From: Burkholderiales bacterium
GTDB lineage: Bacteria; Pseudomonadota; Gammaproteobacteria; Burkholderiales; JAEUOS01
Direction: 5' to 3'
NCBI GenBank assembly: GCA_016790695.1
Contig: JAEUOS010000188.1
Location: 1-64,000, forward strand
Length of the DNA: 64,000 nucleotides
Shown here: positions 1 to 64,000 of the stretch, one piece after another
Layout: the number at the start of each line of letters is the position of its first letter
Position numbering within the stretch: position 1 is the stretch's first letter
The notes under the pieces: model-generated
Told to the model about the DNA's origin: nothing
The model's database searches: none
Seen by the model: the letters and a program-made list of their open reading frames with translations, nothing else
Made by a program: the position numbers and the translations under genes

Positions 1-139
<139 letters not shown>

Positions 140-188
140 GCCCTAGCGCATCCGGCGCCGACAGGCGCCGGCGATCCGCTGGTCCGGG

Positions 189-219
189 CCGCACGGGTGT
201 CGCTTCGACGCTCGTGCGG
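189..219 (+). other. Stem-loop in tuf-rpsJ spacer
   Basis: The 31 bases CCGCACG...CGTGCGG fold into one hairpin: a 7-bp perfect outer stem, then an inner part with two G-T wobbles, and a CTT loop. No T-run follows, so it does not look like an intrinsic terminator. It may be an mRNA processing or leader structure for the S10 operon; E. coli also has a structured S10 leader (bound by L4), but no sequence similarity to that leader is claimed. Confidence 0.45.
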
Positions 220-284
220 TCACGCCGGGCCGACGGAAAGGTTCCGCCGGCGCGACAGCCGGCATCGCTCTTTAAGGAAGAAAC

Positions 285-596
285 ATGCAAAGCCAGAAAA
301 TCCGCATCCGCCTGAAGGCATTCGACTATCGCCTGATCGACCAGTCGGCCCTGGAGATCGTCGACACCGCCAAGCGCACCGGGGCGGTCGTGCGCGGCCC
401 GGTACCGCTGCCGACAAAGATCCAGCGCTACGACGTCCTGCGATCGCCGCATGTCAACAAGACGTCGCGCGACCAGTTCGAGATTCGCACCCACATGCGG
501 TTGATGGACATCGTCGACCCGACGGACAAGACCGTCGACGCGCTGATGAAGCTTGACCTGCCGGCCGGGGTGGACGTCGAGATCAAGTTGCAGTAG
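285..596 (+). CDS. rpsJ: 30S ribosomal protein S10
   Basis: S10, a small-subunit head protein that also acts as NusE in transcription antitermination with NusB. The 103 residues equal the E. coli length; the start [15 protein letters not shown] and the [13 protein letters not shown] segment are family hallmarks. An AAGGA ribosome-binding site at 274-278 lies 6 bases before the ATG. It opens the S10 operon after a 145-base spacer behind tuf. A promoter-containing gap of 144 bases separates it from rplC, so it may be partly uncoupled from the genes downstream. Confidence 0.98.
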
Positions 597-620
597 CGTG
601 ACGGTGCGCGCGTTCCAGTG

Positions 621-649
621 TTGCAGGCTGGGACGAAGCAAGATATACT
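621..649 (+). promoter_or_regulatory. Sigma70-type promoter before rplC
   Basis: TTGCAG at 621-626 and TATACT at 644-649 are separated by exactly 17 bases. The -10 box lies in a short AT-rich patch of an otherwise GC-rich spacer. Predicted transcription would start near 656, about 85 bases before the rplC GTG. It would drive rplC onward independently of the tuf/rpsJ transcript. The layout matches the promoter before rplN. Confidence 0.7.
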
Positions 650-740
650 TATCGGCTTTTCGGGATTCAGGCACCTTCGTTCAAGGGCCGTCCCGCGATT
701 TCCGCCCGGCCAATCGCAGCCGGGCCTTGGGAGATAACAA

Positions 741-1394
741 GTGACCACGTCAGCAAGGTTAGGCCTTGTCGGGCGCAAGGTCGGCATGACCCGCATCTTC
801 ACCGCGGACGGCGACGCCGTTCCGGTGACGGTGCTGGACGTGTCGGACAACCGCGTGACCCAGATCAAGTCGCCCGATTCCGATGGCTACGCAGCCATCC
901 AAGTGACCTTCGGGACGCGCCGTGCCGCGCGCGTGAACAAGCCGCTCGCCGGGCATCTCGCCAAGGCCGGCGTCGAGGCGGGATCGATCCTCAAGGAATT
1001 CCGCGTCGCAGCCGACCAGCTGGGCGGGTTCCAGGTCGGCGGAAAGATCGGCGCGGACATGTTCAAGGAAGGCCAGAAGGTCGACGTTCAGGGCACGTCG
1101 ATCGGCAAGGGCTTCGCCGGGACGATCAAGCGCCACAATTTCTCCTCGAACCGTGCCTCCCACGGCAACTCGCGTTCGCATAACGTACCCGGCTCGATCG
1201 GCATGGCGCAGGATCCCGGGCGCGTGTTTCCGGGCAAGCGCATGTCCGGGCACCTGGGTGCGGCGACCACCACCACGCAAAACCTGACGGTCGCGCGGGT
1301 CGATGCGGAGCGTGGCCTGATTCTGGTCAAGGGCACCGTGCCTGGCCATGACAACGGCCACATCGTCGTGACGCCGGCCGCGAAGGGGGCCTGA
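741..1394 (+). CDS. rplC: 50S ribosomal protein L3
   Basis: L3 binds 23S rRNA near its 3' end and is one of the first proteins in 50S assembly; its extended loop reaches toward the peptidyl-transferase centre. 217 residues (E. coli 209). The start is GTG: the family's usual [13 protein letters not shown] follows only seven residues in, with a GGGAG ribosome-binding site just upstream. The loop segment [16 protein letters not shown] carries the Gln at the position of the PrmB-methylated residue of E. coli L3. Confidence 0.97.
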
Positions 1395-1397
1395 TCG

Positions 1398-2018
1398 ATG
1401 GAACTCAAGCTTCTGGACTCCCAAGGCCAGGCCGCCGGAAACGTCGACGCCCCGGACACCGTGTTCGCGCGCGATTTCAACGAGGCGCTGGTCCATCAAG
1501 TCGTGGTCGCCTACCAGGCGAACGCGCGCAGCGGCAACCGCAAGCAGAAGGATCGCGAGGAAGTCAAGCATTCGACCAAGAAGCCCTGGCGCCAGAAGGG
1601 CACGGGCCGGGCGCGCTCGGGCATGACCTCGAGCCCCCTGTGGCGGGGCGGTGGCCGGATCTTCCCGAACAGCCCGGACGAGAACTTCAGTCACAAGGTG
1701 AACCGCAAGATGTATCGGGCGGGCATGTGCTCGATCCTCTCGCAGCTGGCGCGCGAGGATCGCATTGCCGTCGTCGAGGACTTCAAGGTCGACGCTCCCA
1801 AGACCCGCCTGTTCGCGCAGAAGATCAAGGGCATGGGGCTTGATTCCGTGCTGCTCATCACGGACGCCGTCGATGACAACCTCTATCTCGCGTCGCGCAA
1901 CCTGATCAATGCCGCCGTCGTGGACGTCGCGCGCGCCGACCCGGTGTCTCTGGTCCATTTCGACAAGATCCTGATCACCAAGGCGGCGGTCGAGAAGGTC
2001 AAGGAGATCTTCGCATGA
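1398..2018 (+). CDS. rplD: 50S ribosomal protein L4
   Basis: L4, an early-assembly 23S rRNA-binding protein lining the exit tunnel; in E. coli it also represses its own operon. 206 residues. The tunnel loop is visible in the basic stretch [15 protein letters not shown] and the following WRGGG. It starts 3 bases after the rplC stop and overlaps rplW by four bases (ATGA), which implies coupled translation. Whether L4 autoregulation works here cannot be read from the sequence. Confidence 0.97.
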
Positions 2019-2329
2019 ACAACTACAGCAAAGACCGCCTGCCGCTCGTTCTGCTCGCCCCGATCATTTCCGAGAAGAGCACCATGGTCGCCGACAAGCT
2101 CCGGCAGATCGCATTCCGGGTCGCTGCCGACGCCACCAAGGCGGACGTGAAGGACGCCGTCGAAGCGATGTTCAAGGAACAGAAGGTCGAAGTCGCCGCG
2201 GTTCAGATCCTCAACGTTCGCGGCAAGGAGAAGCGCTTCGGCCGTCTCTCCGGCCGCCGGCGCAACTGGAAGAAGGCCTACGTCTGCCTCAAGGAAGGCA
2301 GCGACCTGAATCTTGCGGAGGCTGTGTAA
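2015..2329 (+). CDS. rplW: 50S ribosomal protein L23
   Basis: L23 sits at the mouth of the exit tunnel and docks trigger factor and SRP. 104 residues (E. coli 100), with the [13 protein letters not shown] start region and the basic loop [20 protein letters not shown]. Its ATG overlaps the rplD stop (ATGA, 2015-2018). Confidence 0.97.
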
Positions 2330-2330
2330 C

Positions 2331-3158
2331 ATGCCCTTGGTCAAACTGAAGCCCACGTCCCCCGGCCGCCGCGGCGTCGTGCGGGTGGTCACGCCCAATC
2401 TGCACAAGGGCAGGCCCGTCGATGCGCTGGTCGAAAAGAAGTCGAAGACTGCCGGACGCAACAACAACGGCCATATCACGACGCGTCATCACGGCGGCGG
2501 ACACAAGCAGCACTATCGCCTGATCGATTTCCGCCGCGACAAGGATGGCATCGCCGCCCGCGTCGAGCGCATCGAGTACGACCCCAATCGCAGCGCGCAC
2601 CTCGCCCTGTTGTGCTACGCGGACGGGGAACGGCGCTACATCGTCGCGCCGAAAGGCGTCGAAGCGGGCGCCACGCTTGTCTCCGGATCGGAAGCGCCGA
2701 TCAAGCCCGGCAACGCGCTGCCGATTCGCAACATTCCCGTCGGGTCGACGATTCACTGCATCGAGATGCTTCCGGGCAAGGGCGCGCAACTGGCGCGCTC
2801 GGCCGGCGCTTCCGTGCAGCTCCTCGCCCGCGAAGGCAGCTACGCGCAGTTGCGTCTGCGCTCGGGCGAGATTCGCCGCGTGCACATCGAATGCCGTGCC
2901 ACGATTGGCGAGGTCGGGAACGAAGAGCACTCGCTTCGACAGATCGGCAAGGCTGGCGCGCAGCGCTGGCGCGGCATCCGGCCGACCGTCCGCGGCGTTG
3001 CCATGAATCCGATCGACCACCCGCATGGCGGTGGTGAAGGCAAGACTGCCGCGGGACGCGACCCGGTCAGCCCCTGGGGTATCAAGACCAAGGGGTACCG
3101 CACCCGCAAAAACAAGCGCACGACCAGCATGATCGTGCAGCGCCGTCACAAGAAGTAA
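2331..3158 (+). CDS. rplB: 50S ribosomal protein L2
   Basis: L2 is required for subunit joining and peptidyl-transferase assembly. The start at 2331 ([15 protein letters not shown]) gives 275 residues, against 273 in E. coli; an in-frame upstream extension was rejected because it lies in the end of rplW and lacks homology. GCGGAGG lies just upstream. The C-terminal [14 protein letters not shown] segment with the key His (E. coli His229) is intact. Confidence 0.98.
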
Positions 3159-3170
3159 GAGGGCTAAGTC

Positions 3171-3458
3171 ATGGCACGTTCAGTGAAGAAGGGGCCGTTC
3201 GTCGACGCCCACCTTGTGCGGAAGGTCGAGGCCGCCCAGGCCACCAAGGACAAGAAACCGATCAAGACATGGTCGCGCCGCTCGACCATCCTGCCGGATT
3301 TCATCGGCCTGACGCTTGCGGTCCACAACGGCAAGCAGCACATACCCGTGTACATCTCCGAGAACATGGTCGGGCACAAGCTCGGGGAGTTCGCGCTGAC
3401 CCGCACGTTCAAGGGCCACCCGGCCGACAAGAAGGCCAATGTGGCCGGCAAGAAATAG
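3171..3458 (+). CDS. rpsS: 30S ribosomal protein S19
   Basis: S19, a head protein of the 30S subunit that contacts the A-site region and bridges to 50S. 95 residues (E. coli 92). [12 protein letters not shown] and the [17 protein letters not shown] core are typical. It lies 12 bases after rplB and is followed at once by the strong ribosome-binding site of rplV. Confidence 0.98.
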
Positions 3459-3470
3459 GGAGGCATGACG

Positions 3471-3809
3471 ATGGAAACCTCAGCATCCCTGCGCGGCGCC
3501 CACCTCTCGGCCCAGAAAGGCCGCCTGGTGGCGGACCAGATCCGCGGCCTTCCGGTCGAGAAGGCGCTGAACATACTCGCGTTCAGCCCGAAGAAGGGCG
3601 CAGTGATCATCAAGAAGGTGCTCGAATCGGCGATCGCCAACGCCGAGCACAATGACGGCGCCGATATCGACGAGCTCAAGGTGAAGACGATCTACGTCGA
3701 GAAGGGCATGGTCCTGAAGCGGTTCACCGCGCGCGCCAAGGGCCGTGGCAACCGGATCAGCAAACAAACCTGCCACGTCTACCTGACGGTCGGCGACGGC
3801 AAGAGGTAA
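3471..3809 (+). CDS. rplV: 50S ribosomal protein L22
   Basis: L22 lines the exit tunnel, where its beta-hairpin forms part of the constriction. Start chosen at 3471 ([13 protein letters not shown], 112 residues) rather than the in-frame ATG at 3465: the GGGAGG ribosome-binding site at 3458-3463 lies 7 bases from 3471 but only one base from 3465. The hairpin residues [16 protein letters not shown] are present. Family members also commonly start MET. Confidence 0.96.
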
Positions 3810-3818
3810 GGGGCCCTC

Positions 3819-4715
3819 ATGGGACAGAAAATTCATCCGACCGGCTTCCGGTTGAGCGTCACCCGTGACTGGGGCTCGCGCTGGTTTGCCGGTAACCGCG
3901 ACTACGCATCGATGCTGGGCGAGGATATCAAGGTGCGCGAGTACCTGCGCCGCAAGCTCGCGCATGCCTCGGTGAGCCGCGTGCTCATCGAGCGCCCGTC
4001 GAAGACCGCACGCATCACCGTGTATTCCGCCCGGCCCGGCGTCGTCATCGGCAAGAAGGGGGAAGACATCGAGGTGCTCAAGGGCGATCTCAATCGCATG
4101 CTCGGCGTGCCGGTGCACGTCAACATCGAGGAGATCCGCAAGCCTGAGCTCGATGCGCAGTTGATCGCGGATTCGATCGCCCAGCAGCTCGAAAAGCGCA
4201 TCATGTTCCGCCGCGCGATGAAGCGCGCGATGCAGAATGCCATGCGTCTCGGCGCGCAGGGCATCAAGATCATGTCGTCGGGGCGCTTGAACGGCATCGA
4301 GATCGCGCGCACCGAGTGGTACCGTGAAGGCCGGGTGCCGTTGCATACGCTGCGCGCGAACATCGACTACGGCTTCGGCGAGGCGCGCACCACCTATGGC
4401 GTGATCGGCATCAAGGTCTGGGTCTACAAGGGCGACATCCTCGGCAAGAACGAGCAGCCGTCGGCGGCACCTGCGGTCGAGATGGAACCGGCGCCGGACC
4501 GCAAGCCGCGTCGCACCCCGCGGGCCGCCCCTGCGGACGCCAAACCGGCAGCCAAGGCGCCGCGCAAGCGGGTGGCCCGGGCCGGCGACGAAGCGGCCAA
4601 GCCGGAAGCCGCCGCTGCGCCGGCGCCCAAGCCCGACGAGGCGGCAGCCGCCAAGGCCCCTGCCAAGAGAGTCCGCAAGGCGGCGCCACCCGCCGCGGAC
4701 GGTCAGAAGGAGTAA
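3819..4715 (+). CDS. rpsC: 30S ribosomal protein S3 with long C-terminal tail
   Basis: S3 forms part of the mRNA entry site of the 30S head and has helicase-like activity with S4. The first about 212 residues are a normal S3: N-terminal region, KH domain with [14 protein letters not shown] near residues 69-82, and the C-terminal domain ending around YKGDILGK. After that comes a tail of about 85 residues rich in Ala, Pro, Lys and Arg, giving 298 residues against 233 in E. coli. Betaproteobacterial S3 proteins often carry a tail, but this one is at the long end. Confidence 0.97.
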
Positions 4716-4721
4716 TCGACC

Positions 4722-5138
4722 ATGCTGCAACCATCACGTCGCAAGTACCGCAAGGAACAAAAGGGGCGCAACAAGGGCATTGCCACGCGGGGCACGAAGG
4801 TTTCGTTCGGAGAATACGGGCTGAAGGCTACGGGGCGTGGCCGCCTGACCGCGCGTCAGATCGAAGCCGCGCGCCGTGCGATGACGCGCCACATCAAGCG
4901 GGGCGGACGGATCTGGATCCGGATCTTTCCGGACAAGCCGATCTCTTCCAAGCCGGCCGAGGTGCGCATGGGCAATGGCAAGGGGAACCCCGAGTACTAC
5001 GTCGCGGAAATCCAGCCCGGGAAGGTCCTTTACGAGATGGATGGCGTCGACGAGGCGCTCGCCAGGGAGGCCTTCCGCCTGGCATCGGCCAAACTGCCGA
5101 TCGCGACCACGTTCGTCAATCGCCAGGTCGGCGCCTGA
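4722..5138 (+). CDS. rplP: 50S ribosomal protein L16
   Basis: L16 binds near the A-site tRNA elbow and organises the 50S central protuberance side. 138 residues (E. coli 136). The start [19 protein letters not shown] and the [12 protein letters not shown] core are diagnostic. The Arg hydroxylated by YcfD in E. coli (Arg81) falls in the conserved region around [12 protein letters not shown]. It follows rpsC after 6 bases. Confidence 0.98.
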
Positions 5139-5155
5139 TTCGAGGAGCAACGGAA

Positions 5156-5353
5156 ATGAAAGCCAGCGAACTCCGAGCCAAAGACGAGGCCGCCCTCGCC
5201 AAGGAGCTGCAGGATCTCCTCAAGGCGCAGTTCTCGGTGCGCATGCAGGTCGCGACCCAGCAACTCACCAATACCAGCCAGATCAAGAAAACCCGCCGCG
5301 ACATCGCCCGCGTCCGCACCGTGATGCGCGAGGCGCAGTCGAAGAAGGCCTGA
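5156..5353 (+). CDS. rpmC: 50S ribosomal protein L29
   Basis: L29 is a small helical protein beside L23 at the tunnel exit. 65 residues, against 63 in E. coli. The start [18 protein letters not shown] and the end with [13 protein letters not shown] are typical. GAGGAG lies 9-14 bases upstream of the ATG. Confidence 0.97.
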
Positions 5354-5369
5354 CCGGGGACTCCAGCAC

Positions 5370-5660
5370 ATGAACCAAGCTGCACAGCAAGGCGCGCCGG
5401 CCAAGGCCGCACTCAAGCGCACCCTGACCGGGCGCGTCGTCAGCGACAAGATGGACAAGACCGTGACCGTGCTCGTCGAGCGCCGCGTCAAGCATCCGGT
5501 CATCGGCAAGTACGTCACCCGTTCGCGCAAGTTCCATGCGCACAACCCGGGCAACGAATGCCGGCTCGGCGATACCGTTGAGATCGTCGAAACCGCGCCG
5601 ATTTCCAAGACCAAGGCCTGGAAGGTTGCCCGCCTCGTCGAAAAGGGCGCAGAAATCTGA
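5370..5660 (+). CDS. rpsQ: 30S ribosomal protein S17
   Basis: S17 is a primary 16S rRNA-binding protein with an OB fold. 96 residues, about 12 longer than E. coli because of an N-terminal Gln/Ala-rich lead-in ([15 protein letters not shown]). The family core begins at [31 protein letters not shown] is intact. It ends the first part of the operon: a 186-base promoter-bearing gap follows before rplN. Confidence 0.97.
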
Positions 5661-5664
5661 GGCC

Positions 5665-5693
5665 TTGCGCCTTAGGATTCGTTTTGCTATACT
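5665..5693 (+). promoter_or_regulatory. Sigma70-type promoter before rplN
   Basis: TTGCGC at 5665-5670 and TATACT at 5688-5693 with a 17-base spacer, starting 5 bases after the rpsQ stop. Transcription would start near 5700, leaving a leader of about 147 bases before rplN. This corresponds in place to the start of the spc operon of E. coli. Confidence 0.7.
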
Positions 5694-5846
5694 GAAAAGC
5701 TTTCCCGATCCTGGTCGCTCCTAGGTGCGGCCAGCGATCCGCCAAAGCCGCAGGCTGCATCCGCGGCGGGCGCTCCGCAACACGATGCCCGTACGGGCTC
5801 CAAAACTGACCGGCGGGTGCCGGGTAAAGTTGGATAGAGGTGAAAC

Positions 5847-6215
5847 ATGATCCAAATGCAGTCCCGGCTCGACGTGGCCGACAACACGGGCGCCCGTGCC
5901 GTCATGTGCATCAAGGTGCTCGGCGGGTCGAAGCGTCGTTACGCATCCATCGGGGATGTGATCAAGGTGTCGATCAAGGACGCTGCCCCCCGGGGCCGCG
6001 TCAAGAAGGGCGAGGTCTACAACGCCGTCGTCGTGCGCACTTCGAAGGGCGTGCGGCGCGGCGACGGTTCGCTCATCAAGTTCGACGGCAATGCGGCTGT
6101 CCTGCTCAACGCCAAGCTCGAGCCCATCGGCACGCGCATCTTCGGGCCGGTGACGCGCGAGTTGCGCACGGAGCGCTTCATGAAGATCGTGTCGCTCGCG
6201 CCGGAGGTGCTGTGA
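5847..6215 (+). CDS. rplN: 50S ribosomal protein L14
   Basis: L14 sits at the subunit interface (bridges B5 and B8) and is the docking point for RsfS. 122 residues. [17 protein letters not shown] and the [15 protein letters not shown] segment identify it. It has a GAGGTG ribosome-binding site and is the first gene behind the internal promoter. Its stop overlaps the rplX start by one base (TGATG). Confidence 0.98.
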
Positions 6216-6535
6216 TGGAAAAGATTCGCAAGGGGGATGATGTCATCGTGCTCGCCGGCCGGGACAAGGGCAAGCGCGGCACGGTTCTCAGGCGCGTCGA
6301 CGAGACCCATGTCGTCGTCGAGGGCGTGAACATGGTCAAGAAGCACACCAAACCCAATCCGATGAAGGGTCAGACCGGCGGCGTCAGCGACAAGGCCATG
6401 CCCATCGACATCTCGAATGTCGCTTTGTTCAACCCGGCGACCCAGAAAGCGGATCGCATCGGATTCAAGATTCTCGACGACAAGCGCAAGGTGCGGGTGT
6501 TCCGCTCGACCGGCGCCGAGGTCGACGCCAAATAG
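6215..6535 (+). CDS. rplX: 50S ribosomal protein L24
   Basis: L24 starts 50S assembly and lies at the tunnel exit. The start at 6215 ([20 protein letters not shown]) gives 106 residues, against 104 in E. coli. It has the KOW motif near residues 6-35 and a GGAGG ribosome-binding site at 6203-6207 inside the end of rplN. The one-base overlap with rplN suggests coupled translation. Confidence 0.97.
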
Positions 6536-6555
6536 AGCCGCGAGAGGTAACCAGC

Positions 6556-7095
6556 ATGGCGCGTCTGCAGCAGCAGTACAAGGAACAAATCGTTCCCGAG
6601 TTGATGTCCAAGTTCGGCTTCAAGTCGGTGATGGAGGTGCCGCGAATCACCAAGGTGACGCTCAACATGGGCGTGTCCGAGGCGGTCGCCGACAAGAAGG
6701 TGATGGATCACGCAGTCGGTGACATGACCAAGATCGCCGGCCAGAAGCCGGTCGTCACCAAGTCGAAGAAGGCGATCGCGGGGTTCAAGATCCGTCAGGG
6801 ATATCCGATCGGCTGCATGGTCACGCTTCGGGGCGAGCGGATGTACGAATTCATCGACCGCTTCGTGAGCATCGCGCTGCCCCGGGTACGGGACTTCCGC
6901 GGCATCTCGGGGCGTTCGTTCGATGGCCGGGGCAACTACAACATCGGCGTCAAGGAACAGATCATCTTCCCGGAGATCGAGTACGACAAGATCGACGCCA
7001 TCCGGGGAATGAACATCAGCATCACGACGACCGCGAAGACCGACGAGCACGCGCGCGCGCTTCTTTCCGCATTTCGCTTTCCGTTCAAGGCATAG
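6556..7095 (+). CDS. rplE: 50S ribosomal protein L5
   Basis: L5 binds 5S rRNA and contacts the P-site tRNA from the central protuberance. 179 residues, the same as E. coli. [16 protein letters not shown], the [19 protein letters not shown] segment and the [18 protein letters not shown] stretch are characteristic. Confidence 0.98.
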
Positions 7096-7105
7096 GGCGA
7101 ACAAG

Positions 7106-7411
7106 ATGGCAAAACTTTCCCTCATCAATCGCCAGGTCAAGCGCGAACAACTCGTGAAGAAGTACGCGCCCAAACGCAAGGCCCTGTTGGCGATCATCGA
7201 CGATGCCCGCCGGCCCGACGAGGAGCGCATGGAGGCGCGGCAGAAGCTGCAGCAGTTGCCGCGCAACGCCAACCCGACGCGGCTGCGCAATCGCTGCGAG
7301 CTGACCGGGCGTCCGCGTGGGACCTTCCGCAAGTTCGGCCTGGCGCGCAACAAGCTGCGCGAGGCGGCGATGCGCGGCGATGTGCCGGGGCTGGTCAAGG
7401 CCAGCTGGTAG
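7106..7411 (+). CDS. rpsN: 30S ribosomal protein S14 (zinc-free long form)
   Basis: S14 of the 30S head. 101 residues with only one Cys (in [12 protein letters not shown]), so it is the long form that does not bind zinc, not the short four-Cys form. It starts [20 protein letters not shown] and ends LVKASW, as in E. coli. It lies 10 bases after rplE. Confidence 0.98.
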
Positions 7412-7442
7412 GCCGAACGCACAAGGTTAGGAGATACAAGTC

Positions 7443-7838
7443 ATGAGCATGAGCGATCCCATCGCCGATATGCTGACGCGCATCCGCAATGCCCAGTCGT
7501 CCGAGAAGGGGCAGGTGGCAATGCCGTCGTCAAAGCTGAAGATCTCGATTGCCAAGGTCCTCAAGGACGAAGGCTACATCGAGGACTTTGCTGTTCGCGA
7601 CGAGGGCGGCAAGTCGGAACTGACCATCGCCCTCAAGTACTACGCCGGCAAGCCGGTGATCGACCGGATCGAGCGCATCAGCCGTCCCGGCCTGCGGATC
7701 TACCGGGGCAAGGAAGACATTCCCAGCGTGATGAACGGGCTTGGCGTCGCGATTCTCTCCACGTCGCGCGGCGTGATGACCGACCGCAAGGCCCGCGCGA
7801 CCGGTGTCGGCGGCGAAGTCCTCTGCGTCGTTGCCTAA
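7443..7838 (+). CDS. rpsH: 30S ribosomal protein S8
   Basis: S8 binds the 16S central domain; in E. coli it represses the spc operon. 131 residues. The first ATG (7443, [14 protein letters not shown]) is preferred over the in-frame ATG at 7449, because AGGAG at 7429-7433 lies 9 bases upstream of it and 15 upstream of the second. The C-terminal [20 protein letters not shown] is intact. Confidence 0.97.
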
Positions 7839-7848
7839 GGGGGATGTC

Positions 7849-8382
7849 ATGTCACGAGTAGGCAAGAATCCGGTGGCCCTGCCCAAGGGGGTGGAGGCGA
7901 CCATCGCCGGCGATCGCGTCACCGTCAAGGGACCGCTGGGCACCCTGTCCCAGGCGCTCAATCCGGCAATCAGCGTGGTTCGCGATGGCGAGACCCTGAA
8001 GGTTGTTCCGGCGAACGACTCGCGCAACGCCGATGCGATGTCCGGCACGTTCCGGGCGCTCATCAACAACATGGTGCATGGCGTCACCAAGGGCTTCGAG
8101 CGCAAGCTCGCGCTCGTCGGCGTCGGCTACCGCGCCCAGGCGCAGGGCGACAAGCTCAATCTGTCTCTTGGGTTCTCGCATCCGGTCGTCCATGCGATGC
8201 CCGCCGGTGTCAAGTGCGAGACGCCGCAGCAGACCGAGATCGTCATCAAGGGAATCGACAAGCAACTCGTCGGCCAGGTTGCCGCCGAAGTGCGGGCCTA
8301 CCGGTCGCCCGAGCCCTACAAGGGCAAAGGGGTGCGCTACGCGGACGAGCGCGTGGTGATCAAAGAGACCAAGAAGAAGTAA
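7849..8382 (+). CDS. rplF: 50S ribosomal protein L6
   Basis: L6 lies by the sarcin-ricin loop and supports elongation-factor binding. The start at 7849 ([16 protein letters not shown]) gives 177 residues, equal to E. coli; AAGGGGG lies about 7 bases upstream. It shows two repeated L6 domains, with the second ending in the family's [16 protein letters not shown]. Confidence 0.98.
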
Positions 8383-8391
8383 GGGGTAGCA

Positions 8392-8739
8392 ATGGACAAG
8401 ACAGCATCCCGCCTGCGTCGCGCCAAGCAGACGCGGCACAAGATTGCCGAGCTCAAGGCCAGCCGCCTGACCGTGCACCGCACCAACAGCCACATCTATG
8501 CGCAGGTCATCGGTGGCGGCCGCGTTCTGGCCAGCGCCTCCACCAACGAGGCGGAGGTCCGCAAGGAACTCGCCAACGGCGGCAATGCCAAGGCGGCCGC
8601 AGTGGTCGGCAAGCGCATTGCCGAGAAGGCGAAGGCGGCCGGCGTTGTCGAGGTGGCGTTCGATCGTTCAGGATTTGCTTATCACGGGCGCGTCAAGGCG
8701 CTTGCCGAGGCCGCCCGAGAAGCCGGCCTCAAGTTCTAG
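8392..8739 (+). CDS. rplR: 50S ribosomal protein L18
   Basis: L18 binds 5S rRNA together with L5 and L25. 115 residues (E. coli 117). The basic N-terminal region ([14 protein letters not shown]) and the closing [26 protein letters not shown] region are typical. It has an AAGGGG ribosome-binding site just before the ATG. Confidence 0.97.
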
Positions 8740-8750
8740 GCGGATTAGAC

Positions 8751-9275
8751 ATGGCGAAAATGCAGAAAGTCCAGGCGGGCGCCGAAGGGCGCGACGATGG
8801 TCTGAAAGAAAAGATGATCGCGGTCAACCGCGTCACCAAGGTCGTCAAGGGCGGCCGCATCCTGGGCTTTGCCGCGCTCACGGTCGTCGGCGACGGTGAC
8901 GGACGTATCGGCATGGGCAAGGGCAAGTCGCGCGAGGTGCCGGTGGCGGTGCAGAAGGCGATGGAGGAGGCGCGGCGCAAGATGGTCAAGGTGCCGCTCA
9001 AGAACGGGACGCTGCAACACGCGATCGTCGGCGTCCACGGCGCTGCCAAGGTCTTCATGCAGCCGGCCAGCGAAGGTACCGGCATCATCGCCGGCGGACC
9101 GATGCGCGCCGTCTTCGAAGTCGTTGGCGTGACCAACGTGCTTGCCAAGTGTCAGGGGTCGACCAATCCGTACAACGTCGTCCGGGCGACGCTGGACGGA
9201 TTGACCAGGATGACCACGCCCGCCGAGGTCGCCGCCAAGCGCGGCAAGTCGGTCGAAGAGATTCTTGCCGCCTGA
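8751..9275 (+). CDS. rpsE: 30S ribosomal protein S5
   Basis: S5 takes part in decoding accuracy and forms the mRNA entry ring with S3 and S4. The start at 8751 ([21 protein letters not shown]) gives 174 residues, against 167 in E. coli. The [16 protein letters not shown] double-stranded RNA-binding segment and the C-terminal [12 protein letters not shown] are conserved. The upstream ribosome-binding site is weak, which suggests translation coupled to rplR. Confidence 0.97.
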
Positions 9276-9285
9276 GGACCGCGCC

Positions 9286-9468
9286 ATGACCGCCAAGAAG
9301 ACATTGAAGGTGACGCTGGTGAAGAGCCCGAACGGCACCAGCGAGAAGCATCGCGCCACGGTACGCGGCCTCGGCCTGCGCCGCCTGAATTCCTCGCGCG
9401 TATTGGAAGACACGCCGGCCGTGCGCGGCATGATCAATCGCGTCTACTACCTCGTCAAGGCCGAATGA
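9286..9468 (+). CDS. rpmD: 50S ribosomal protein L30
   Basis: L30, a small ferredoxin-fold protein of the large subunit. Start set at 9286 ([15 protein letters not shown]), giving 60 residues (E. coli 59), with GAGGA at 9274-9278 overlapping the rpsE stop and 7 bases away. The in-frame ATG at 9265 lies inside rpsE and is rejected. The [20 protein letters not shown] core is diagnostic. Confidence 0.97.
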
Positions 9469-9499
9469 GCGGCAGCCGCCGCATTCCACGGAATCCAAC

Positions 9500-9940
9500 A
9501 TGAAACTCAACACCCTGAAACCTGCGGCTGGTGCCCGCCATGCCAAGCGGCGCGTCGGTCGCGGCATCGGTTCCGGCCTGGGCAAGACAGCCGGTCGCGG
9601 CCACAAAGGGCAGAAGTCGCGCGCCGGCGGATTTCACAAGGTCGGCTTCGAAGGCGGCCAGATGCCGCTGCAGCGGCGGCTCCCGAAGCGTGGCTTCACC
9701 TCGCGCACGCGCGACCTGGTCGCGGAGGTTCGCCTCGCGCATCTCCAGGGACTGGACGCTGCGGAGATCACCCTCGAGACGCTAAAGGCGGCGGGAATCG
9801 TGCCGGCGCTGACCTTGCGTGCCAAGGTCATCCTGTCCGGAAAGATCGAGCGCAAGGTCGCGCTTGTGGGCGTGTCCGCCACCAAGGGCGCGAAAGCGGC
9901 AATCGAGGCGGCCGGAGGCTCGGTCGCCGCGGCCGAGTGA
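9500..9940 (+). CDS. rplO: 50S ribosomal protein L15
   Basis: L15 is a late-assembly 50S protein with a long glycine- and arginine-rich N-terminal extension ([19 protein letters not shown]) that runs into the rRNA core. 146 residues, close to the 144 of E. coli. It is the last ribosomal gene before secY. Confidence 0.97.
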
Positions 9941-9973
9941 TGCCGACCTGAGCGAACCGGAAAAAGGCAGAAC

Positions 9974-11290
9974 GTGGCAACCGACGCAATGACCGTGGCC
10001 AAGTCGGGCAAGTTCGGCGACCTCAAGCGCCGGCTTGTCTTCTTGCTGCTTGCGCTCCTGGTCTACCGGATCGGTGCCCACATCCCGGTGCCGGGCATCG
10101 ATCCCACGCAGCTTGCCGAGCTGTTCAAGCAGAACCAGGGCGGCATCCTCGGCATGTTCAACATGTTCTCCGGCGGCGCCCTGTCGAGGTTCACGATCTT
10201 CGCGCTCGGCATCATGCCGTACATCTCGTCGTCGATCATCATGCAGCTGATGACGGTGGTGTATCCGCCCTTCGAGGCCCTCAAGAAGGAAGGCGAGGCC
10301 GGGCGCCGCAAGATCACGCAGTACACGCGTTATGCGACGGTCTTCCTCGCGTTTTTCCAGGCCTTCGGCATTTCGGTCGCGCTGGAATCGCAGCCCGGTC
10401 TGGTGATCGATCCCGGATTGATGTTCCGATTCGTGACCATCTCCACCCTGGTCACCGGTACCATGTTCCTCATGTGGCTGGGTGAGCAGATCACCGAGCG
10501 CGGGCTTGGCAACGGCATCTCGATCATCATCTTCGCGGGTATTGCCGCGGGTCTCCCGAGTGCCGTGGGCGGCCTGCTTGAGCTGGTCCGGACCGGCGCG
10601 ATGAATGCCCTGACGGCAATCTTCATCGTCCTCCTGGTGGTTGCGGTGACCTTCGCCGTCGTCTTCGTCGAGCGCGGCCAGCGCAAGATCCTGGTCAACT
10701 ATGCGAAGCGTCAGGTGGGCAACCGCGTCTATGGCGGGCAGTCGTCGCATCTGCCCTTGAAGCTCAACATGTCGGGCGTGATCCCGCCGATCTTCGCATC
10801 GTCGATCATCCTGTTCCCGGCCACGATCACGAGTTGGTTTTCATCCGGCGACCAGTTGCGCTGGCTCAAGGACATCGCCGGCACGCTGTCGCCCGGACAG
10901 CCGATCTACGTGATGCTGTACGCGGCCGCGATCATCTTCTTCTGCTTCTTCTACACCGCGCTTGTCTTCAACAGCAAGGAAACCGCGGAAAACCTGAAGA
11001 AGAGCGGTGCCTTCGTTCCCGGCATCCGCCCGGGCGACCAGACGGCAAAGTACATCGACAAGATCCTGATGCGTCTGACCCTGACCGGCGCGGCGTACGT
11101 CACACTGGTCTGCCTGCTGCCGGAGTTCCTCATCCTCAAATGGAACGTCCCCTTTTACTTCGGGGGGACGTCGCTGCTCATCATCGTCGTCGTAACCATG
11201 GATTTCATGGCGCAGGTGCAGGCCTACATCATGTCCCACCAGTACGAGTCGCTGCTCAAGAAGGCCAATTTCAAGGGCGGAATGTTCTAA
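9974..11290 (+). CDS. secY: Protein translocase subunit SecY
   Basis: Central channel of the SecYEG translocon in the inner membrane. 438 residues with ten predicted membrane segments, the first at about 21-37 ([17 protein letters not shown]) next to the conserved HIPVPGID. The [13 protein letters not shown] segment and the cytoplasmic loops near the C-terminus match the family. The start is GTG at 9974: an AAGG ribosome-binding site lies 6 bases upstream, and MAT...KFGDLKRR agrees with related SecY starts. The next in-frame ATG is at 9989. Confidence 0.97.
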
Positions 11291-11316
11291 CGTAGATTGC
11301 GAGTCGGCAAAGCTGA

Positions 11317-11535
11317 ATGGCCAAGGAAGACGTCATCCAGATGCAGGGAGAGGTTGTCGAGACCCTGCCCAACGCCACGTTCCGGGTGAAGCTCGAGAAT
11401 GGGCACGTCGTCCTCGGGCATATCTCCGGAAAGATGCGGATGCACTACATCCGCATTCTCCCGGGAGACAAGGTGACCGTCGAACTCACGCCATATGACC
11501 TGACAAAGGGCCGAATCGTGTTCCGTGCGAAATGA
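11317..11535 (+). CDS. infA: Translation initiation factor IF-1
   Basis: IF-1, an S1-type OB-fold protein that occupies the 30S A-site during initiation. 72 residues, the usual length, with [15 protein letters not shown] and [16 protein letters not shown]. No good ribosome-binding site precedes it; translation may follow on from secY, 26 bases upstream. Its place between secY and rpmJ is typical of betaproteobacteria. Confidence 0.97.
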
Positions 11536-11597
11536 GCGCGGATGCGCGTGCGCAGGCCACCGTGTGACGGGAAGTTGAAGAAAAGTCGAGGAAGAAA

Positions 11598-11711
11598 ATG
11601 AAGGTATTGGCATCTGTCAAGAAAATCTGCCGCAACTGCAAGATCATCAAGCGCAAGGGAGTCGTGCGGGTGATCTGCACTGATCCGCGGCACAAGCAGC
11701 GCCAGGGCTGA
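11598..11711 (+). CDS. rpmJ: 50S ribosomal protein L36 (zinc-binding form)
   Basis: 37-residue L36 starting [15 protein letters not shown] and ending HKQRQG. It has the zinc ribbon ligands C11, C14, C27 and H32 (C-x2-C-x12-C-x4-H), so it is the zinc-dependent (C+) form. A GAGGAAG ribosome-binding site lies about 5-10 bases upstream. Such a form is often replaced by a zinc-free paralogue under zinc limitation; none is in this window. Confidence 0.96.
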
Positions 11712-11767
11712 GAGCGCGCGGACGCACGCCGCCCCGCGCAAGAAGAACCAAGAGCGAAGGACACGAC

Positions 11768-12136
11768 ATGGCTCGTATCGCCGGAATCAACATCCCGAAC
11801 CATCAACACGCCGAGATCGCGCTGACCGCGATCTACGGAATCGGCCGCCCTCGCGCCCGCGCGATCTGTACGGCCGCGGGCGTCACGCCGTCGGTCAAGA
11901 TGAAGGATCTGACCGACGCGCAGGTGGACCGCCTGCGCGAGCAGGTCGGCAAGTTCATCGTCGAAGGCGATCTGCGCCGCGAAGTCTCGATGAACATCAA
12001 GCGCCTGATGGACCTCGGTTGCTATCGCGGCATGCGTCACAAGCGCGGCCTGCCTGTGCGCGGCCAGCGCACGCGCACGAACGCCCGGACCCGCAAGGGA
12101 CCGCGCAAGGCACGCAACGCAATCGCCGGCAAGTGA
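11768..12136 (+). CDS. rpsM: 30S ribosomal protein S13
   Basis: S13 of the 30S head, contacting P-site tRNA and bridging to L5. 122 residues. [26 protein letters not shown] and the basic tail [16 protein letters not shown] are typical. First gene of the segment equal to the alpha operon of E. coli (rpsM-rpsK-rpsD-rpoA-rplQ). Confidence 0.98.
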
Positions 12137-12172
12137 TCGCAAAGCCCCGATCGGGCTGGTTAGGAAACGAAC

Positions 12173-12580
12173 ATGGCAACCAAACAGCAGCAGCAGGCCG
12201 CGTCCACCCGGGTGCGCAAGAAGGTCAAGAAGAACGTCGCTGAGGGCATCGCCCACATCCACGCATCGTTCAACAACACCATCATCACGATCACCGACCG
12301 TCAGGGCAATGCGCTTTCCTGGGCGACCTCGGGCGGGGCCGGCTTCAAGGGGTCGCGGAAGTCGACACCATTTGCCGCGCAGGTCGCGGCCGAGGCCGCC
12401 GGGCGTGTTGCGGTGGAATGCGGTGTGAAGAATCTCGAGGTGCGCATCAAGGGACCCGGCCCCGGCCGCGAGTCTTCCGTGCGCGCCTTGAACGCGCTGG
12501 GGATGAAGATCACCAGCATTACCGACGTGACGCCGGTACCGCACAACGGGTGCCGGCCTCCCAAGAGGCGCCGCATCTAG
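12173..12580 (+). CDS. rpsK: 30S ribosomal protein S11
   Basis: S11 of the 30S platform near the E-site. 135 residues (E. coli 129), with a Gln/Lys-rich N-terminus. The conserved [18 protein letters not shown] and the C-terminal [15 protein letters not shown] are intact. Confidence 0.98.
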
Positions 12581-12678
12581 TCAGGATGCGACGTGCGCAG
12601 TCCGGCCGGCCAGGCACGGACGGTGCGCAACTTGGCGTCGAACCCCGTTGTGAGAAGTGAATTGGGGATTGAAAATCG

Positions 12679-13302
12679 ATGGCTCGTTATACCGGCCCAA
12701 AGTGCAAGCTCTCGCGCCGCGAGGGCACTGATCTTTTCCTGAAAAGCGCCCGCAAGGCCTTTTCCGACAAGTGCAAGTCCGAAGTTGCGCCCGGCCAGCA
12801 CGGCCTGAAGTCCGGGCAGCGCCTGTCCGACTACGGCAAGCAACTGCGCGAGAAGCAGAAGGTGCGCCGCATGTACGGGGTGCTGGAGCGCCAGTTTCGC
12901 CGCTACTATGCCGAAGCGGTTCGCCGCAAGGGCAATACCGGCGAGAACCTCCTGCACCTCCTGGAGACGAGGCTGGACAACGTCGTCTACCGGATGGGCT
13001 TCGGTTCGACGCGGGCCGAGGCGAGGCAGCTCGTTGGCCACAAGGCCATCGAGGTCAACGGCAAGACCGTCAACGTGCCTTCCTCCCAGATCAAGCCCGG
13101 CGACGTCGTGGCGGTCCGCGAGAAGTCGCGCGGCCAGCTGCGCGTGAAGGACGCCGTCTCGCTCGCCGAGCAGGCCGGCTTTCCTTCGTGGGTGGAGGTC
13201 GATCCGGCAAAGATGGTCGGCACCTTCAAGTCGCTGCCGGAGCGCAGCGAGATCGCCCAGGATGTGAACGAGAGCCTGGTCATCGAGTTGTACTCGCGTT
13301 GA
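12679..13302 (+). CDS. rpsD: 30S ribosomal protein S4
   Basis: S4 starts 30S assembly, helps control decoding accuracy and, in E. coli, represses the alpha operon. 207 residues. [19 protein letters not shown], the [15 protein letters not shown] segment and the S4-type RNA-binding fold ([13 protein letters not shown] onward) are conserved. A 98-base spacer separates it from rpsK; I see no clear promoter or pseudoknot there. Confidence 0.98.
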
Positions 13303-13352
13303 TCGTCTCTGGTGGCGCTTTCGCTGTCGAATAATTTGATTGGAAGGATCAC

Positions 13353-14333
13353 ATGGCTAATACGGGTTTTCTGAAGCCGAAGATCGTCAATGTGGAGGAT
13401 CTCGGTCCTTCGCACGCCAAGGTCACGATGGAGCCGTTCGAGCGCGGCTATGGCCACACGCTCGGGAACGCGCTGCGCCGCGTGCTGTTGTCCTCGATGG
13501 ACGGCTATGCGCCGACCGAAGTCACCATTGCCGGGGTGGTGCACGAATACTCGACGCTCGAGGGCGTGCAGGAGGACGTGGTCGACATCCTGCTCAACCT
13601 CAAGGGCGTCGTGATGAAGCTGGAGGGGCGGGACGAGGTGACGCTGTCCCTGAAGAAATCCGGTGCCGGGGCGGTGACCGCCAAGGACATCGAGATTCCC
13701 CACGACGTTCGAATCATCAATCCCGATCACCATATCGCGCACCTGGCCGGCAACGGCAAGCTGGACATGCAGATCAAGGTCGAGCGCGGTCGCGGTTACG
13801 TGCCCGGCAACGTCCGCCTGGTCGGCGATGAAGAGACCAAGACGATCGGGAAGATCGTCCTTGATGCCTCTTACAGTCCGGTGCGCCGCGTCTCCTATGC
13901 GGTCGAGTCGGCCCGCGTCGAACAGCGTACCGACCTCGATCGACTGGTGGTCGACATCGAGACCAATGGGGTGATCGAACCCGAGGACGCAGTGCGCCAG
14001 GCGGCCCGGATCCTGGTCGACCAGCTGTCGGTGTTCGCTGCCCTTGAAGGCACGAAGCAGGAGAAGCAGGACACCACCCGCGTGGAGATCGATCCGATTC
14101 TCCTGCGCCCGGTGGACGACCTCGAGTTGACCGTGCGCTCGGCAAACTGCCTGAAGGCGGAGAACATCTACTACATCGGCGATCTCATCCAGCGGACCGA
14201 GAACGAGCTTCTCAAGACGCCGAACCTCGGTCGCAAGTCGCTCAATGAAATCAAGGAAGTCCTCGCCTCCCGCGGCCTGACTCTCGGAATGAAACTCGAG
14301 AACTGGCCGCCCGCGGGACTCGAAAAGGCCTAA
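13353..14333 (+). CDS. rpoA: RNA polymerase alpha subunit
   Basis: Alpha subunit, which dimerises to nucleate RNA polymerase and contacts activators and UP elements. 326 residues (E. coli 329). The N-terminal domain runs to about 230 with [15 protein letters not shown] and the LRRVLLSSM helix; a linker follows, then the C-terminal helix-hairpin-helix domain with [14 protein letters not shown] and [22 protein letters not shown] ribosome-binding site lies before the ATG. Confidence 0.98.
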
Positions 14334-14344
14334 GGGGCACGATC

Positions 14345-14734
14345 ATGCGTCACGGACACGGACTCAGGAAACTCAATCGAACCTCCGCGCATCGGGTAGC
14401 CATGCTGCGCAACATGACGGTTTCTTTGCTGAAGCATGAGGTGATCAAGACCACGCTGCCGAAGGCGAAGGAACTGCGCATGGTTGCCGAGCCGATCATC
14501 ACGCTCGGCAAGACCCCGTCGTTGGCCAACAAGCGGCTCGCCTTTTCGCGCCTGCGGGATCGGGACATGGTGGTCAAGCTCTTCGGGGAGCTCGGGCCGC
14601 GCTACGCCAAGCGCAACGGCGGCTATCTGCGTATCCTCAAGTACGGCTTCCGCAAGGGCGACAACGCGCCGATGGCTCTGGTCGAACTGATGGATCGTCC
14701 GGAGATCGCTGAAGGCGCCGCCAGCCCGGCGTAG
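14345..14734 (+). CDS. rplQ: 50S ribosomal protein L17
   Basis: L17 at the tunnel exit region. 129 residues (E. coli 127): [17 protein letters not shown], the [13 protein letters not shown] helix and [20 protein letters not shown]. It is the last gene of the superoperon and is followed 22 bases later by an intrinsic terminator. Confidence 0.98.
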
Positions 14735-14755
14735 GCGACCGTGAGGCCGCAAGAA

Positions 14756-14779
14756 GCCGGGCGCGCCCGGCTTTTTTTT
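14756..14779 (+). terminator. Intrinsic terminator of the ribosomal superoperon
   Basis: GCCGGG-CGCG-CCCGGC stem-loop (14756-14771), preceded by A-rich AAGAA and followed by eight T residues. It closes the rpsJ-rplQ transcription unit and separates it from the ABC transporter genes. Confidence 0.93.
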
Positions 14780-14814
14780 CGCGCGGACCACGAACCAGGC
14801 TGCCGACGCTTGCC

Positions 14815-15738
14815 ATGACAGCGCCAGCGGTAGCGCTTTCGTGTTCGGGTTTGGTCAAGCGCTACGGCGGGAACGCCGTGGTCGACGGCCTCGACCTGGC
14901 GGTGCCGGCTGGCTGCTGCTTCGGCATGCTCGGTCCGAATGGCGCCGGCAAGACCACCACGTTGAGGCTGTGCCTGGGACTGACCGATCCGGATGGCGGC
15001 TCGATCAGCCTGCTCGGCAGGGCGATTCCGGCGGATGCGCGCGCGGCACGCATGCGCGTCGGGGTGGTACCCCAGATCGACAATCTCGACCCGGACTTCA
15101 CTGTCGCCGAGAACCTCCTCGTCTACGCGCGCTACTTCGGCATCGGTGACCGGGAGTCCAGGTCGCGCCTGCCGGGCTTGCTCGAGTTCGCGAACCTCGA
15201 GGGCAAGCGCGATGCGCGCATCCAGACGTTGTCGGGCGGCATGAAGCGCCGGCTGACGCTCGCGCGGGCGCTGGTCAACGATCCCGACATCGTCTTTCTC
15301 GACGAGCCCACGACGGGGCTTGACCCGCAGGCACGCCACCTGATCTGGGAGCGGCTGCGCCAACTGGTGGCTGGCGGCAAGACCATCATCCTCACCACGC
15401 ACTTCATGGACGAGGCCGAACGCTTGTGCGACGATCTTGTGGTGATCGACCGCGGCCGCATCATCGACAAGGGCAGCCCGCGCGCCCTCATCGAGGCAAA
15501 CATCGAGCCCGAGGTCGTCGAGGTCTACGGCGACGGTGCGCACGAGTGGGCCCGGGTTCGCGGGCAGGCCCTTGCGGCGCGCGTCGAGCGCAGCGGCGAG
15601 ACGGTGTTCTGCTACACCGCAGACGGAACGGCGCTTCTGGATGACCTGGCGCATCGCCATGAACTCCGCTGCCTCCGACGTCCCGCGAATCTCGAGGACG
15701 TGTTCATCAAGCTGACCGGGCGCGAGCTGCGGGATTGA
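14815..15738 (+). CDS. NodI-type ABC transporter ATPase
   Basis: Cytoplasmic ATPase of an ABC-2 exporter. 307 residues with Walker [10 protein letters not shown] (40-48), Q-loop VPQ (85-87), signature LSGGM (139-143), Walker B IVFLDEP (159-165) and H-loop His196. The [17 protein letters not shown] stretch is close to NodI, the nodulation-factor exporter ATPase. It pairs with the permease gene 7 bases downstream. The substrate is unknown; non-rhizobial betaproteobacteria carry such pairs without nod genes, so a lipo-oligosaccharide role is not implied. Confidence 0.9.
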
Positions 15739-15745
15739 GGGGACG

Positions 15746-16525
15746 ATGCGCCGATACGCCTTGCCGCTTCCTTCGCTGCGCTTCGTCGCCGTATGGCGCC
15801 GCAACCTCCTCGTCTGGCGCAAGCTGGCCGTCGCGTCCGTGCTCGGCAACATCGCCGACCCGATGATCGCCCTGGTCGCCTTCGGCTACGGACTTGGCGC
15901 ACTTCTGCCCAGCGTCGAAGGTGTTGCCTACGTCCAGTATCTCGCGGCGGGCACCATATGCATGAGCGCCATGAACGCTGCGACGTTCGAGGCGCTGTAT
16001 TCCGCGTTCTCGCGCATGCACGTGCAGCGCACCTGGGACGGGATCATGAATGCGTCGGTCGACCTCGACGACATCGTTCTGGGCGAACTGGCCTGGGCCG
16101 CAACCAAGGCGTTGATGAGCGGAGTCGCCATCATCGCCGTGGCTGCCTGCCTCGGCCTTGCGCACGGTTACACGGCGCTCTTCATCCTGCCGGTGACCCT
16201 CCTTGCCGGCCTCGCCTTTGCGGCGATCGGACTGGTGTTCAATGCCCTGGCCCGCGGATACGACTTCTTCACCTACTACTTCACCCTGGTGGTGACGCCA
16301 ATGTCGTTCATGTCCGGCGTCTTCTTCCCGGTTGCCCAGTTGCCGCCCTGGCTCGCGCAGATCGCCGGCTTCCTGCCGCTGACCCACGCGGTCGACCTGG
16401 TGCGGCCGCTTCTTCTGGGAAAATGGCCCCCTGCCCCGGCCTTGAATGTCGCAGTGCTGGCGACATATGCGGCCGGTGCAACCTACTGCGCCCTGGTATT
16501 GACGCGCCGCCGTCTCCTTGCCTGA
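15746..16525 (+). CDS. NodJ-type ABC transporter permease
   Basis: Inner-membrane permease of the ABC-2 family, partner of the ATPase just upstream. 259 residues with about six membrane segments. The VWRRNLLVWRKLAVASVLGN start, MNAATFEALYSAFSRM and QRTWDGIMNASVDLDD match NodJ. The MSFMSGVFFPVAQLPPWL loop and the closing LTHAVDLVRPLLLG are typical ABC-2 features. Substrate unknown. Confidence 0.9.
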   Translation: MRRYALPLPSLRFVAVWRRNLLVWRKLAVASVLGNIADPMIALVAFGYGLGALLPSVEGVAYVQYLAAGTICMSAMNAATFEALYSAFSRMHVQRTWDGIMNASVDLDDIVLGELAWAATKALMSGVAIIAVAACLGLAHGYTALFILPVTLLAGLAFAAIGLVFNALARGYDFFTYYFTLVVTPMSFMSGVFFPVAQLPPWLAQIAGFLPLTHAVDLVRPLLLGKWPPAPALNVAVLATYAAGATYCALVLTRRRLLA

Positions 16526-16582
16526 GGCTGGGGCATGGTCGGTGCCCGACCGGAGCGGAGCGTGTGAACAACGAGGTCACCC

Positions 16583-16912
16583 ATGACGACGATGCCGGAG
16601 GACCTGCTTGCGGTGCTATGCAACGCTCCGGACCTCGATTGCGCCCGCGCCATCGCTGAACGACTGGTCGCTGATCGCCTGGCGGCGTGCGTGAACATTC
16701 TCGCGCCGTGTACCTCGATCTATCGGTGGCAGGGCAGCATCGAGAGCGCGCAGGAAATCCCGGTATTGGCGAAGACAACGCGCGCCCTGTATGCACGGGT
16801 GGAGTCGACGATCGTGGCGCTGCATCCGTACGAGGTTCCGGAGATCATCGCGTTGCCGATTGCCGCGGGTCTGCCCGCATACCTCGGCTGGGTCGTCACC
16901 GAGACGAACTAG
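16583..16912 (+). CDS. cutA: Divalent-cation tolerance protein CutA
   Basis: Small trimeric ferredoxin-like protein linked to copper and other divalent-metal tolerance; its exact function is unsettled. 109 residues with LAACVNILAPCTSIYRWQG and the conserved ALHPYEVPEIIALP. A second possible start is the ATG at 16592. It follows the transporter genes on the same strand after 57 bases and may share their transcript. Confidence 0.95.
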   Translation: MTTMPEDLLAVLCNAPDLDCARAIAERLVADRLAACVNILAPCTSIYRWQGSIESAQEIPVLAKTTRALYARVESTIVALHPYEVPEIIALPIAAGLPAYLGWVVTETN

Positions 16913-17093
16913 AAGCGCGGCCGCTCGCGAGGAGTCGGCGCTCGCGTCCGGGAATGCACGCCGCAAACGCGCAATCCGCCTGCCGCGCAGGCAATCCGCG
17001 GCTCGCGGCAGGGAATCGACCTGGTACGGCAGCGCCGGGGCCTGCTCGAGGCTGGTTGGCGCCCGCTTGCTGGCCGGTGCCCACCGGGAACGG

Positions 17094-18128
17094 CTAGCGG
17101 CGCGGGCGATCTCGGCTGTCGATGATCCGCTTGAACCGGAAGTAGGCCATCAGGACCGCGGCAACCAGGAGCATCGCGGCAACGGTTGCCCAGAACCCCC
17201 ATTGCCAGTCCAGTCCCGGCAAGGCGCGGAAATTCATGCCGAAGATCCCGGTGATCAGGGTCAATGGCATGAAGATGGCGGTAATGATGGTCAACGTGCG
17301 CATGATCTCGTTGGTGCGATGTGCCGTTGCCGAGAAGTGCAACTGTACCGCCGACTCCGCGGTCTGCTCCAGTCGCTGTGCGTGATTGAGCACCCGGGCG
17401 ATGTGCTCCAGAAGGTCGGTCACCCGCACGGTCATCGCGTCGCTCAGGTCCTCGAGGCGACTGTCGCGCCACTCCTGGATCGCATCGCGCTGCTCTTCGC
17501 AGAGGTGCTCGAGCTTTCGAATCTCGATGCGCTGCTCGAGCAAGGCATGCCAGTCATTGAACGGGCGCTTCGGGTCGAGCAGATTGCGTTGCCACCGGTC
17601 GAGGCGCTCGGCCAGCGGTTGGCGCAATTCAAGATACCGGTCGACCATCGAGTTCAGTATGCGATGGACGAGGTCTTCCGGTGAACCCGGCGCGCGCCCC
17701 GTGCTGGCGAGCAGGCGCGCGCGAACCGCCTCGATTGCCGGCGCGGCGTCGGGCCCGACCGTGATCAACAGTTTGTCGAACAGGAAGAACGACTGCGGCA
17801 CCGTCTTGATCCTGTATGGCTGGGTGTTGATCGGTCCGGTGGAGGCGGCGCCGGAATCGCGGGCCTCGGTGTGCGCGCTGAGGCCGCGAAAGACGATCAG
17901 TTCGTAGGACGAGGTGTCGTCAAAAAAGGACGGATGCGCTTCGTTCCCGGCATCGCGGATGTGGGCGTCGAAAATCGCCGTGCCGGTCAGACGCAAGGCA
18001 AGATCGCGCCATTCCGCCGGGGCCGCGGAGGCGGAGGCGTCGATCCAGAGAAACCCGTCGTCCGGGAGGGAAGAGGGACCTTCCTGCGGCGCGGCCGGCT
18101 GGTCCTTTCGGATCAGAAGGATCCGCAT
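17094..18128 (-). CDS. CorA/ZntB-family metal ion transporter
   Basis: Pentameric inner-membrane channel for divalent cations. 344 residues: a soluble N-terminal domain, a long helical stalk (about 190-280), and two C-terminal membrane segments with the signature GMN in LITGIFGMNF just after the first. The ZntB-like length and N-terminus leave open whether it moves Mg, Co, Ni or Zn. It starts only 5 bases after hemB on the same strand, so the two are probably co-transcribed. Confidence 0.88.
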   Translation of the reverse strand: MRILLIRKDQPAAPQEGPSSLPDDGFLWIDASASAAPAEWRDLALRLTGTAIFDAHIRDAGNEAHPSFFDDTSSYELIVFRGLSAHTEARDSGAASTGPINTQPYRIKTVPQSFFLFDKLLITVGPDAAPAIEAVRARLLASTGRAPGSPEDLVHRILNSMVDRYLELRQPLAERLDRWQRNLLDPKRPFNDWHALLEQRIEIRKLEHLCEEQRDAIQEWRDSRLEDLSDAMTVRVTDLLEHIARVLNHAQRLEQTAESAVQLHFSATAHRTNEIMRTLTIITAIFMPLTLITGIFGMNFRALPGLDWQWGFWATVAAMLLVAAVLMAYFRFKRIIDSRDRPRR

Positions 18129-18133
18129 CCGGT

Positions 18134-19279
<1,146 letters not shown>

Positions 19280-19954
19280 TCAGGATTGTAGGCCTTGTCC
19301 CTTGCCGGCGCGCCGCGGCGGCGGCTTCGCCGCGGAATCCGCTCGGGACGGATCTGCACCCGCGAGTCCGAGCCAGCCTTCGACCACCCGGCTTGCTTCG
19401 TCAACGCCGGCTCTCGCGAGGCTGGAGAACAGGCTTGCCGTGCAGGTACCGCCGAACTCGGCGAGCGCGGCCCGTACCGCGCGCAGCGTGCGTGCCTGCT
19501 CCTCGCGGCCAAGCTTGTCCGCCTTGGTCAGGAGGACGTGTACGGGTATCGAGCGCGGCAGGAACCATTGCAGCAATTGTCGATCGAGTTCCGTCAACGG
19601 GTGACGCGCATCCATGATCAGCACCAGACCGGTCAGCGAACCCCGGGTCTGCAGATAGTCGCTGACGAACCCCATCCAGCGCTGCCGTTCGCTCTTCTGA
19701 ACCTTCGCATACCCGTATCCCGGCAGGTCGACCAGGAACCGGCCGGTGCCGACGGAAAAGAAGTTGATCTGCTGTGTTCGACCGGGCGTCTTGCTCGAGA
19801 ACGCCAGTCGCCGTCGATTCGCCAGCGTGTTGATCGCGCTCGATTTGCCGGAATTCGAGCGACCGACGAAGGCCACTTCGGCCGTCGAGGGGAAATTCAG
19901 GTCGGCGATCGAGGCTACCGTGGTGTGGAAGGCGGCGCGATGCAAGGCGTTCAT
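19280..19954 (-). CDS. engB: Ribosome biogenesis GTPase EngB/YsxC
   Basis: Essential GTPase of the TRAFAC class needed for 50S assembly. 224 residues with G1 GRSNSGKSS (31-39), G3 DLPGYG (76-81) and G4 TKAD (143-146). The C-terminal 25 residues are a basic, Pro/Ala-rich tail. The switch region SSKTPGRTQQINFF is typical. The gene is transcribed away from the cytochrome gene; their 111-base divergent spacer contains only weak -10-like sequences. Confidence 0.96.
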   Translation of the reverse strand: MNALHRAAFHTTVASIADLNFPSTAEVAFVGRSNSGKSSAINTLANRRRLAFSSKTPGRTQQINFFSVGTGRFLVDLPGYGYAKVQKSERQRWMGFVSDYLQTRGSLTGLVLIMDARHPLTELDRQLLQWFLPRSIPVHVLLTKADKLGREEQARTLRAVRAALAEFGGTCTASLFSSLARAGVDEASRVVEGWLGLAGADPSRADSAAKPPPRRAGKGQGLQS

Positions 19955-20065
19955 GCGGCAGTGTCGCCGATTGCGGCGGGGCCGACAAGCGCAACTCTGC
20001 CGGATCGTGGAGAAGTGGCGTTGCGGTAGAATATAGAGTTTGACGTACCAACGTCGGCTCCCCTC

Positions 20066-20725
20066 ATGCGGACTTCTTCACGAATCATGAAAACCGCCTT
20101 TTCCACGATGGTCCTGTTGGCCCTGGCGACATCCGTGGCGTTTGCCGCGGACAGCAAGCCGCTGCCCAAGGCCGATGCCGCGCGCGGTGCGCAGGTTGCC
20201 GGCCAGGTCTGCGCTGCCTGCCACAATGCGGATGGCAACAGCCCCACAGCCGCCAACCCCAAGCTCGCCGGCCAGCATCCCGAATACCTGGCCAAGCAGC
20301 TGGCCGACTTCAAGGCGAACAAGGCGCGCAAGAATGCCGTCATGCTCGGATTCGCGGGCGCGTTGTCCGCCGACGACATGCGCAATCTCGCCGCCCATTA
20401 CGCGGCGCAGAAACCGAAGGAAGGCGCCGCGCGCAATGCGCAGGCGGCAAAGCTCGGGGAGAAGATCTATCGTGCCGGAATCGCCGAAAAGGGCGTGGCT
20501 GCCTGTGCGGGCTGCCACGGTCCGGCGGGTGCCGGCATCCCGGCGCAGTACCCACGGATCTCCGGTCAATGGGCCGAATACACCAAGGCGCAGCTGGTGT
20601 CGTTCCGTTCCGGCGAGCGCGCGAACGATCCGGCCGGCATGATGCGCGGCGTCGCCGCGCGGATGTCGGACGCCGAGATGGATGCCGTCGCCGACTACAT
20701 CGCCGGTTTGAAGACCGCGAATTGA
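20066..20725 (+). CDS. Dihaem cytochrome c4
   Basis: Periplasmic dihaem cytochrome that passes electrons to terminal oxidases. 219 residues from the first ATG; an in-frame ATG at 20087 (MKTAFSTMVLL) would also give a complete signal peptide cleaved after VAFA. Counted from that second start, haem sites are CAACH (42-46) and CAGCH (140-144); candidate axial Met ligands lie in AVMLGF and the MMRGVAARM stretch. Two similar halves arose by duplication, as in other c4 proteins. Neither start has a clear ribosome-binding site. Confidence 0.93.
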   Translation: MRTSSRIMKTAFSTMVLLALATSVAFAADSKPLPKADAARGAQVAGQVCAACHNADGNSPTAANPKLAGQHPEYLAKQLADFKANKARKNAVMLGFAGALSADDMRNLAAHYAAQKPKEGAARNAQAAKLGEKIYRAGIAEKGVAACAGCHGPAGAGIPAQYPRISGQWAEYTKAQLVSFRSGERANDPAGMMRGVAARMSDAEMDAVADYIAGLKTAN

Positions 20726-20749
20726 TCGGCGCCGTCGGCGTCGACCCGG

Positions 20750-20775
20750 AAGGGCGGCCCGTGGGCCGCCCTTTT
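20750..20775 (+). terminator. Intrinsic terminator after the cytochrome c4 gene
   Basis: AAGGGCGGCCC-GT-GGGCCGCCCTT inverted repeat followed by further T residues (TTTT at 20772-20775). The stem is an almost perfect 11-bp arm pair. It lies 24 bases after the cytochrome stop and just before the HI0933-type gene. Confidence 0.85.
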
Positions 20776-20813
20776 CGCTGCGGAACCGCTCGCTGTCGCC
20801 GGATGTCCTGACC

Positions 20814-22022
20814 GTGCGAGATTTTGACGCGATCGTCATCGGGGCCGGCGCCGCCGGCATGATGTGCGCGGGCGTCGCCGGACAGCGCGGGGTGCGCGTC
20901 GCGTTGCTGGAGCACGGTGCCGAGCCTGGCGAGAAGATCCGAATCTCCGGCGGCGGGCGATGCAATTTCACCAATCGCAGCGTCGACGCGCGGAACTTCG
21001 TTTCGGCCAATCCGGACTTCTGCCGCTCGGCACTCGCGGGGTACGGCGCGCAGGATTTCGTCGCGCTGGTGCGCCGCCATGGCATCCGTTTCCACGAAAA
21101 GCATCGCGGGCAGCTGTTCTGCGACGGCTCGGCCATCCAGATCATCGACATGCTGCGCGCGGAATGCGCGGCCGGCGGGGTCGAACTGCGACTGGGCGCC
21201 CGTGTGGGGGCGGTGCACTCCGGCGTCGACGGATTCACCCTGGAAGCGACCGGTGAGACGCTGCGGTCGAAGGCGCTGGTGATCGCCACCGGCGGGCTGT
21301 CCATTCCCAAGATCGGAGCCACTGATCTCGCCTATCGACTGGCGCGGCAGTTCGGCCTGCGCGTGGTCGAACCGCGTCCGGGGCTGGTGCCGCTGGTGTT
21401 CCAGGCGTCGGACTGGGCCATCATGACCGACCTTTCCGGCGTTTCCGTTCCGGTCGAAATCTCGTGCCGCGGTCCCTACGGGCCGGGCCGCTTTCGGGAG
21501 GATCTCCTGTTCACCCATCGCGGCCTGTCAGGACCGGCCGCCCTGCAGGTTTCGAGCTACTGGAGTCCGGGATCGCCAGTGACGATCAACCTGATGCCTG
21601 GCGTCGATTGGCCGGCGCAAGTGCGCGCCAAGGGTCGCCGCAAGAGTGCCCTGGAGGGGATGCTTGCCGACTGGTTGCCGCGCCGCCTCGCCGAGAAGAT
21701 CGCCGGGTCGGCCCTGCCGTCCGCCCTGCGCGCACGCGCCGTGGCGGAACTGCCGGACAAGGTGTTGCTTGCGCTGGCAGGGCACACGACTGACTGGCAG
21801 GTCTGCCCGAGCGGCACCGAAGGGTTCCGCAAGGCCGAGGTCACGCTTGGCGGAGTCGACACCCGGGACCTGTCTTCCCGCACCATGCAGGCACGGCAGG
21901 TGCCGGGGCTCTACTTCATCGGCGAAGCCGTTGACGTCACCGGCTGGCTGGGGGGATACAACTTCCAGTGGGCATGGTCGTCCGCGGTCGCCTGCGCGCG
22001 TTCGCTGGCGGCGGGCCGCTAG
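20814..22022 (+). CDS. HI0933-family flavoprotein (YhiN-like)
   Basis: FAD-binding protein of the HI0933/YhiN family, biochemical role not established. 402 residues. The dinucleotide fold is near the N-terminus (IVIGAGAAGMMCAG, about 7-20), then GEKIRISGGGRCNFTN, and the closing GGYNFQWAWSSA that holds FAD. The start is GTG. It has its own unit behind the terminator and converges with lysA. Confidence 0.9.
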   Translation: MRDFDAIVIGAGAAGMMCAGVAGQRGVRVALLEHGAEPGEKIRISGGGRCNFTNRSVDARNFVSANPDFCRSALAGYGAQDFVALVRRHGIRFHEKHRGQLFCDGSAIQIIDMLRAECAAGGVELRLGARVGAVHSGVDGFTLEATGETLRSKALVIATGGLSIPKIGATDLAYRLARQFGLRVVEPRPGLVPLVFQASDWAIMTDLSGVSVPVEISCRGPYGPGRFREDLLFTHRGLSGPAALQVSSYWSPGSPVTINLMPGVDWPAQVRAKGRRKSALEGMLADWLPRRLAEKIAGSALPSALRARAVAELPDKVLLALAGHTTDWQVCPSGTEGFRKAEVTLGGVDTRDLSSRTMQARQVPGLYFIGEAVDVTGWLGGYNFQWAWSSAVACARSLAAGR

Positions 22023-22085
22023 GCGCTTGCCGGCCCCGGGCCCGCGCGTCGGTCCGTCCCGCCCCACCGCGATCCGGCGGCCGGG

Positions 22086-23354
22086 TCACCGCGCGGCCAG
22101 GCAGTCCGGAATCCGCTCGAGCGAGAAAAGATCCTCGGGTCGCTCGCGCAAGCGCACCAGGTGCACCTGACGGCCATCGACGAGGACCTCCGCCGGGCGC
22201 GCGCGGGTGTTGTAGTTGGAGGCCATCACCATCCCGTAGGCGCCCGCGGACATTACCGCGAGAAGCTCCCCCGGAGCGGTTGCAAGCGACCGATCCTTGC
22301 CGAGGAAATCTCCGGATTCGCAAACCGGCCCGACGACGTCGAATCGACGTGGTGCCGCGCCGATGTCGCGCACGGGGAGAATCTCGTGGTGCGCCCCGTA
22401 GAGCGAAGGTCGCAGCAGGTCGTTCATGGCCGCATCGACGATGGCGAAGTTCTTGACGTCGCCGGTCTTGAGAAACTCGACCCGGGTGAGCAGAACGCCG
22501 GCATTGCCCACCAGATTGCGCCCGGGCTCGAAGAGCAGGCGCAGCCGGCGCTGCCCGATGCGGCGCAAGACCTCGCGCATGTAGGCGCGCGGGTCCGGCG
22601 GGGATTCGTCCCGGTACCGGATTCCCAGGCCGCCGCCGAGATCGAGGTGGCTGATCGCGATGCCCTCGCCGGCAAGCGCATCGACCATTTCGAGCATCTT
22701 GTCCTGGGCCTCGAACAGCGGCGCGGGGTCGGTGAGCTGGGAGCCGATGTGGCAATCGATGCCGACGATCCGCACGCCGTTCAAGCGGGCGGCCCGGCGA
22801 TACAGCGCGAAGGCCGTCTCGATGTCGACACCGAACTTGTTCTCGCGCAGTCCGGTCGAAATGTAGGGGTGGGTGCGCGCGTCGACATTCGGGTTGACGC
22901 GGATCGAAATCGGCGCGGCGCACCCGGCGCTGACGGCGACGGCCGCGACGCGGTCGAGTTCCTGGACCGATTCGATGTTGAAGCACAGGATGCGTTGCGA
23001 CAACGCGAACGCGATTTCTGCCTCGGACTTGCCCACGCCCGAAAAGATCACCCTGGCCGGATCACCGCCGGCGGCGATGACGCGCCGCAACTCGCCTCCC
23101 GAGACGATGTCGAAACCGGCGCCGAGCCGCGCAAACGTGCGCAGCACGGCCAGATTCGAGTTCGCCTTCATCGCGTAGCAAACCAGCGCGTCGCGGCCCT
23201 GAAGCTCGTGATTGAAATCCTGCCAGGCGGATTCCAGGCTCGCGCGAGAGTACACATAGGTCGGCGTGCCGTGGCTCGCCGCCACCTGCACCAGCGAGAC
23301 GTCCTCGGCATGCAACTCGCCGTTGCGGTATTCGAAAAACGGGAACGCGTTCAC
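22086..23354 (-). CDS. lysA: Diaminopimelate decarboxylase
   Basis: PLP enzyme making L-lysine from meso-diaminopimelate. Start set at the GTG at 23354 (VNAFPFFEYRNGELHAED), giving 422 residues: GAGGAA lies about 6 bases upstream and homology begins there. PLP lysine K63 in CYAMKANSN; the LDLGGGLGIRY phosphate loop and VGPVCESGDF with the catalytic Cys are present. The GTG overlaps the stop of the upstream lptM gene (GTGA), so translation is likely coupled. Confidence 0.96.
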   Translation of the reverse strand: MNAFPFFEYRNGELHAEDVSLVQVAASHGTPTYVYSRASLESAWQDFNHELQGRDALVCYAMKANSNLAVLRTFARLGAGFDIVSGGELRRVIAAGGDPARVIFSGVGKSEAEIAFALSQRILCFNIESVQELDRVAAVAVSAGCAAPISIRVNPNVDARTHPYISTGLRENKFGVDIETAFALYRRAARLNGVRIVGIDCHIGSQLTDPAPLFEAQDKMLEMVDALAGEGIAISHLDLGGGLGIRYRDESPPDPRAYMREVLRRIGQRRLRLLFEPGRNLVGNAGVLLTRVEFLKTGDVKNFAIVDAAMNDLLRPSLYGAHHEILPVRDIGAAPRRFDVVGPVCESGDFLGKDRSLATAPGELLAVMSAGAYGMVMASNYNTRARPAEVLVDGRQVHLVRLRERPEDLFSLERIPDCLAAR

Positions 23355-23542
23355 CTTGATTCCTCTTCGTCCAGCGTGCGCGTGTCCTGGCGCGGCGCCG
23401 TGGCGCCGGCCGCCGGCGGTACGACGACACGACTTTGCCGGCCGAGCGCCGGGTCGCCCGGCTTGCCGGGAAGGTATAGTGGCCCGCGGTGACCGCATCC
23501 CGCCAACAGGCAGGCAAGCAGCATCAGGACGGTCGGTCGCAC
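23351..23542 (-). CDS. lptM: LptM-like small outer-membrane lipoprotein
   Basis: 63-residue lipoprotein. The signal peptide ends at lipobox LLAGC with C16 as lipid site, followed by the family hallmark GHRGPLYLP. In E. coli, LptM (YifL) binds the LptDE translocon and helps LptD disulfide maturation. Placement just before lysA is usual for betaproteobacteria and many gammaproteobacteria. The start is GTG; its 5' region is only 37 bases from the divergent cyaY start. Identification rests on the lipobox motif and context. Confidence 0.85.
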   Translation of the reverse strand: MRPTVLMLLACLLAGCGHRGPLYLPGKPGDPALGRQSRVVVPPAAGATAPRQDTRTLDEEESR

Positions 23543-23579
23543 GTTGTCATCCGGGGCATTTGCGGGAGTGGCGGGAATT

Positions 23580-23897
23580 ATGACGGAATCGGAGTTCGCG
23601 ACCCTGAGCGAGGCAGTGCTCGATCACATCGAGGACGCCATCGAGCGATCCGGCGCGACGATCGATGTCGAGCGCAAGGGGGCAGGCATCGTCGAAATCG
23701 ACATCGACGGCTTCGGCTCGATCGTGGTGAACAGCCAGGCGCCGATGCGACAGATCTGGCTGGCATCCCGGGCCGGCGCGCATCACTTCGAATTCCGGGA
23801 CGGGGCGTGGCGCGATACCCGGGGGGACGCATCGCTGCATGCGGTGCTGGAGCGGCTGATCCGCGAGCATGGCGGAACGAAGGTGCGCTTCGACTGA
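23580..23897 (+). CDS. cyaY: Iron-sulfur assembly protein CyaY (frataxin)
   Basis: Bacterial frataxin, which binds Fe(II) and IscS and modulates Fe-S cluster assembly. The start at 23580 (MTESEFATLSEAVLDHIEDA) gives 105 residues, against 106 in E. coli. The acidic first helix and the beta-sheet segment SIVVNSQAPMRQIWLASRAG are typical. An in-frame upstream start at 23544 is not supported by homology. Divergent from lptM, convergent with mrcA. Confidence 0.94.
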   Translation: MTESEFATLSEAVLDHIEDAIERSGATIDVERKGAGIVEIDIDGFGSIVVNSQAPMRQIWLASRAGAHHFEFRDGAWRDTRGDASLHAVLERLIREHGGTKVRFD

Positions 23898-23936
23898 AAC
23901 CGGCGATGCAAGCGCCGGGCCGCCGCGCGGGCCGTC

Positions 23937-26240
23937 TCAGAAGAGCTGGTTGCGAACTTCCTCGGCCTTCTTTTCGCCCTCCGGCGTCCCGTCGGACAGG
24001 CCGAGCGACTGGACGCTGCTCTCGCCCGGGGCGAACTCGCGAAAGTACCATTCGCCGCCGACATTGATCACTCCTTCGGGGACCTGGCGCGTCGATTCAG
24101 GCAGCCCCCGCAGCGCGCGCTGCATGTAGGAGATCCAGATCGGAAGCGCGGCGACGCCGCCGGTTTCCTGGCCGCCGAGCTTCTTCGGCTGATCGAAGCC
24201 GATCCATGCCACGCCCACCAGATTGGCCTGGTAGCCGGCGAACCAGGCGTCGACGTGATCGTTGGTCGTACCGGTCTTGCCCGCCAGATCGCCGCGCTTA
24301 AGAATGGCGCCGGCCCGGGCCGCGGTGCCGAATTTGGTGACGTCGTTCATCATGCTGTTCATGATGAAGGCGTTGCGCGGATCGATCACCCGGATCGATT
24401 CATCCCCCGCGCGGGCGGGCTTGGCTTCGGCGAGCACGCGACCGCCGTCGTCGGTGATGCGCGTGATGATGTAAGGGTTGATGCGATAGCCGCCATTCGC
24501 GAACACCGCGTAGGCGCCGACCATCTGCCAGGGCGTCACCGACCCGGCCCCCAGGGCCATGGTCAGGTACGGCGGATGCTTGTCGGCGTCGAATCCGAAC
24601 CGCGCGACGTATTCCTGGGCGAATTGCGGCGTGATCTGCTGGAGTATCCGGATCGACACCAGATTCTTCGACTTCGCCAGCGCCGTCCTCATCCGCATCG
24701 GCCCGTCGTACTTGCCGTCGTAGTTCTTCGGCTCCCACAACTGGCCACCGGTGAGCGCGGGGTCGATGAAGATCGGGGCGTCATTGATCACGGTCGAGGG
24801 AGTCAGCCCCTTTTCCAGCGAGGCCGAATAGATGAACGGCTTGAAGCTCGAGCCCGGCTGGCGCCAGGCCTGCGTGACGTGATTGAACTTGTTGGCATTG
24901 AAATCGAACCCGCCAACCAGCGCGCGTACCGCCCCGTCCTCCGGGGCAACCGACACGAAAGCCGCTTCGACCTCCGGCATCTGCACGATGCTCCAAGCGC
25001 CCTTGTCGTCCTGGATGATGCGCACGACGGCGCCGCGCCGAATGCGACGGTTTGGCTGCGCCTTGTCCGACAAGGCGTTTGCCACGAATCGCAAGCCGTC
25101 GCCGGTAATCCGGACGGTTTCGCCGCCGCGGCGGTAGGCGCGCACCTCCTTCGGGCTGGCGTCGAGGACCACGGCGGCGCGCAGATCCTCGCTGTCGTTG
25201 ATGTCTTGCAGCGCGTCCTCGAGTTCGTCTTCGGTCGCGGTCTTGAGTTCGACGAAGGACTCCGGCCCGCGATAGCCGTGGCGCCTCTCGTAGTCGAGGA
25301 CGGCGCGGCGCAGTCCCGCATGGGCCGCCTCCTGGTCCGCCTTGCGGATGGTGGTATGGACCCGCAGGCCGCGCGTGTAGATCTCGTCACCGAAGCGCTC
25401 CTGGGCGAGTTGCCGCGCCATCTCGGCGACGAAATCGGCCTTCACCGGAAAGTCGTTGATCTCGCGACGCACGTTGAGGGGCTCGCGCGTGGCGGCGGCA
25501 TGCTGCTCGACGGTCAGGTAGCCGAGGGATTTCATGCGATCCAGGATGTACAGCTGGCGGGTGCGCGCCCGCTTCGGGTTGACCACCGGATTGAATGCCG
25601 AAGGCGCCTTCGGCAGTCCCGCCAGCATCGCAGCCTCCGCGGCCGTGATGTCCTTGAGCGGCTTGCCAAAGTAGATCTGCGCCGCCGAGGCGAATCCGTA
25701 GGCGCGCTGGCCGAGGAAGATCTGGTTGATGTAGATCTCGAAGATCTTGTCCTTGGCGAGACTGGCCTCGATCTTGAAGGCCAGGAGCGCTTCGTAGAAC
25801 TTGCGGGTGTAGGTCTTCTCGCTGGAGATGAAGAAATTGCGCGCCACCTGCATGGTGATCGTCGAGGCGCCTTGCTGCCGCCCGGCGCTGCCGATGTTCG
25901 AGATCGCCGCGCGTGCCACGCCGATCAGGTCGACCCCGCCGTGCTGGTAGAAGCGATCATCCTCGGCGGCGAGAATCGCCTGGCGCATGAGGACGGGGAC
26001 GTCCGCGAACCGGACCACACTGCGCCGCTCTTCGCCGAACTCCCCCAGGAGCAGCCCTTCGGCGCTGTAGACGCGCAGCGGTACTTTGGGCTGGTAGTCG
26101 GTCAGCGCCTCGATCGAGGGCAGCCCGGGGTACGCCCAGGCGACAGCAAATGCCAGAACCAGGGCGAAGATCGCCGCCGGCGCGACCAGAAGTATCGCGG
26201 CCAGGCCGGCCAGTCGCGCCCAACCCCTGGATAAAGCCAT
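23937..26240 (-). CDS. mrcA: Penicillin-binding protein 1A
   Basis: Bifunctional peptidoglycan synthase. 767 residues from the ATG at 26240 (MALSRGWARLAGL). One N-terminal membrane helix (about 12-34), then the GT51 glycosyltransferase domain with EDDRFYQHGG and QGASTITMQVARNFF, an OB-like insertion, and the transpeptidase with SSFKPF (catalytic Ser), SKN and KTGTT. Divergence from pilMNOPQ is the standard arrangement in beta- and gammaproteobacteria. Confidence 0.96.
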   Translation of the reverse strand: MALSRGWARLAGLAAILLVAPAAIFALVLAFAVAWAYPGLPSIEALTDYQPKVPLRVYSAEGLLLGEFGEERRSVVRFADVPVLMRQAILAAEDDRFYQHGGVDLIGVARAAISNIGSAGRQQGASTITMQVARNFFISSEKTYTRKFYEALLAFKIEASLAKDKIFEIYINQIFLGQRAYGFASAAQIYFGKPLKDITAAEAAMLAGLPKAPSAFNPVVNPKRARTRQLYILDRMKSLGYLTVEQHAAATREPLNVRREINDFPVKADFVAEMARQLAQERFGDEIYTRGLRVHTTIRKADQEAAHAGLRRAVLDYERRHGYRGPESFVELKTATEDELEDALQDINDSEDLRAAVVLDASPKEVRAYRRGGETVRITGDGLRFVANALSDKAQPNRRIRRGAVVRIIQDDKGAWSIVQMPEVEAAFVSVAPEDGAVRALVGGFDFNANKFNHVTQAWRQPGSSFKPFIYSASLEKGLTPSTVINDAPIFIDPALTGGQLWEPKNYDGKYDGPMRMRTALAKSKNLVSIRILQQITPQFAQEYVARFGFDADKHPPYLTMALGAGSVTPWQMVGAYAVFANGGYRINPYIITRITDDGGRVLAEAKPARAGDESIRVIDPRNAFIMNSMMNDVTKFGTAARAGAILKRGDLAGKTGTTNDHVDAWFAGYQANLVGVAWIGFDQPKKLGGQETGGVAALPIWISYMQRALRGLPESTRQVPEGVINVGGEWYFREFAPGESSVQSLGLSDGTPEGEKKAEEVRNQLF

Positions 26241-26300
26241 GATTTGACGAGGAAATTCCCGTGTTTGGCGGTGTTGGCCAGACGCCGGGATCAAGCGAGA

Positions 26301-26306
26301 ATTATA
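26301..26306 (-). promoter_or_regulatory. -10 box for mrcA
   Basis: Read on the minus strand the bases are TATAAT, a perfect sigma70 -10 hexamer, placed so that transcription would start about 54 bases before the mrcA ATG. No good -35 hexamer is found at 16-18 bases, so the promoter call rests on the -10 and its position. Confidence 0.45.
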
Positions 26307-26409
26307 CCGTCCGCTTGTGAAGCCACCCTGACTGAAGATGGCACCGGGATGGCTTTGGGTGTGGTTTGTGCACCACAAGGCCTTCGGAGGCAAAAGACGT
26401 TTTCTTGCT

Positions 26410-26438
26410 TTGCAGTTGCTGTTAAGATTTAATGTAAT
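26410..26438 (+). promoter_or_regulatory. Sigma70-type promoter for pilMNOPQ
   Basis: TTGCAG (26410-26415), a 17-base spacer and TGTAAT (26433-26438), inside the most AT-rich patch of this region. Predicted start near 26445, about 200 bases before pilM. No sigma54 GG-N10-GC box was seen nearby. Confidence 0.6.
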
Positions 26439-26461
26439 TTGTGAGTATTGTCGCTAATCAC

Positions 26462-26478
26462 TTGTCCATAAAGGACAA
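26462..26478. repeat. Inverted repeat TTGTCC-N5-GGACAA
   Basis: Perfect 6-bp arms around ATAAA, about 17 bases downstream of the predicted pil transcription start. The spacing fits a dimeric regulator operator or a short mRNA hairpin. It does not match the LexA CTGT-N8-ACAG pattern. Confidence 0.4.
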
Positions 26479-26643
26479 TGGTGAGGCAGGGCGACCCTCT
26501 TTTGCGCGGGGCCTGAAGCAGGGCGGGATCGATGTGACGAATCCGCCGGACTGACGGGTCCGAGATTGCCGAGGCCGACTTGTCAGGTGGCCAGGGCGCG
26601 GCAGGGGTCTTCTGGACAGCGGATCTACTTGGGGGACGACATC

Positions 26644-27717
26644 TTGGCGTTCGACATATTCAACCCGAAGGCGCAGCCGCTGATCGGCTTGGACATCAGT
26701 TCCTCGGCCGTCAAGCTGGTCGAGGTGGCCGACGCCGGCAAGGATTCCTATCGGATCGAGCGCTACGCGATCGAGCCGCTGCCCAAGGATGCCGTGCTCG
26801 ACGGAAACATCACTAACCTCGAAGCTGTCTCCGAGGCAGTCAGGCGGGGCTGGAAGAAGATGGCCACGCGCACCAAGAATGTCGCGATGGCGCTGCCGGC
26901 CGCCGCCGTGATCACGAAGAAGATCGTGGTGCCCGCCGGCCTGCGGGAGGAGGAACTCGAGGTCCAGGTGGAAACAGAAGCGAACCAGTACATCCCGTTC
27001 GCGCTCGATGAGGTCAACCTCGACTTCCAGGTTGTCGGGCCCGCGCCGTCCGGAGCCGAGGAGGTCGAGGTGATCATCGCGGCGTCCCGCAAGGAGAAGG
27101 TCGAGGACCGGGTGGCTGTTGCCGAATCGGCGGGCCTGAAGGCGACCGTGATGGATGTCGAGTCGTATTCCATGCAGACCGCGTTCGAGATGATCGAGAA
27201 GCAGTTGCCCGGAGGGGGTGTCGACCAGTCGATCGCCCTGATCGATGTCGGCGCGAACATGATGAACGTGACCGTGCTGCGCAACAACCAGGCGATCTAC
27301 AACCGCGAGCAGGCCTTCGGCGGCAACAACCTCACCCAGGACATCCAGCGTGCCTTCGGCATGACGCTCGAGGAGGCCGAGGCCGCAAAGCGGACCGGCG
27401 GCCTGCCGGACAACTACGAAACCGACGTGCTGCGTCCGTTCATGGAGAATCTGGCGCAGGAAGTCACGCGTGCGATGCAGTTCTTCTTCACCTCGACGTC
27501 CTACAACCAGATCGATCACATCGTCCTGGCCGGCGGATGCGCGGTCATCCCCGGTCTCGACGAGGTCGTCGCGACGCGTACCCAGGTCAACACGATCGTT
27601 GCCAATCCGTTCGCCAACATGTCCCTGTCGGCGCGCGTCAAGGCCAAGCAACTCGCGGCCGAGGCGCCTGCGCTGATGGTCGCGTGCGGCCTGGCGATGA
27701 GGAGGTTCGACGCATGA
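26644..27717 (+). CDS. pilM: Type IV pilus assembly ATPase-like protein PilM
   Basis: Actin-like cytoplasmic protein that binds nucleotide and the N-terminus of PilN in the pilus alignment complex. 357 residues from a TTG start at 26644 (LAFDIFNPKAQPLIGLDISS); GGGGGA at 26631-26636 lies 7 bases upstream, and the next upstream in-frame ATG adds a stretch without homology. Nucleotide-fold motifs are LIGLDISSSAVKLVEV and IDVGANMMNVTVL. Its stop overlaps pilN (ATGA). Confidence 0.93.
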   Translation: MAFDIFNPKAQPLIGLDISSSAVKLVEVADAGKDSYRIERYAIEPLPKDAVLDGNITNLEAVSEAVRRGWKKMATRTKNVAMALPAAAVITKKIVVPAGLREEELEVQVETEANQYIPFALDEVNLDFQVVGPAPSGAEEVEVIIAASRKEKVEDRVAVAESAGLKATVMDVESYSMQTAFEMIEKQLPGGGVDQSIALIDVGANMMNVTVLRNNQAIYNREQAFGGNNLTQDIQRAFGMTLEEAEAAKRTGGLPDNYETDVLRPFMENLAQEVTRAMQFFFTSTSYNQIDHIVLAGGCAVIPGLDEVVATRTQVNTIVANPFANMSLSARVKAKQLAAEAPALMVACGLAMRRFDA

Positions 27718-28388
27718 TCCGCATCAACCTCCTGCCCCACCGCGAACTCAAGCGCCAGGCGAGGCGCCGCCAGTTCGGCATTCTTTGCGGCGTTTCTGCC
27801 GGGATCGGCGCGGCGATCGTCGCGGCGGTCGGCGTCTTCATCACCGGACAGATATCCTCGCAGCGCGACGTCAATGCCTTCATCGAGCGCGAGAACAAGA
27901 AGCTCGACGACGACATCAAGGAGATCGCCAAGCTGGAGGACGAGATCCGCGGTCTGCGCGCCCGCCAGAAGGCGGTCGAGGACCTCCAGGGGGATCGCAA
28001 CCTCCCGGTCCATCTGCTCGACGAACTCGTCAAGGTCACGCCGGACGGCATCTACCTGCGTTCCCTGCGCCAGTCCGGAGCGCGGGTCACCATCAACGGG
28101 CTGGCGGCGAACAACGCCAAGGTGGCCGACTACGTGCGCAACCTCACACGCAATGTCTGGCTGGCGGCGCCTGAACTCGTGGAGATCAAGGCTGTCGTCG
28201 TCGGTGCGGGGGGGGCTGCGAAGCGCCTGAACGAATTCACGATGAACATCTCGATCGTCCGTCCGAAGGATCCCGCACCGGGTGCGCCGGGCGCGCCGCC
28301 CGCGGCATCCTCGCCCCTGCCGGGCGCAGCGCCCGCGCCGGCTTCCCCCGCCCCGGCCAAGGCGCCTGCGGCGCCGGGCAAGGCGTGA
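27714..28388 (+). CDS. pilN: Type IV pilus alignment protein PilN
   Basis: Inner-membrane protein that links PilM to PilO. 224 residues starting with the PilM-binding motif MIRINLLPHRE. One membrane segment at about 20-42, then a periplasmic coiled coil (about 50-90) and a ferredoxin-like domain. The last 35 or so residues are an Ala/Pro-rich tail not usual in shorter relatives. It overlaps pilM by four bases. Confidence 0.94.
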   Translation: MIRINLLPHRELKRQARRRQFGILCGVSAGIGAAIVAAVGVFITGQISSQRDVNAFIERENKKLDDDIKEIAKLEDEIRGLRARQKAVEDLQGDRNLPVHLLDELVKVTPDGIYLRSLRQSGARVTINGLAANNAKVADYVRNLTRNVWLAAPELVEIKAVVVGAGGAAKRLNEFTMNISIVRPKDPAPGAPGAPPAASSPLPGAAPAPASPAPAKAPAAPGKA

Positions 28389-28410
28389 ACGCACCGCAAG
28401 GGAGACTCGC

Positions 28411-29046
28411 ATGAATATTGCGGATCAATTCAAGAACGTCAACTGGAAGGACATCGGCAACGCGCCGCCGGGACCGAAGGTCCTCACGCTGGTGCTGCTG
28501 CTGGTGGCCGTGGTCGTGGCCGGCTGGTACTTTTACTGGGATGGGCTGAACCAGGAGCTTGAAGCGGCGCAGCGCGACGAGGCCAAGCTCAAGGAAGAGT
28601 ACAAGGTCAAGAAGCAGAAGGCCGTCAACCTCCCGGAGCTGAAGAAGCAGCTGGTCCAGGTCGGCCAGTACGTCTCCACGCTGGAGAAGCAGTTGCCGAG
28701 CAAGGCGGAGATGGACGCTCTGCTCACGGACATCAACCAGGCCGGGCTTGGGCGCGGCCTGCAGTTCGATCTGTTCCGGCCCGCGACCGTCAGTGTCAAG
28801 GAGTACTACGCCGAGCAGCCGATCGCGGTGCGCGTCACCGGCAACTACCATGACCTCGGGGCGTTCGCGAGCGACATCGCGAACCTGAGCCGGATCGTGA
28901 CGCTGAACGACATCACGATCACGATTCCCCAGAACAGCTCGGTCCTGGCGATGGACACGGTCGCCAAGACGTTCCGCTACCTCGACTCCGAGGAAGTGGC
29001 GGCGCAGCGCAAGGCCCGCGCGCCGGCAGGAGGGGCGAAGAAATGA
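28411..29046 (+). CDS. pilO: Type IV pilus alignment protein PilO
   Basis: Inner-membrane partner of PilN with the same layout: short cytoplasmic N-terminus, a membrane segment at about 27-46, a coiled coil to about 100, and a periplasmic domain. The start at 28411 (MNIADQFKNVNWKDIG) gives 211 residues, with AAGGGAGA upstream. It overlaps pilP by four bases. Confidence 0.94.
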   Translation: MNIADQFKNVNWKDIGNAPPGPKVLTLVLLLVAVVVAGWYFYWDGLNQELEAAQRDEAKLKEEYKVKKQKAVNLPELKKQLVQVGQYVSTLEKQLPSKAEMDALLTDINQAGLGRGLQFDLFRPATVSVKEYYAEQPIAVRVTGNYHDLGAFASDIANLSRIVTLNDITITIPQNSSVLAMDTVAKTFRYLDSEEVAAQRKARAPAGGAKK

Positions 29047-29573
29047 CCAAGCGTGCTCTCCTGCTCGCCGTTCTGCTCGCTGCCGGTTGCGGCGAGCGCG
29101 ACAACGACGACATCAAGAAGTGGATGGCGGACGCCTCCAAGGACATGCGCGGACGCGTCGAGAAGATCGACGAGCCGAAGAAATTCACGCCGTTCAAGTA
29201 TGAGTCCGACAAGGCGGTCGACCCCTTCAGCCCGGCCAAGGTGAGCGTGCTCGCCGAAGAGGCGAAGAAGGCGCCGAAGGCAGGCGGCGGGCCGCGGCCG
29301 GATCTCAGCCGCCCCAAGGAGGTGCTCGAGTCCTACCCGCTCGAGAACCTGCGCATGGTCGGCGCGATGCAGCAGAAGGGCGCGGCATACGCGATCATCA
29401 AGGCGGACACCAGCCTGCACCGGGTCAAGGTCGGCAACTACATGGGGCAGAACTTCGGCAAGATCGTCAAGATCACGGAAACCGAAGTGATGCTGCAGGA
29501 AATGATCGAGGATGGCAGCGGGGAATACGTTCTTCGCGACAGCACCTTGGTACTTCAGGAGGAAAAGAAATGA
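29043..29573 (+). CDS. pilP: Type IV pilus lipoprotein PilP
   Basis: Inner-membrane lipoprotein that joins the PilNO complex to the secretin PilQ. 176 residues. The signal peptide ends at LAAGC with C16 as lipid site. A flexible linker follows, and the C-terminal beta-sandwich (about 95-176) has the ESYPLENLRMVGAM and GQNFGKIVKITETE segments. It overlaps pilO and pilQ by four bases on each side. Confidence 0.94.
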   Translation: MTKRALLLAVLLAAGCGERDNDDIKKWMADASKDMRGRVEKIDEPKKFTPFKYESDKAVDPFSPAKVSVLAEEAKKAPKAGGGPRPDLSRPKEVLESYPLENLRMVGAMQQKGAAYAIIKADTSLHRVKVGNYMGQNFGKIVKITETEVMLQEMIEDGSGEYVLRDSTLVLQEEKK

Positions 29574-31708
29574 TGCTCGGACGCTTCATCCCCGGCTTGC
29601 GCCTGCTTGCCGCCGTCGGCCTGGTCCTGACGGCGTGTATCGCCCACGCGCAGAACGCGATCGAGTCCCTGAACGTGTCCCAGCAGGGCGCCTCGGTGAT
29701 CCTCAAGATCAATCTCCGGAACGCCCCGGCCAGCCCGCCCGCAGGGTTCATCGTGGCCAATCCGCCGCGCGTCGCCCTCGACTTTCCCAACACCGTCAAC
29801 GCGCTCGGCCGCAACAGCCAGGATGTCGGCCAGGGCGAATTGCGCAGCATCAACGTGGTTCAGGTCGGCGAGCGCTCGCGTCTGGTGCTCAACCTGAAGA
29901 GCGCCGTCACCTATGACACCAAGGTCGACGGGAAGTCGGTCCTGATCACGCTGGCGGCCGCCGCTTCCGCGGGCGGACCGTCGCCCGCGACTCCGACTGC
30001 GTTCGCCGAGGCGCGGCCTTCGGACGGCCGTTCGGCGCTGCGCGACATCGATTTCCGGCGTGCGCCCGACGGCTCGGGCCGCGTCATCGTCGAACTCGCC
30101 AACAGCAACACGGGCGTGGACATCCGGCAGCAGGGGCAGAGTCTGGTCGTCGAGTTTCAGAAGAGCCAGCTGCCGGACAACCTGCGGCGACGCCTCGATG
30201 TGGGCGATTTCGCCACGCCGGTTCAGACCATCAACACCTTCGTCCAGGGCGACAACGTTCGCATGGTCATCGAGCCGAAGGGCATGTGGGAGCACAACGC
30301 ATATCAGTCGGACACGCAGTTCGTGGTCGAGGTCAAGCCGATCAAGGAGGATCCCAACAAGCTCGTGCAGGGATCGCGCGGCGGCTACAACGGCGAGAAG
30401 CTGTCGTTGAACTTCCAGAACATCGAGGTCCGTGCGGTCCTGCAGGTGATCGCCGATTTCACCAACCTCAACATCATCACCAGCGACACCGTCGGCGGCA
30501 ACCTGACCCTGCGTCTGAAGGACGTGCCCTGGGACCAGGCGCTCGACATCATCCTGCAGACGCGTGGCCTGGACATGCGCAAGAACGGCAACGTCATCTG
30601 GATCGCGCCGCGCGACGAGCTCGCGACCAAGGAGAAGCTCGATCTCGAGCAGCGCGTGCAGATCTCCGACCTCGAACCCACGCGGACCGAGAGCTTCCAG
30701 CTCAATTACCAGAAGGCGGTCGACGTGCGCACGCTGCTCGCCGACCCGACGCAGAAGATCCTCTCCAAGCGCGGCAGCGCGGTCGTCGACGCGCGCACCA
30801 ACCAGCTGTTCGTGCAGGACACGCCGACGCGGCTCGACGAGGTGCGTCGGCTGATCGGCAAGATCGACATTCCGGTGCGCCAGGTGCTGATCGAGGCCCG
30901 GATCGTCGAGGCCTCGGACACGTTCAGCAAGAATCTCGGCGCGCGCCTGGGAACCGGCAACACGGCCTTCGTGGCCGGGCGGGCCCAGCAGCCGGGGTCG
31001 GGGGTGCTGGGCAATTCCGGTGTGCGCTTCGGCCTGACCGGCAACTACCTGGGCGTGGGTGAACAGGTCGGGCAGGCGGCGGTGACCGGCACCAGCTACA
31101 TCCCGAACACCCAGAACGTCAGCATGCCCGCGCAGGGCATCAACGGCATCAACGCCGGCAGTCTGGCGATCTCGCTGTTCACCAACAGCCTGTCGCGCTT
31201 CATCAACCTCGAGCTGTCCGCGCTCGAAGCCGAAGGCAAGGGCAAGATCATCTCGGCGCCGCGCGTGCTGACCGCAGACCAGATCGAAGCCACGATCGAA
31301 CAGGGTACCGAGCTTCCGTACCAGCAGGCGACCAGCAGCGGCGCGACCTCCGTGACGTTCCGGAAGGCCAACCTGAGCCTGAAGGTCAAGCCGCAGATCA
31401 CGCCCGAGGGCAACATCATCATGGACGTGCAGGTCAACAAGGACTCGGTCGGGCAGATCACGACGGCCGGCTTTGCGATCGACACCAAGAACGTCAAGAC
31501 GCAGGTCCTGGTCGACAACGGCGGAACGGTGGTCATCGGCGGGATCTATACGCAGAACGAACGGGATTCCCTCACCAAGGTGCCGTTCTTCGGCGATCTT
31601 CCGGTGTTCGGGAACCTGTTCCGCAACAGCCAGCGTCAGAACGACAAGACCGAGTTGCTGGTCTTCATCACGCCGCGCGTCGTGAGCGACCGGCTCACGG
31701 TCCGCTAG
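29570..31708 (+). CDS. pilQ: Type IV pilus secretin PilQ
   Basis: Outer-membrane channel for the pilus. 712 residues: signal peptide (about 1-27, ending AHA), two AMIN domains that bind peptidoglycan (about 30-125 and 155-255), an STN/N0 domain starting near [18 protein letters not shown], an N1 domain, and the C-terminal secretin with the signature [15 protein letters not shown] Gly/Asn-rich insertion near 460-530 lies ahead of the gate region. Last gene of the operon; an intrinsic terminator follows. Confidence 0.96.
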
Positions 31709-31727
31709 CACGACCGCGTCCGTCACC

Positions 31728-31757
31728 AAGGCCGGGCCCGGGTGGCCCGGCCTTTTT
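31728..31757 (+). terminator. Intrinsic terminator after pilQ
   Basis: AAGGCCGGGCC-CGGGT-GGCCCGGCCTT stem-loop with a run of five T residues at 31753-31757. It lies 20 bases after the pilQ stop and separates the pilus operon from aroK. Confidence 0.92.
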
Positions 31758-31803
31758 CATTGCGCGCTCGGCTGCCGAGATCGCGCAGGCTAGAATTCTC
31801 CCC

Positions 31804-32346
31804 GTGGAACCGCGCCCGCCCAACCTTTACCTGATCGGCCTGATGGGGGCCGGCAAGACCACCATCGGCCGCCTGCTCGCGCGGCATCTGGGCCGGCCCT
31901 TCTTCGATTCCGATCACGAGATCGAGGCGCGCACGGGCGTGAAGGTGCCGGTGATCTTCGAGATCGAAGGCGAGGCGGGGTTTCGCCAGCGCGAGTCCCA
32001 GGTCATCGCCGAACTCACGCGGCGCGACGGCATCGTGCTGGCGACCGGCGGCGGCGCGATCCTTGATCCCGCCAATCGGGCCGCGTTGCGCGGCAGCGGC
32101 TATGTTGTCTACCTGCGCGCGCAGCCTGCCGACCTGTGGCTGCGCACCCAGCAGGACCGCAATCGGCCTCTCCTGCGCACCGCCGACCCGGAGGGGCGGC
32201 TGCGGCAGCTGCATGCCGAGCGTGAGCCGCTCTACTGCGAGACCGCCCACCTGATCGTCGACACCGGCAGGCAGAGCGCGCATCACCTGGCCGGCAAGCT
32301 CGAGCAGCAACTGAGAAACACATGGATGAACTACGCGTCGACCTAG
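31804..32346 (+). CDS. aroK: Shikimate kinase
   Basis: Phosphorylates shikimate at the 3-OH in the aromatic amino acid pathway. 180 residues with Walker [10 protein letters not shown] (12-20), the shikimate-binding DSDHEIE and ATGGGAI, and the lid Arg region QDRNRPLL. The start is GTG at 31804 with no ribosome-binding site; a TAGAAT element ends 7 bases before it, so the mRNA may be leaderless. It overlaps aroB by 25 bases. Confidence 0.95.
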
Positions 32347-33401
32347 GCGAGCGCTCCTATCCGATCCTGATCGGCCCCGGGCTCATCGACGAGCCTGCGC
32401 ATTTTTCGGGCAGGGTGCCGGCGCGGGCCGCGATCGTCACCAGCGAGCGCATCGCACCGCTGTACCTCGCGCGGTTGCGCTCGACCCTCGCGCGGGCCGG
32501 GAGCGACAGCATCGATATCGTCCTGCCCGACGGCGAATCGGCCAAGACCTGGCAGACCCTCGATCAGGTGCACACGGCGCTGCTGCGCGCGCGCGGCGAC
32601 CGGCGCACGACCCTGATCGCCCTGGGCGGCGGCGTGATCGGCGACCTGACCGGGTTTGCCGCGGCGACCTACCAGCGCGGGGTTCCGTTCATCCAGGTGC
32701 CCACGACGCTCCTGGCACAGGTCGACTCGTCGGTCGGCGGAAAGACGGCGATCAATCATGCCCTCGGCAAGAACATGATCGGCGCCTTCTACCAGCCGAG
32801 CCTTGTGTTGGCCGACACCGGCACCCTGGCATCGCTGCCGGAGCGCGAGTACCGATCCGGACTGGCCGAGGTGATCAAGTACGGCTTCATTCGCGATGCC
32901 GGCTTTCTGGACTGGCTCGAAGCGAACCTCGATGCGCTGCTGCGCCGCGATCCCGGCGTCCTGTCCCACGCGATCCGTCGTTCCTGCGAAATCAAGGCCG
33001 AGATCGTCGCCAAGGACGAGCGCGAGACGGGCATGCGTGCCTGGCTCAACCTCGGCCACACGTTCGGCCACGCGATCGAGGCCGGCCTGGGCTACGGCGA
33101 ATGGCTCCATGGCGAGGCGGTCGCGGCAGGCATGGTGCTGGCGGCTGAATTGTCCGCGCGGCTTTCGCATCTGCGCGACGCGGACGTGGCGCGGGTTCGC
33201 GGGCTGATTGCGCGCGCGGGATTGCCGGTTGCTCCCCCCGCGCTTGGCGCGGCGCGCTACCTGGAACTGATGCGGATCGACAAGAAGGCCGAGGCCGGCG
33301 CGATCCGCTACGTGCTGCTGTCGCGCCTGGGCGAGGCGTTCGTGGCGCCGGTCCCGGACCGGACGGTCACCGAACTGCTGCAGTCGGCGTGCGCGGCATA
33401 G
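32322..33401 (+). CDS. aroB: 3-dehydroquinate synthase
   Basis: Converts DAHP to 3-dehydroquinate using NAD and a divalent metal, the second step of the shikimate pathway. 359 residues: NAD-binding [24 protein letters not shown] with the active-site Lys, and metal ligands in [19 protein letters not shown] and [10 protein letters not shown]. It starts inside the end of aroK in another frame. Confidence 0.96.
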
Positions 33402-33408
33402 GCCGGCG

Positions 33409-34530
33409 ATGCGCGCCCTCGCCGCCTATGCCGCGACACCCGATGCCTCGCGGGGCCGGCGCCACGCCGAAGCGCCCTCGAGCGGACGGTCCGAGTTCCA
33501 GCGCGACCGCGATCGCGTCATCCACTCCAATGCGTTCCGCCGCCTCGAGTACAAGACGCAGGTGTTCGTCAATCACGAAGGCGATCTGTTCCGCACCCGC
33601 CTGACGCACTCGATCGAGGTGGCGCAGCTGGCGCGCTCGGTGGCGCGCAGCCTCGACCTCGACGAAGACCTGGCGGAAGCGATCGCGCTCGCGCACGATC
33701 TCGGGCACACGCCGTTCGGTCATGCCGGACAGGATGCCCTGAACGCCTGCATGCGCGACTACGGCGGATTCGAACACAACCTGCAGAGCCTGCGCGTTGT
33801 CGACGTCCTGGAGGAGCGCTACGGTGCCTTCGACGGGCTCAACCTGACCTTCGAGACGCGGGAGGGCATCCTCAAGCACTGCCCGGTGCCGGTCGCGGCC
33901 ACCCTGGGCGATGTCGGCCGGCGGTTCGTCGACGGCACGCAGCCGACCCTCGAGGCGCAGATAACCAATCTGGCCGACGAGATCGCCTACAACAATCACG
34001 ACGTCGACGACGGCCTGCGCTCGGGGTTGATCGCGATCGATCAGCTCGCCGAGGTGCCGCTGTTCAAGCGACACCACGACATCGCCCGTGGCCTGTTTCC
34101 GCACGCGAGCGAGCGCCGGCGCATCAACGAGACCATCCGGCGCATGATCAACACGCTGGTGAGCGACCTGATCGGGACGACCCGCGTCGCACTGGCACGG
34201 CTCGGCCTGCAATCGCTGGACGACGTGCGCGCGGCGGGGCCCGTGGTCGCCCATAGCGCGGAAATCAGCGCGGAGTCCCTGGTACTCAAGCGCTTCCTGC
34301 GCGATCACCTCTACCAGCACTATCTGGTGCAGCGCATGAGCACGAAAGGGCGGCGCATCGTCGGCGACCTGTTCGCCGCCTTCATGGGCGATCCGCGGCT
34401 GCTGCCGCCCCAGTATCAGGCGAAAGCCGACATCGACCGGGCGCGCGCCGTCGCCGACTATATTTCCGGGATGACCGATCGCTATGCCATGCGCGAACAT
34501 CGCCGGCTGTTCGCGATCGAGGAAATATAG
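33409..34530 (+). CDS. dgt: Deoxyguanosinetriphosphate triphosphohydrolase-like protein
   Basis: HD-domain dNTP triphosphohydrolase that splits dGTP into deoxyguanosine and triphosphate. 373 residues with metal ligands in LTHSIEVAQ and [13 protein letters not shown] and a later [13 protein letters not shown] motif. It belongs to the shorter type-2 subfamily found after aroB in many betaproteobacteria. The stop is followed within 4 bases by the left palindrome of a REP-associated element. Confidence 0.92.
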
Positions 34531-34533
34531 TTA

Positions 34534-34560
34534 AATTAATGGGGTCAGACCCCATTAATT
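34534..34560. repeat. Left REP palindrome
   Basis: AATTAATGGGGTC-A-GACCCCATTAATT: perfect 13-base arms around a single A. It starts 4 bases after the dgt stop and may double as a transcription-end hairpin for dgt. Confidence 0.9.
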
Positions 34561-34579
34561 GATTGTCAGGCGAAACCCG

Positions 34580-35269
34580 ATGGCGCGATTGGCCAGACTG
34601 GCCGTTGCCGGCCAGGTTCACCACGTGGTGCAGCGCGGCGCGAACGGCCACGCCATATTCAGGGATAGTGCCGATTTCGAGCGCATGCGCGGCCTGATCG
34701 GCACGCACGCGCGTGCGAACGGCGTCGCGGTCCATTCCTATCTCATGCTGGAAGACCGATTCCACCTGCTCGTGACGCCTGTGGCCGCCAGCGGTCTGTC
34801 CCGCTTGATGCAGGATGTCGGGCGGTCCTATGTGCGCTATTTCAACGATCGCTACCAGCGCACGGGCTCGCTCTGGCAAGGGAGATACCAGACGACGGTG
34901 ATTGAAAGTGAGCGCTACCTTTTCTCCTGCATGACCTATATCGAGCAGGAGCCGGTGCGGCTCGGCCTGGTTGACGAGCCCGGGGCGTATCCCTGGTCCA
35001 GCTACCGTCACAACGTCGGCCTGCAGGTCGACCAGATCATTAGCGAGCACTCACTGTTCTGGGCGCTTGGCAACACGCCCTTCGCCAGGGAGGCGGCGTA
35101 TCGCGATCTCGTCGAGGCCGGCATCAGTTCGGCCGATCATCGCGCGATCGTGGAGGCGACGCAAAAGGGCTGGGCTCTCGGCCTGACGTCCCCGGCGCTC
35201 GATGCGGCGGCGGCGCGGCGCCTGCATCCACTCAGACGCGGTCGCCCGCGCAAATCTGACCCCATTTAA
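34580..35269 (+). CDS. REP-associated tyrosine transposase with altered HUH motif
   Basis: Y1/IS200-like single-strand transposase, RAYT subgroup, which cuts and rejoins REP sequences. Start set at 34580 (MARLARLAVAGQVHHV), 229 residues. VQRGANGHAIF, YVRYFNDRYQRTGSLWQGRY and EPGAYPWSSYRHN are typical. Where relatives have NHVHLL, this protein has EDRFHLL: the first His of the HUH metal motif is Arg. The frame is otherwise intact, so it may be catalytically dead or recently mutated. The last five codons and stop lie in a REP half-site. Confidence 0.88.
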   Translation: MARLARLAVAGQVHHVVQRGANGHAIFRDSADFERMRGLIGTHARANGVAVHSYLMLEDRFHLLVTPVAASGLSRLMQDVGRSYVRYFNDRYQRTGSLWQGRYQTTVIESERYLFSCMTYIEQEPVRLGLVDEPGAYPWSSYRHNVGLQVDQIISEHSLFWALGNTPFAREAAYRDLVEAGISSADHRAIVEATQKGWALGLTSPALDAAAARRLHPLRRGRPRKSDPI

Positions 35270-35317
35270 CGGGCGACATCCAGCGGCGCAATTAAAATGG
35301 GGTCTGACCCCTTTTTA
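35255..35317. repeat. Right REP pair
   Basis: Half-site TCTGACCCCATTTAA (35255-35269) overlaps the end of the transposase gene. A full imperfect palindrome, TTAAAATGGGGTC-T-GACCCCTTTTTA, follows at 35293-35317. GACCCCATTT (35258-35267) can also pair with AAATGGGGTC (35295-35304) into a larger hairpin with a 27-base loop. The T-rich end could terminate transcription before gltB. Confidence 0.85.
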
Positions 35318-35322
35318 TTGCC

Positions 35323-35351
35323 TTGCCCGCGATGCGCGCCGGGCGTATAGT
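35323..35351 (+). promoter_or_regulatory. Sigma70-type promoter for gltBD
   Basis: TTGCCC (35323-35328), a 17-base spacer and TATAGT (35346-35351). Its -35 begins 5 bases after the right REP palindrome. Transcription would start near 35358, about 50 bases before gltB. Confidence 0.65.
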
Positions 35352-35406
35352 GTCAGGCCCCGCGCTGAAGCGACTTGCCTTCGCCGGGTGAAGCAAAGGA
35401 AATGCC

Positions 35407-40113
<4,707 letters not shown>

Positions 40114-40167
40114 GCGCCCGGCGCCAGCGCGCGGCGGAACATTCCCCGGAAAACACTGGAACAACCC

Positions 40168-41634
40168 ATGGGCAAGATCACCGGATTCCTCGAAATCGAT
40201 CGTCTCGAGGAGCAGTACGAAGCGCCGGAAGCGCGCAAGCGCCACTACCGCGAATTCGTCATGTGCCTGTCGGACGACGCCGCGGCCAAGCAGGGCGCGC
40301 GCTGCATGGACTGCGGCATACCGTTCTGCAACAACGGCTGCCCGGTCAACAACATCATTCCTGACTGGAACGACCTGGTCTATCGCGGCCAGCTGCGCGA
40401 GGCGCTCGAGGTGCTGCACTCGACCAACAACTTCCCGGAGTTCACCGGTCGCATCTGCCCGGCGCCATGCGAGGCCGCCTGCACGCTGAACATCAACAAC
40501 GCGCCGGTCGGGATCAAGTCGATCGAGCATTTCATCATCGACACGGGCTGGGACAACGGCTGGGTCGTCCCGCGGCCGGCAGCGCGCAAGAGCGGCAAGT
40601 CGGTCGCGGTGGTGGGTTCGGGTCCCGCGGGCCTTGCCTGCGCGCAACAGCTCGCCCGGGCCGGACATGCGGTCACGGTCTTCGAGAAGAACGACCGCGT
40701 GGGCGGCCTGCTGCGCTACGGCATTCCCGACTTCAAGATGGAGAAGCACCTGATCGACCGGCGCGTCGAGCAGATGCAGGCGGAAGGCGTGGAATTCCGC
40801 ACCCGCGTGATGGTGGGCGACGGCGCGATCGACCCGCGCATCACCAACCTGTCCGCCGCGACCGTACCCGCGGCGCGCGTGCTCGCCGATTACGACGCGG
40901 TGGTCATCGCCGGCGGCGCCGAGCAGCCGCGCGACCTGCCGGTCCCGGGGCGCGACCTCGCCGGGGTCCATTTCGCGATGGAGTTCCTGCCGCAGCAGAA
41001 TCGTGTCAACGCCGGCGACACCGTTGCCGGCCAGATCATGGCGACCGGGAAGCATGTCGTGGTCATCGGCGGCGGCGACACCGGGTCGGACTGCGTGGGC
41101 ACCTCGAATCGCCACGGAGCGGCGAGCGTCGCACAGTTCGAACTGCTGCCGATGCCGCCGGCCGAGGAGAACAAGCCGCTGGTCTGGCCCTACTGGCCGA
41201 CCAAGCTGCGCACCTCCTCGAGCCACGAGGAAGGGTGCGCCCGCGACTGGAGCGTCGCCACCAAGCGCTTCGAAGGCCGCGATGGCCGGGTCGAGCGCCT
41301 GATCGCCTGCCGGCTCGAGTGGAGCGACGGCAGGATGACCGAAGTGCCCGGCTCCGAGTTCGAGATGAAGGCCGATCTGGTGCTGCTCGCCATGGGCTTC
41401 GTGTCGCCGACCCAGGCGGTGCTCGACGCGTTCGGGGTCGACAAGGACGCGCGCAGCAACGCCAAGGCGCCGACCGACGGGGATCAGGCGTATCGCACCT
41501 CGGCCGCCAAGGTGTTCGCCGCCGGCGACATGCGGCGCGGGCAGTCGCTGGTGGTGTGGGCGATTCGCGAGGGCCGGCAATGCGCGCGTGCCGTCGACGA
41601 ATTTCTCATGGGCTCCTCGCTGCTGCCGCGCTAG
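40168..41634 (+). CDS. gltD: Glutamate synthase (NADPH), small subunit
   Basis: Feeds NADPH electrons to GltB. 488 residues. N-terminal Cys sets C46, C49, C54, C58 and C97, C101, C105 hold 4Fe-4S clusters. The FAD fold starts at [10 protein letters not shown] (about 148-157), and the NADPH fold has [12 protein letters not shown] near residue 300. The closing [20 protein letters not shown] binds FAD. Confidence 0.97.
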
Positions 41635-41646
41635 CGGCGCACGGCC

Positions 41647-42198
41647 ATGGACGAGGCGTCGCCGTTCGCGGAGTTCATCCGGGCGCGGGTGCGCACCGTG
41701 CCCGACTGGCCGCAGCCGGGGGTGGCGTTCCGCGACATCACCCCGCTGCTCGCGGATCCGCGCACCTTCCGCGTCCTCGTCGACATCTTCGTCCATCGCT
41801 ACATGGGTGAGGAGATCGACGTCGTCGCCGGCATCGACGCGCGCGGATTCATCCTCGGCGCGGTCATCGCCTACGAACTCAATCGCGGCTTCGTGCCGAT
41901 CCGCAAGAAGGGCAAGCTGCCGTTCGACACGCTGTCGGAGGAATACGAGCTCGAGTACGGCAGCGCCGCCATCGAGGTGCACAACGACGCGATCCGACCG
42001 GGCAGCCGCGTGCTCCTGGTCGACGACCTGATCGCCACCGGCGGCACCATGCTGGCGGCGGTGCGGTTGTTGCGGCGGCTGGGGGCGAGCGACATCCGCG
42101 CGGCCGTCATCATCGACCTGCCGGATCTCGGCGGCTCGGCCGCCCTCGCGGCATCCGGCGTGACCCCGTTCGCCGTCTGCGCCTTCGGCGGGCACTAG
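41647..42198 (+). CDS. apt: Adenine phosphoribosyltransferase
   Basis: Salvages adenine to AMP with PRPP. 183 residues, with the type I PRTase PRPP loop [13 protein letters not shown] and the family segments [11 protein letters not shown] and [10 protein letters not shown]. It starts 12 bases after gltD and precedes a purine deaminase gene by 12 bases, so the three may be co-transcribed. Confidence 0.95.
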
Positions 42199-42210
42199 GT
42201 CGGCGGCGCG

Positions 42211-43674
42211 ATGTCGGGGCGCTCACTGCTGGTCGAGCATGCGATGGTGCTCGTCACCATGGACGCGGCGCGGCGCGAGATCGCCGACGGGGCGCTCTAT
42301 TCCCGCGACGGCGTCATCGAGGCGGTCGGCACGAGCGCGGCGCTGCGCGACTGGATCGCGGCGGATCCCGCCCGCGCGCCCGCGCGCGTGGTCGACGCCC
42401 GCGGCTGCGTGGTCATTCCCGGCCTCGTCAACTGCCACCACCACCTCTACCAGACCCTGACCCGCGCCGTCGGCACCGGCCCGGGCCTGGCCCTGTTCGA
42501 CTGGCTCAAGGCGCTTTATCCGGTCTGGGCGGAAATGGGCCCGGAGGCGGTCGACGTCAGCACCCGCATCGCGCTCGCCGAGCTCATGCTGTCGGGCGCG
42601 ACCACGGTCGCGGATCACCTGTACCTGTTCCCCAACGGCGCGCGCCTGGACCACAGCATCGATGCCGCGCGGGAAATGGGGGTGCGCTTCCACGCGACGC
42701 GCGGCAGCATGAGCGTGGGCGAGTCCCGGGGCGGCCTGCCGCCGGACCGCGTGTGCGAGGAGGAGTCGGCCATCCTCGACGACTGCGAACGGCTGATCGG
42801 TCGCTACCATGACCCGAAGCGCCACGCGATGACGCGCATCGCGCTCGCCCCCTGCTCGCCGTTCTCGGTCAGCGCCGACCTGATGCGCGAATCGGCAGCC
42901 CTGGCACGCAGCCACGCCGCGGTGCACCTGCACACCCATCTCGCCGAGACGCTCGACGAGGAGCGCTACTGCGTCGCGCGCTTCGGCATGCGGCCGATCG
43001 CCTATGCCGCCAGCCTCGGCTGGCTGGGCAACGACGTCTGGTTCGCGCACATGGTGCATCCGTCGCCGGAGGAGGTCGCGCTGCTCGGCGCGACGGCGAC
43101 CGGCATCTGCCACTGCCCGCAGAGCAACATGATCCTCGCGTCCGGCATTGCGCCGGTGGTGCAGCTGCGCGCCGCCGGGGCGCGCGTCGGCCTGGGCGTC
43201 GACGGCTCGGCTAGCGGCGACGGCAACCAGCTCCTCGGCGAGGCGCGCCAGGCGATGCTGCTGCAGCGCGTCGGCTGGCCCGGCTTCGAGTCGCGCGCCG
43301 ATCGCTTTTCCGCGCGCGATGCGCTGGAGCTGGCGACCCTGGGCGGAGCCGCCGTGCTCGGACGCGACGACATCGGCTGCCTCGCGCCGGGCATGGCGGC
43401 GGATTTCGCCGGCTATCGGGTCGACGACCTCGCGCATGCCGGCGCCCTCGGCGATCCGGTGGCCGCGCTCGTCACCTGCGCCCCGCAGAACGCGTGGTTC
43501 ACGTTTGTTGACGGACGGGCGCGCGTCGAGGAAGGTAAAATCGCCCCCGATATCGACCTGCCGCGGCTGATCGAGCGCCACAACCGGATCGGTGCCGGCA
43601 TGCTGGCGCGCGCGTCGTGGCCACAGGTCGGGCACCGCGATCCCGCGCGGCGCGGCGGCGCCACGACCCACTGA
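42211..43674 (+). CDS. Probable 8-oxoguanine deaminase (amidohydrolase)
   Basis: Zinc amidohydrolase of the AtzA/TrzN/guanine-deaminase group. 487 residues. Metal and active-site residues: CHHHL at 75-79, HLHTHLAET at 239-247, H280 and H283 in AHMVHPS, and D331 in [11 protein letters not shown]. The [16 protein letters not shown] stretch is characteristic of enzymes shown to deaminate 8-oxoguanine to urate. Location after apt fits purine salvage or clean-up. A related role on another oxidised or amino-purine is possible. Confidence 0.82.
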
Positions 43675-43691
43675 CTTGCCCGGAGAACATC

Positions 43692-45872
43692 ATGAACGAA
43701 CGCATTGCGCGCCATGGCCTGCGCGTCGCCGCCACCCTCGACCGCTTCATTGAACAGGAAGCCCTGGCGGGCACCGGCGTCGATCTCGCCGCCTTCTGGA
43801 AGGGATTCGACGCGCTGGTGCACGATCTGGCGCCGAAGAACCGCGCGCTGCTGGCCGAGCGCGAGCGCCTGCAGAAGGAACTCGACGCCTGGCATCGCGC
43901 CAACCGCGGCCCGATCCGCGACATGCAGGCATACCGCGCGTTCCTGCAGTCGATCGGCTACCTCGCACCGGTGCCCGCGGCGGTGAAGGCGACCACCGCC
44001 AACGTCGATTCCGAGATCGCCGCCCAGGCCGGGCCCCAGCTGGTGGTGCCGGTGTCGAACGCACGCTACGCGCTCAACGCGGCCAACGCGCGCTGGGGCA
44101 GCCTGTACGACGCGCTCTACGGGACCGACGCGCTGCCCGAGACCGGCGGCGCGGAGCGCGGCGGCCGGTACAACCCGGTGCGCGGCAAGGCCGTGATCGC
44201 GCGCGCGCGCGCGGTGCTCGACGAGGCCGCGCCGCTGGCCGCGGGCTCGCATGCCGATGCCACCGCCTACGCCGTCGACGGCGGCGTGCTCAGGGTGCGC
44301 CTCGCCTCCGGCGCGACCGGGCTCAAGGACCCCGGCAAGTTCCGCGGCTACACCGGGCCGGCCGACGCGCCGACCGGCATCCTGCTGTGCAACCACGGCA
44401 TGCACCTGGAGATCCAGATCGATCGCGGCGACGCCATCGGCGCGACCGACGCGGCCGGGGTGAAGGACATCCTGGTCGAATCGGCGGTGACGACCATCAT
44501 GGACTGCGAGGACTCGGTGGCGGCCGTCGACGCGGATGACAAGGTCGGCGTGTATCGCAACTGGCTCGGCCTGATGAAGGGCGACCTCGCCGAGGAGGTG
44601 AGCAAGGGCGGCAAGACCTTCACGCGCCGGCTCAACCCGGATCGCGTGTACACGCGACCGGACGGCGGCACCCTGACGCTGCACGGACGCTCGCTGATGT
44701 TCATCCGCCACGTCGGGCACCTGATGACCAACCCGGCGATCCTCGACCGCGACGGGCGCGAGATTCCCGAGGGGATCCTCGACGCGGTGGTCTGCACGGC
44801 GGCCGCGCTGCACGACATGACGCGCCGGCTGAACTCGCGCACCGGGTCGATCTACGTGGTCAAGCCCAAGATGCACGGACCGGCGGAGGTCGCGTTCGCC
44901 GACGAGCTGTTCACGCGCGTCGAGGCGCTGCTCGGCCTGGCGGCCAACACCCTCAAGATCGGCCTGATGGACGAGGAGCGGCGCATGAGCGTGAACCTGA
45001 AGGCGGCGATCGCCGCCGCCGCGGCGCGGGTGGCGTTCATCAACACCGGCTTTCTCGATCGCACCGGCGACGAGATGCGCTCGACGATGGAGGCCGGCCC
45101 GATGCTGAAGAAGGGCGACATGAAGTCGACCGCCTGGATCAGCGCCTACGAGCGCAGCAACGTCCTGGTCGGCCTGGATTGCGGGCTGCGCGGACGCGCC
45201 CAGATCGGCAAGGGCATGTGGGCGATGCCTGACCTGATGGCCGCGATGCTCGAACAGAAGATCGCGCATCCGAAGGCGGGCGCCAACACCGCCTGGGTGC
45301 CGTCGCCCACCGCCGCCACGCTGCATGCGCTGCATTACCACCAGGTCGACGTGCAGGCGGTCCAGCAGGAGCTCGAGAAGACGCGTCTCGCCGACGTGGC
45401 CGACGCATTGCTCGACGGTCTACTGACCGTGCCGGTGGTCGAGACCGCCTCGTGGAGCGCCGAGGAGCGCCAGCGCGAACTCGACAACAACTGCCAGGGC
45501 ATCCTCGGCTACGTCGTGCGCTGGGTCGACCAGGGCGTCGGCTGCTCGAAGGTGCCGGACATCAACAACGTCGGCCTGATGGAGGATCGCGCCACGTTGC
45601 GCATCTCCAGCCAGCACATCGCGAACTGGCTGTATCACGGCGTGGTCACGGAGGACCAGGTGCGCGAAACCTTCCGCCGCATGGCCAAGGTGGTCGACCA
45701 GCAGAACGCCGGCGATGCGGCCTACCGGCCGATGGCGCCCGACTACGACCGCTCGTTCGCCTTCAAGGCCGCCTGTGCGCTGGTCTTCGAGGGGCGCGCC
45801 CAGCCCTCGGGATACACCGAACCTCTCCTGCACCGCTACCGGCAGGAGTTCAAGGCGGCCCACCCGGCCTGA
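43692..45872 (+). CDS. glcB: Malate synthase G
   Basis: Condenses glyoxylate and acetyl-CoA to malate. Start set at 43692 ([19 protein letters not shown]), 726 residues (E. coli 723), with GGAG 6 bases upstream. The TIM barrel carries [28 protein letters not shown] (Mg ligands), the [10 protein letters not shown] segment and the C-terminal [11 protein letters not shown] region with the catalytic Asp nearby. It could take glyoxylate from purine or glycolate breakdown. The downstream MFS gene overlaps its stop by one base. Confidence 0.97.
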
Positions 45873-47089
45873 TGAGCGGGCCCGCCGACCGGCCCGGGGC
45901 GACCGGCGCCGCCATCGGCGGATCGCGGCTGACGCCGGGCCTGATGGCCCTGCTGGTGGCGTCCGGCTTCGCCACCGCCGGGACGATCCATTACCAGACG
46001 CCGATGCTTGGCGACATCGCGGCCGAATTCGGCGTCGATGCCGCGGCCGCCGGCTGGGTTGCGACGCTGTCGTTCACCGGGTACTTCGCCGGCACCGTGC
46101 TCCTGGTGCCCCTCGGCGACATCGTCGACAAGCGCACCATGGTGCTGCTGAAGATGGGCGGCCTGGTGGCGGCGCTCCTGGCGATGGCGGCCGCGCCGTC
46201 GCTGTGGGCGCTCGCCGCCGCGGCCTTCGTGGTCGGCACCTGCTGCGGCGTTTCGCAGCATACCGTGCCGCTGGTCTCCGAGTGGTCGCCGCCGGATCGT
46301 CGCGGTGCCGGCGTGGGCACCCTGCTCACGGGGCTGTTCCTCGGCATCCTGTGGGCGCGGCTCGCGGGCGGGGTCGTCGCCGCCACCCTGGGGTGGCGCG
46401 CGATGTTCGTGATCGCGGCGGCGATGGTTGCGGTCATGGCGACCGCCATGGCGTGGCGCCTGCCGGCCGCGCCGCCGCGCGTGCACATGCGCTATCGCGC
46501 GCTGCTCGGCTCGATGTGGCGCCTGTATCGCGACCAGCCGCTGCTGCGCCATGCCTCCATCGTGCAGATGCTGATCGGCCTCGGCTACGGGGCGTTCTGG
46601 GCGACGGTGGCGGCGATGCTCGTGCAACTGCATGGCCTGGGTCCGCTGGCCGCGGGACTGATGGCCATCCCGGGCGCGGCCGGCGTGCTGATCTCGCGCC
46701 GCGCCGGGCGCTGGATGGACCGCCGCGGCCCGGCGCCGGTGGTGCGCGCCGGTGCGGCGGGGGTGATCGCGGCATACGGTGCGTTCGCCTTCGCGCCGGC
46801 CGGGGTTGGCGCGGCCGTGGTCGGCGCGATCCTCCTCGATTGCGGATTGCGCGCCGCGGTGGTGGCGAACCAGACGCTCGCCGCCGAACTCGTGCCGGAG
46901 GCGCGCAGCCGCTCGAGCACGGTGCTGATGGCGCACATGTGGGGCGGAAACGCGGCCGGCGCGTTTCTCGGCAGCGTCATGTTCGCCGCCGGCGGCTGGA
47001 TCGCGGTCTGCGCGGTCGGACTCTGCGGCGCGAGCCTGGCGCTCCTGTTCAGCTGGCGCGGACCGGGTGGCGCCGCCGCGCGCGGCTAG
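45872..47089 (+). CDS. MFS transporter
   Basis: Major facilitator superfamily permease in the inner membrane. The start at 45872 ([16 protein letters not shown]) overlaps the glcB stop (TGATG) and gives 405 residues with about 12 membrane segments. The loop 2-3 motif is LVPLGDIVDKRTMVLLKMGG. It is related to drug/arabinose-type efflux permeases; the substrate cannot be read from the sequence. Coupled translation with glcB hints at a link to a C2 acid, but this is only inference. Confidence 0.85.
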   Translation: MSGPADRPGATGAAIGGSRLTPGLMALLVASGFATAGTIHYQTPMLGDIAAEFGVDAAAAGWVATLSFTGYFAGTVLLVPLGDIVDKRTMVLLKMGGLVAALLAMAAAPSLWALAAAAFVVGTCCGVSQHTVPLVSEWSPPDRRGAGVGTLLTGLFLGILWARLAGGVVAATLGWRAMFVIAAAMVAVMATAMAWRLPAAPPRVHMRYRALLGSMWRLYRDQPLLRHASIVQMLIGLGYGAFWATVAAMLVQLHGLGPLAAGLMAIPGAAGVLISRRAGRWMDRRGPAPVVRAGAAGVIAAYGAFAFAPAGVGAAVVGAILLDCGLRAAVVANQTLAAELVPEARSRSSTVLMAHMWGGNAAGAFLGSVMFAAGGWIAVCAVGLCGASLALLFSWRGPGGAAARG

Positions 47090-47216
47090 GGACGCCAGTT
47101 CATCAAATTTATCGATCCCGGGTTATGCGCTTGTCATCGTCGACTTGTAGAATTCGTCCAGGTTGACGTCGGCGCGTGGTGCGGTTCAACAGGCGGGCAT
47201 TTCGAGGCGGTGGGTC

Positions 47217-47666
47217 ATGTCGCGGCAGCAGGACGGTGAAGGGCGGATTGCCGGCGGTGCGGGTCGGCAAGGGTTGGCGGTTCACCCCGACGACCCCGCG
47301 CATGCTGCCTTCGAATCGGTGTTCGATTCCCTGGTCACCCTCTATCGCGAGACCGGCGGCATCCCGCACCAGCTCATCGGGCTGGAGTTTCGCGCCGGCC
47401 GTGCGCACGACGCGCACATCGAGATCGTCAAGGCGCCGGAGAAGGTGCCGGTGCTGATCCAGCGCATGGCGCGCAAGTGGGGGGCGGTGGCGCATGTGCG
47501 GGTCGCGCCCCGGGCCGCCGACAATGTGCCGGGGCTGCCGCATCCGGAGCGCCGCACCCACGCCGCCATCGAGATCCACGCCGCCCAGGGCGTCGCGCGC
47601 GCGCTGTGCCGGGTCAACCAGACGACCCGCGAGATCATGCGGGCCGCGCTGACCAGCGCGGCATAG
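47217..47666 (+). CDS. Hypothetical protein
   Basis: Not recognised. The start at 47217 (MSRQQDGEGRIAGGAG) gives 149 residues; a TTG start at 47163 would add 18. About 35 residues of Gly/Arg/Gln-rich, likely flexible N-terminus precede a compact alpha/beta-looking part with FESVFDSLVTLYRETGG, LIGLEFRAGRAHDAHIEIV and RKWGAVAHVRVAPRAA. No signal peptide or membrane segment. Codon use resembles its neighbours, which supports it as a real gene. Confidence 0.6.
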   Translation: MSRQQDGEGRIAGGAGRQGLAVHPDDPAHAAFESVFDSLVTLYRETGGIPHQLIGLEFRAGRAHDAHIEIVKAPEKVPVLIQRMARKWGAVAHVRVAPRAADNVPGLPHPERRTHAAIEIHAAQGVARALCRVNQTTREIMRAALTSAA

Positions 47667-47772
47667 CCCGGAACGAAAGGGATCAGCCAGCGCGACCGGC
47701 CGTGCCGGCGTTCTCCGGCGCGCGCCAGCGCCGGCGACCCGGGCCGGCGGCCGGCATGACGCCGCAGCGCGA

Positions 47773-49557
47773 ATGGAACACCACAGCACCTTCCTGATCC
47801 AGGCCAGCATCTGCTTCTTCGCGGCGGTCGTCGCGGTGCTGGTGGCGCATCGCCTCGGCCTGGGCTCGGTCGCCGGTTACCTGGTCGCGGGGATCGTCGT
47901 CGGACCGGCCGGGCTTGCACTGATCGGCAACGTCGAGGACGTGCGGCGCTTCGCCGAACTGGGCGTGGTGTTCCTGCTCTTCGTCATCGGTCTCGAACTC
48001 GAGCCGCGACGGCTGTGGGGCATGCGCATGCGGCTGGCGACCCTGGGCCTGACCCAGGTGCTGGGTTCCGTCGCGCTCATCGCCGCGGTTGCCTGGGCGC
48101 TCGGCGTCGATCCGGGCACCGGCCTGGTGGCCGGCATGGCGCTGGCGCTCTCCTCCACGGCGCTTGCGATGCAGCCGCTGGCGGAGCGCGGCGGGCTGGC
48201 CACGCAGGGCGGGCAGTCGACCTTCTCGATCCTCCTGTTCCAGGACCTCGCGGTCATCCCGATGCTGGCGCTGCTGCCGCTCCTGGGCAGCGCCGGCGGC
48301 GGCACCGGCTTTTCGTGGCAGGCACTGGGCTTCTCGCTGGCGATGATCGCCGCGACGCTGGTGGGCGGCCATTTCGTGGCCCGCCGCGTGTTTCGCCACA
48401 TCGCGCGCACCCGGCAGCGCGAGGTGTTCACCGCGTTTGCGCTGCTCCTGGTGCTGGGGATCGCGCTGGGATTCGAGCATGCGGGCATGTCGATGGCGCT
48501 GGGCGCATTCCTCGCCGGCGTCCTCCTCGCCGACTCCGAGTATCGCCACGAGATCGAGGCCGCGGTGGAGCCCTTCAAGGGGCTGCTGCTCGGGCTGTTC
48601 TTCATGTCCGTCGGCATGGGCGTGGAATTCGCCGTGCTGTTCGAGCATCCCCTGGCCATCGCCGGGCTGATCGGCGGCCTGTTCGCGCTCAAGGGCGCGT
48701 TGCTGTGGCTGATTGCGCGCGGCGCCCGCCTGCCGCGCGACGAGGCGCCGCTGTTCATCCTGCTGCTTGCGCAGGGCGGCGAATTCGCGTTCGTCATCCT
48801 CGGGCTCGCTGCCGGTTACGGCGCGATGCCGGAAAAGACCGCGCACGCGCTGACCCTCGCGGTGGCGCTGTCGATGCTGGCGACACCCTTCCTGCTGCTG
48901 CTGCATGACCGCGCGCTGCTGCCGCGCCTTGTCCGCGCCGCCGCGTCGCGCGCGCACGACGTGCCGGAGCCGGGCACGGTGATCATCGCCGGACTCGGAC
49001 GGATCGGACAGGTGGTGGCGCGCATCCTGCACGCCAGCGGCGTGCACGCCGTGGTTCTGGACGACGACCCGGACCATGTCGAGCAGAGCCGCAAGTTCGG
49101 CTTTCGCGTCTTCTATGGCGACATCACCCGCCTGGACCTGCTGCGCGCGGCCGGCGCCGACACCGCGGGGTTCCTGATCGCCGCGCTCGACGACCCCGAC
49201 GCAACGCTGCGCCTGGTGCGGACCTGCAAGAAGCACTTCCCGCACCTGCGGATCATCGCGCGCGCGCGCGACATGCACCACCTGTTCGAACTGCGCGACA
49301 GCGGCGCCGACGCCATCGAGCGCGAGACCTTCCGGTCCTCGCTCAGGCTGGGCGAGATCGCGCTGACGCTGATCGGCGGCGACGCCGCGCGGGCGCGGCG
49401 CGTGGTCGAGACGTTCGTCGCCCATGACGAAGAGGTCCTGGCCAAGCTCTACGAGATTCATCGCGGCGACCCGGATCGCTACATTTCGGTGTCCAACGAG
49501 TTGCGCGACCAGCTTGCCGTCGCCTTGCGCGAGGACGCGTCAACCCGCGAGCGCTAG
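47773..49557 (+). CDS. KefB/KefC-type monovalent cation:proton antiporter
   Basis: CPA2-family antiporter. 594 residues: about 12 membrane segments to residue 385, including VGPAGLALIGNVEDVRRFAELG, ALSSTALAMQPL and the QDLAVIPMLALLPLL helix. A cytoplasmic Rossmann (TrkA-N/RCK) domain starts at GTVIIAGLGRIGQVVARIL (about 397). The usual KefF/KefG ancillary flavoprotein gene is not next to it, so glutathione-gated potassium efflux is possible but unproven. Confidence 0.88.
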   Translation: MEHHSTFLIQASICFFAAVVAVLVAHRLGLGSVAGYLVAGIVVGPAGLALIGNVEDVRRFAELGVVFLLFVIGLELEPRRLWGMRMRLATLGLTQVLGSVALIAAVAWALGVDPGTGLVAGMALALSSTALAMQPLAERGGLATQGGQSTFSILLFQDLAVIPMLALLPLLGSAGGGTGFSWQALGFSLAMIAATLVGGHFVARRVFRHIARTRQREVFTAFALLLVLGIALGFEHAGMSMALGAFLAGVLLADSEYRHEIEAAVEPFKGLLLGLFFMSVGMGVEFAVLFEHPLAIAGLIGGLFALKGALLWLIARGARLPRDEAPLFILLLAQGGEFAFVILGLAAGYGAMPEKTAHALTLAVALSMLATPFLLLLHDRALLPRLVRAAASRAHDVPEPGTVIIAGLGRIGQVVARILHASGVHAVVLDDDPDHVEQSRKFGFRVFYGDITRLDLLRAAGADTAGFLIAALDDPDATLRLVRTCKKHFPHLRIIARARDMHHLFELRDSGADAIERETFRSSLRLGEIALTLIGGDAARARRVVETFVAHDEEVLAKLYEIHRGDPDRYISVSNELRDQLAVALREDASTRER

Positions 49558-49620
49558 GACCGCGGTACCATCGTCGCCGTCGCCCGCCGCCGGCGACATC
49601 TCTGTCCGAGGAAGACCGCC

Positions 49621-51684
49621 GTGACATCCGCCGCGAAGATCGTGCGCACGATGTGCCCGATGAACTGCCACCCGACGCTGTGCGGCATGCTGGCCGAGGT
49701 GGAAGGCGGGGCCCTCAAGAGCGTGCGCGGCGACCCGGACAATCCCGACAGCCGCGGATTCCTGTGCATCCGCGGGCAGGCCTCCGCCGAGATCATCGGC
49801 AACCCGGGCCGGCTTCTGCATCCCCTGGTGCGGGAACGCCGCAGCGACGAATTTCGCCGCGCCACCTGGGACGAGGCGATGACGCGCATCACTGCCGGCA
49901 TCCGCGAGGCCGACCCGGCCGCCACCGCGATCTGGCCCGGGCACGGGACCTTCACGACCAACTACGGCACGCGGGTGAGCGCGCAGCTGATGGCGCGCTT
50001 CGCGAATTTCCACGGCAGCCAGTTCTTCAGCCCGACCATGGTCTGCTGGGGGCTCGGCGCGTTCGGACTCGCACTCACCGGCATGCTCGAGACCCACACC
50101 AAGGAGGACATGGGCGCGCATGCGCGGCTGATCATCCTGTGGGGCGCCAATCTCGCCAGCCAGCCGAACACCGCGCGGCACCTGCTGGCCGCGAAGAAGC
50201 GCGGCGCGCACATCGTCGCGATCGACGTGCGCCACACCGAGGCGGCGGCGCAGGCCGACGAGGTCCTGCTGATCCGCCCGGGCACCGACGGCGCGCTGGC
50301 GCTGGCGATGATGCACGTGATCTGCGGCGAGGGACGGCACGACGCGTCCTTCGTCGCCGCGCACACGGTCGGGTTCGACGCGCTCGCCGCGCGGGTGCGC
50401 CAGTATGCGCCGCCATGGGCCGCAGGCGTGACCGGCGTTCCGGCCGCGGCGATCGAGAATCTCGCGCGCCGCTATGCCGCCAGCCGGCCGGCGATGATCG
50501 TCCTGGGCGGCAGTTCCATGCACAAGGGTGACAACGGCTGGCAGGCATCGCGCGCGATCGCCTGCCTGCCCGGCCTGACCGGCAACGTCGGGATCCCCGG
50601 CGCCGGCTTCGGCCCGCGCCATGGCGGTGCCGCCCACGGCAGGGGACTGGCGAGCATCGCCGAGCCGGGCCGGCGCAGGCCGGGGACGGCACTGCCCAAC
50701 CAGATGTCGGCATTCACCGATGCGCTGCGCGCGGGCCGCGTCGCGAACCTGCTGCTGATGGGCACCAACATGCTGTCCTCGTTCGCGGACGCGACCGCCG
50801 TGGCCGACGGCCTGGACCGCACGCGCCTGGTGGTGAGCTACGACCTGTTCCTCAACGACACCGCGCGTCGATACGCCGATGTCGTGCTGCCGGGCACCGC
50901 CTGGCTGGAGGAACTGGGCGTGAAGTCCGCCTTCACCCACCTGTACCTGATGGAGCCGGCGCTCGCGCCGGCCGGCGAGGCGAAGTCGGTGCACTGGTTC
51001 CTGACCGCGCTCGCCGAGCGTCTGGGCCTCGCGGACTTCCATCCCTGGGCTTCCGAGGAAGCGATGATCGACGCCATCCTCGACCACCCGGCGACCGGTC
51101 GCGCGACCGTCGCCGCCCTGCGTGCCCGGGGCGGCATCGGTGAACTCGCCATTTCGCATGTGGCGAATCCGACGCTGCAGTTCGACACACCTTCGCGCAG
51201 GATCGAGTTTCATTCGGCCGTCGCCGAGGGCCTCGGCCTCGACCCGCTGCCGTGCTACGACGCGCCCGCGCCACGGCCGCCGGCGTATCCCCTGACACTG
51301 GCCCACGGACGCACGCTGGCGCACTTTCACGGCTTCTACGACAACGGCCGCGCGCTGCCGACGCTGGCCCGGCGCGAGCGCGCGCCGGTGCTGTGGATCG
51401 CCGCGCCGGACGCCGCCGCGCGCGGCATCGCGCACGGCGCGCGCGTGCGCCTGTGGAATGCGCGCGGGGCACTCGCCGCCGTCGCGCGGGTGACCGAGCG
51501 CATGACGCCCGGCACGGTGTGGATGCGCGACGGCTGGCCCGGCCTGAACGTCCTGACCTCGGGCGAGCCGGTGCTGCCCGACGCCGCGGTCGACGTCTTC
51601 GCGTTCTCTGCGGGGCAGGCGAACTTTGCCGCCTGCGTCGACGTCGAGGCAATCGGCGGCGACGCAGGCGCGGTCGCCGGCTAG
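49621..51684 (+). CDS. Molybdopterin oxidoreductase, single subunit
   Basis: DMSO-reductase-superfamily enzyme with bis-MGD cofactor; the substrate is unknown. 687 residues from a GTG start. N-terminal 4Fe-4S ligands C12, C16, C21, C49 (C-x3-C-x4-C-x27-C), candidate Mo ligand C142 in TMVCWGLG, and a C-terminal molydopterin-dinucleotide domain (about 560-680). No twin-arginine signal peptide, so it should act in the cytoplasm. No Fe-S or membrane partner subunit is adjacent; a MoaD-like gene follows after 16 bases. Confidence 0.85.
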   Translation: MTSAAKIVRTMCPMNCHPTLCGMLAEVEGGALKSVRGDPDNPDSRGFLCIRGQASAEIIGNPGRLLHPLVRERRSDEFRRATWDEAMTRITAGIREADPAATAIWPGHGTFTTNYGTRVSAQLMARFANFHGSQFFSPTMVCWGLGAFGLALTGMLETHTKEDMGAHARLIILWGANLASQPNTARHLLAAKKRGAHIVAIDVRHTEAAAQADEVLLIRPGTDGALALAMMHVICGEGRHDASFVAAHTVGFDALAARVRQYAPPWAAGVTGVPAAAIENLARRYAASRPAMIVLGGSSMHKGDNGWQASRAIACLPGLTGNVGIPGAGFGPRHGGAAHGRGLASIAEPGRRRPGTALPNQMSAFTDALRAGRVANLLLMGTNMLSSFADATAVADGLDRTRLVVSYDLFLNDTARRYADVVLPGTAWLEELGVKSAFTHLYLMEPALAPAGEAKSVHWFLTALAERLGLADFHPWASEEAMIDAILDHPATGRATVAALRARGGIGELAISHVANPTLQFDTPSRRIEFHSAVAEGLGLDPLPCYDAPAPRPPAYPLTLAHGRTLAHFHGFYDNGRALPTLARRERAPVLWIAAPDAAARGIAHGARVRLWNARGALAAVARVTERMTPGTVWMRDGWPGLNVLTSGEPVLPDAAVDVFAFSAGQANFAACVDVEAIGGDAGAVAG

Positions 51685-51700
51685 TCCTCCCGCCGCCGCC

Positions 51701-51970
51701 ATGGTCAAGGTCGAATTCGCCGCCGCGCTGCAGCGCCATGTGCCGTGCGCACCGCAGTCGGTCGCGCCCGGCACGTTGCGCGCGGTGCTCGAGGCTGCGC
51801 TGGCCGCGGCACCGGGACTCGCGCACTACGTGTTCGATGACCAGGGTGCGGTGCGCAAGCATGTCGCCGTCTTCGTCAATCAGCAGCAGGTGCGCGACCG
51901 TGTGCGCCTGGACCGGCCGCTGGCCGACGGCGACAGCGTATTCGTGGTGCAGGCACTGAGCGGCGGATGA
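51701..51970 (+). CDS. MoaD/ThiS-like beta-grasp sulfur-carrier protein
   Basis: 89 residues from the ATG at 51701 (MVKVEFAAALQRHVPC). The ubiquitin-like fold ends in the diagnostic LSGG: the terminal Gly-Gly is adenylated and thiocarboxylated in MoaD and ThiS. HVAVFVNQQQVR and LADGDSVFVVQALSGG match the C-terminal half of the family. No MoaE, MoeB/ThiF or ThiG gene is in the window, so its activating enzyme would be elsewhere. It lies between the Mo oxidoreductase and the propeller protein. Confidence 0.82.
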   Translation: MVKVEFAAALQRHVPCAPQSVAPGTLRAVLEAALAAAPGLAHYVFDDQGAVRKHVAVFVNQQQVRDRVRLDRPLADGDSVFVVQALSGG

Positions 51971-51995
51971 CACGGGCAGCCGCGGGGAGGGAGGC

Positions 51996-53090
51996 ATGGG
52001 AACACTGTTGGTAGGCACGCGCAAGGGCCTCTTCGTGCTCGAGGGCGCAGGCGAGGCGTGGGAGTTCGTCGGGCACCATTTCGCCGGCGACCCGGTGAGC
52101 CAGGTACTCGCCGACGCGCGCGACGGCAACTGGTATGCGGCGCTCAATCTGGGGCATTTCGGCATCAAGTTGCGCCGCAGCGGCGATCGCGGCCGCACCT
52201 GGACCGAGGTTGCATCGCCTGCGTTTCCGGCCAAGCCCGCTGCCGGACCCTGGGCCGACGATCCCACGCCCTGGAGCGTCGAGCTGATCTGGGCGCTTGC
52301 GGCCGGCGGGGCCGACGAGCCCGGCGTGCTGTGGGCCGGTTGTCTGCCGGCGGGGCTGTTTCGGTCTGCCGACCGGGGTGCGACCTGGCAGCTGTGCCAA
52401 TCCCTCTGGCACGACGCGCGGCGCCGCGACTGGACTGGCGGCGGCTACGATCAGGCCGGCATACATACGGTGCTGGTCGACCCGCGCGATGCGCGACACC
52501 TGACGCTGGGCATTTCCTGCGGCGGTGTCTGGCAGACGCGCGACGGCGGCGCCAGCTGGGAACTCACCGGCCGCGGCATGCGCGCCGACTTCATGCCGCC
52601 GGAGCGCGCCGAGGATCCGAACATCCAGGACCCGCACTGCATTGCGCAGTGCCTGGCGGACCCCGACGTCCTCTGGATGCAGCATCATGGGGGGATCTAT
52701 CGCTCGGTCGACGCGGGCCGCCATTGGCTGCCGATCGCCGCGGCCGGGCCGAGCACGTTCGGCTTCGCGGTCGCCGCGGATCCCGGCAATCCCGGCCGCG
52801 CCTGGTTCGTGCCGGCGCAGGCGGATGCCTGCCGCATTCCGGTTGGCGGTCGCATGGTGGTCACGCGCACCGACGACGGCGGCGCCAGTTTCCAGGTCTA
52901 CGGCGAGGGCTTGCCGCAGCGGCATGCCTATCATTTGGTCTATCGCCACGCGCTCGCCGTCGGCGGGGATGGCGACACGCTGGCGATGGCGTCGACCACG
53001 GGCGGCCTGTGGGTGAGCACGAACGCTGGCCGGAGCTGGGCGTGCCTCTCGCGCGACCTGCCGCCGGTCGCCGCGGTGCGATTCGCCTGA
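51996..53090 (+). CDS. BNR/Asp-box beta-propeller protein
   Basis: 364 residues with six Asp-box repeats (S/T-x-D/N-x-G-x-x-W/F) starting near 62, 124, 181, 237, 292 and 341, as expected for a six-bladed propeller. Databases often name such proteins exo-alpha-sialidase, but I see no sialidase RIP motif and no signal peptide, so a cytoplasmic scaffold or an unknown enzyme is more likely. It starts 25 bases after the MoaD-like gene, which suggests that the two work together. Confidence 0.8.
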   Translation: MGTLLVGTRKGLFVLEGAGEAWEFVGHHFAGDPVSQVLADARDGNWYAALNLGHFGIKLRRSGDRGRTWTEVASPAFPAKPAAGPWADDPTPWSVELIWALAAGGADEPGVLWAGCLPAGLFRSADRGATWQLCQSLWHDARRRDWTGGGYDQAGIHTVLVDPRDARHLTLGISCGGVWQTRDGGASWELTGRGMRADFMPPERAEDPNIQDPHCIAQCLADPDVLWMQHHGGIYRSVDAGRHWLPIAAAGPSTFGFAVAADPGNPGRAWFVPAQADACRIPVGGRMVVTRTDDGGASFQVYGEGLPQRHAYHLVYRHALAVGGDGDTLAMASTTGGLWVSTNAGRSWACLSRDLPPVAAVRFA

Positions 53091-53158
53091 GCATTGCCGC
53101 CGTGCCGGTTCCGGCTGGCGCATAATGCCCGGGTCGCCCACCCCCGGAGAGGCTGAAC

Positions 53159-53857
53159 ATGGCCAGTCGCCGCGCACCCGCGAAATCGAAGGCGCAGGAC
53201 GCCCCGCGCAAGGCGCCGGCCCGCAGGAAGCCGGCGGCCAAGGCCGGCGGGCCGGTCGACAGCCTGATGGGCAAGTTCGTCCCCGACCTCCCGCTGCTCG
53301 GCATGGTGCGCGACCTCGGCCGCTGGGCCGACACCATGCTCGCCACCGCCGGCGCCGGCGCCAAGGTCGCCGGGCTGGTCTCGCCGGTGCTCAATCACCC
53401 GGCCGCGACCGCCTCGCTGCAGCGCGCCGGCGCGCTGCTGCACGACGTGCGCGAAACCGCCGGCCTGTCGATCCAGGACCTGGGCCGCGCCATCGACCTC
53501 AAGGACGCCACCCTGATCGAGCATTTCGAGGCCGGCAAGGTGGCGCTGCCGTTCGACGTGATCCTGCGCATCGCCGCCGTGCTCGGGCGCAACGATCCGC
53601 TGCCCTTCGTCATGCGCCTGTTGCGCGAGTCCAACCCGCGGCTGGCGAAGACGCTCGAGGATCTGGGCGTCGGCAAGCTGGTCGTCCACATCGGCCGCGA
53701 GCGCGAATTCGTCAATCTCTATCGCGGCAAGGACGAACTCCGCTCGCTCGACGACGAGGAATTCGCCGCGCTGCTGCAGATCGTCGATGCCGCGCTGAAG
53801 ATGGCGTTGTCCGCCAGGCACGGCATGCAGCGCGCCGGCCGGCCGCTCGCCGATTGA
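53159..53857 (+). CDS. XRE-type helix-turn-helix protein
   Basis: 232 residues. A basic, Ala/Lys-rich N-terminus (1-30) precedes an uncharacterised helical part (31-90), then an XRE-like HTH at about 92-145 (LLHDVRETAGLSIQDLGRAI region) and a C-terminal region to 232 of unknown fold. The GAGAGG ribosome-binding site is good. It precedes the WS/DGAT gene by 25 bases and may regulate lipid-storage genes or its own operon; this is inferred from position alone. Confidence 0.8.
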   Translation: MASRRAPAKSKAQDAPRKAPARRKPAAKAGGPVDSLMGKFVPDLPLLGMVRDLGRWADTMLATAGAGAKVAGLVSPVLNHPAATASLQRAGALLHDVRETAGLSIQDLGRAIDLKDATLIEHFEAGKVALPFDVILRIAAVLGRNDPLPFVMRLLRESNPRLAKTLEDLGVGKLVVHIGREREFVNLYRGKDELRSLDDEEFAALLQIVDAALKMALSARHGMQRAGRPLAD

Positions 53858-53882
53858 ACGCCGACTGAAAGGCCCGCCGCCG

Positions 53883-55463
53883 ATGCGCCAGCTCAGCGCC
53901 AGCGACGCGCGCTTTCTCTACGCCGACACCGCGCGCGCCAACGCCAACGTCACCAAGATCCAGATCTACGACCAGTCGACCGCGCCCGGCGGGCACGTGC
54001 GTTTCAAGACCATCCTCGCGCACATCGAGTCGCGGCTGGCGCAGTCGCCGGCGTTCCGGCAGAAGCTGCACCGGGTGCCGCTCGAGCTCGACTACCCCTA
54101 CTGGGTGGAGGACGAGGACTTCGACCTCGAGTACCACGTGCGCCACATCGCCCTGCCCAAGCCGGGCGACTGGCGACAGTTCTGCATCCAGGCCTCGCGC
54201 ATCCACGCGCGCGCGCTCGACCTTGCGCGGCCGCTGTGGGAGATCTATGTCATCGAGGGCCTCGACGGCTTCCTCGACCTGCCGCGCGGCAGCTTCGCCC
54301 TCCTGACCAAGGTGCACCACGCCGCCATCGACCTCGAGGATGCGGCCGGCGTCGCCACCGGCATCACTGCGGTGCTGCACGACACCAGCCCGACGCCGGC
54401 GCCGCCGGCGCCGCCGGCCCCCTGGTTTCCCGAGCCGGCGCCCGGCGCCGTGCGCATGATCGGGCGCGGGATCGCCGCTCTGGCGGCGGCGCCCTTGCGC
54501 CTGGCGCGGCCGTTGTCGCGCGCGCTGTCGGCGATCGCGCCCTCGGCCTTCGGCTACGCCGGGGAGATGCTGCTCACCCCCGAGAAGGTCGTCGCCACCC
54601 GCTTCAACGCGGCGGTATCCGCGCACCGGGTCTTCGAGACGCGGCGTTTCCTGCTCGCGGAGTTCAAGGAGATCCGCGCGCTGGTGCCCGGCGCGACCGT
54701 CAACGACGCGGTGCTGGCGGTGTGCGGCGGCGCGCTGCGCCGCTACCTCGAGGCGGAGCGCGAGCTGCCGGCGGCGAACCTCACCGCGATCGCGCCGTTC
54801 TTCGTGCGCGAGGCCGGCGGCGGGGACGGCGGCCGGCGCGCGATGGCGTGGATGCGCGTGCACCTGGAGACGGGCACCGGCGACGCCGTGCGGCGGCTGG
54901 CCGCGATCCATCGCCAGACCGCGTCCTCCGCCACCGTCGCCCGGGCCGTGCGCGCGCGCGAGCTCACCGACCTCGCGCAGCACACCCCGGCGGCGACGCT
55001 GGCGCTGGTCAGCAAGGTGCTCGCGCGCGCGGTGCGCGGCATCGGGCGCCGCGCGCCGCTCGCCAACTGCACGATCACCAATGTCCCGGGGCCCGCGCAG
55101 CCGCTCTACCTGTGCGGCGCGCGCATGACCTATTTCTCGGCGATCATGCCGATCGCCGACGGCATGGGCCTGGTGTTCGCGGTGACCAGCTACGACGGCC
55201 GCATCATCATCTCGCCGACGTCGTGCCGCGAACTGATGCCCGACCCGGCCCGGTTCGCGCAATGCATCCGCGACAGCTTCCAGGAATACCTGGCGCTCGC
55301 CCGCGGCGGCGCGGTCGAAGGCGCGGCGCCGGTCAGGCGAACGCGGCCGAAGGCGTCGTCATCCGGTGCAGCATCCCGCCGACCCCGGTCGGCACGTACG
55401 GCCGCCACTGCCCCTCGGGTTGCGCCAGGCGGTCGGCCACGATCCACAGCACGACCGCGTTGA
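53883..55463 (+). CDS. Wax ester synthase/diacylglycerol acyltransferase (WS/DGAT)
   Basis: Makes wax esters or triacylglycerol from acyl-CoA for storage. 526 residues. The catalytic HHxxxD motif is present as KVHHAAIDLEDA, with Leu in place of the usual Gly after Asp. C-terminal PLANCTITNVPGPAQPLYL is the family's second motif. Homology fades at about residue 480. The last 43 codons run across the 3' end of the convergent hydrolase gene and look like read-through (Arg/Ala/Thr-rich), so the native stop may have been lost or there may be a sequence error. Confidence 0.87.
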   Translation: MRQLSASDARFLYADTARANANVTKIQIYDQSTAPGGHVRFKTILAHIESRLAQSPAFRQKLHRVPLELDYPYWVEDEDFDLEYHVRHIALPKPGDWRQFCIQASRIHARALDLARPLWEIYVIEGLDGFLDLPRGSFALLTKVHHAAIDLEDAAGVATGITAVLHDTSPTPAPPAPPAPWFPEPAPGAVRMIGRGIAALAAAPLRLARPLSRALSAIAPSAFGYAGEMLLTPEKVVATRFNAAVSAHRVFETRRFLLAEFKEIRALVPGATVNDAVLAVCGGALRRYLEAERELPAANLTAIAPFFVREAGGGDGGRRAMAWMRVHLETGTGDAVRRLAAIHRQTASSATVARAVRARELTDLAQHTPAATLALVSKVLARAVRGIGRRAPLANCTITNVPGPAQPLYLCGARMTYFSAIMPIADGMGLVFAVTSYDGRIIISPTSCRELMPDPARFAQCIRDSFQEYLALARGGAVEGAAPVRRTRPKASSSGAASRRPRSARTAATAPRVAPGGRPRSTARPR

Positions 55464-56145
55464 AACCCAGGCCGGTGTGGCTGCCCGGCACCTGGATGTT
55501 CTCGTGCATGCGCGCGTCGCCATCGATGGTGGCCTCCTGCGGCGGCACCACGCCGTCGGAAAGCGAGTACAGGCAGCTCATCGGCACCGGCGGCGCGCGC
55601 TTCTCGCGCATGTGCTTGACGCGCGGTTGCAGCGAATGGGCGGTCGGCCCGAGCGGATGCGCGATCAGCCGGTACAGGGCCTGCACCAGGGGCGGCGACT
55701 TGCTGCCCTCCGGATCGACGCTCACCGGACTGCCGAGCGCGATCACGGCGCGCACGCACTCGCTGGCGCGGTGCGCGCCGTAGAGCGCGAACACGCCGCC
55801 CAGGCTCCAGCCGACCAGGCTCACGCGGCGCCCGGTGGCGTGATGCAGGTGCCGGATCTTCTGCTCGAGCGCCTCGGCATGGCGGCTGCGGAAGCCGACG
55901 TTGCGGCCCAGTCCCCAGGTGGCGACGTCGTAGCCGCGGTTGGAAAGGAAGATGCGCAGCGCCGCCAGCGACGACTCGCTGGCCATGAATCCGGGCAGGA
56001 GCAGCACCGGATGCCCGTCGCCGGACGGCGCGGTCAGCAGCAGCGGCAGGGCGTAGGGCAGCATCGCCATCTCGGCGACGGCGCGCAACTCGGTGAGCGA
56101 ATGCAGGGGGTGGGGCGCGTCCCGGTGCGGGTGTCGCTTGGCCAT
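55333..56145 (-). CDS. Alpha/beta hydrolase
   Basis: 270 residues with VLLLPGFMASESS near the N-terminus, nucleophile elbow GWSLGG, a candidate acid in LYSLSDGVV and a His in PGSHTGLGFN. It resembles lipase/esterase-like hydrolases that often lie beside WS/DGAT genes, and may act on storage lipids or acyl chains. No signal peptide. It converges with WS/DGAT over 131 bases and starts 10 bases after mscS on the same strand. Confidence 0.85.
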   Translation of the reverse strand: MAKRHPHRDAPHPLHSLTELRAVAEMAMLPYALPLLLTAPSGDGHPVLLLPGFMASESSLAALRIFLSNRGYDVATWGLGRNVGFRSRHAEALEQKIRHLHHATGRRVSLVGWSLGGVFALYGAHRASECVRAVIALGSPVSVDPEGSKSPPLVQALYRLIAHPLGPTAHSLQPRVKHMREKRAPPVPMSCLYSLSDGVVPPQEATIDGDARMHENIQVPGSHTGLGFNAVVLWIVADRLAQPEGQWRPYVPTGVGGMLHRMTTPSAAFA

Positions 56146-56155
56146 CTGGAGCGCC

Positions 56156-56974
56156 CTAGGCCGCCCGGGTGTGCATCACCTGATGCGGCGCGGGCACCGG
56201 CCAGCCGGCCAGCGCGCCGACCTCGGCGATCGCCTTGTTGGTGTCGAAGTAGACCTGCCAGTAATGGCTGTTGTGGCAGTACGGCCGCACCGCGAGCAGG
56301 CATCCGGCGGCATTGAACTCGAGGATCTCGACCTGCGGCGCCGGGTCGGCGGCGACGTTGGCCACCTGGCCGACGCGCGTGGCCAGGAGCGCGATCGCAT
56401 CCTTGGGATCGACGCCGTTGGCGATCTGGCACTTGAGGTCGACGCGGCGGTACGGGTTGTGGGTGTAGTTGACGACGTTGTCCGCCAGGATCTTGCCGTT
56501 GCCCACCGTCACCCGCAGGTTGTCGACCGTGTCGACGGTCGTGACGAACAGGCCGATCTCGCGCACGTCGCCCGTGACCCCGCCGGCGGAGATCATGTCG
56601 CCAACCTTGAACGGCCGCAGCACGATCAGGAAGGCGCCGGCGGCGAAATTGGCGAGCAGGCCCGACCAGGCCGCGCCGATGGCGATGCCGGCGGCGGCGA
56701 TCAGGGCGGCGAACGACGTGGTCTGGATCCCGAAGATCGACAGGATCGCGAGCACCAGCACGATGCGCAGCGTCACCTTGATCGACGATTCGCCGTAGGT
56801 GATCAGCGTCGGGTCGACCTTGCGCGAGGTCATGCCGTCGCGCGAGACGCGCATGATGAAGCCGATCACCCAGCCGCCGACGATCCACAGGATCACCGCG
56901 CCGAGGACCTTCCAGCCGATGTCGACCAGGTAGGGCACCAGCACCTTCTCGATTTCCGCCAGCGTCTGATCCAT
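56156..56974 (-). CDS. mscS: Small-conductance mechanosensitive channel MscS
   Basis: Inner-membrane channel that opens on hypo-osmotic shock. The start at 56974 (MDQTLAEIEKVLVPYL) gives 272 residues (E. coli 286), with GGGGGAGAG upstream. Three membrane segments, pore helix GIAIGAAWSGLLANFAAGAF (with the Gly/Ala packing pattern), and the C-terminal beta and cytoplasmic domains starting RPFKVGDMISAGG. Probably co-transcribed with the hydrolase gene. Confidence 0.93.
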   Translation of the reverse strand: MDQTLAEIEKVLVPYLVDIGWKVLGAVILWIVGGWVIGFIMRVSRDGMTSRKVDPTLITYGESSIKVTLRIVLVLAILSIFGIQTTSFAALIAAAGIAIGAAWSGLLANFAAGAFLIVLRPFKVGDMISAGGVTGDVREIGLFVTTVDTVDNLRVTVGNGKILADNVVNYTHNPYRRVDLKCQIANGVDPKDAIALLATRVGQVANVAADPAPQVEILEFNAAGCLLAVRPYCHNSHYWQVYFDTNKAIAEVGALAGWPVPAPHQVMHTRAA

Positions 56975-57170
56975 CGCTCTCCCCCGCGCGCGTCGGCAAC
57001 CGCGTGAATCTACTCGAAACCGGCCGCGCATGCCGGAACGCCGATGCCGTTCGCGCGCGCCGGGCCGGGAGCGGCCGTCGGTGGCATCGGCGGCGCGCGC
57101 GCCGCCACGCGATTCCGCTTGCAGGTACCATCGCGCCTTCGCCGTTCGTTTCCCCCCCACGCCAGATCGC

Positions 57171-58412
57171 ATGAAGAACTCCTCGCAGGCTCTCTCCCAC
57201 ATCCGCGTCCTCGACATGTCCCGCGTGCTCGCGGGACCCTGGTGCACCCAGAACCTGGCCGATCTCGGCGCCGAAGTCATCAAGGTCGAGCGACCCGGCG
57301 CCGGCGACGACACCCGCGGCTGGGGGCCGCCCTGGATCAAGGACGGCCAGGGCAGGCCCACCACCGATTCGAGCTACTACGCCTCGACCAACCGCGGCAA
57401 GAAGTCGATCGCGGTCAACATCGCCAAGCCCGAGGGCCAGGCGCTGATCCGCGCGCTGGCCGAGAAGAGCGACGTGCTGATCGAGAACTACAAGGTCGGC
57501 GACCTCAAGCGCTACGGCCTCGACTACGAGTCGCTCGCGAAGATCAACCCGGGCCTGGTCTACTGCTCGATCACCGGCTATGGCCAGGACGGGCCGTCGG
57601 CGCACAAGCCCGGCTACGACTTCATCTTCCAGGGCATGGGCGGACTGATGAGCATCACCGGCGAGCGCGACGACCTCCCCGGGGGCGGTCCGCAGAAGGC
57701 GGGCGTCGCCATCGTCGACATCACCACCGGAATGTACGCGACCGTCGCCATCCTGGCCGCGCTCAACCACCGCAGCGTCACCGGCCTGGGCCAGTACATC
57801 GACGTCGCGCTGCTCGACGCCGTGGTCGCGCTCGGCAGCAACCAGGTGACCGGCCATTTCGCCGGCGGCCACATCCCCAGGCGCTACGGCAACGCGCACG
57901 CCAACCTCGTGCCCTATCAGGTCTTCGACGTCGCCGACGGCGAGATCATCGTCGCCGCCGGCAACAACCTGCAGTGGAAGCGCCTGTGCGAGGCGATGGA
58001 GCGCACCGACCTCATCGACGATCCGCGCTATCGCGACGTCAAGGACCGCATCAACAACCGCGACCAGCTCGTGCCCGACCTCGCGCGCACCTTCAAGACC
58101 CGCACCATGGCCGACTGGGTCGCGCGCATCGAGGCGGTCGACGTGCCGTGCGGGCCGATCAACAACTACAAGCAGGTCTTCGAGGACCCGCAGGTCAGGC
58201 ACCGCGGCCTCAAGGTCACGCTGCCGCGGATCGACGGCGGCAAGGTCGACACCTTCGCCAGCCCGCTGCGCCTGTCGCGCTCGCCGGTCAGGTATGAAAA
58301 GGCGCCGCCGCTGGTCGGCCAGGACACCGACGACGTGCTCGCGAGCGTCCTGGAAATGGACGCGGCCGGGGTCGCGGCGCTCAAGGCCGCCGGCATCGTG
58401 CAGGGACGCTAG
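57171..58412 (+). CDS. CaiB/BaiF family (class III) CoA-transferase
   Basis: Moves CoA between carboxylic acids. Start set at 57171 (MKNSSQALSHIRVLDMSRVL), 413 residues. The N-terminal LAGPWCTQNLADLGAEVIKVE and the conserved Asp150 in KPGYDFIFQGMGG (the acyl-anhydride site in formyl-CoA transferase) are present. The acid substrate cannot be told; formate/oxalate, succinate and hydroxy-acids all occur in the family. Its stop overlaps that of the convergent ThDP enzyme by 4 bases. Confidence 0.9.
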   Translation: MKNSSQALSHIRVLDMSRVLAGPWCTQNLADLGAEVIKVERPGAGDDTRGWGPPWIKDGQGRPTTDSSYYASTNRGKKSIAVNIAKPEGQALIRALAEKSDVLIENYKVGDLKRYGLDYESLAKINPGLVYCSITGYGQDGPSAHKPGYDFIFQGMGGLMSITGERDDLPGGGPQKAGVAIVDITTGMYATVAILAALNHRSVTGLGQYIDVALLDAVVALGSNQVTGHFAGGHIPRRYGNAHANLVPYQVFDVADGEIIVAAGNNLQWKRLCEAMERTDLIDDPRYRDVKDRINNRDQLVPDLARTFKTRTMADWVARIEAVDVPCGPINNYKQVFEDPQVRHRGLKVTLPRIDGGKVDTFASPLRLSRSPVRYEKAPPLVGQDTDDVLASVLEMDAAGVAALKAAGIVQGR

Positions 58413-60025
58413 GGGCCCGCGCGCGTCACCTGCGGCGCCGGCGCGCCGTCGATCATCACGTTGAGCACCGCCGGCAGGCCGCTGGCGAGGGCGCGGCGCG
58501 CCGCGCCCGCGAGTTCCCCCGCCGCGGTCACGAGTTCGCCATGGCCGCCGAGCGCGGCAGCCAGGCGGTCGTAGCGCGAGGGCGCGAGTTCGCAGCCGAC
58601 CAGCCGCTGCGGCCCGTAGGCGCGCAGCTGGATCTGGTACTCGGCGTTCCAGCGCGCGTCGTTGCCGACCACCGCGACGAACGGCAGGCGGTAGCGCATC
58701 GCGGTGTCGATCTCCATCGCGTGGAAGCCGAAGGTGCCGTCGCCCATCAGCGCGACCACCGGCGCACCGGGCCGCGCGAGGCGCGCGGCGAGCGCGAACG
58801 GCAGGCCGGCGCCGATGGCGCCGGCGACGCCGTTGATCACGCGGCTGGGCGCGCTGAGGCAGGCCTGCGCCCATTGCCCGAACTCGCCGCCGTCGGAGAC
58901 CAGGACCGCGTCGGGATGCGTGTCGAGGAGCGCCTGCAGGGGCCGGCAGGCCTCGACCGGATGCAGGCGCTCGGGCGTGCCCGCGCGCGCGACATCCCAT
59001 TCGGGCGGGCGATAGGCGATCGCCGCGTCGACCTCGGCGCGCCAGCCGGACGCCGCGCGCGTCGCGTGGCGGGTGAGCGCGGCCAGTGCCGGCAGCGCGT
59101 CGGCGCCGGTCGACAGGCGCAGGCGCTCGCCGAACGCGCGGCGGGCGCGGGTGTGCTCGAGGGACTCGGTGTCGATCTGCATCACCTCGCAGGCCGCACT
59201 CAGGGCCTTGCCGAACCGGAGGGTGAAGTCGACCCGCTTGCCGACCAGCAGCACGCGGTCGGCCAGCGCCAGCATCTGCGCAAACGCGCCCAGCGACGGA
59301 TCGGCGGTGCCACGCGGGCTTTCCATGCCCACCACCGGCACGCCGGCCGCGTCCGCCAGCGCGCGCCGCGCCGCATTGCCGGCGCGCTGCATCGCTTCGG
59401 GGCCGGTGAGAACCAGCGGGCGCGCGCCGCCGGCGAGCCAGGACATGATGGTCGCCGCCGTCTGGTCCGGCAGGACGGCCGGCGCGGCATGCGCCGCGTC
59501 GATGTTCACCGCGACCTCGGTGGTCGCGTCCAGCGCATCGGTCGGCAGGCTCAGGTGCACCGGCCCCGGCCGTCCGGCGCGCGCGATGCCGAGTGCGCGC
59601 GCGATGTCGGTGCCGAGCGCATCGGCGCCGGCCGACGTCCACGACGCCTTGGCGACCGGCGCGGCCATCTCCGCCTGGCGCATCTCCTGGAACGCGCCCA
59701 GGCCGATCTGGTCGTTCGGCGCATGGCCGGAGAGCAGCACCACCGGCGCCTCGGCCATCTGCGCGGTGTACAGCGCGCCGACCGCGTTGGCATGGCCGGG
59801 GCCGCCGGTGACCAGCGCGACCGCCGGCGCGCCGGTCAGGCGGGCGTAGGCGTCGGCCATGTGCACGCAGGCGGCTTCATGGCGCACGTGGACGAGCTCG
59901 ATGCCGGCATCGAGCGCGGCGTCGAACACCGGCATGATGTGGTTGCCGGAGAGGGTGAAGATGCGCCGGATGCCGGCCGTCTTCAGGGTCTGGCACAACA
60001 GGTCTGCGCCGCGGTTGCCGGCCAT
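58409..60025 (-). CDS. Thiamine diphosphate-dependent enzyme, acetolactate-synthase-like
   Basis: 538 residues with three domains: PYR with catalytic Glu50 (HVRHEAACVHMADAYAR) and FQE at 112-114, a central domain, and PP with the ThDP/Mg motif GDGTFGFHAMEIDTAMRY (428-445) and Asn455. Relatives include acetolactate synthase, oxalyl-CoA decarboxylase and 2-hydroxyacyl-CoA lyase. The position beside a class III CoA-transferase allows an acyl-CoA lyase role, but no CoA-binding residues can be named here. Last gene of the minus-strand cluster. Confidence 0.83.
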   Translation of the reverse strand: MAGNRGADLLCQTLKTAGIRRIFTLSGNHIMPVFDAALDAGIELVHVRHEAACVHMADAYARLTGAPAVALVTGGPGHANAVGALYTAQMAEAPVVLLSGHAPNDQIGLGAFQEMRQAEMAAPVAKASWTSAGADALGTDIARALGIARAGRPGPVHLSLPTDALDATTEVAVNIDAAHAAPAVLPDQTAATIMSWLAGGARPLVLTGPEAMQRAGNAARRALADAAGVPVVGMESPRGTADPSLGAFAQMLALADRVLLVGKRVDFTLRFGKALSAACEVMQIDTESLEHTRARRAFGERLRLSTGADALPALAALTRHATRAASGWRAEVDAAIAYRPPEWDVARAGTPERLHPVEACRPLQALLDTHPDAVLVSDGGEFGQWAQACLSAPSRVINGVAGAIGAGLPFALAARLARPGAPVVALMGDGTFGFHAMEIDTAMRYRLPFVAVVGNDARWNAEYQIQLRAYGPQRLVGCELAPSRYDRLAAALGGHGELVTAAGELAGAARRALASGLPAVLNVMIDGAPAPQVTRAGP

Positions 60026-60049
60026 GGATTGCTCTCGGTTGGGTAAGCG

Positions 60050-61768
60050 TCAGGAAATCAGGCTCTGGCCCGGTGCCACCCGGGTGAAGCGCACCGGCTC
60101 GCGCGAGATGCGCACCGTGCCCTCGGCGAGGCGGGCCACGGTGTAGTCGGAGGTCTCGAGCGCGCCGGTCTCGGGGAAGTCCTCGCGGTAGTGGGCGCCG
60201 CGCGAATCCTCGCGCGCGATCGCCGCCTGCGTGATCACGCGGCTCACCGTGACGAGGTTCCGGAGATTCAGCCAGTCGTGCCAGGTGAGGTTGAAGGCGC
60301 GCTCGCCGTCGGCGACGCCGGCGGCGTCGAGCAGGCGGTCGAGCTCGGCGAGCTCGGCCGCGCCGCGCGCGAGCCCGGCGGCATTGCGCAGGATGCCGAC
60401 GTCGTTCCACATCACGTCGTGCAGGCGCTCGCGGATCGCCTCGAGGTCGCCGCCGCTGCGCGCGAACGGTGCCTCGGCGGCGGCGACCGCGCGCTCGATC
60501 ACGGCCTCGTCCGGCGCGCGCAGCACCCCTTCGGCCTTCACCCAGGCCGCCATCGAGTCGCCGGCGATGCCGCCGAACACCGTGGAATTGGCGACGCCGT
60601 TGCCGCCGAGCCGGTTGGCGCCGTGCACGCCGCCGGTGTCCTCGCCCGCGGCGAACAGGCCGGTCAGGGCCGTGCGGCAATCGACCGCGAACTGCACCCC
60701 GCCCATCATGTAGTGCGCGGTCGGCACCACCTCGACCAGGCCGCCGGCGAGGTCGAAGCCGCAGTCGGCGCAGCGCTCGACCATGCCCTTGAACTGCCGC
60801 CGCACGTTCTCCGGGCCGAGGTGGCCCATCGAGATGTACAGCCCGCCGTTGGGGGTGGTGTTGCCGGCGCGCATCTCGGTCATCATCGCGCGCGAGACGA
60901 TGTCGCGCGTGGCGCGCTCGTTGCGCGGGTCGTACTTGTGCATGAAGCGCTCGCGGTCGCCGCCGAGGAGGTAGCCGCCGGCGCCGCGCAGGCCTTCCTC
61001 GATGATGGTGCCGGTGATGCGGGTGCCGGCGCCGGCGAGCACGCCCGTGGGATGGAACTGCACCATCTCCATGTCGCGCAGCGGCAGCCCGGCGCGCAGC
61101 GCCATCGCCATGCCGTCGCAGCTCTTGTCGCCGGAGGGCGTGTGGTACTTGTACATGGTCGGCCCGCCGCCGGTCGCGAGCAGCACCGCCTTGGCCTGCA
61201 CGAACACGAACGCGCCGTCGCGCATGTCGATCATCAGCACCCCGGCCAGCGCGCTGCCGTCGGCGGTGCGGACCAGCTCGATCGCGCGGTGCTCCTCGAG
61301 GCGTTCGATGCCGCGCGCCCACACCTGCTCGGCGAGCCGGTTGATGATTTCGATGCCGGTCAGGTCGCCCTTGTGCACCGTGCGGTCGAAGGTCTGCCCG
61401 GCGAACGCCTTCTGGTGCACCGTGCCGTCGGGATTGCGGTCGAAGAAGCAGCCGAGCTCGTTCTCCAGCTCGTGGATGCGCACGACCGCCTGCTCGACCA
61501 GGGTCCACGCGAGGTCCTGGTCGGCAAGCCACTTGCTGCCGTCGATGGTGTCCATGAAGTGGCGCTCGACCGAGTCCTCCTTGGCGAGCGCGACGTTGTA
61601 GCCGCCCTGGACCATGCGCGTGCAGCCGCACTTGCCGAGCAGCCCCTTGACGGCGATCGTGATGTCGAGCGAGGGTGCGGCCTGGTGCGCGTGCAGCGCC
61701 GCGAACAGGCCGGCGCCCCCGGAGCCGAGGATCAGGATGTCGGTGGAGCGGCGGCGCACGTGCGTCAT
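60050..61768 (-). CDS. SdhA/FrdA-like FAD-dependent oxidoreductase
   Basis: 572 residues with an N-terminal FAD fold (ILILGSGGAGLFAALHA), QFHPTGVL, the catalytic-Arg segment EEGLRGAGGYL and ERATRDIVSRA: the active-site set of the succinate dehydrogenase/fumarate reductase/aspartate oxidase superfamily. The residue aligned with the His that binds FAD covalently in SdhA is Cys49 (GCTRMVQGG), so FAD should be non-covalent. No SdhB-type Fe-S subunit is adjacent. A role on a dicarboxylate linked to the neighbouring hydratase is likely. Confidence 0.85.
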   Translation of the reverse strand: MTHVRRRSTDILILGSGGAGLFAALHAHQAAPSLDITIAVKGLLGKCGCTRMVQGGYNVALAKEDSVERHFMDTIDGSKWLADQDLAWTLVEQAVVRIHELENELGCFFDRNPDGTVHQKAFAGQTFDRTVHKGDLTGIEIINRLAEQVWARGIERLEEHRAIELVRTADGSALAGVLMIDMRDGAFVFVQAKAVLLATGGGPTMYKYHTPSGDKSCDGMAMALRAGLPLRDMEMVQFHPTGVLAGAGTRITGTIIEEGLRGAGGYLLGGDRERFMHKYDPRNERATRDIVSRAMMTEMRAGNTTPNGGLYISMGHLGPENVRRQFKGMVERCADCGFDLAGGLVEVVPTAHYMMGGVQFAVDCRTALTGLFAAGEDTGGVHGANRLGGNGVANSTVFGGIAGDSMAAWVKAEGVLRAPDEAVIERAVAAAEAPFARSGGDLEAIRERLHDVMWNDVGILRNAAGLARGAAELAELDRLLDAAGVADGERAFNLTWHDWLNLRNLVTVSRVITQAAIAREDSRGAHYREDFPETGALETSDYTVARLAEGTVRISREPVRFTRVAPGQSLIS

Positions 61769-61784
61769 CGGCGAATCCCGGCGG

Positions 61785-62762
61785 TCATTGCAGCTTGATG
61801 CCGAGCCGGCGGATCAGCGCCGACCAGCGCTCGCTGTCGGCCTGGACGCGGCGCGCGGCTTCCTCGGGGCCGGACTCGACCGCGTCGACGAACGCGGCGG
61901 TCAGGCGCGCGCGCAGCTCGGGGTTGGCGAGCGCGGCGCCGATGTCGGCCCCGAGGCGCCGCAGCACCTCGGGCGGCGTGCCGCGCGGCGCGAACACGCC
62001 GGTCCAGGACTCCCCGTAGTCCCCGGCGAAGCCGGCCTCGGCGAACGTGGGCACGCCCGGCGCGGCGCTGCTGCGCTGGTTCTCCATCAGCGCGATCACG
62101 CGCAGGCGGCCGCCGTCGATCAGCGGCTTGGCCGGGGCGATGCCGACGACGGCGAAGTCGACCAGGCCGCCGGCGACGTCGCGCAGCGCGTCGACCGCGC
62201 CCTTGTAGCCGACCCAGCCGAACTCGATGCCGTTGGCGGCCTGGAACTCGGCGAGCGCGAAGTACGGGCGGTCGGCCTGGCCGCCGCCGCTCCAGAAGGT
62301 CACCTTGCCCGGCGCGCGCCGCGCCGCGTCGACCACGTCGCGCAGGGTCTTGTGCGGCGAGCCGGCGGCGACCACCATCCACACCGGCACGCGCACGCCG
62401 CGGTGCACCGGCACCAGGTCGGCGGCGGGCTTGAACGCGAGCGTCGGGATCAGGGCGGCGGAGGCGGTCACGTTGCCGCCGGGCGAGAACAGCAGGGTGT
62501 AGCCGTCGGCGCCGGCGCGCGCCACCGCCTCGACGCCGATCATGCTGTTGGCGCCGGGGCGGTTCTCGACGATCGCCGGCTGCTTCCAGGTGCGCGACAG
62601 CTGGTCGGCCACCTGGCGTGCGACGATGTCGCCGACATTGCCCGGCGGGTTGGGCACGATGAAGCGGACCGGACGGTCGGGGAAGGTCTGGGCGAACGCC
62701 GCGGTCATGGCGGCCAGGCCCAGGGCCGCGATGGCGAGGCTGCGCAGGCGTGCGGGGATCAT
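61785..62762 (-). CDS. Tripartite tricarboxylate transporter receptor (Bug family)
   Basis: Periplasmic solute-binding protein. The start at 62762 (MIPARLRSLAIAALGLAAM) gives 325 residues with a signal peptide cleaved after AFA. QTFPDRPVRFIVPNPPGN and ENRPGANSMIGVEAVARA are Bug hallmarks. It usually feeds a TctAB permease; none is adjacent, so the permease must be encoded elsewhere. The ligand is probably a carboxylate, given the fumarase-like and flavoprotein genes around it. Confidence 0.92.
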   Translation of the reverse strand: MIPARLRSLAIAALGLAAMTAAFAQTFPDRPVRFIVPNPPGNVGDIVARQVADQLSRTWKQPAIVENRPGANSMIGVEAVARAGADGYTLLFSPGGNVTASAALIPTLAFKPAADLVPVHRGVRVPVWMVVAAGSPHKTLRDVVDAARRAPGKVTFWSGGGQADRPYFALAEFQAANGIEFGWVGYKGAVDALRDVAGGLVDFAVVGIAPAKPLIDGGRLRVIALMENQRSSAAPGVPTFAEAGFAGDYGESWTGVFAPRGTPPEVLRRLGADIGAALANPELRARLTAAFVDAVESGPEEAARRVQADSERWSALIRRLGIKLQ

Positions 62763-62802
62763 CGTGGCGGGGTCCTCGGGAAGAGTGCGAACGGGGCGCG
62801 CA

Positions 62803-63417
62803 TCAGGTCGCCCTGACGCCCAGGCCGGCGAGCACGCCGGCGCGGCGCGCGGCGACCGCATCCTGCACGCGCTCGTACAGGCTGCCGCCGTGGCTGTCCA
62901 TGCCCACCAGCAGCGGGCCGAAGCCCCGGATGCGGAACTGCCACAGCGACTCGGGGTTGAGATCGTCGAGATCGACGTCCTCGATCGCCTCGATCCAGGT
63001 GGTTTCCAGCGCCGCGGTGCCGCCGATGATCGCGAGGTAGGCGCCGCCCAGTTCACGGAACGCCGCCGCCGAGCCGCTGCGCAGGCCGCCCTTGCCGATG
63101 ATCAGGCGCACGCCGTTCTGCGTCATCAGCGGCCGGGTGAAGCGCTCCATCCGGTCCGAGGTGGTGGTGCCCACGCACACCGGCGCGTAGCCGGCGGGAA
63201 ACGCGGGCGAGGCAGGCACCTTCCTGACGTTCGGCGCCGTGTGGATCACCGCATGGCCGGCGAGGTCGAAGCGGGTCGTGCGGCCGCGATCGAACATGTG
63301 GATCTGCGTGGCGTCGCGGATGCCGAACAGCAGTCCCGAGAGGGTGACCGTGTCGTTGACGCGCAGTGCGCGCACCTGGGCCTCGGTCACCGGGGTGGTC
63401 AGTTCGTGGTGGGCCAT
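62803..63417 (-). CDS. Class I fumarase / tartrate dehydratase, beta subunit
   Basis: 204 residues of the swivelling C-terminal domain of 4Fe-4S hydro-lyases (FumA C-terminal part, or TtdB). Hallmarks: RVNDTVTLSGLLFGIRDA, CVGTTTSDRMER and IIGKGGLRSGS. It pairs with the alpha gene 9 bases upstream. The sequence does not let me decide between fumarate, L-tartrate, mesaconate or related substrates. It is followed by the Bug receptor gene. Confidence 0.9.
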   Translation of the reverse strand: MAHHELTTPVTEAQVRALRVNDTVTLSGLLFGIRDATQIHMFDRGRTTRFDLAGHAVIHTAPNVRKVPASPAFPAGYAPVCVGTTTSDRMERFTRPLMTQNGVRLIIGKGGLRSGSAAAFRELGGAYLAIIGGTAALETTWIEAIEDVDLDDLNPESLWQFRIRGFGPLLVGMDSHGGSLYERVQDAVAARRAGVLAGLGVRAT

Positions 63418-63426
63418 CGCTCGACC

Positions 63427-64000
63427 TCAGAAGCCGTAGGACACGCCGGCGGGCGTGAACGTGGCGCGCGCGCGCCGCGCCGAGTGGCACTGCATGTTGA
63501 CCGCCACCGGGTTCATGGTGATGTGGGTCGCCGCCAGTTCGACCTGCACCGCGAAGGCGGTGGCGTCGCCGCCCAGGCCCTGCGGACCGACACCCAGCAG
63601 GTTGACGGCCGGCGTCAGCCGGTCCTCGAGCTCCGCGCCCAGCGGGTCGGCGCAGCGGCTGCCCAGCGGGCGGGTGGCGGCACGCTTGGCGAGCGCGACG
63701 CACAGGTCCGAGGTGCCGCCGATGCCGACGCCGACCACGGTCGGCGGGCAGGTCTTGCCGCCGGCGGCGATCACGCAATCGACGACGAAGGTCTTGATCG
63801 CATCGACCCCTTCGGCGGGTATCGCCATCTTGAGGAAGGAGTTGTTCTCCGAGCCCGACCCCTTGGGCACCATGTCCAGGACCACCGTGTCGACGGCGTC
63901 GTCGAAGTCGATGTGGATCACCGGGACCCCGGTGCCGCAGGACGTGTGCTCGTTCCGTCGCGACAGCGGATGCACCACCGAGGAGCGCAGCGGGTGCTCG
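63427..64000 (-). CDS. Class I fumarase / tartrate dehydratase, alpha subunit (partial)
   Basis: C-terminal 190 residues; the 5' end lies beyond the right edge. HPLSRRNEHTSCGTG, KGSGSENNSFLKM and the VGVGIGGTSDLC stretch identify the alpha subunit, which holds the 4Fe-4S cluster. Two likely cluster cysteines are visible, in GKTCPPTVVG and NMQCHSARR; the third (CQDTG-type) would be in the missing part. First visible gene of the minus-strand cluster. Confidence 0.9.
   Translation of the reverse strand, partial: EHPLRSSVVHPLSRRNEHTSCGTGVPVIHIDFDDAVDTVVLDMVPKGSGSENNSFLKMAIPAEGVDAIKTFVVDCVIAAGGKTCPPTVVGVGIGGTSDLCVALAKRAATRPLGSRCADPLGAELEDRLTPAVNLLGVGPQGLGGDATAFAVQVELAATHITMNPVAVNMQCHSARRARATFTPAGVSYGF

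Follow-up and report, generated by a model that had tools for sequence, protein, structure and literature searches.

Gene content of the locus

The window, that is, the whole stretch of 64,000 nucleotides that was analysed, belongs to a Burkholderiales genome (G000) and carries three closely spaced genes on its forward strand:

49621-51684, + strand: Mo oxidoreductase, GTG start, 687 aa; PF04879, PF00384 and PF01568 all above cut-off
51701-51970, + strand: MoaD/ThiS-like beta-grasp protein (carrier), 89 aa, C-terminus QALSGG; PF02597 above cut-off
51996-53090, + strand: Asp-box beta-propeller protein, 364 aa; BNR/Asp-box repeats above cut-off; homologue of 3b7f

According to the window translation, 16 bases separate the Mo oxidoreductase from the carrier and 25 bases the carrier from the propeller; gene positions and gaps were correct as first given. 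Pfam identified the first gene product as a molybdopterin oxidoreductase with a 4Fe-4S domain. No MoaE, ThiG, E1, JAMM or CysM gene adjoins the three genes. The first-pass annotation had also reported that MoaE, ThiG and E1-like genes are absent nearby, and the MoaE and E1 genes of G000 indeed sit on other contigs. In addition, it had proposed that the Mo enzyme, the carrier and the propeller might form one system.

The carrier and its relatives in the same genome

The carrier belongs to the ThiS/MoaD superfamily (PF02597, ThiS; E 4.6e-8, 33.9 bits, cut-off 22.5) and ends in SGG. Nearly all copies of the pair carrier terminate in (S/T)GG, and 77 homologues are encoded immediately upstream of homologous propellers. 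Y43, Q84, A85, L86, G88 and G89 are conserved at 98-100%. The sole aligned carrier with a frame continuing beyond SGG (QALSGGCERAV...) stems from an Acidobacteria MAG (L129 7595-8059), where the extension is either a sequencing error or a stop loss.

M. tuberculosis CysO is the closest solved chain (3dwg/3dwm, E 6e-5), and the best NCBIfam model is SAMP1 (NF041918, E 5e-10), with 39.8 bits against an equivalog cut-off of 60. TIGR01682 (moaD) did not match the carrier, while the real MoaD of G000 exceeds the cut-off of this model. CysM and the JAMM protein Mec, the genetic partners of CysO, were not found at the pair loci (one JAMM query), nor was ThrC. On these tests, the carrier falls outside the MoaD, CysO and SAMP1 families.

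A whole-genome search of G000 revealed five ThiS-family genes: a ThiS-like gene (contig C133), a MoaD beside the sole MoaE (C31), the pair carrier and two others. The only full-length E1-like gene is located on C39. Since G000 has its own MoaD, MoaE, ThiS-like gene and E1, the pair carrier does not replace MoaD, a possibility that had been considered at first. An E1-like gene was found in 31 of 32 pair genomes. Two further G000 loci were recorded. A MoaD-like gene ending in IEGG directly follows an apparent molybdenum hydroxylase large subunit (L005 946-1197, C135) and forms a second Mo-enzyme/MoaD-like neighbour pair. The fifth ThiS-family gene (L003 1480-1710, C138) ends in VAGG, stays below the NCBIfam cut-offs for MoaD and ThiS and is followed by a small ORF of no known family.

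The propeller

The sole close solved relative of the window propeller is 3b7f (Reut_B4987 of Ralstonia eutropha, from structural genomics), which was matched over the full length (profile positions 4-367) with E 1e-55 as a single sequence and 1e-84 by profile. The predicted model of another pair locus, L098, resembles 3b7f with a Foldseek TMt of 0.88. The propeller had been described as six-bladed, but six is the number of its Asp-boxes (starting at residues 62, 124, 181, 237, 292 and 341). A 2009 paper (PMC2716378) lists 3b7f as a seven-bladed propeller with function 'not known', and its passages on 3b7f give no gene partner. The window propeller, too, probably has seven blades. No signal peptide was seen at its N-terminus, and the protein is apparently cytoplasmic.

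The propeller had been said to lack sialidase hallmarks, and profile searches confirmed that it does not match a sialidase family: only BNR/Asp-box repeats scored above cut-off, whereas the sialidase, GH74 and Vps10 profiles did not. In RefSeq, the carrier is nevertheless annotated as 'MoaD/ThiS family protein' and the propeller as 'exo-alpha-sialidase', as seen in plasmid-borne pairs of Pseudomonas aeruginosa and Mitsuaria (L184 4699-6095, L186 4603-6074). The latter label looks like a misannotation.

Residues invariant in 60 of 60 close homologues include R9, K10, H54, K58, R143, Q211, D212, H214, Q229, H231, D277, R280, R317 and H318, with H157 conserved at 98%. In a broader alignment of 17 rows, K10, H157, H214, Q229 and R317 were still invariant. 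The conserved polar and charged residues are distributed along the chain roughly blade-wise, a sequence pattern compatible with a single central site.

Conserved linkage of carrier and propeller

When 84,980 species genomes were scanned, at least 576 propeller relatives were found, of which the best 80, from named genomes, were inspected. In 77 of these best 80, the propeller gene is directly preceded on the same strand by a MoaD-like gene. Contig ends account for two of the three misses (L127, L133); in the third, L123, the gene is genuinely absent. The 80 loci cover at least five phyla (Pseudomonadota, Planctomycetota, Acidobacteriota, Verrucomicrobiota and Chloroflexota), so that the neighbourhood is conserved well outside this genome. 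The distance between carrier and propeller is short (median 31.5 nt, maximum 134).

Two further samples gave analogous results. Among 185 genomes of the class, 22 encode a full-length propeller, and 20 of these 22 have a MoaD-like gene ending in GG nearby; in one of the 20 (L028), yqeC lies between propeller and carrier. A phylum-wide sample (299 genomes) contained 15 full-length propellers, 13 of which adjoin a carrier as judged by coordinates. In the propeller tree, all cases with an upstream MoaD fall into one clade (support 100/99) and those with a downstream carrier lie outside it, indicating that the linkage survived a change of gene order. Two propeller subclades (L026/L027 and L174/L175) have no neighbouring carrier; the propeller may therefore work without a carrier or with one encoded elsewhere. 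The mirror-tree correlation between carrier and propeller was r 0.87, but neighbouring genes are inherited together in any case, and we do not read it as a sign of contact.

All-against-all ORF clustering revealed no broadly conserved third gene in the upstream-order loci, and hence none that points to a substrate. The clusters around the pair were limited to LysR regulators, ABC transporters and local synteny within Burkholderia or Massilia. The neighbour count suggested in the first-pass annotation thus sustains its idea of a dedicated carrier-propeller pair and yields no third partner. That is, carrier and propeller are a genuine, widespread two-gene module of known folds.

The Mo oxidoreductase and a possible molybdenum link

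None of the 80 related loci encodes a Mo oxidoreductase within about 8 kb of the pair; the enzyme is a neighbour in this genome only, and we reject it as a member of the module. Of the system proposed at first, the carrier-propeller half is therefore conserved and the Mo enzyme drops out. The tight spacing of the three genes in this genome would speak for a three-gene system that includes the Mo oxidoreductase, but given the neighbourhood count we regard such a system as extremely improbable.

A broader role in molybdenum is conceivable. The pair might act in molybdenum cofactor handling, for instance by helping to sulfurate or mature Mo enzymes; the carrier would then donate sulfur (or selenium), and the propeller would serve as a chaperone or transferase. 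MoaE was present in 32 of 32 pair genomes examined, and within the class sample in 22 of 22 propeller genomes versus 130 of all 185 (Fisher p 3e-4). Many genomes that lack MoaE are small, however; genome size confounds the association in part, and it is no more than suggestive of a molybdenum link. The Mo oxidoreductase next to the pair in this genome fits such a role, as does a subclade with YqeC between or beside the pair genes. However, a Mo enzyme of the window type is not conserved beside the pair, and the YqeC-type genomes, analysed below, do not consistently encode the expected hydroxylases. On balance, we consider molybdenum cofactor handling unlikely, but the strongest of the alternatives.

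A subclade with YqeC and an E1-rhodanese protein

In two species of one genus (G155), the pair is part of a larger operon that comprises the propeller, YqeC, a carrier ending in SVAGG and an E1 with a rhodanese domain; in a third species, the contig terminates inside yqeC:

L187, 6043-10547: propeller-YqeC-carrier-E1(rhodanese) operon
L194, 2974-6740: propeller-YqeC-carrier-E1(rhodanese) operon

Apart from weak MoeB-like matches in L106 and L113, a MoeB-type E1 accompanies the pair in this genus only. Among the genomic data, the E1-rhodanese gene of this operon gives the best hint of an activation of the carrier at its C-terminus. The L187 operon has a QueF gene immediately upstream. Two other genomes encode a propeller followed by YqeC without a neighbouring carrier (L055 7581-9444, L056 8904-10815).

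The YqeC of the subclade scored 159 bits against TIGR03172 (cut-off 73). The yqeC gene marks selenium-dependent molybdenum hydroxylases and the maturation of molybdenum hydroxylases. Deleting it in C. difficile had little effect, however, and the role of YqeC is itself uncertain (PMC11448449). YqeB was not found in six genomes searched, nor does any of the five YqeC-type genomes examined have it, and we rejected a selenium-hydroxylase link through YqeB. Not all of the YqeC-type genomes encode Mo hydroxylases; three of the five lack any MoCoBD_1 hydroxylase. These findings count against a role in molybdenum cofactor handling.

Alternatively, the beta-grasp protein could be a protein modifier of the SAMP/TtuB/Urm1 kind, with the propeller as target, adaptor or ligase-like partner. 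The near-invariant GG and the invariant K10 and K58 of the propeller fit this idea, and SAMP1 is the best NCBIfam model. But the carrier stays below the SAMP1 cut-off, a search of the pair loci with a single JAMM query revealed no deconjugase, and there is no sign of conjugates. We judge a modifier to be unlikely, and less likely than a role in molybdenum cofactor handling.

Possible docking in structure predictions

For structure prediction with AlphaFold2, carrier and propeller were joined into single-chain fusions in which intervening stop codons were read as glycine. The read-through fusion of L098 (509 residues, 33-residue linker) was predicted with a mean pLDDT of 90.6 and a pTM of 0.87. 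By our own arithmetic, a pTM of about 0.73 would be expected without docking, as the propeller makes up about three quarters of the chain. Since the predicted value lies above this expectation, the model suggests that the two L098 domains are positioned relative to each other. The fusion of the window pair (four-letter stop-codon reading, 10-residue linker) did not reproduce this result, as its pTM of 0.78 approximates the contribution of the propeller alone; the outcome over the two models is thus mixed. In both models, the GG tail was of low confidence or disordered.

The L098 model is compatible with a stable complex, in which the beta-grasp protein might be a structural part of the propeller and no longer undergo C-terminal chemistry; this would account for the linkage by itself. 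But a structural function alone would not explain why the two terminal glycines of a flexible tail are almost invariant, and the E1-rhodanese gene in the operon of one genus also speaks against it. We consider a purely structural function very unlikely, more so than a protein modifier.

Discussion

Our preferred explanation, to which we give about an even chance, is a dedicated CysO/MoaD-type carrier that is charged by the E1 of the cell and has the propeller as its partner or acceptor. The C-terminal Gly-Gly of the carrier would be adenylated by a housekeeping E1 of the MoeB/ThiF type encoded elsewhere, such as the single one of G000, and most likely thiocarboxylated by the same enzyme, a step that a MoaD-like family match does not show in itself. 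The charged carrier would then dock on the seven-bladed propeller, which might fill the role of CysM, MoaE or ThiG, either as an acceptor enzyme or as a substrate-binding partner. Its conserved basic, His/Gln-rich residues could form a single site, and the substrate of the propeller would receive sulfur from the carrier.

We found no published description of the pair in the literature searched, which is no proof of novelty. Three surveys of beta-grasp proteins (PMC1779556, PMC1949818, PMC2948915) contain neither sialidase or BNR terms nor a propeller partner, and the pair appears to be undescribed so far. In its boldest form, our reading would be that of an undescribed sulfur-carrier (or ubiquitin-like) system in many phyla, hidden under the label 'exo-alpha-sialidase', in which a cytoplasmic seven-bladed propeller enzyme acts together with a thiocarboxylated beta-grasp protein and makes a sulfur-containing product or serves Mo enzymes. 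For this full statement, we rate the chance as somewhat less than even.

The known partners of MoaD/ThiS-type carriers (MoaE, ThiG, CysM and others) each mark a distinct sulfur-transfer pathway. A new and widespread partner fold suggests that a pathway is missing from our picture of common bacteria, among them Burkholderia, Pseudomonas, Cupriavidus and Planctomycetes. If true, 3b7f would gain a function and a misleading annotation would be corrected.

Comparison with known systems

With the MoaD-MoaE molybdopterin synthase, the pair carrier shares the ThiS/MoaD superfamily (PF02597) and the GG tail, but it is unmatched by TIGR01682, and MoaE is located on another contig beside its own MoaD. 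SAMP1 and the ubiquitin-like small archaeal modifiers provide the best NCBIfam model; in contrast to these, the pair carrier scores below the curated cut-off, is bacterial and has a propeller as partner. The Asp-box propeller fold is common to the window propeller and the GH33 sialidases, GH74 and Vps10 proteins, whose family profiles do not match the window propeller above cut-off; no secretion signal was seen in the window propeller. GH33 sialidases are characterised by a catalytic Arg triad, a Tyr/Glu pair and an Asp. Over its full length, the window propeller belongs to the same family as 3b7f.

The closest parallel is the CysO-CysM-Mec system of Mycobacterium and others, in which a small beta-grasp Gly-Gly protein is found as in the pair and CysM draws on the C-terminal thiocarboxylate of CysO to make cysteine. 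CysO is the nearest solved chain to the pair carrier, and CysO-type genes are its nearest profile matches outside the pair; unlike CysO, the pair carrier is accompanied by a propeller and not by CysM, ThrC or the JAMM protein Mec. The carrier profile also matched genes of one bacterial family (f188) in ThrC-carrier-CysM-MoeB clusters, as well as one carrier beside MoeB-rhodanese and JAMM. No propeller match was obtained in the genomes with CysO-type loci. Propeller loci and CysO-type loci separate cleanly, as if the propeller stood in the place of CysM.
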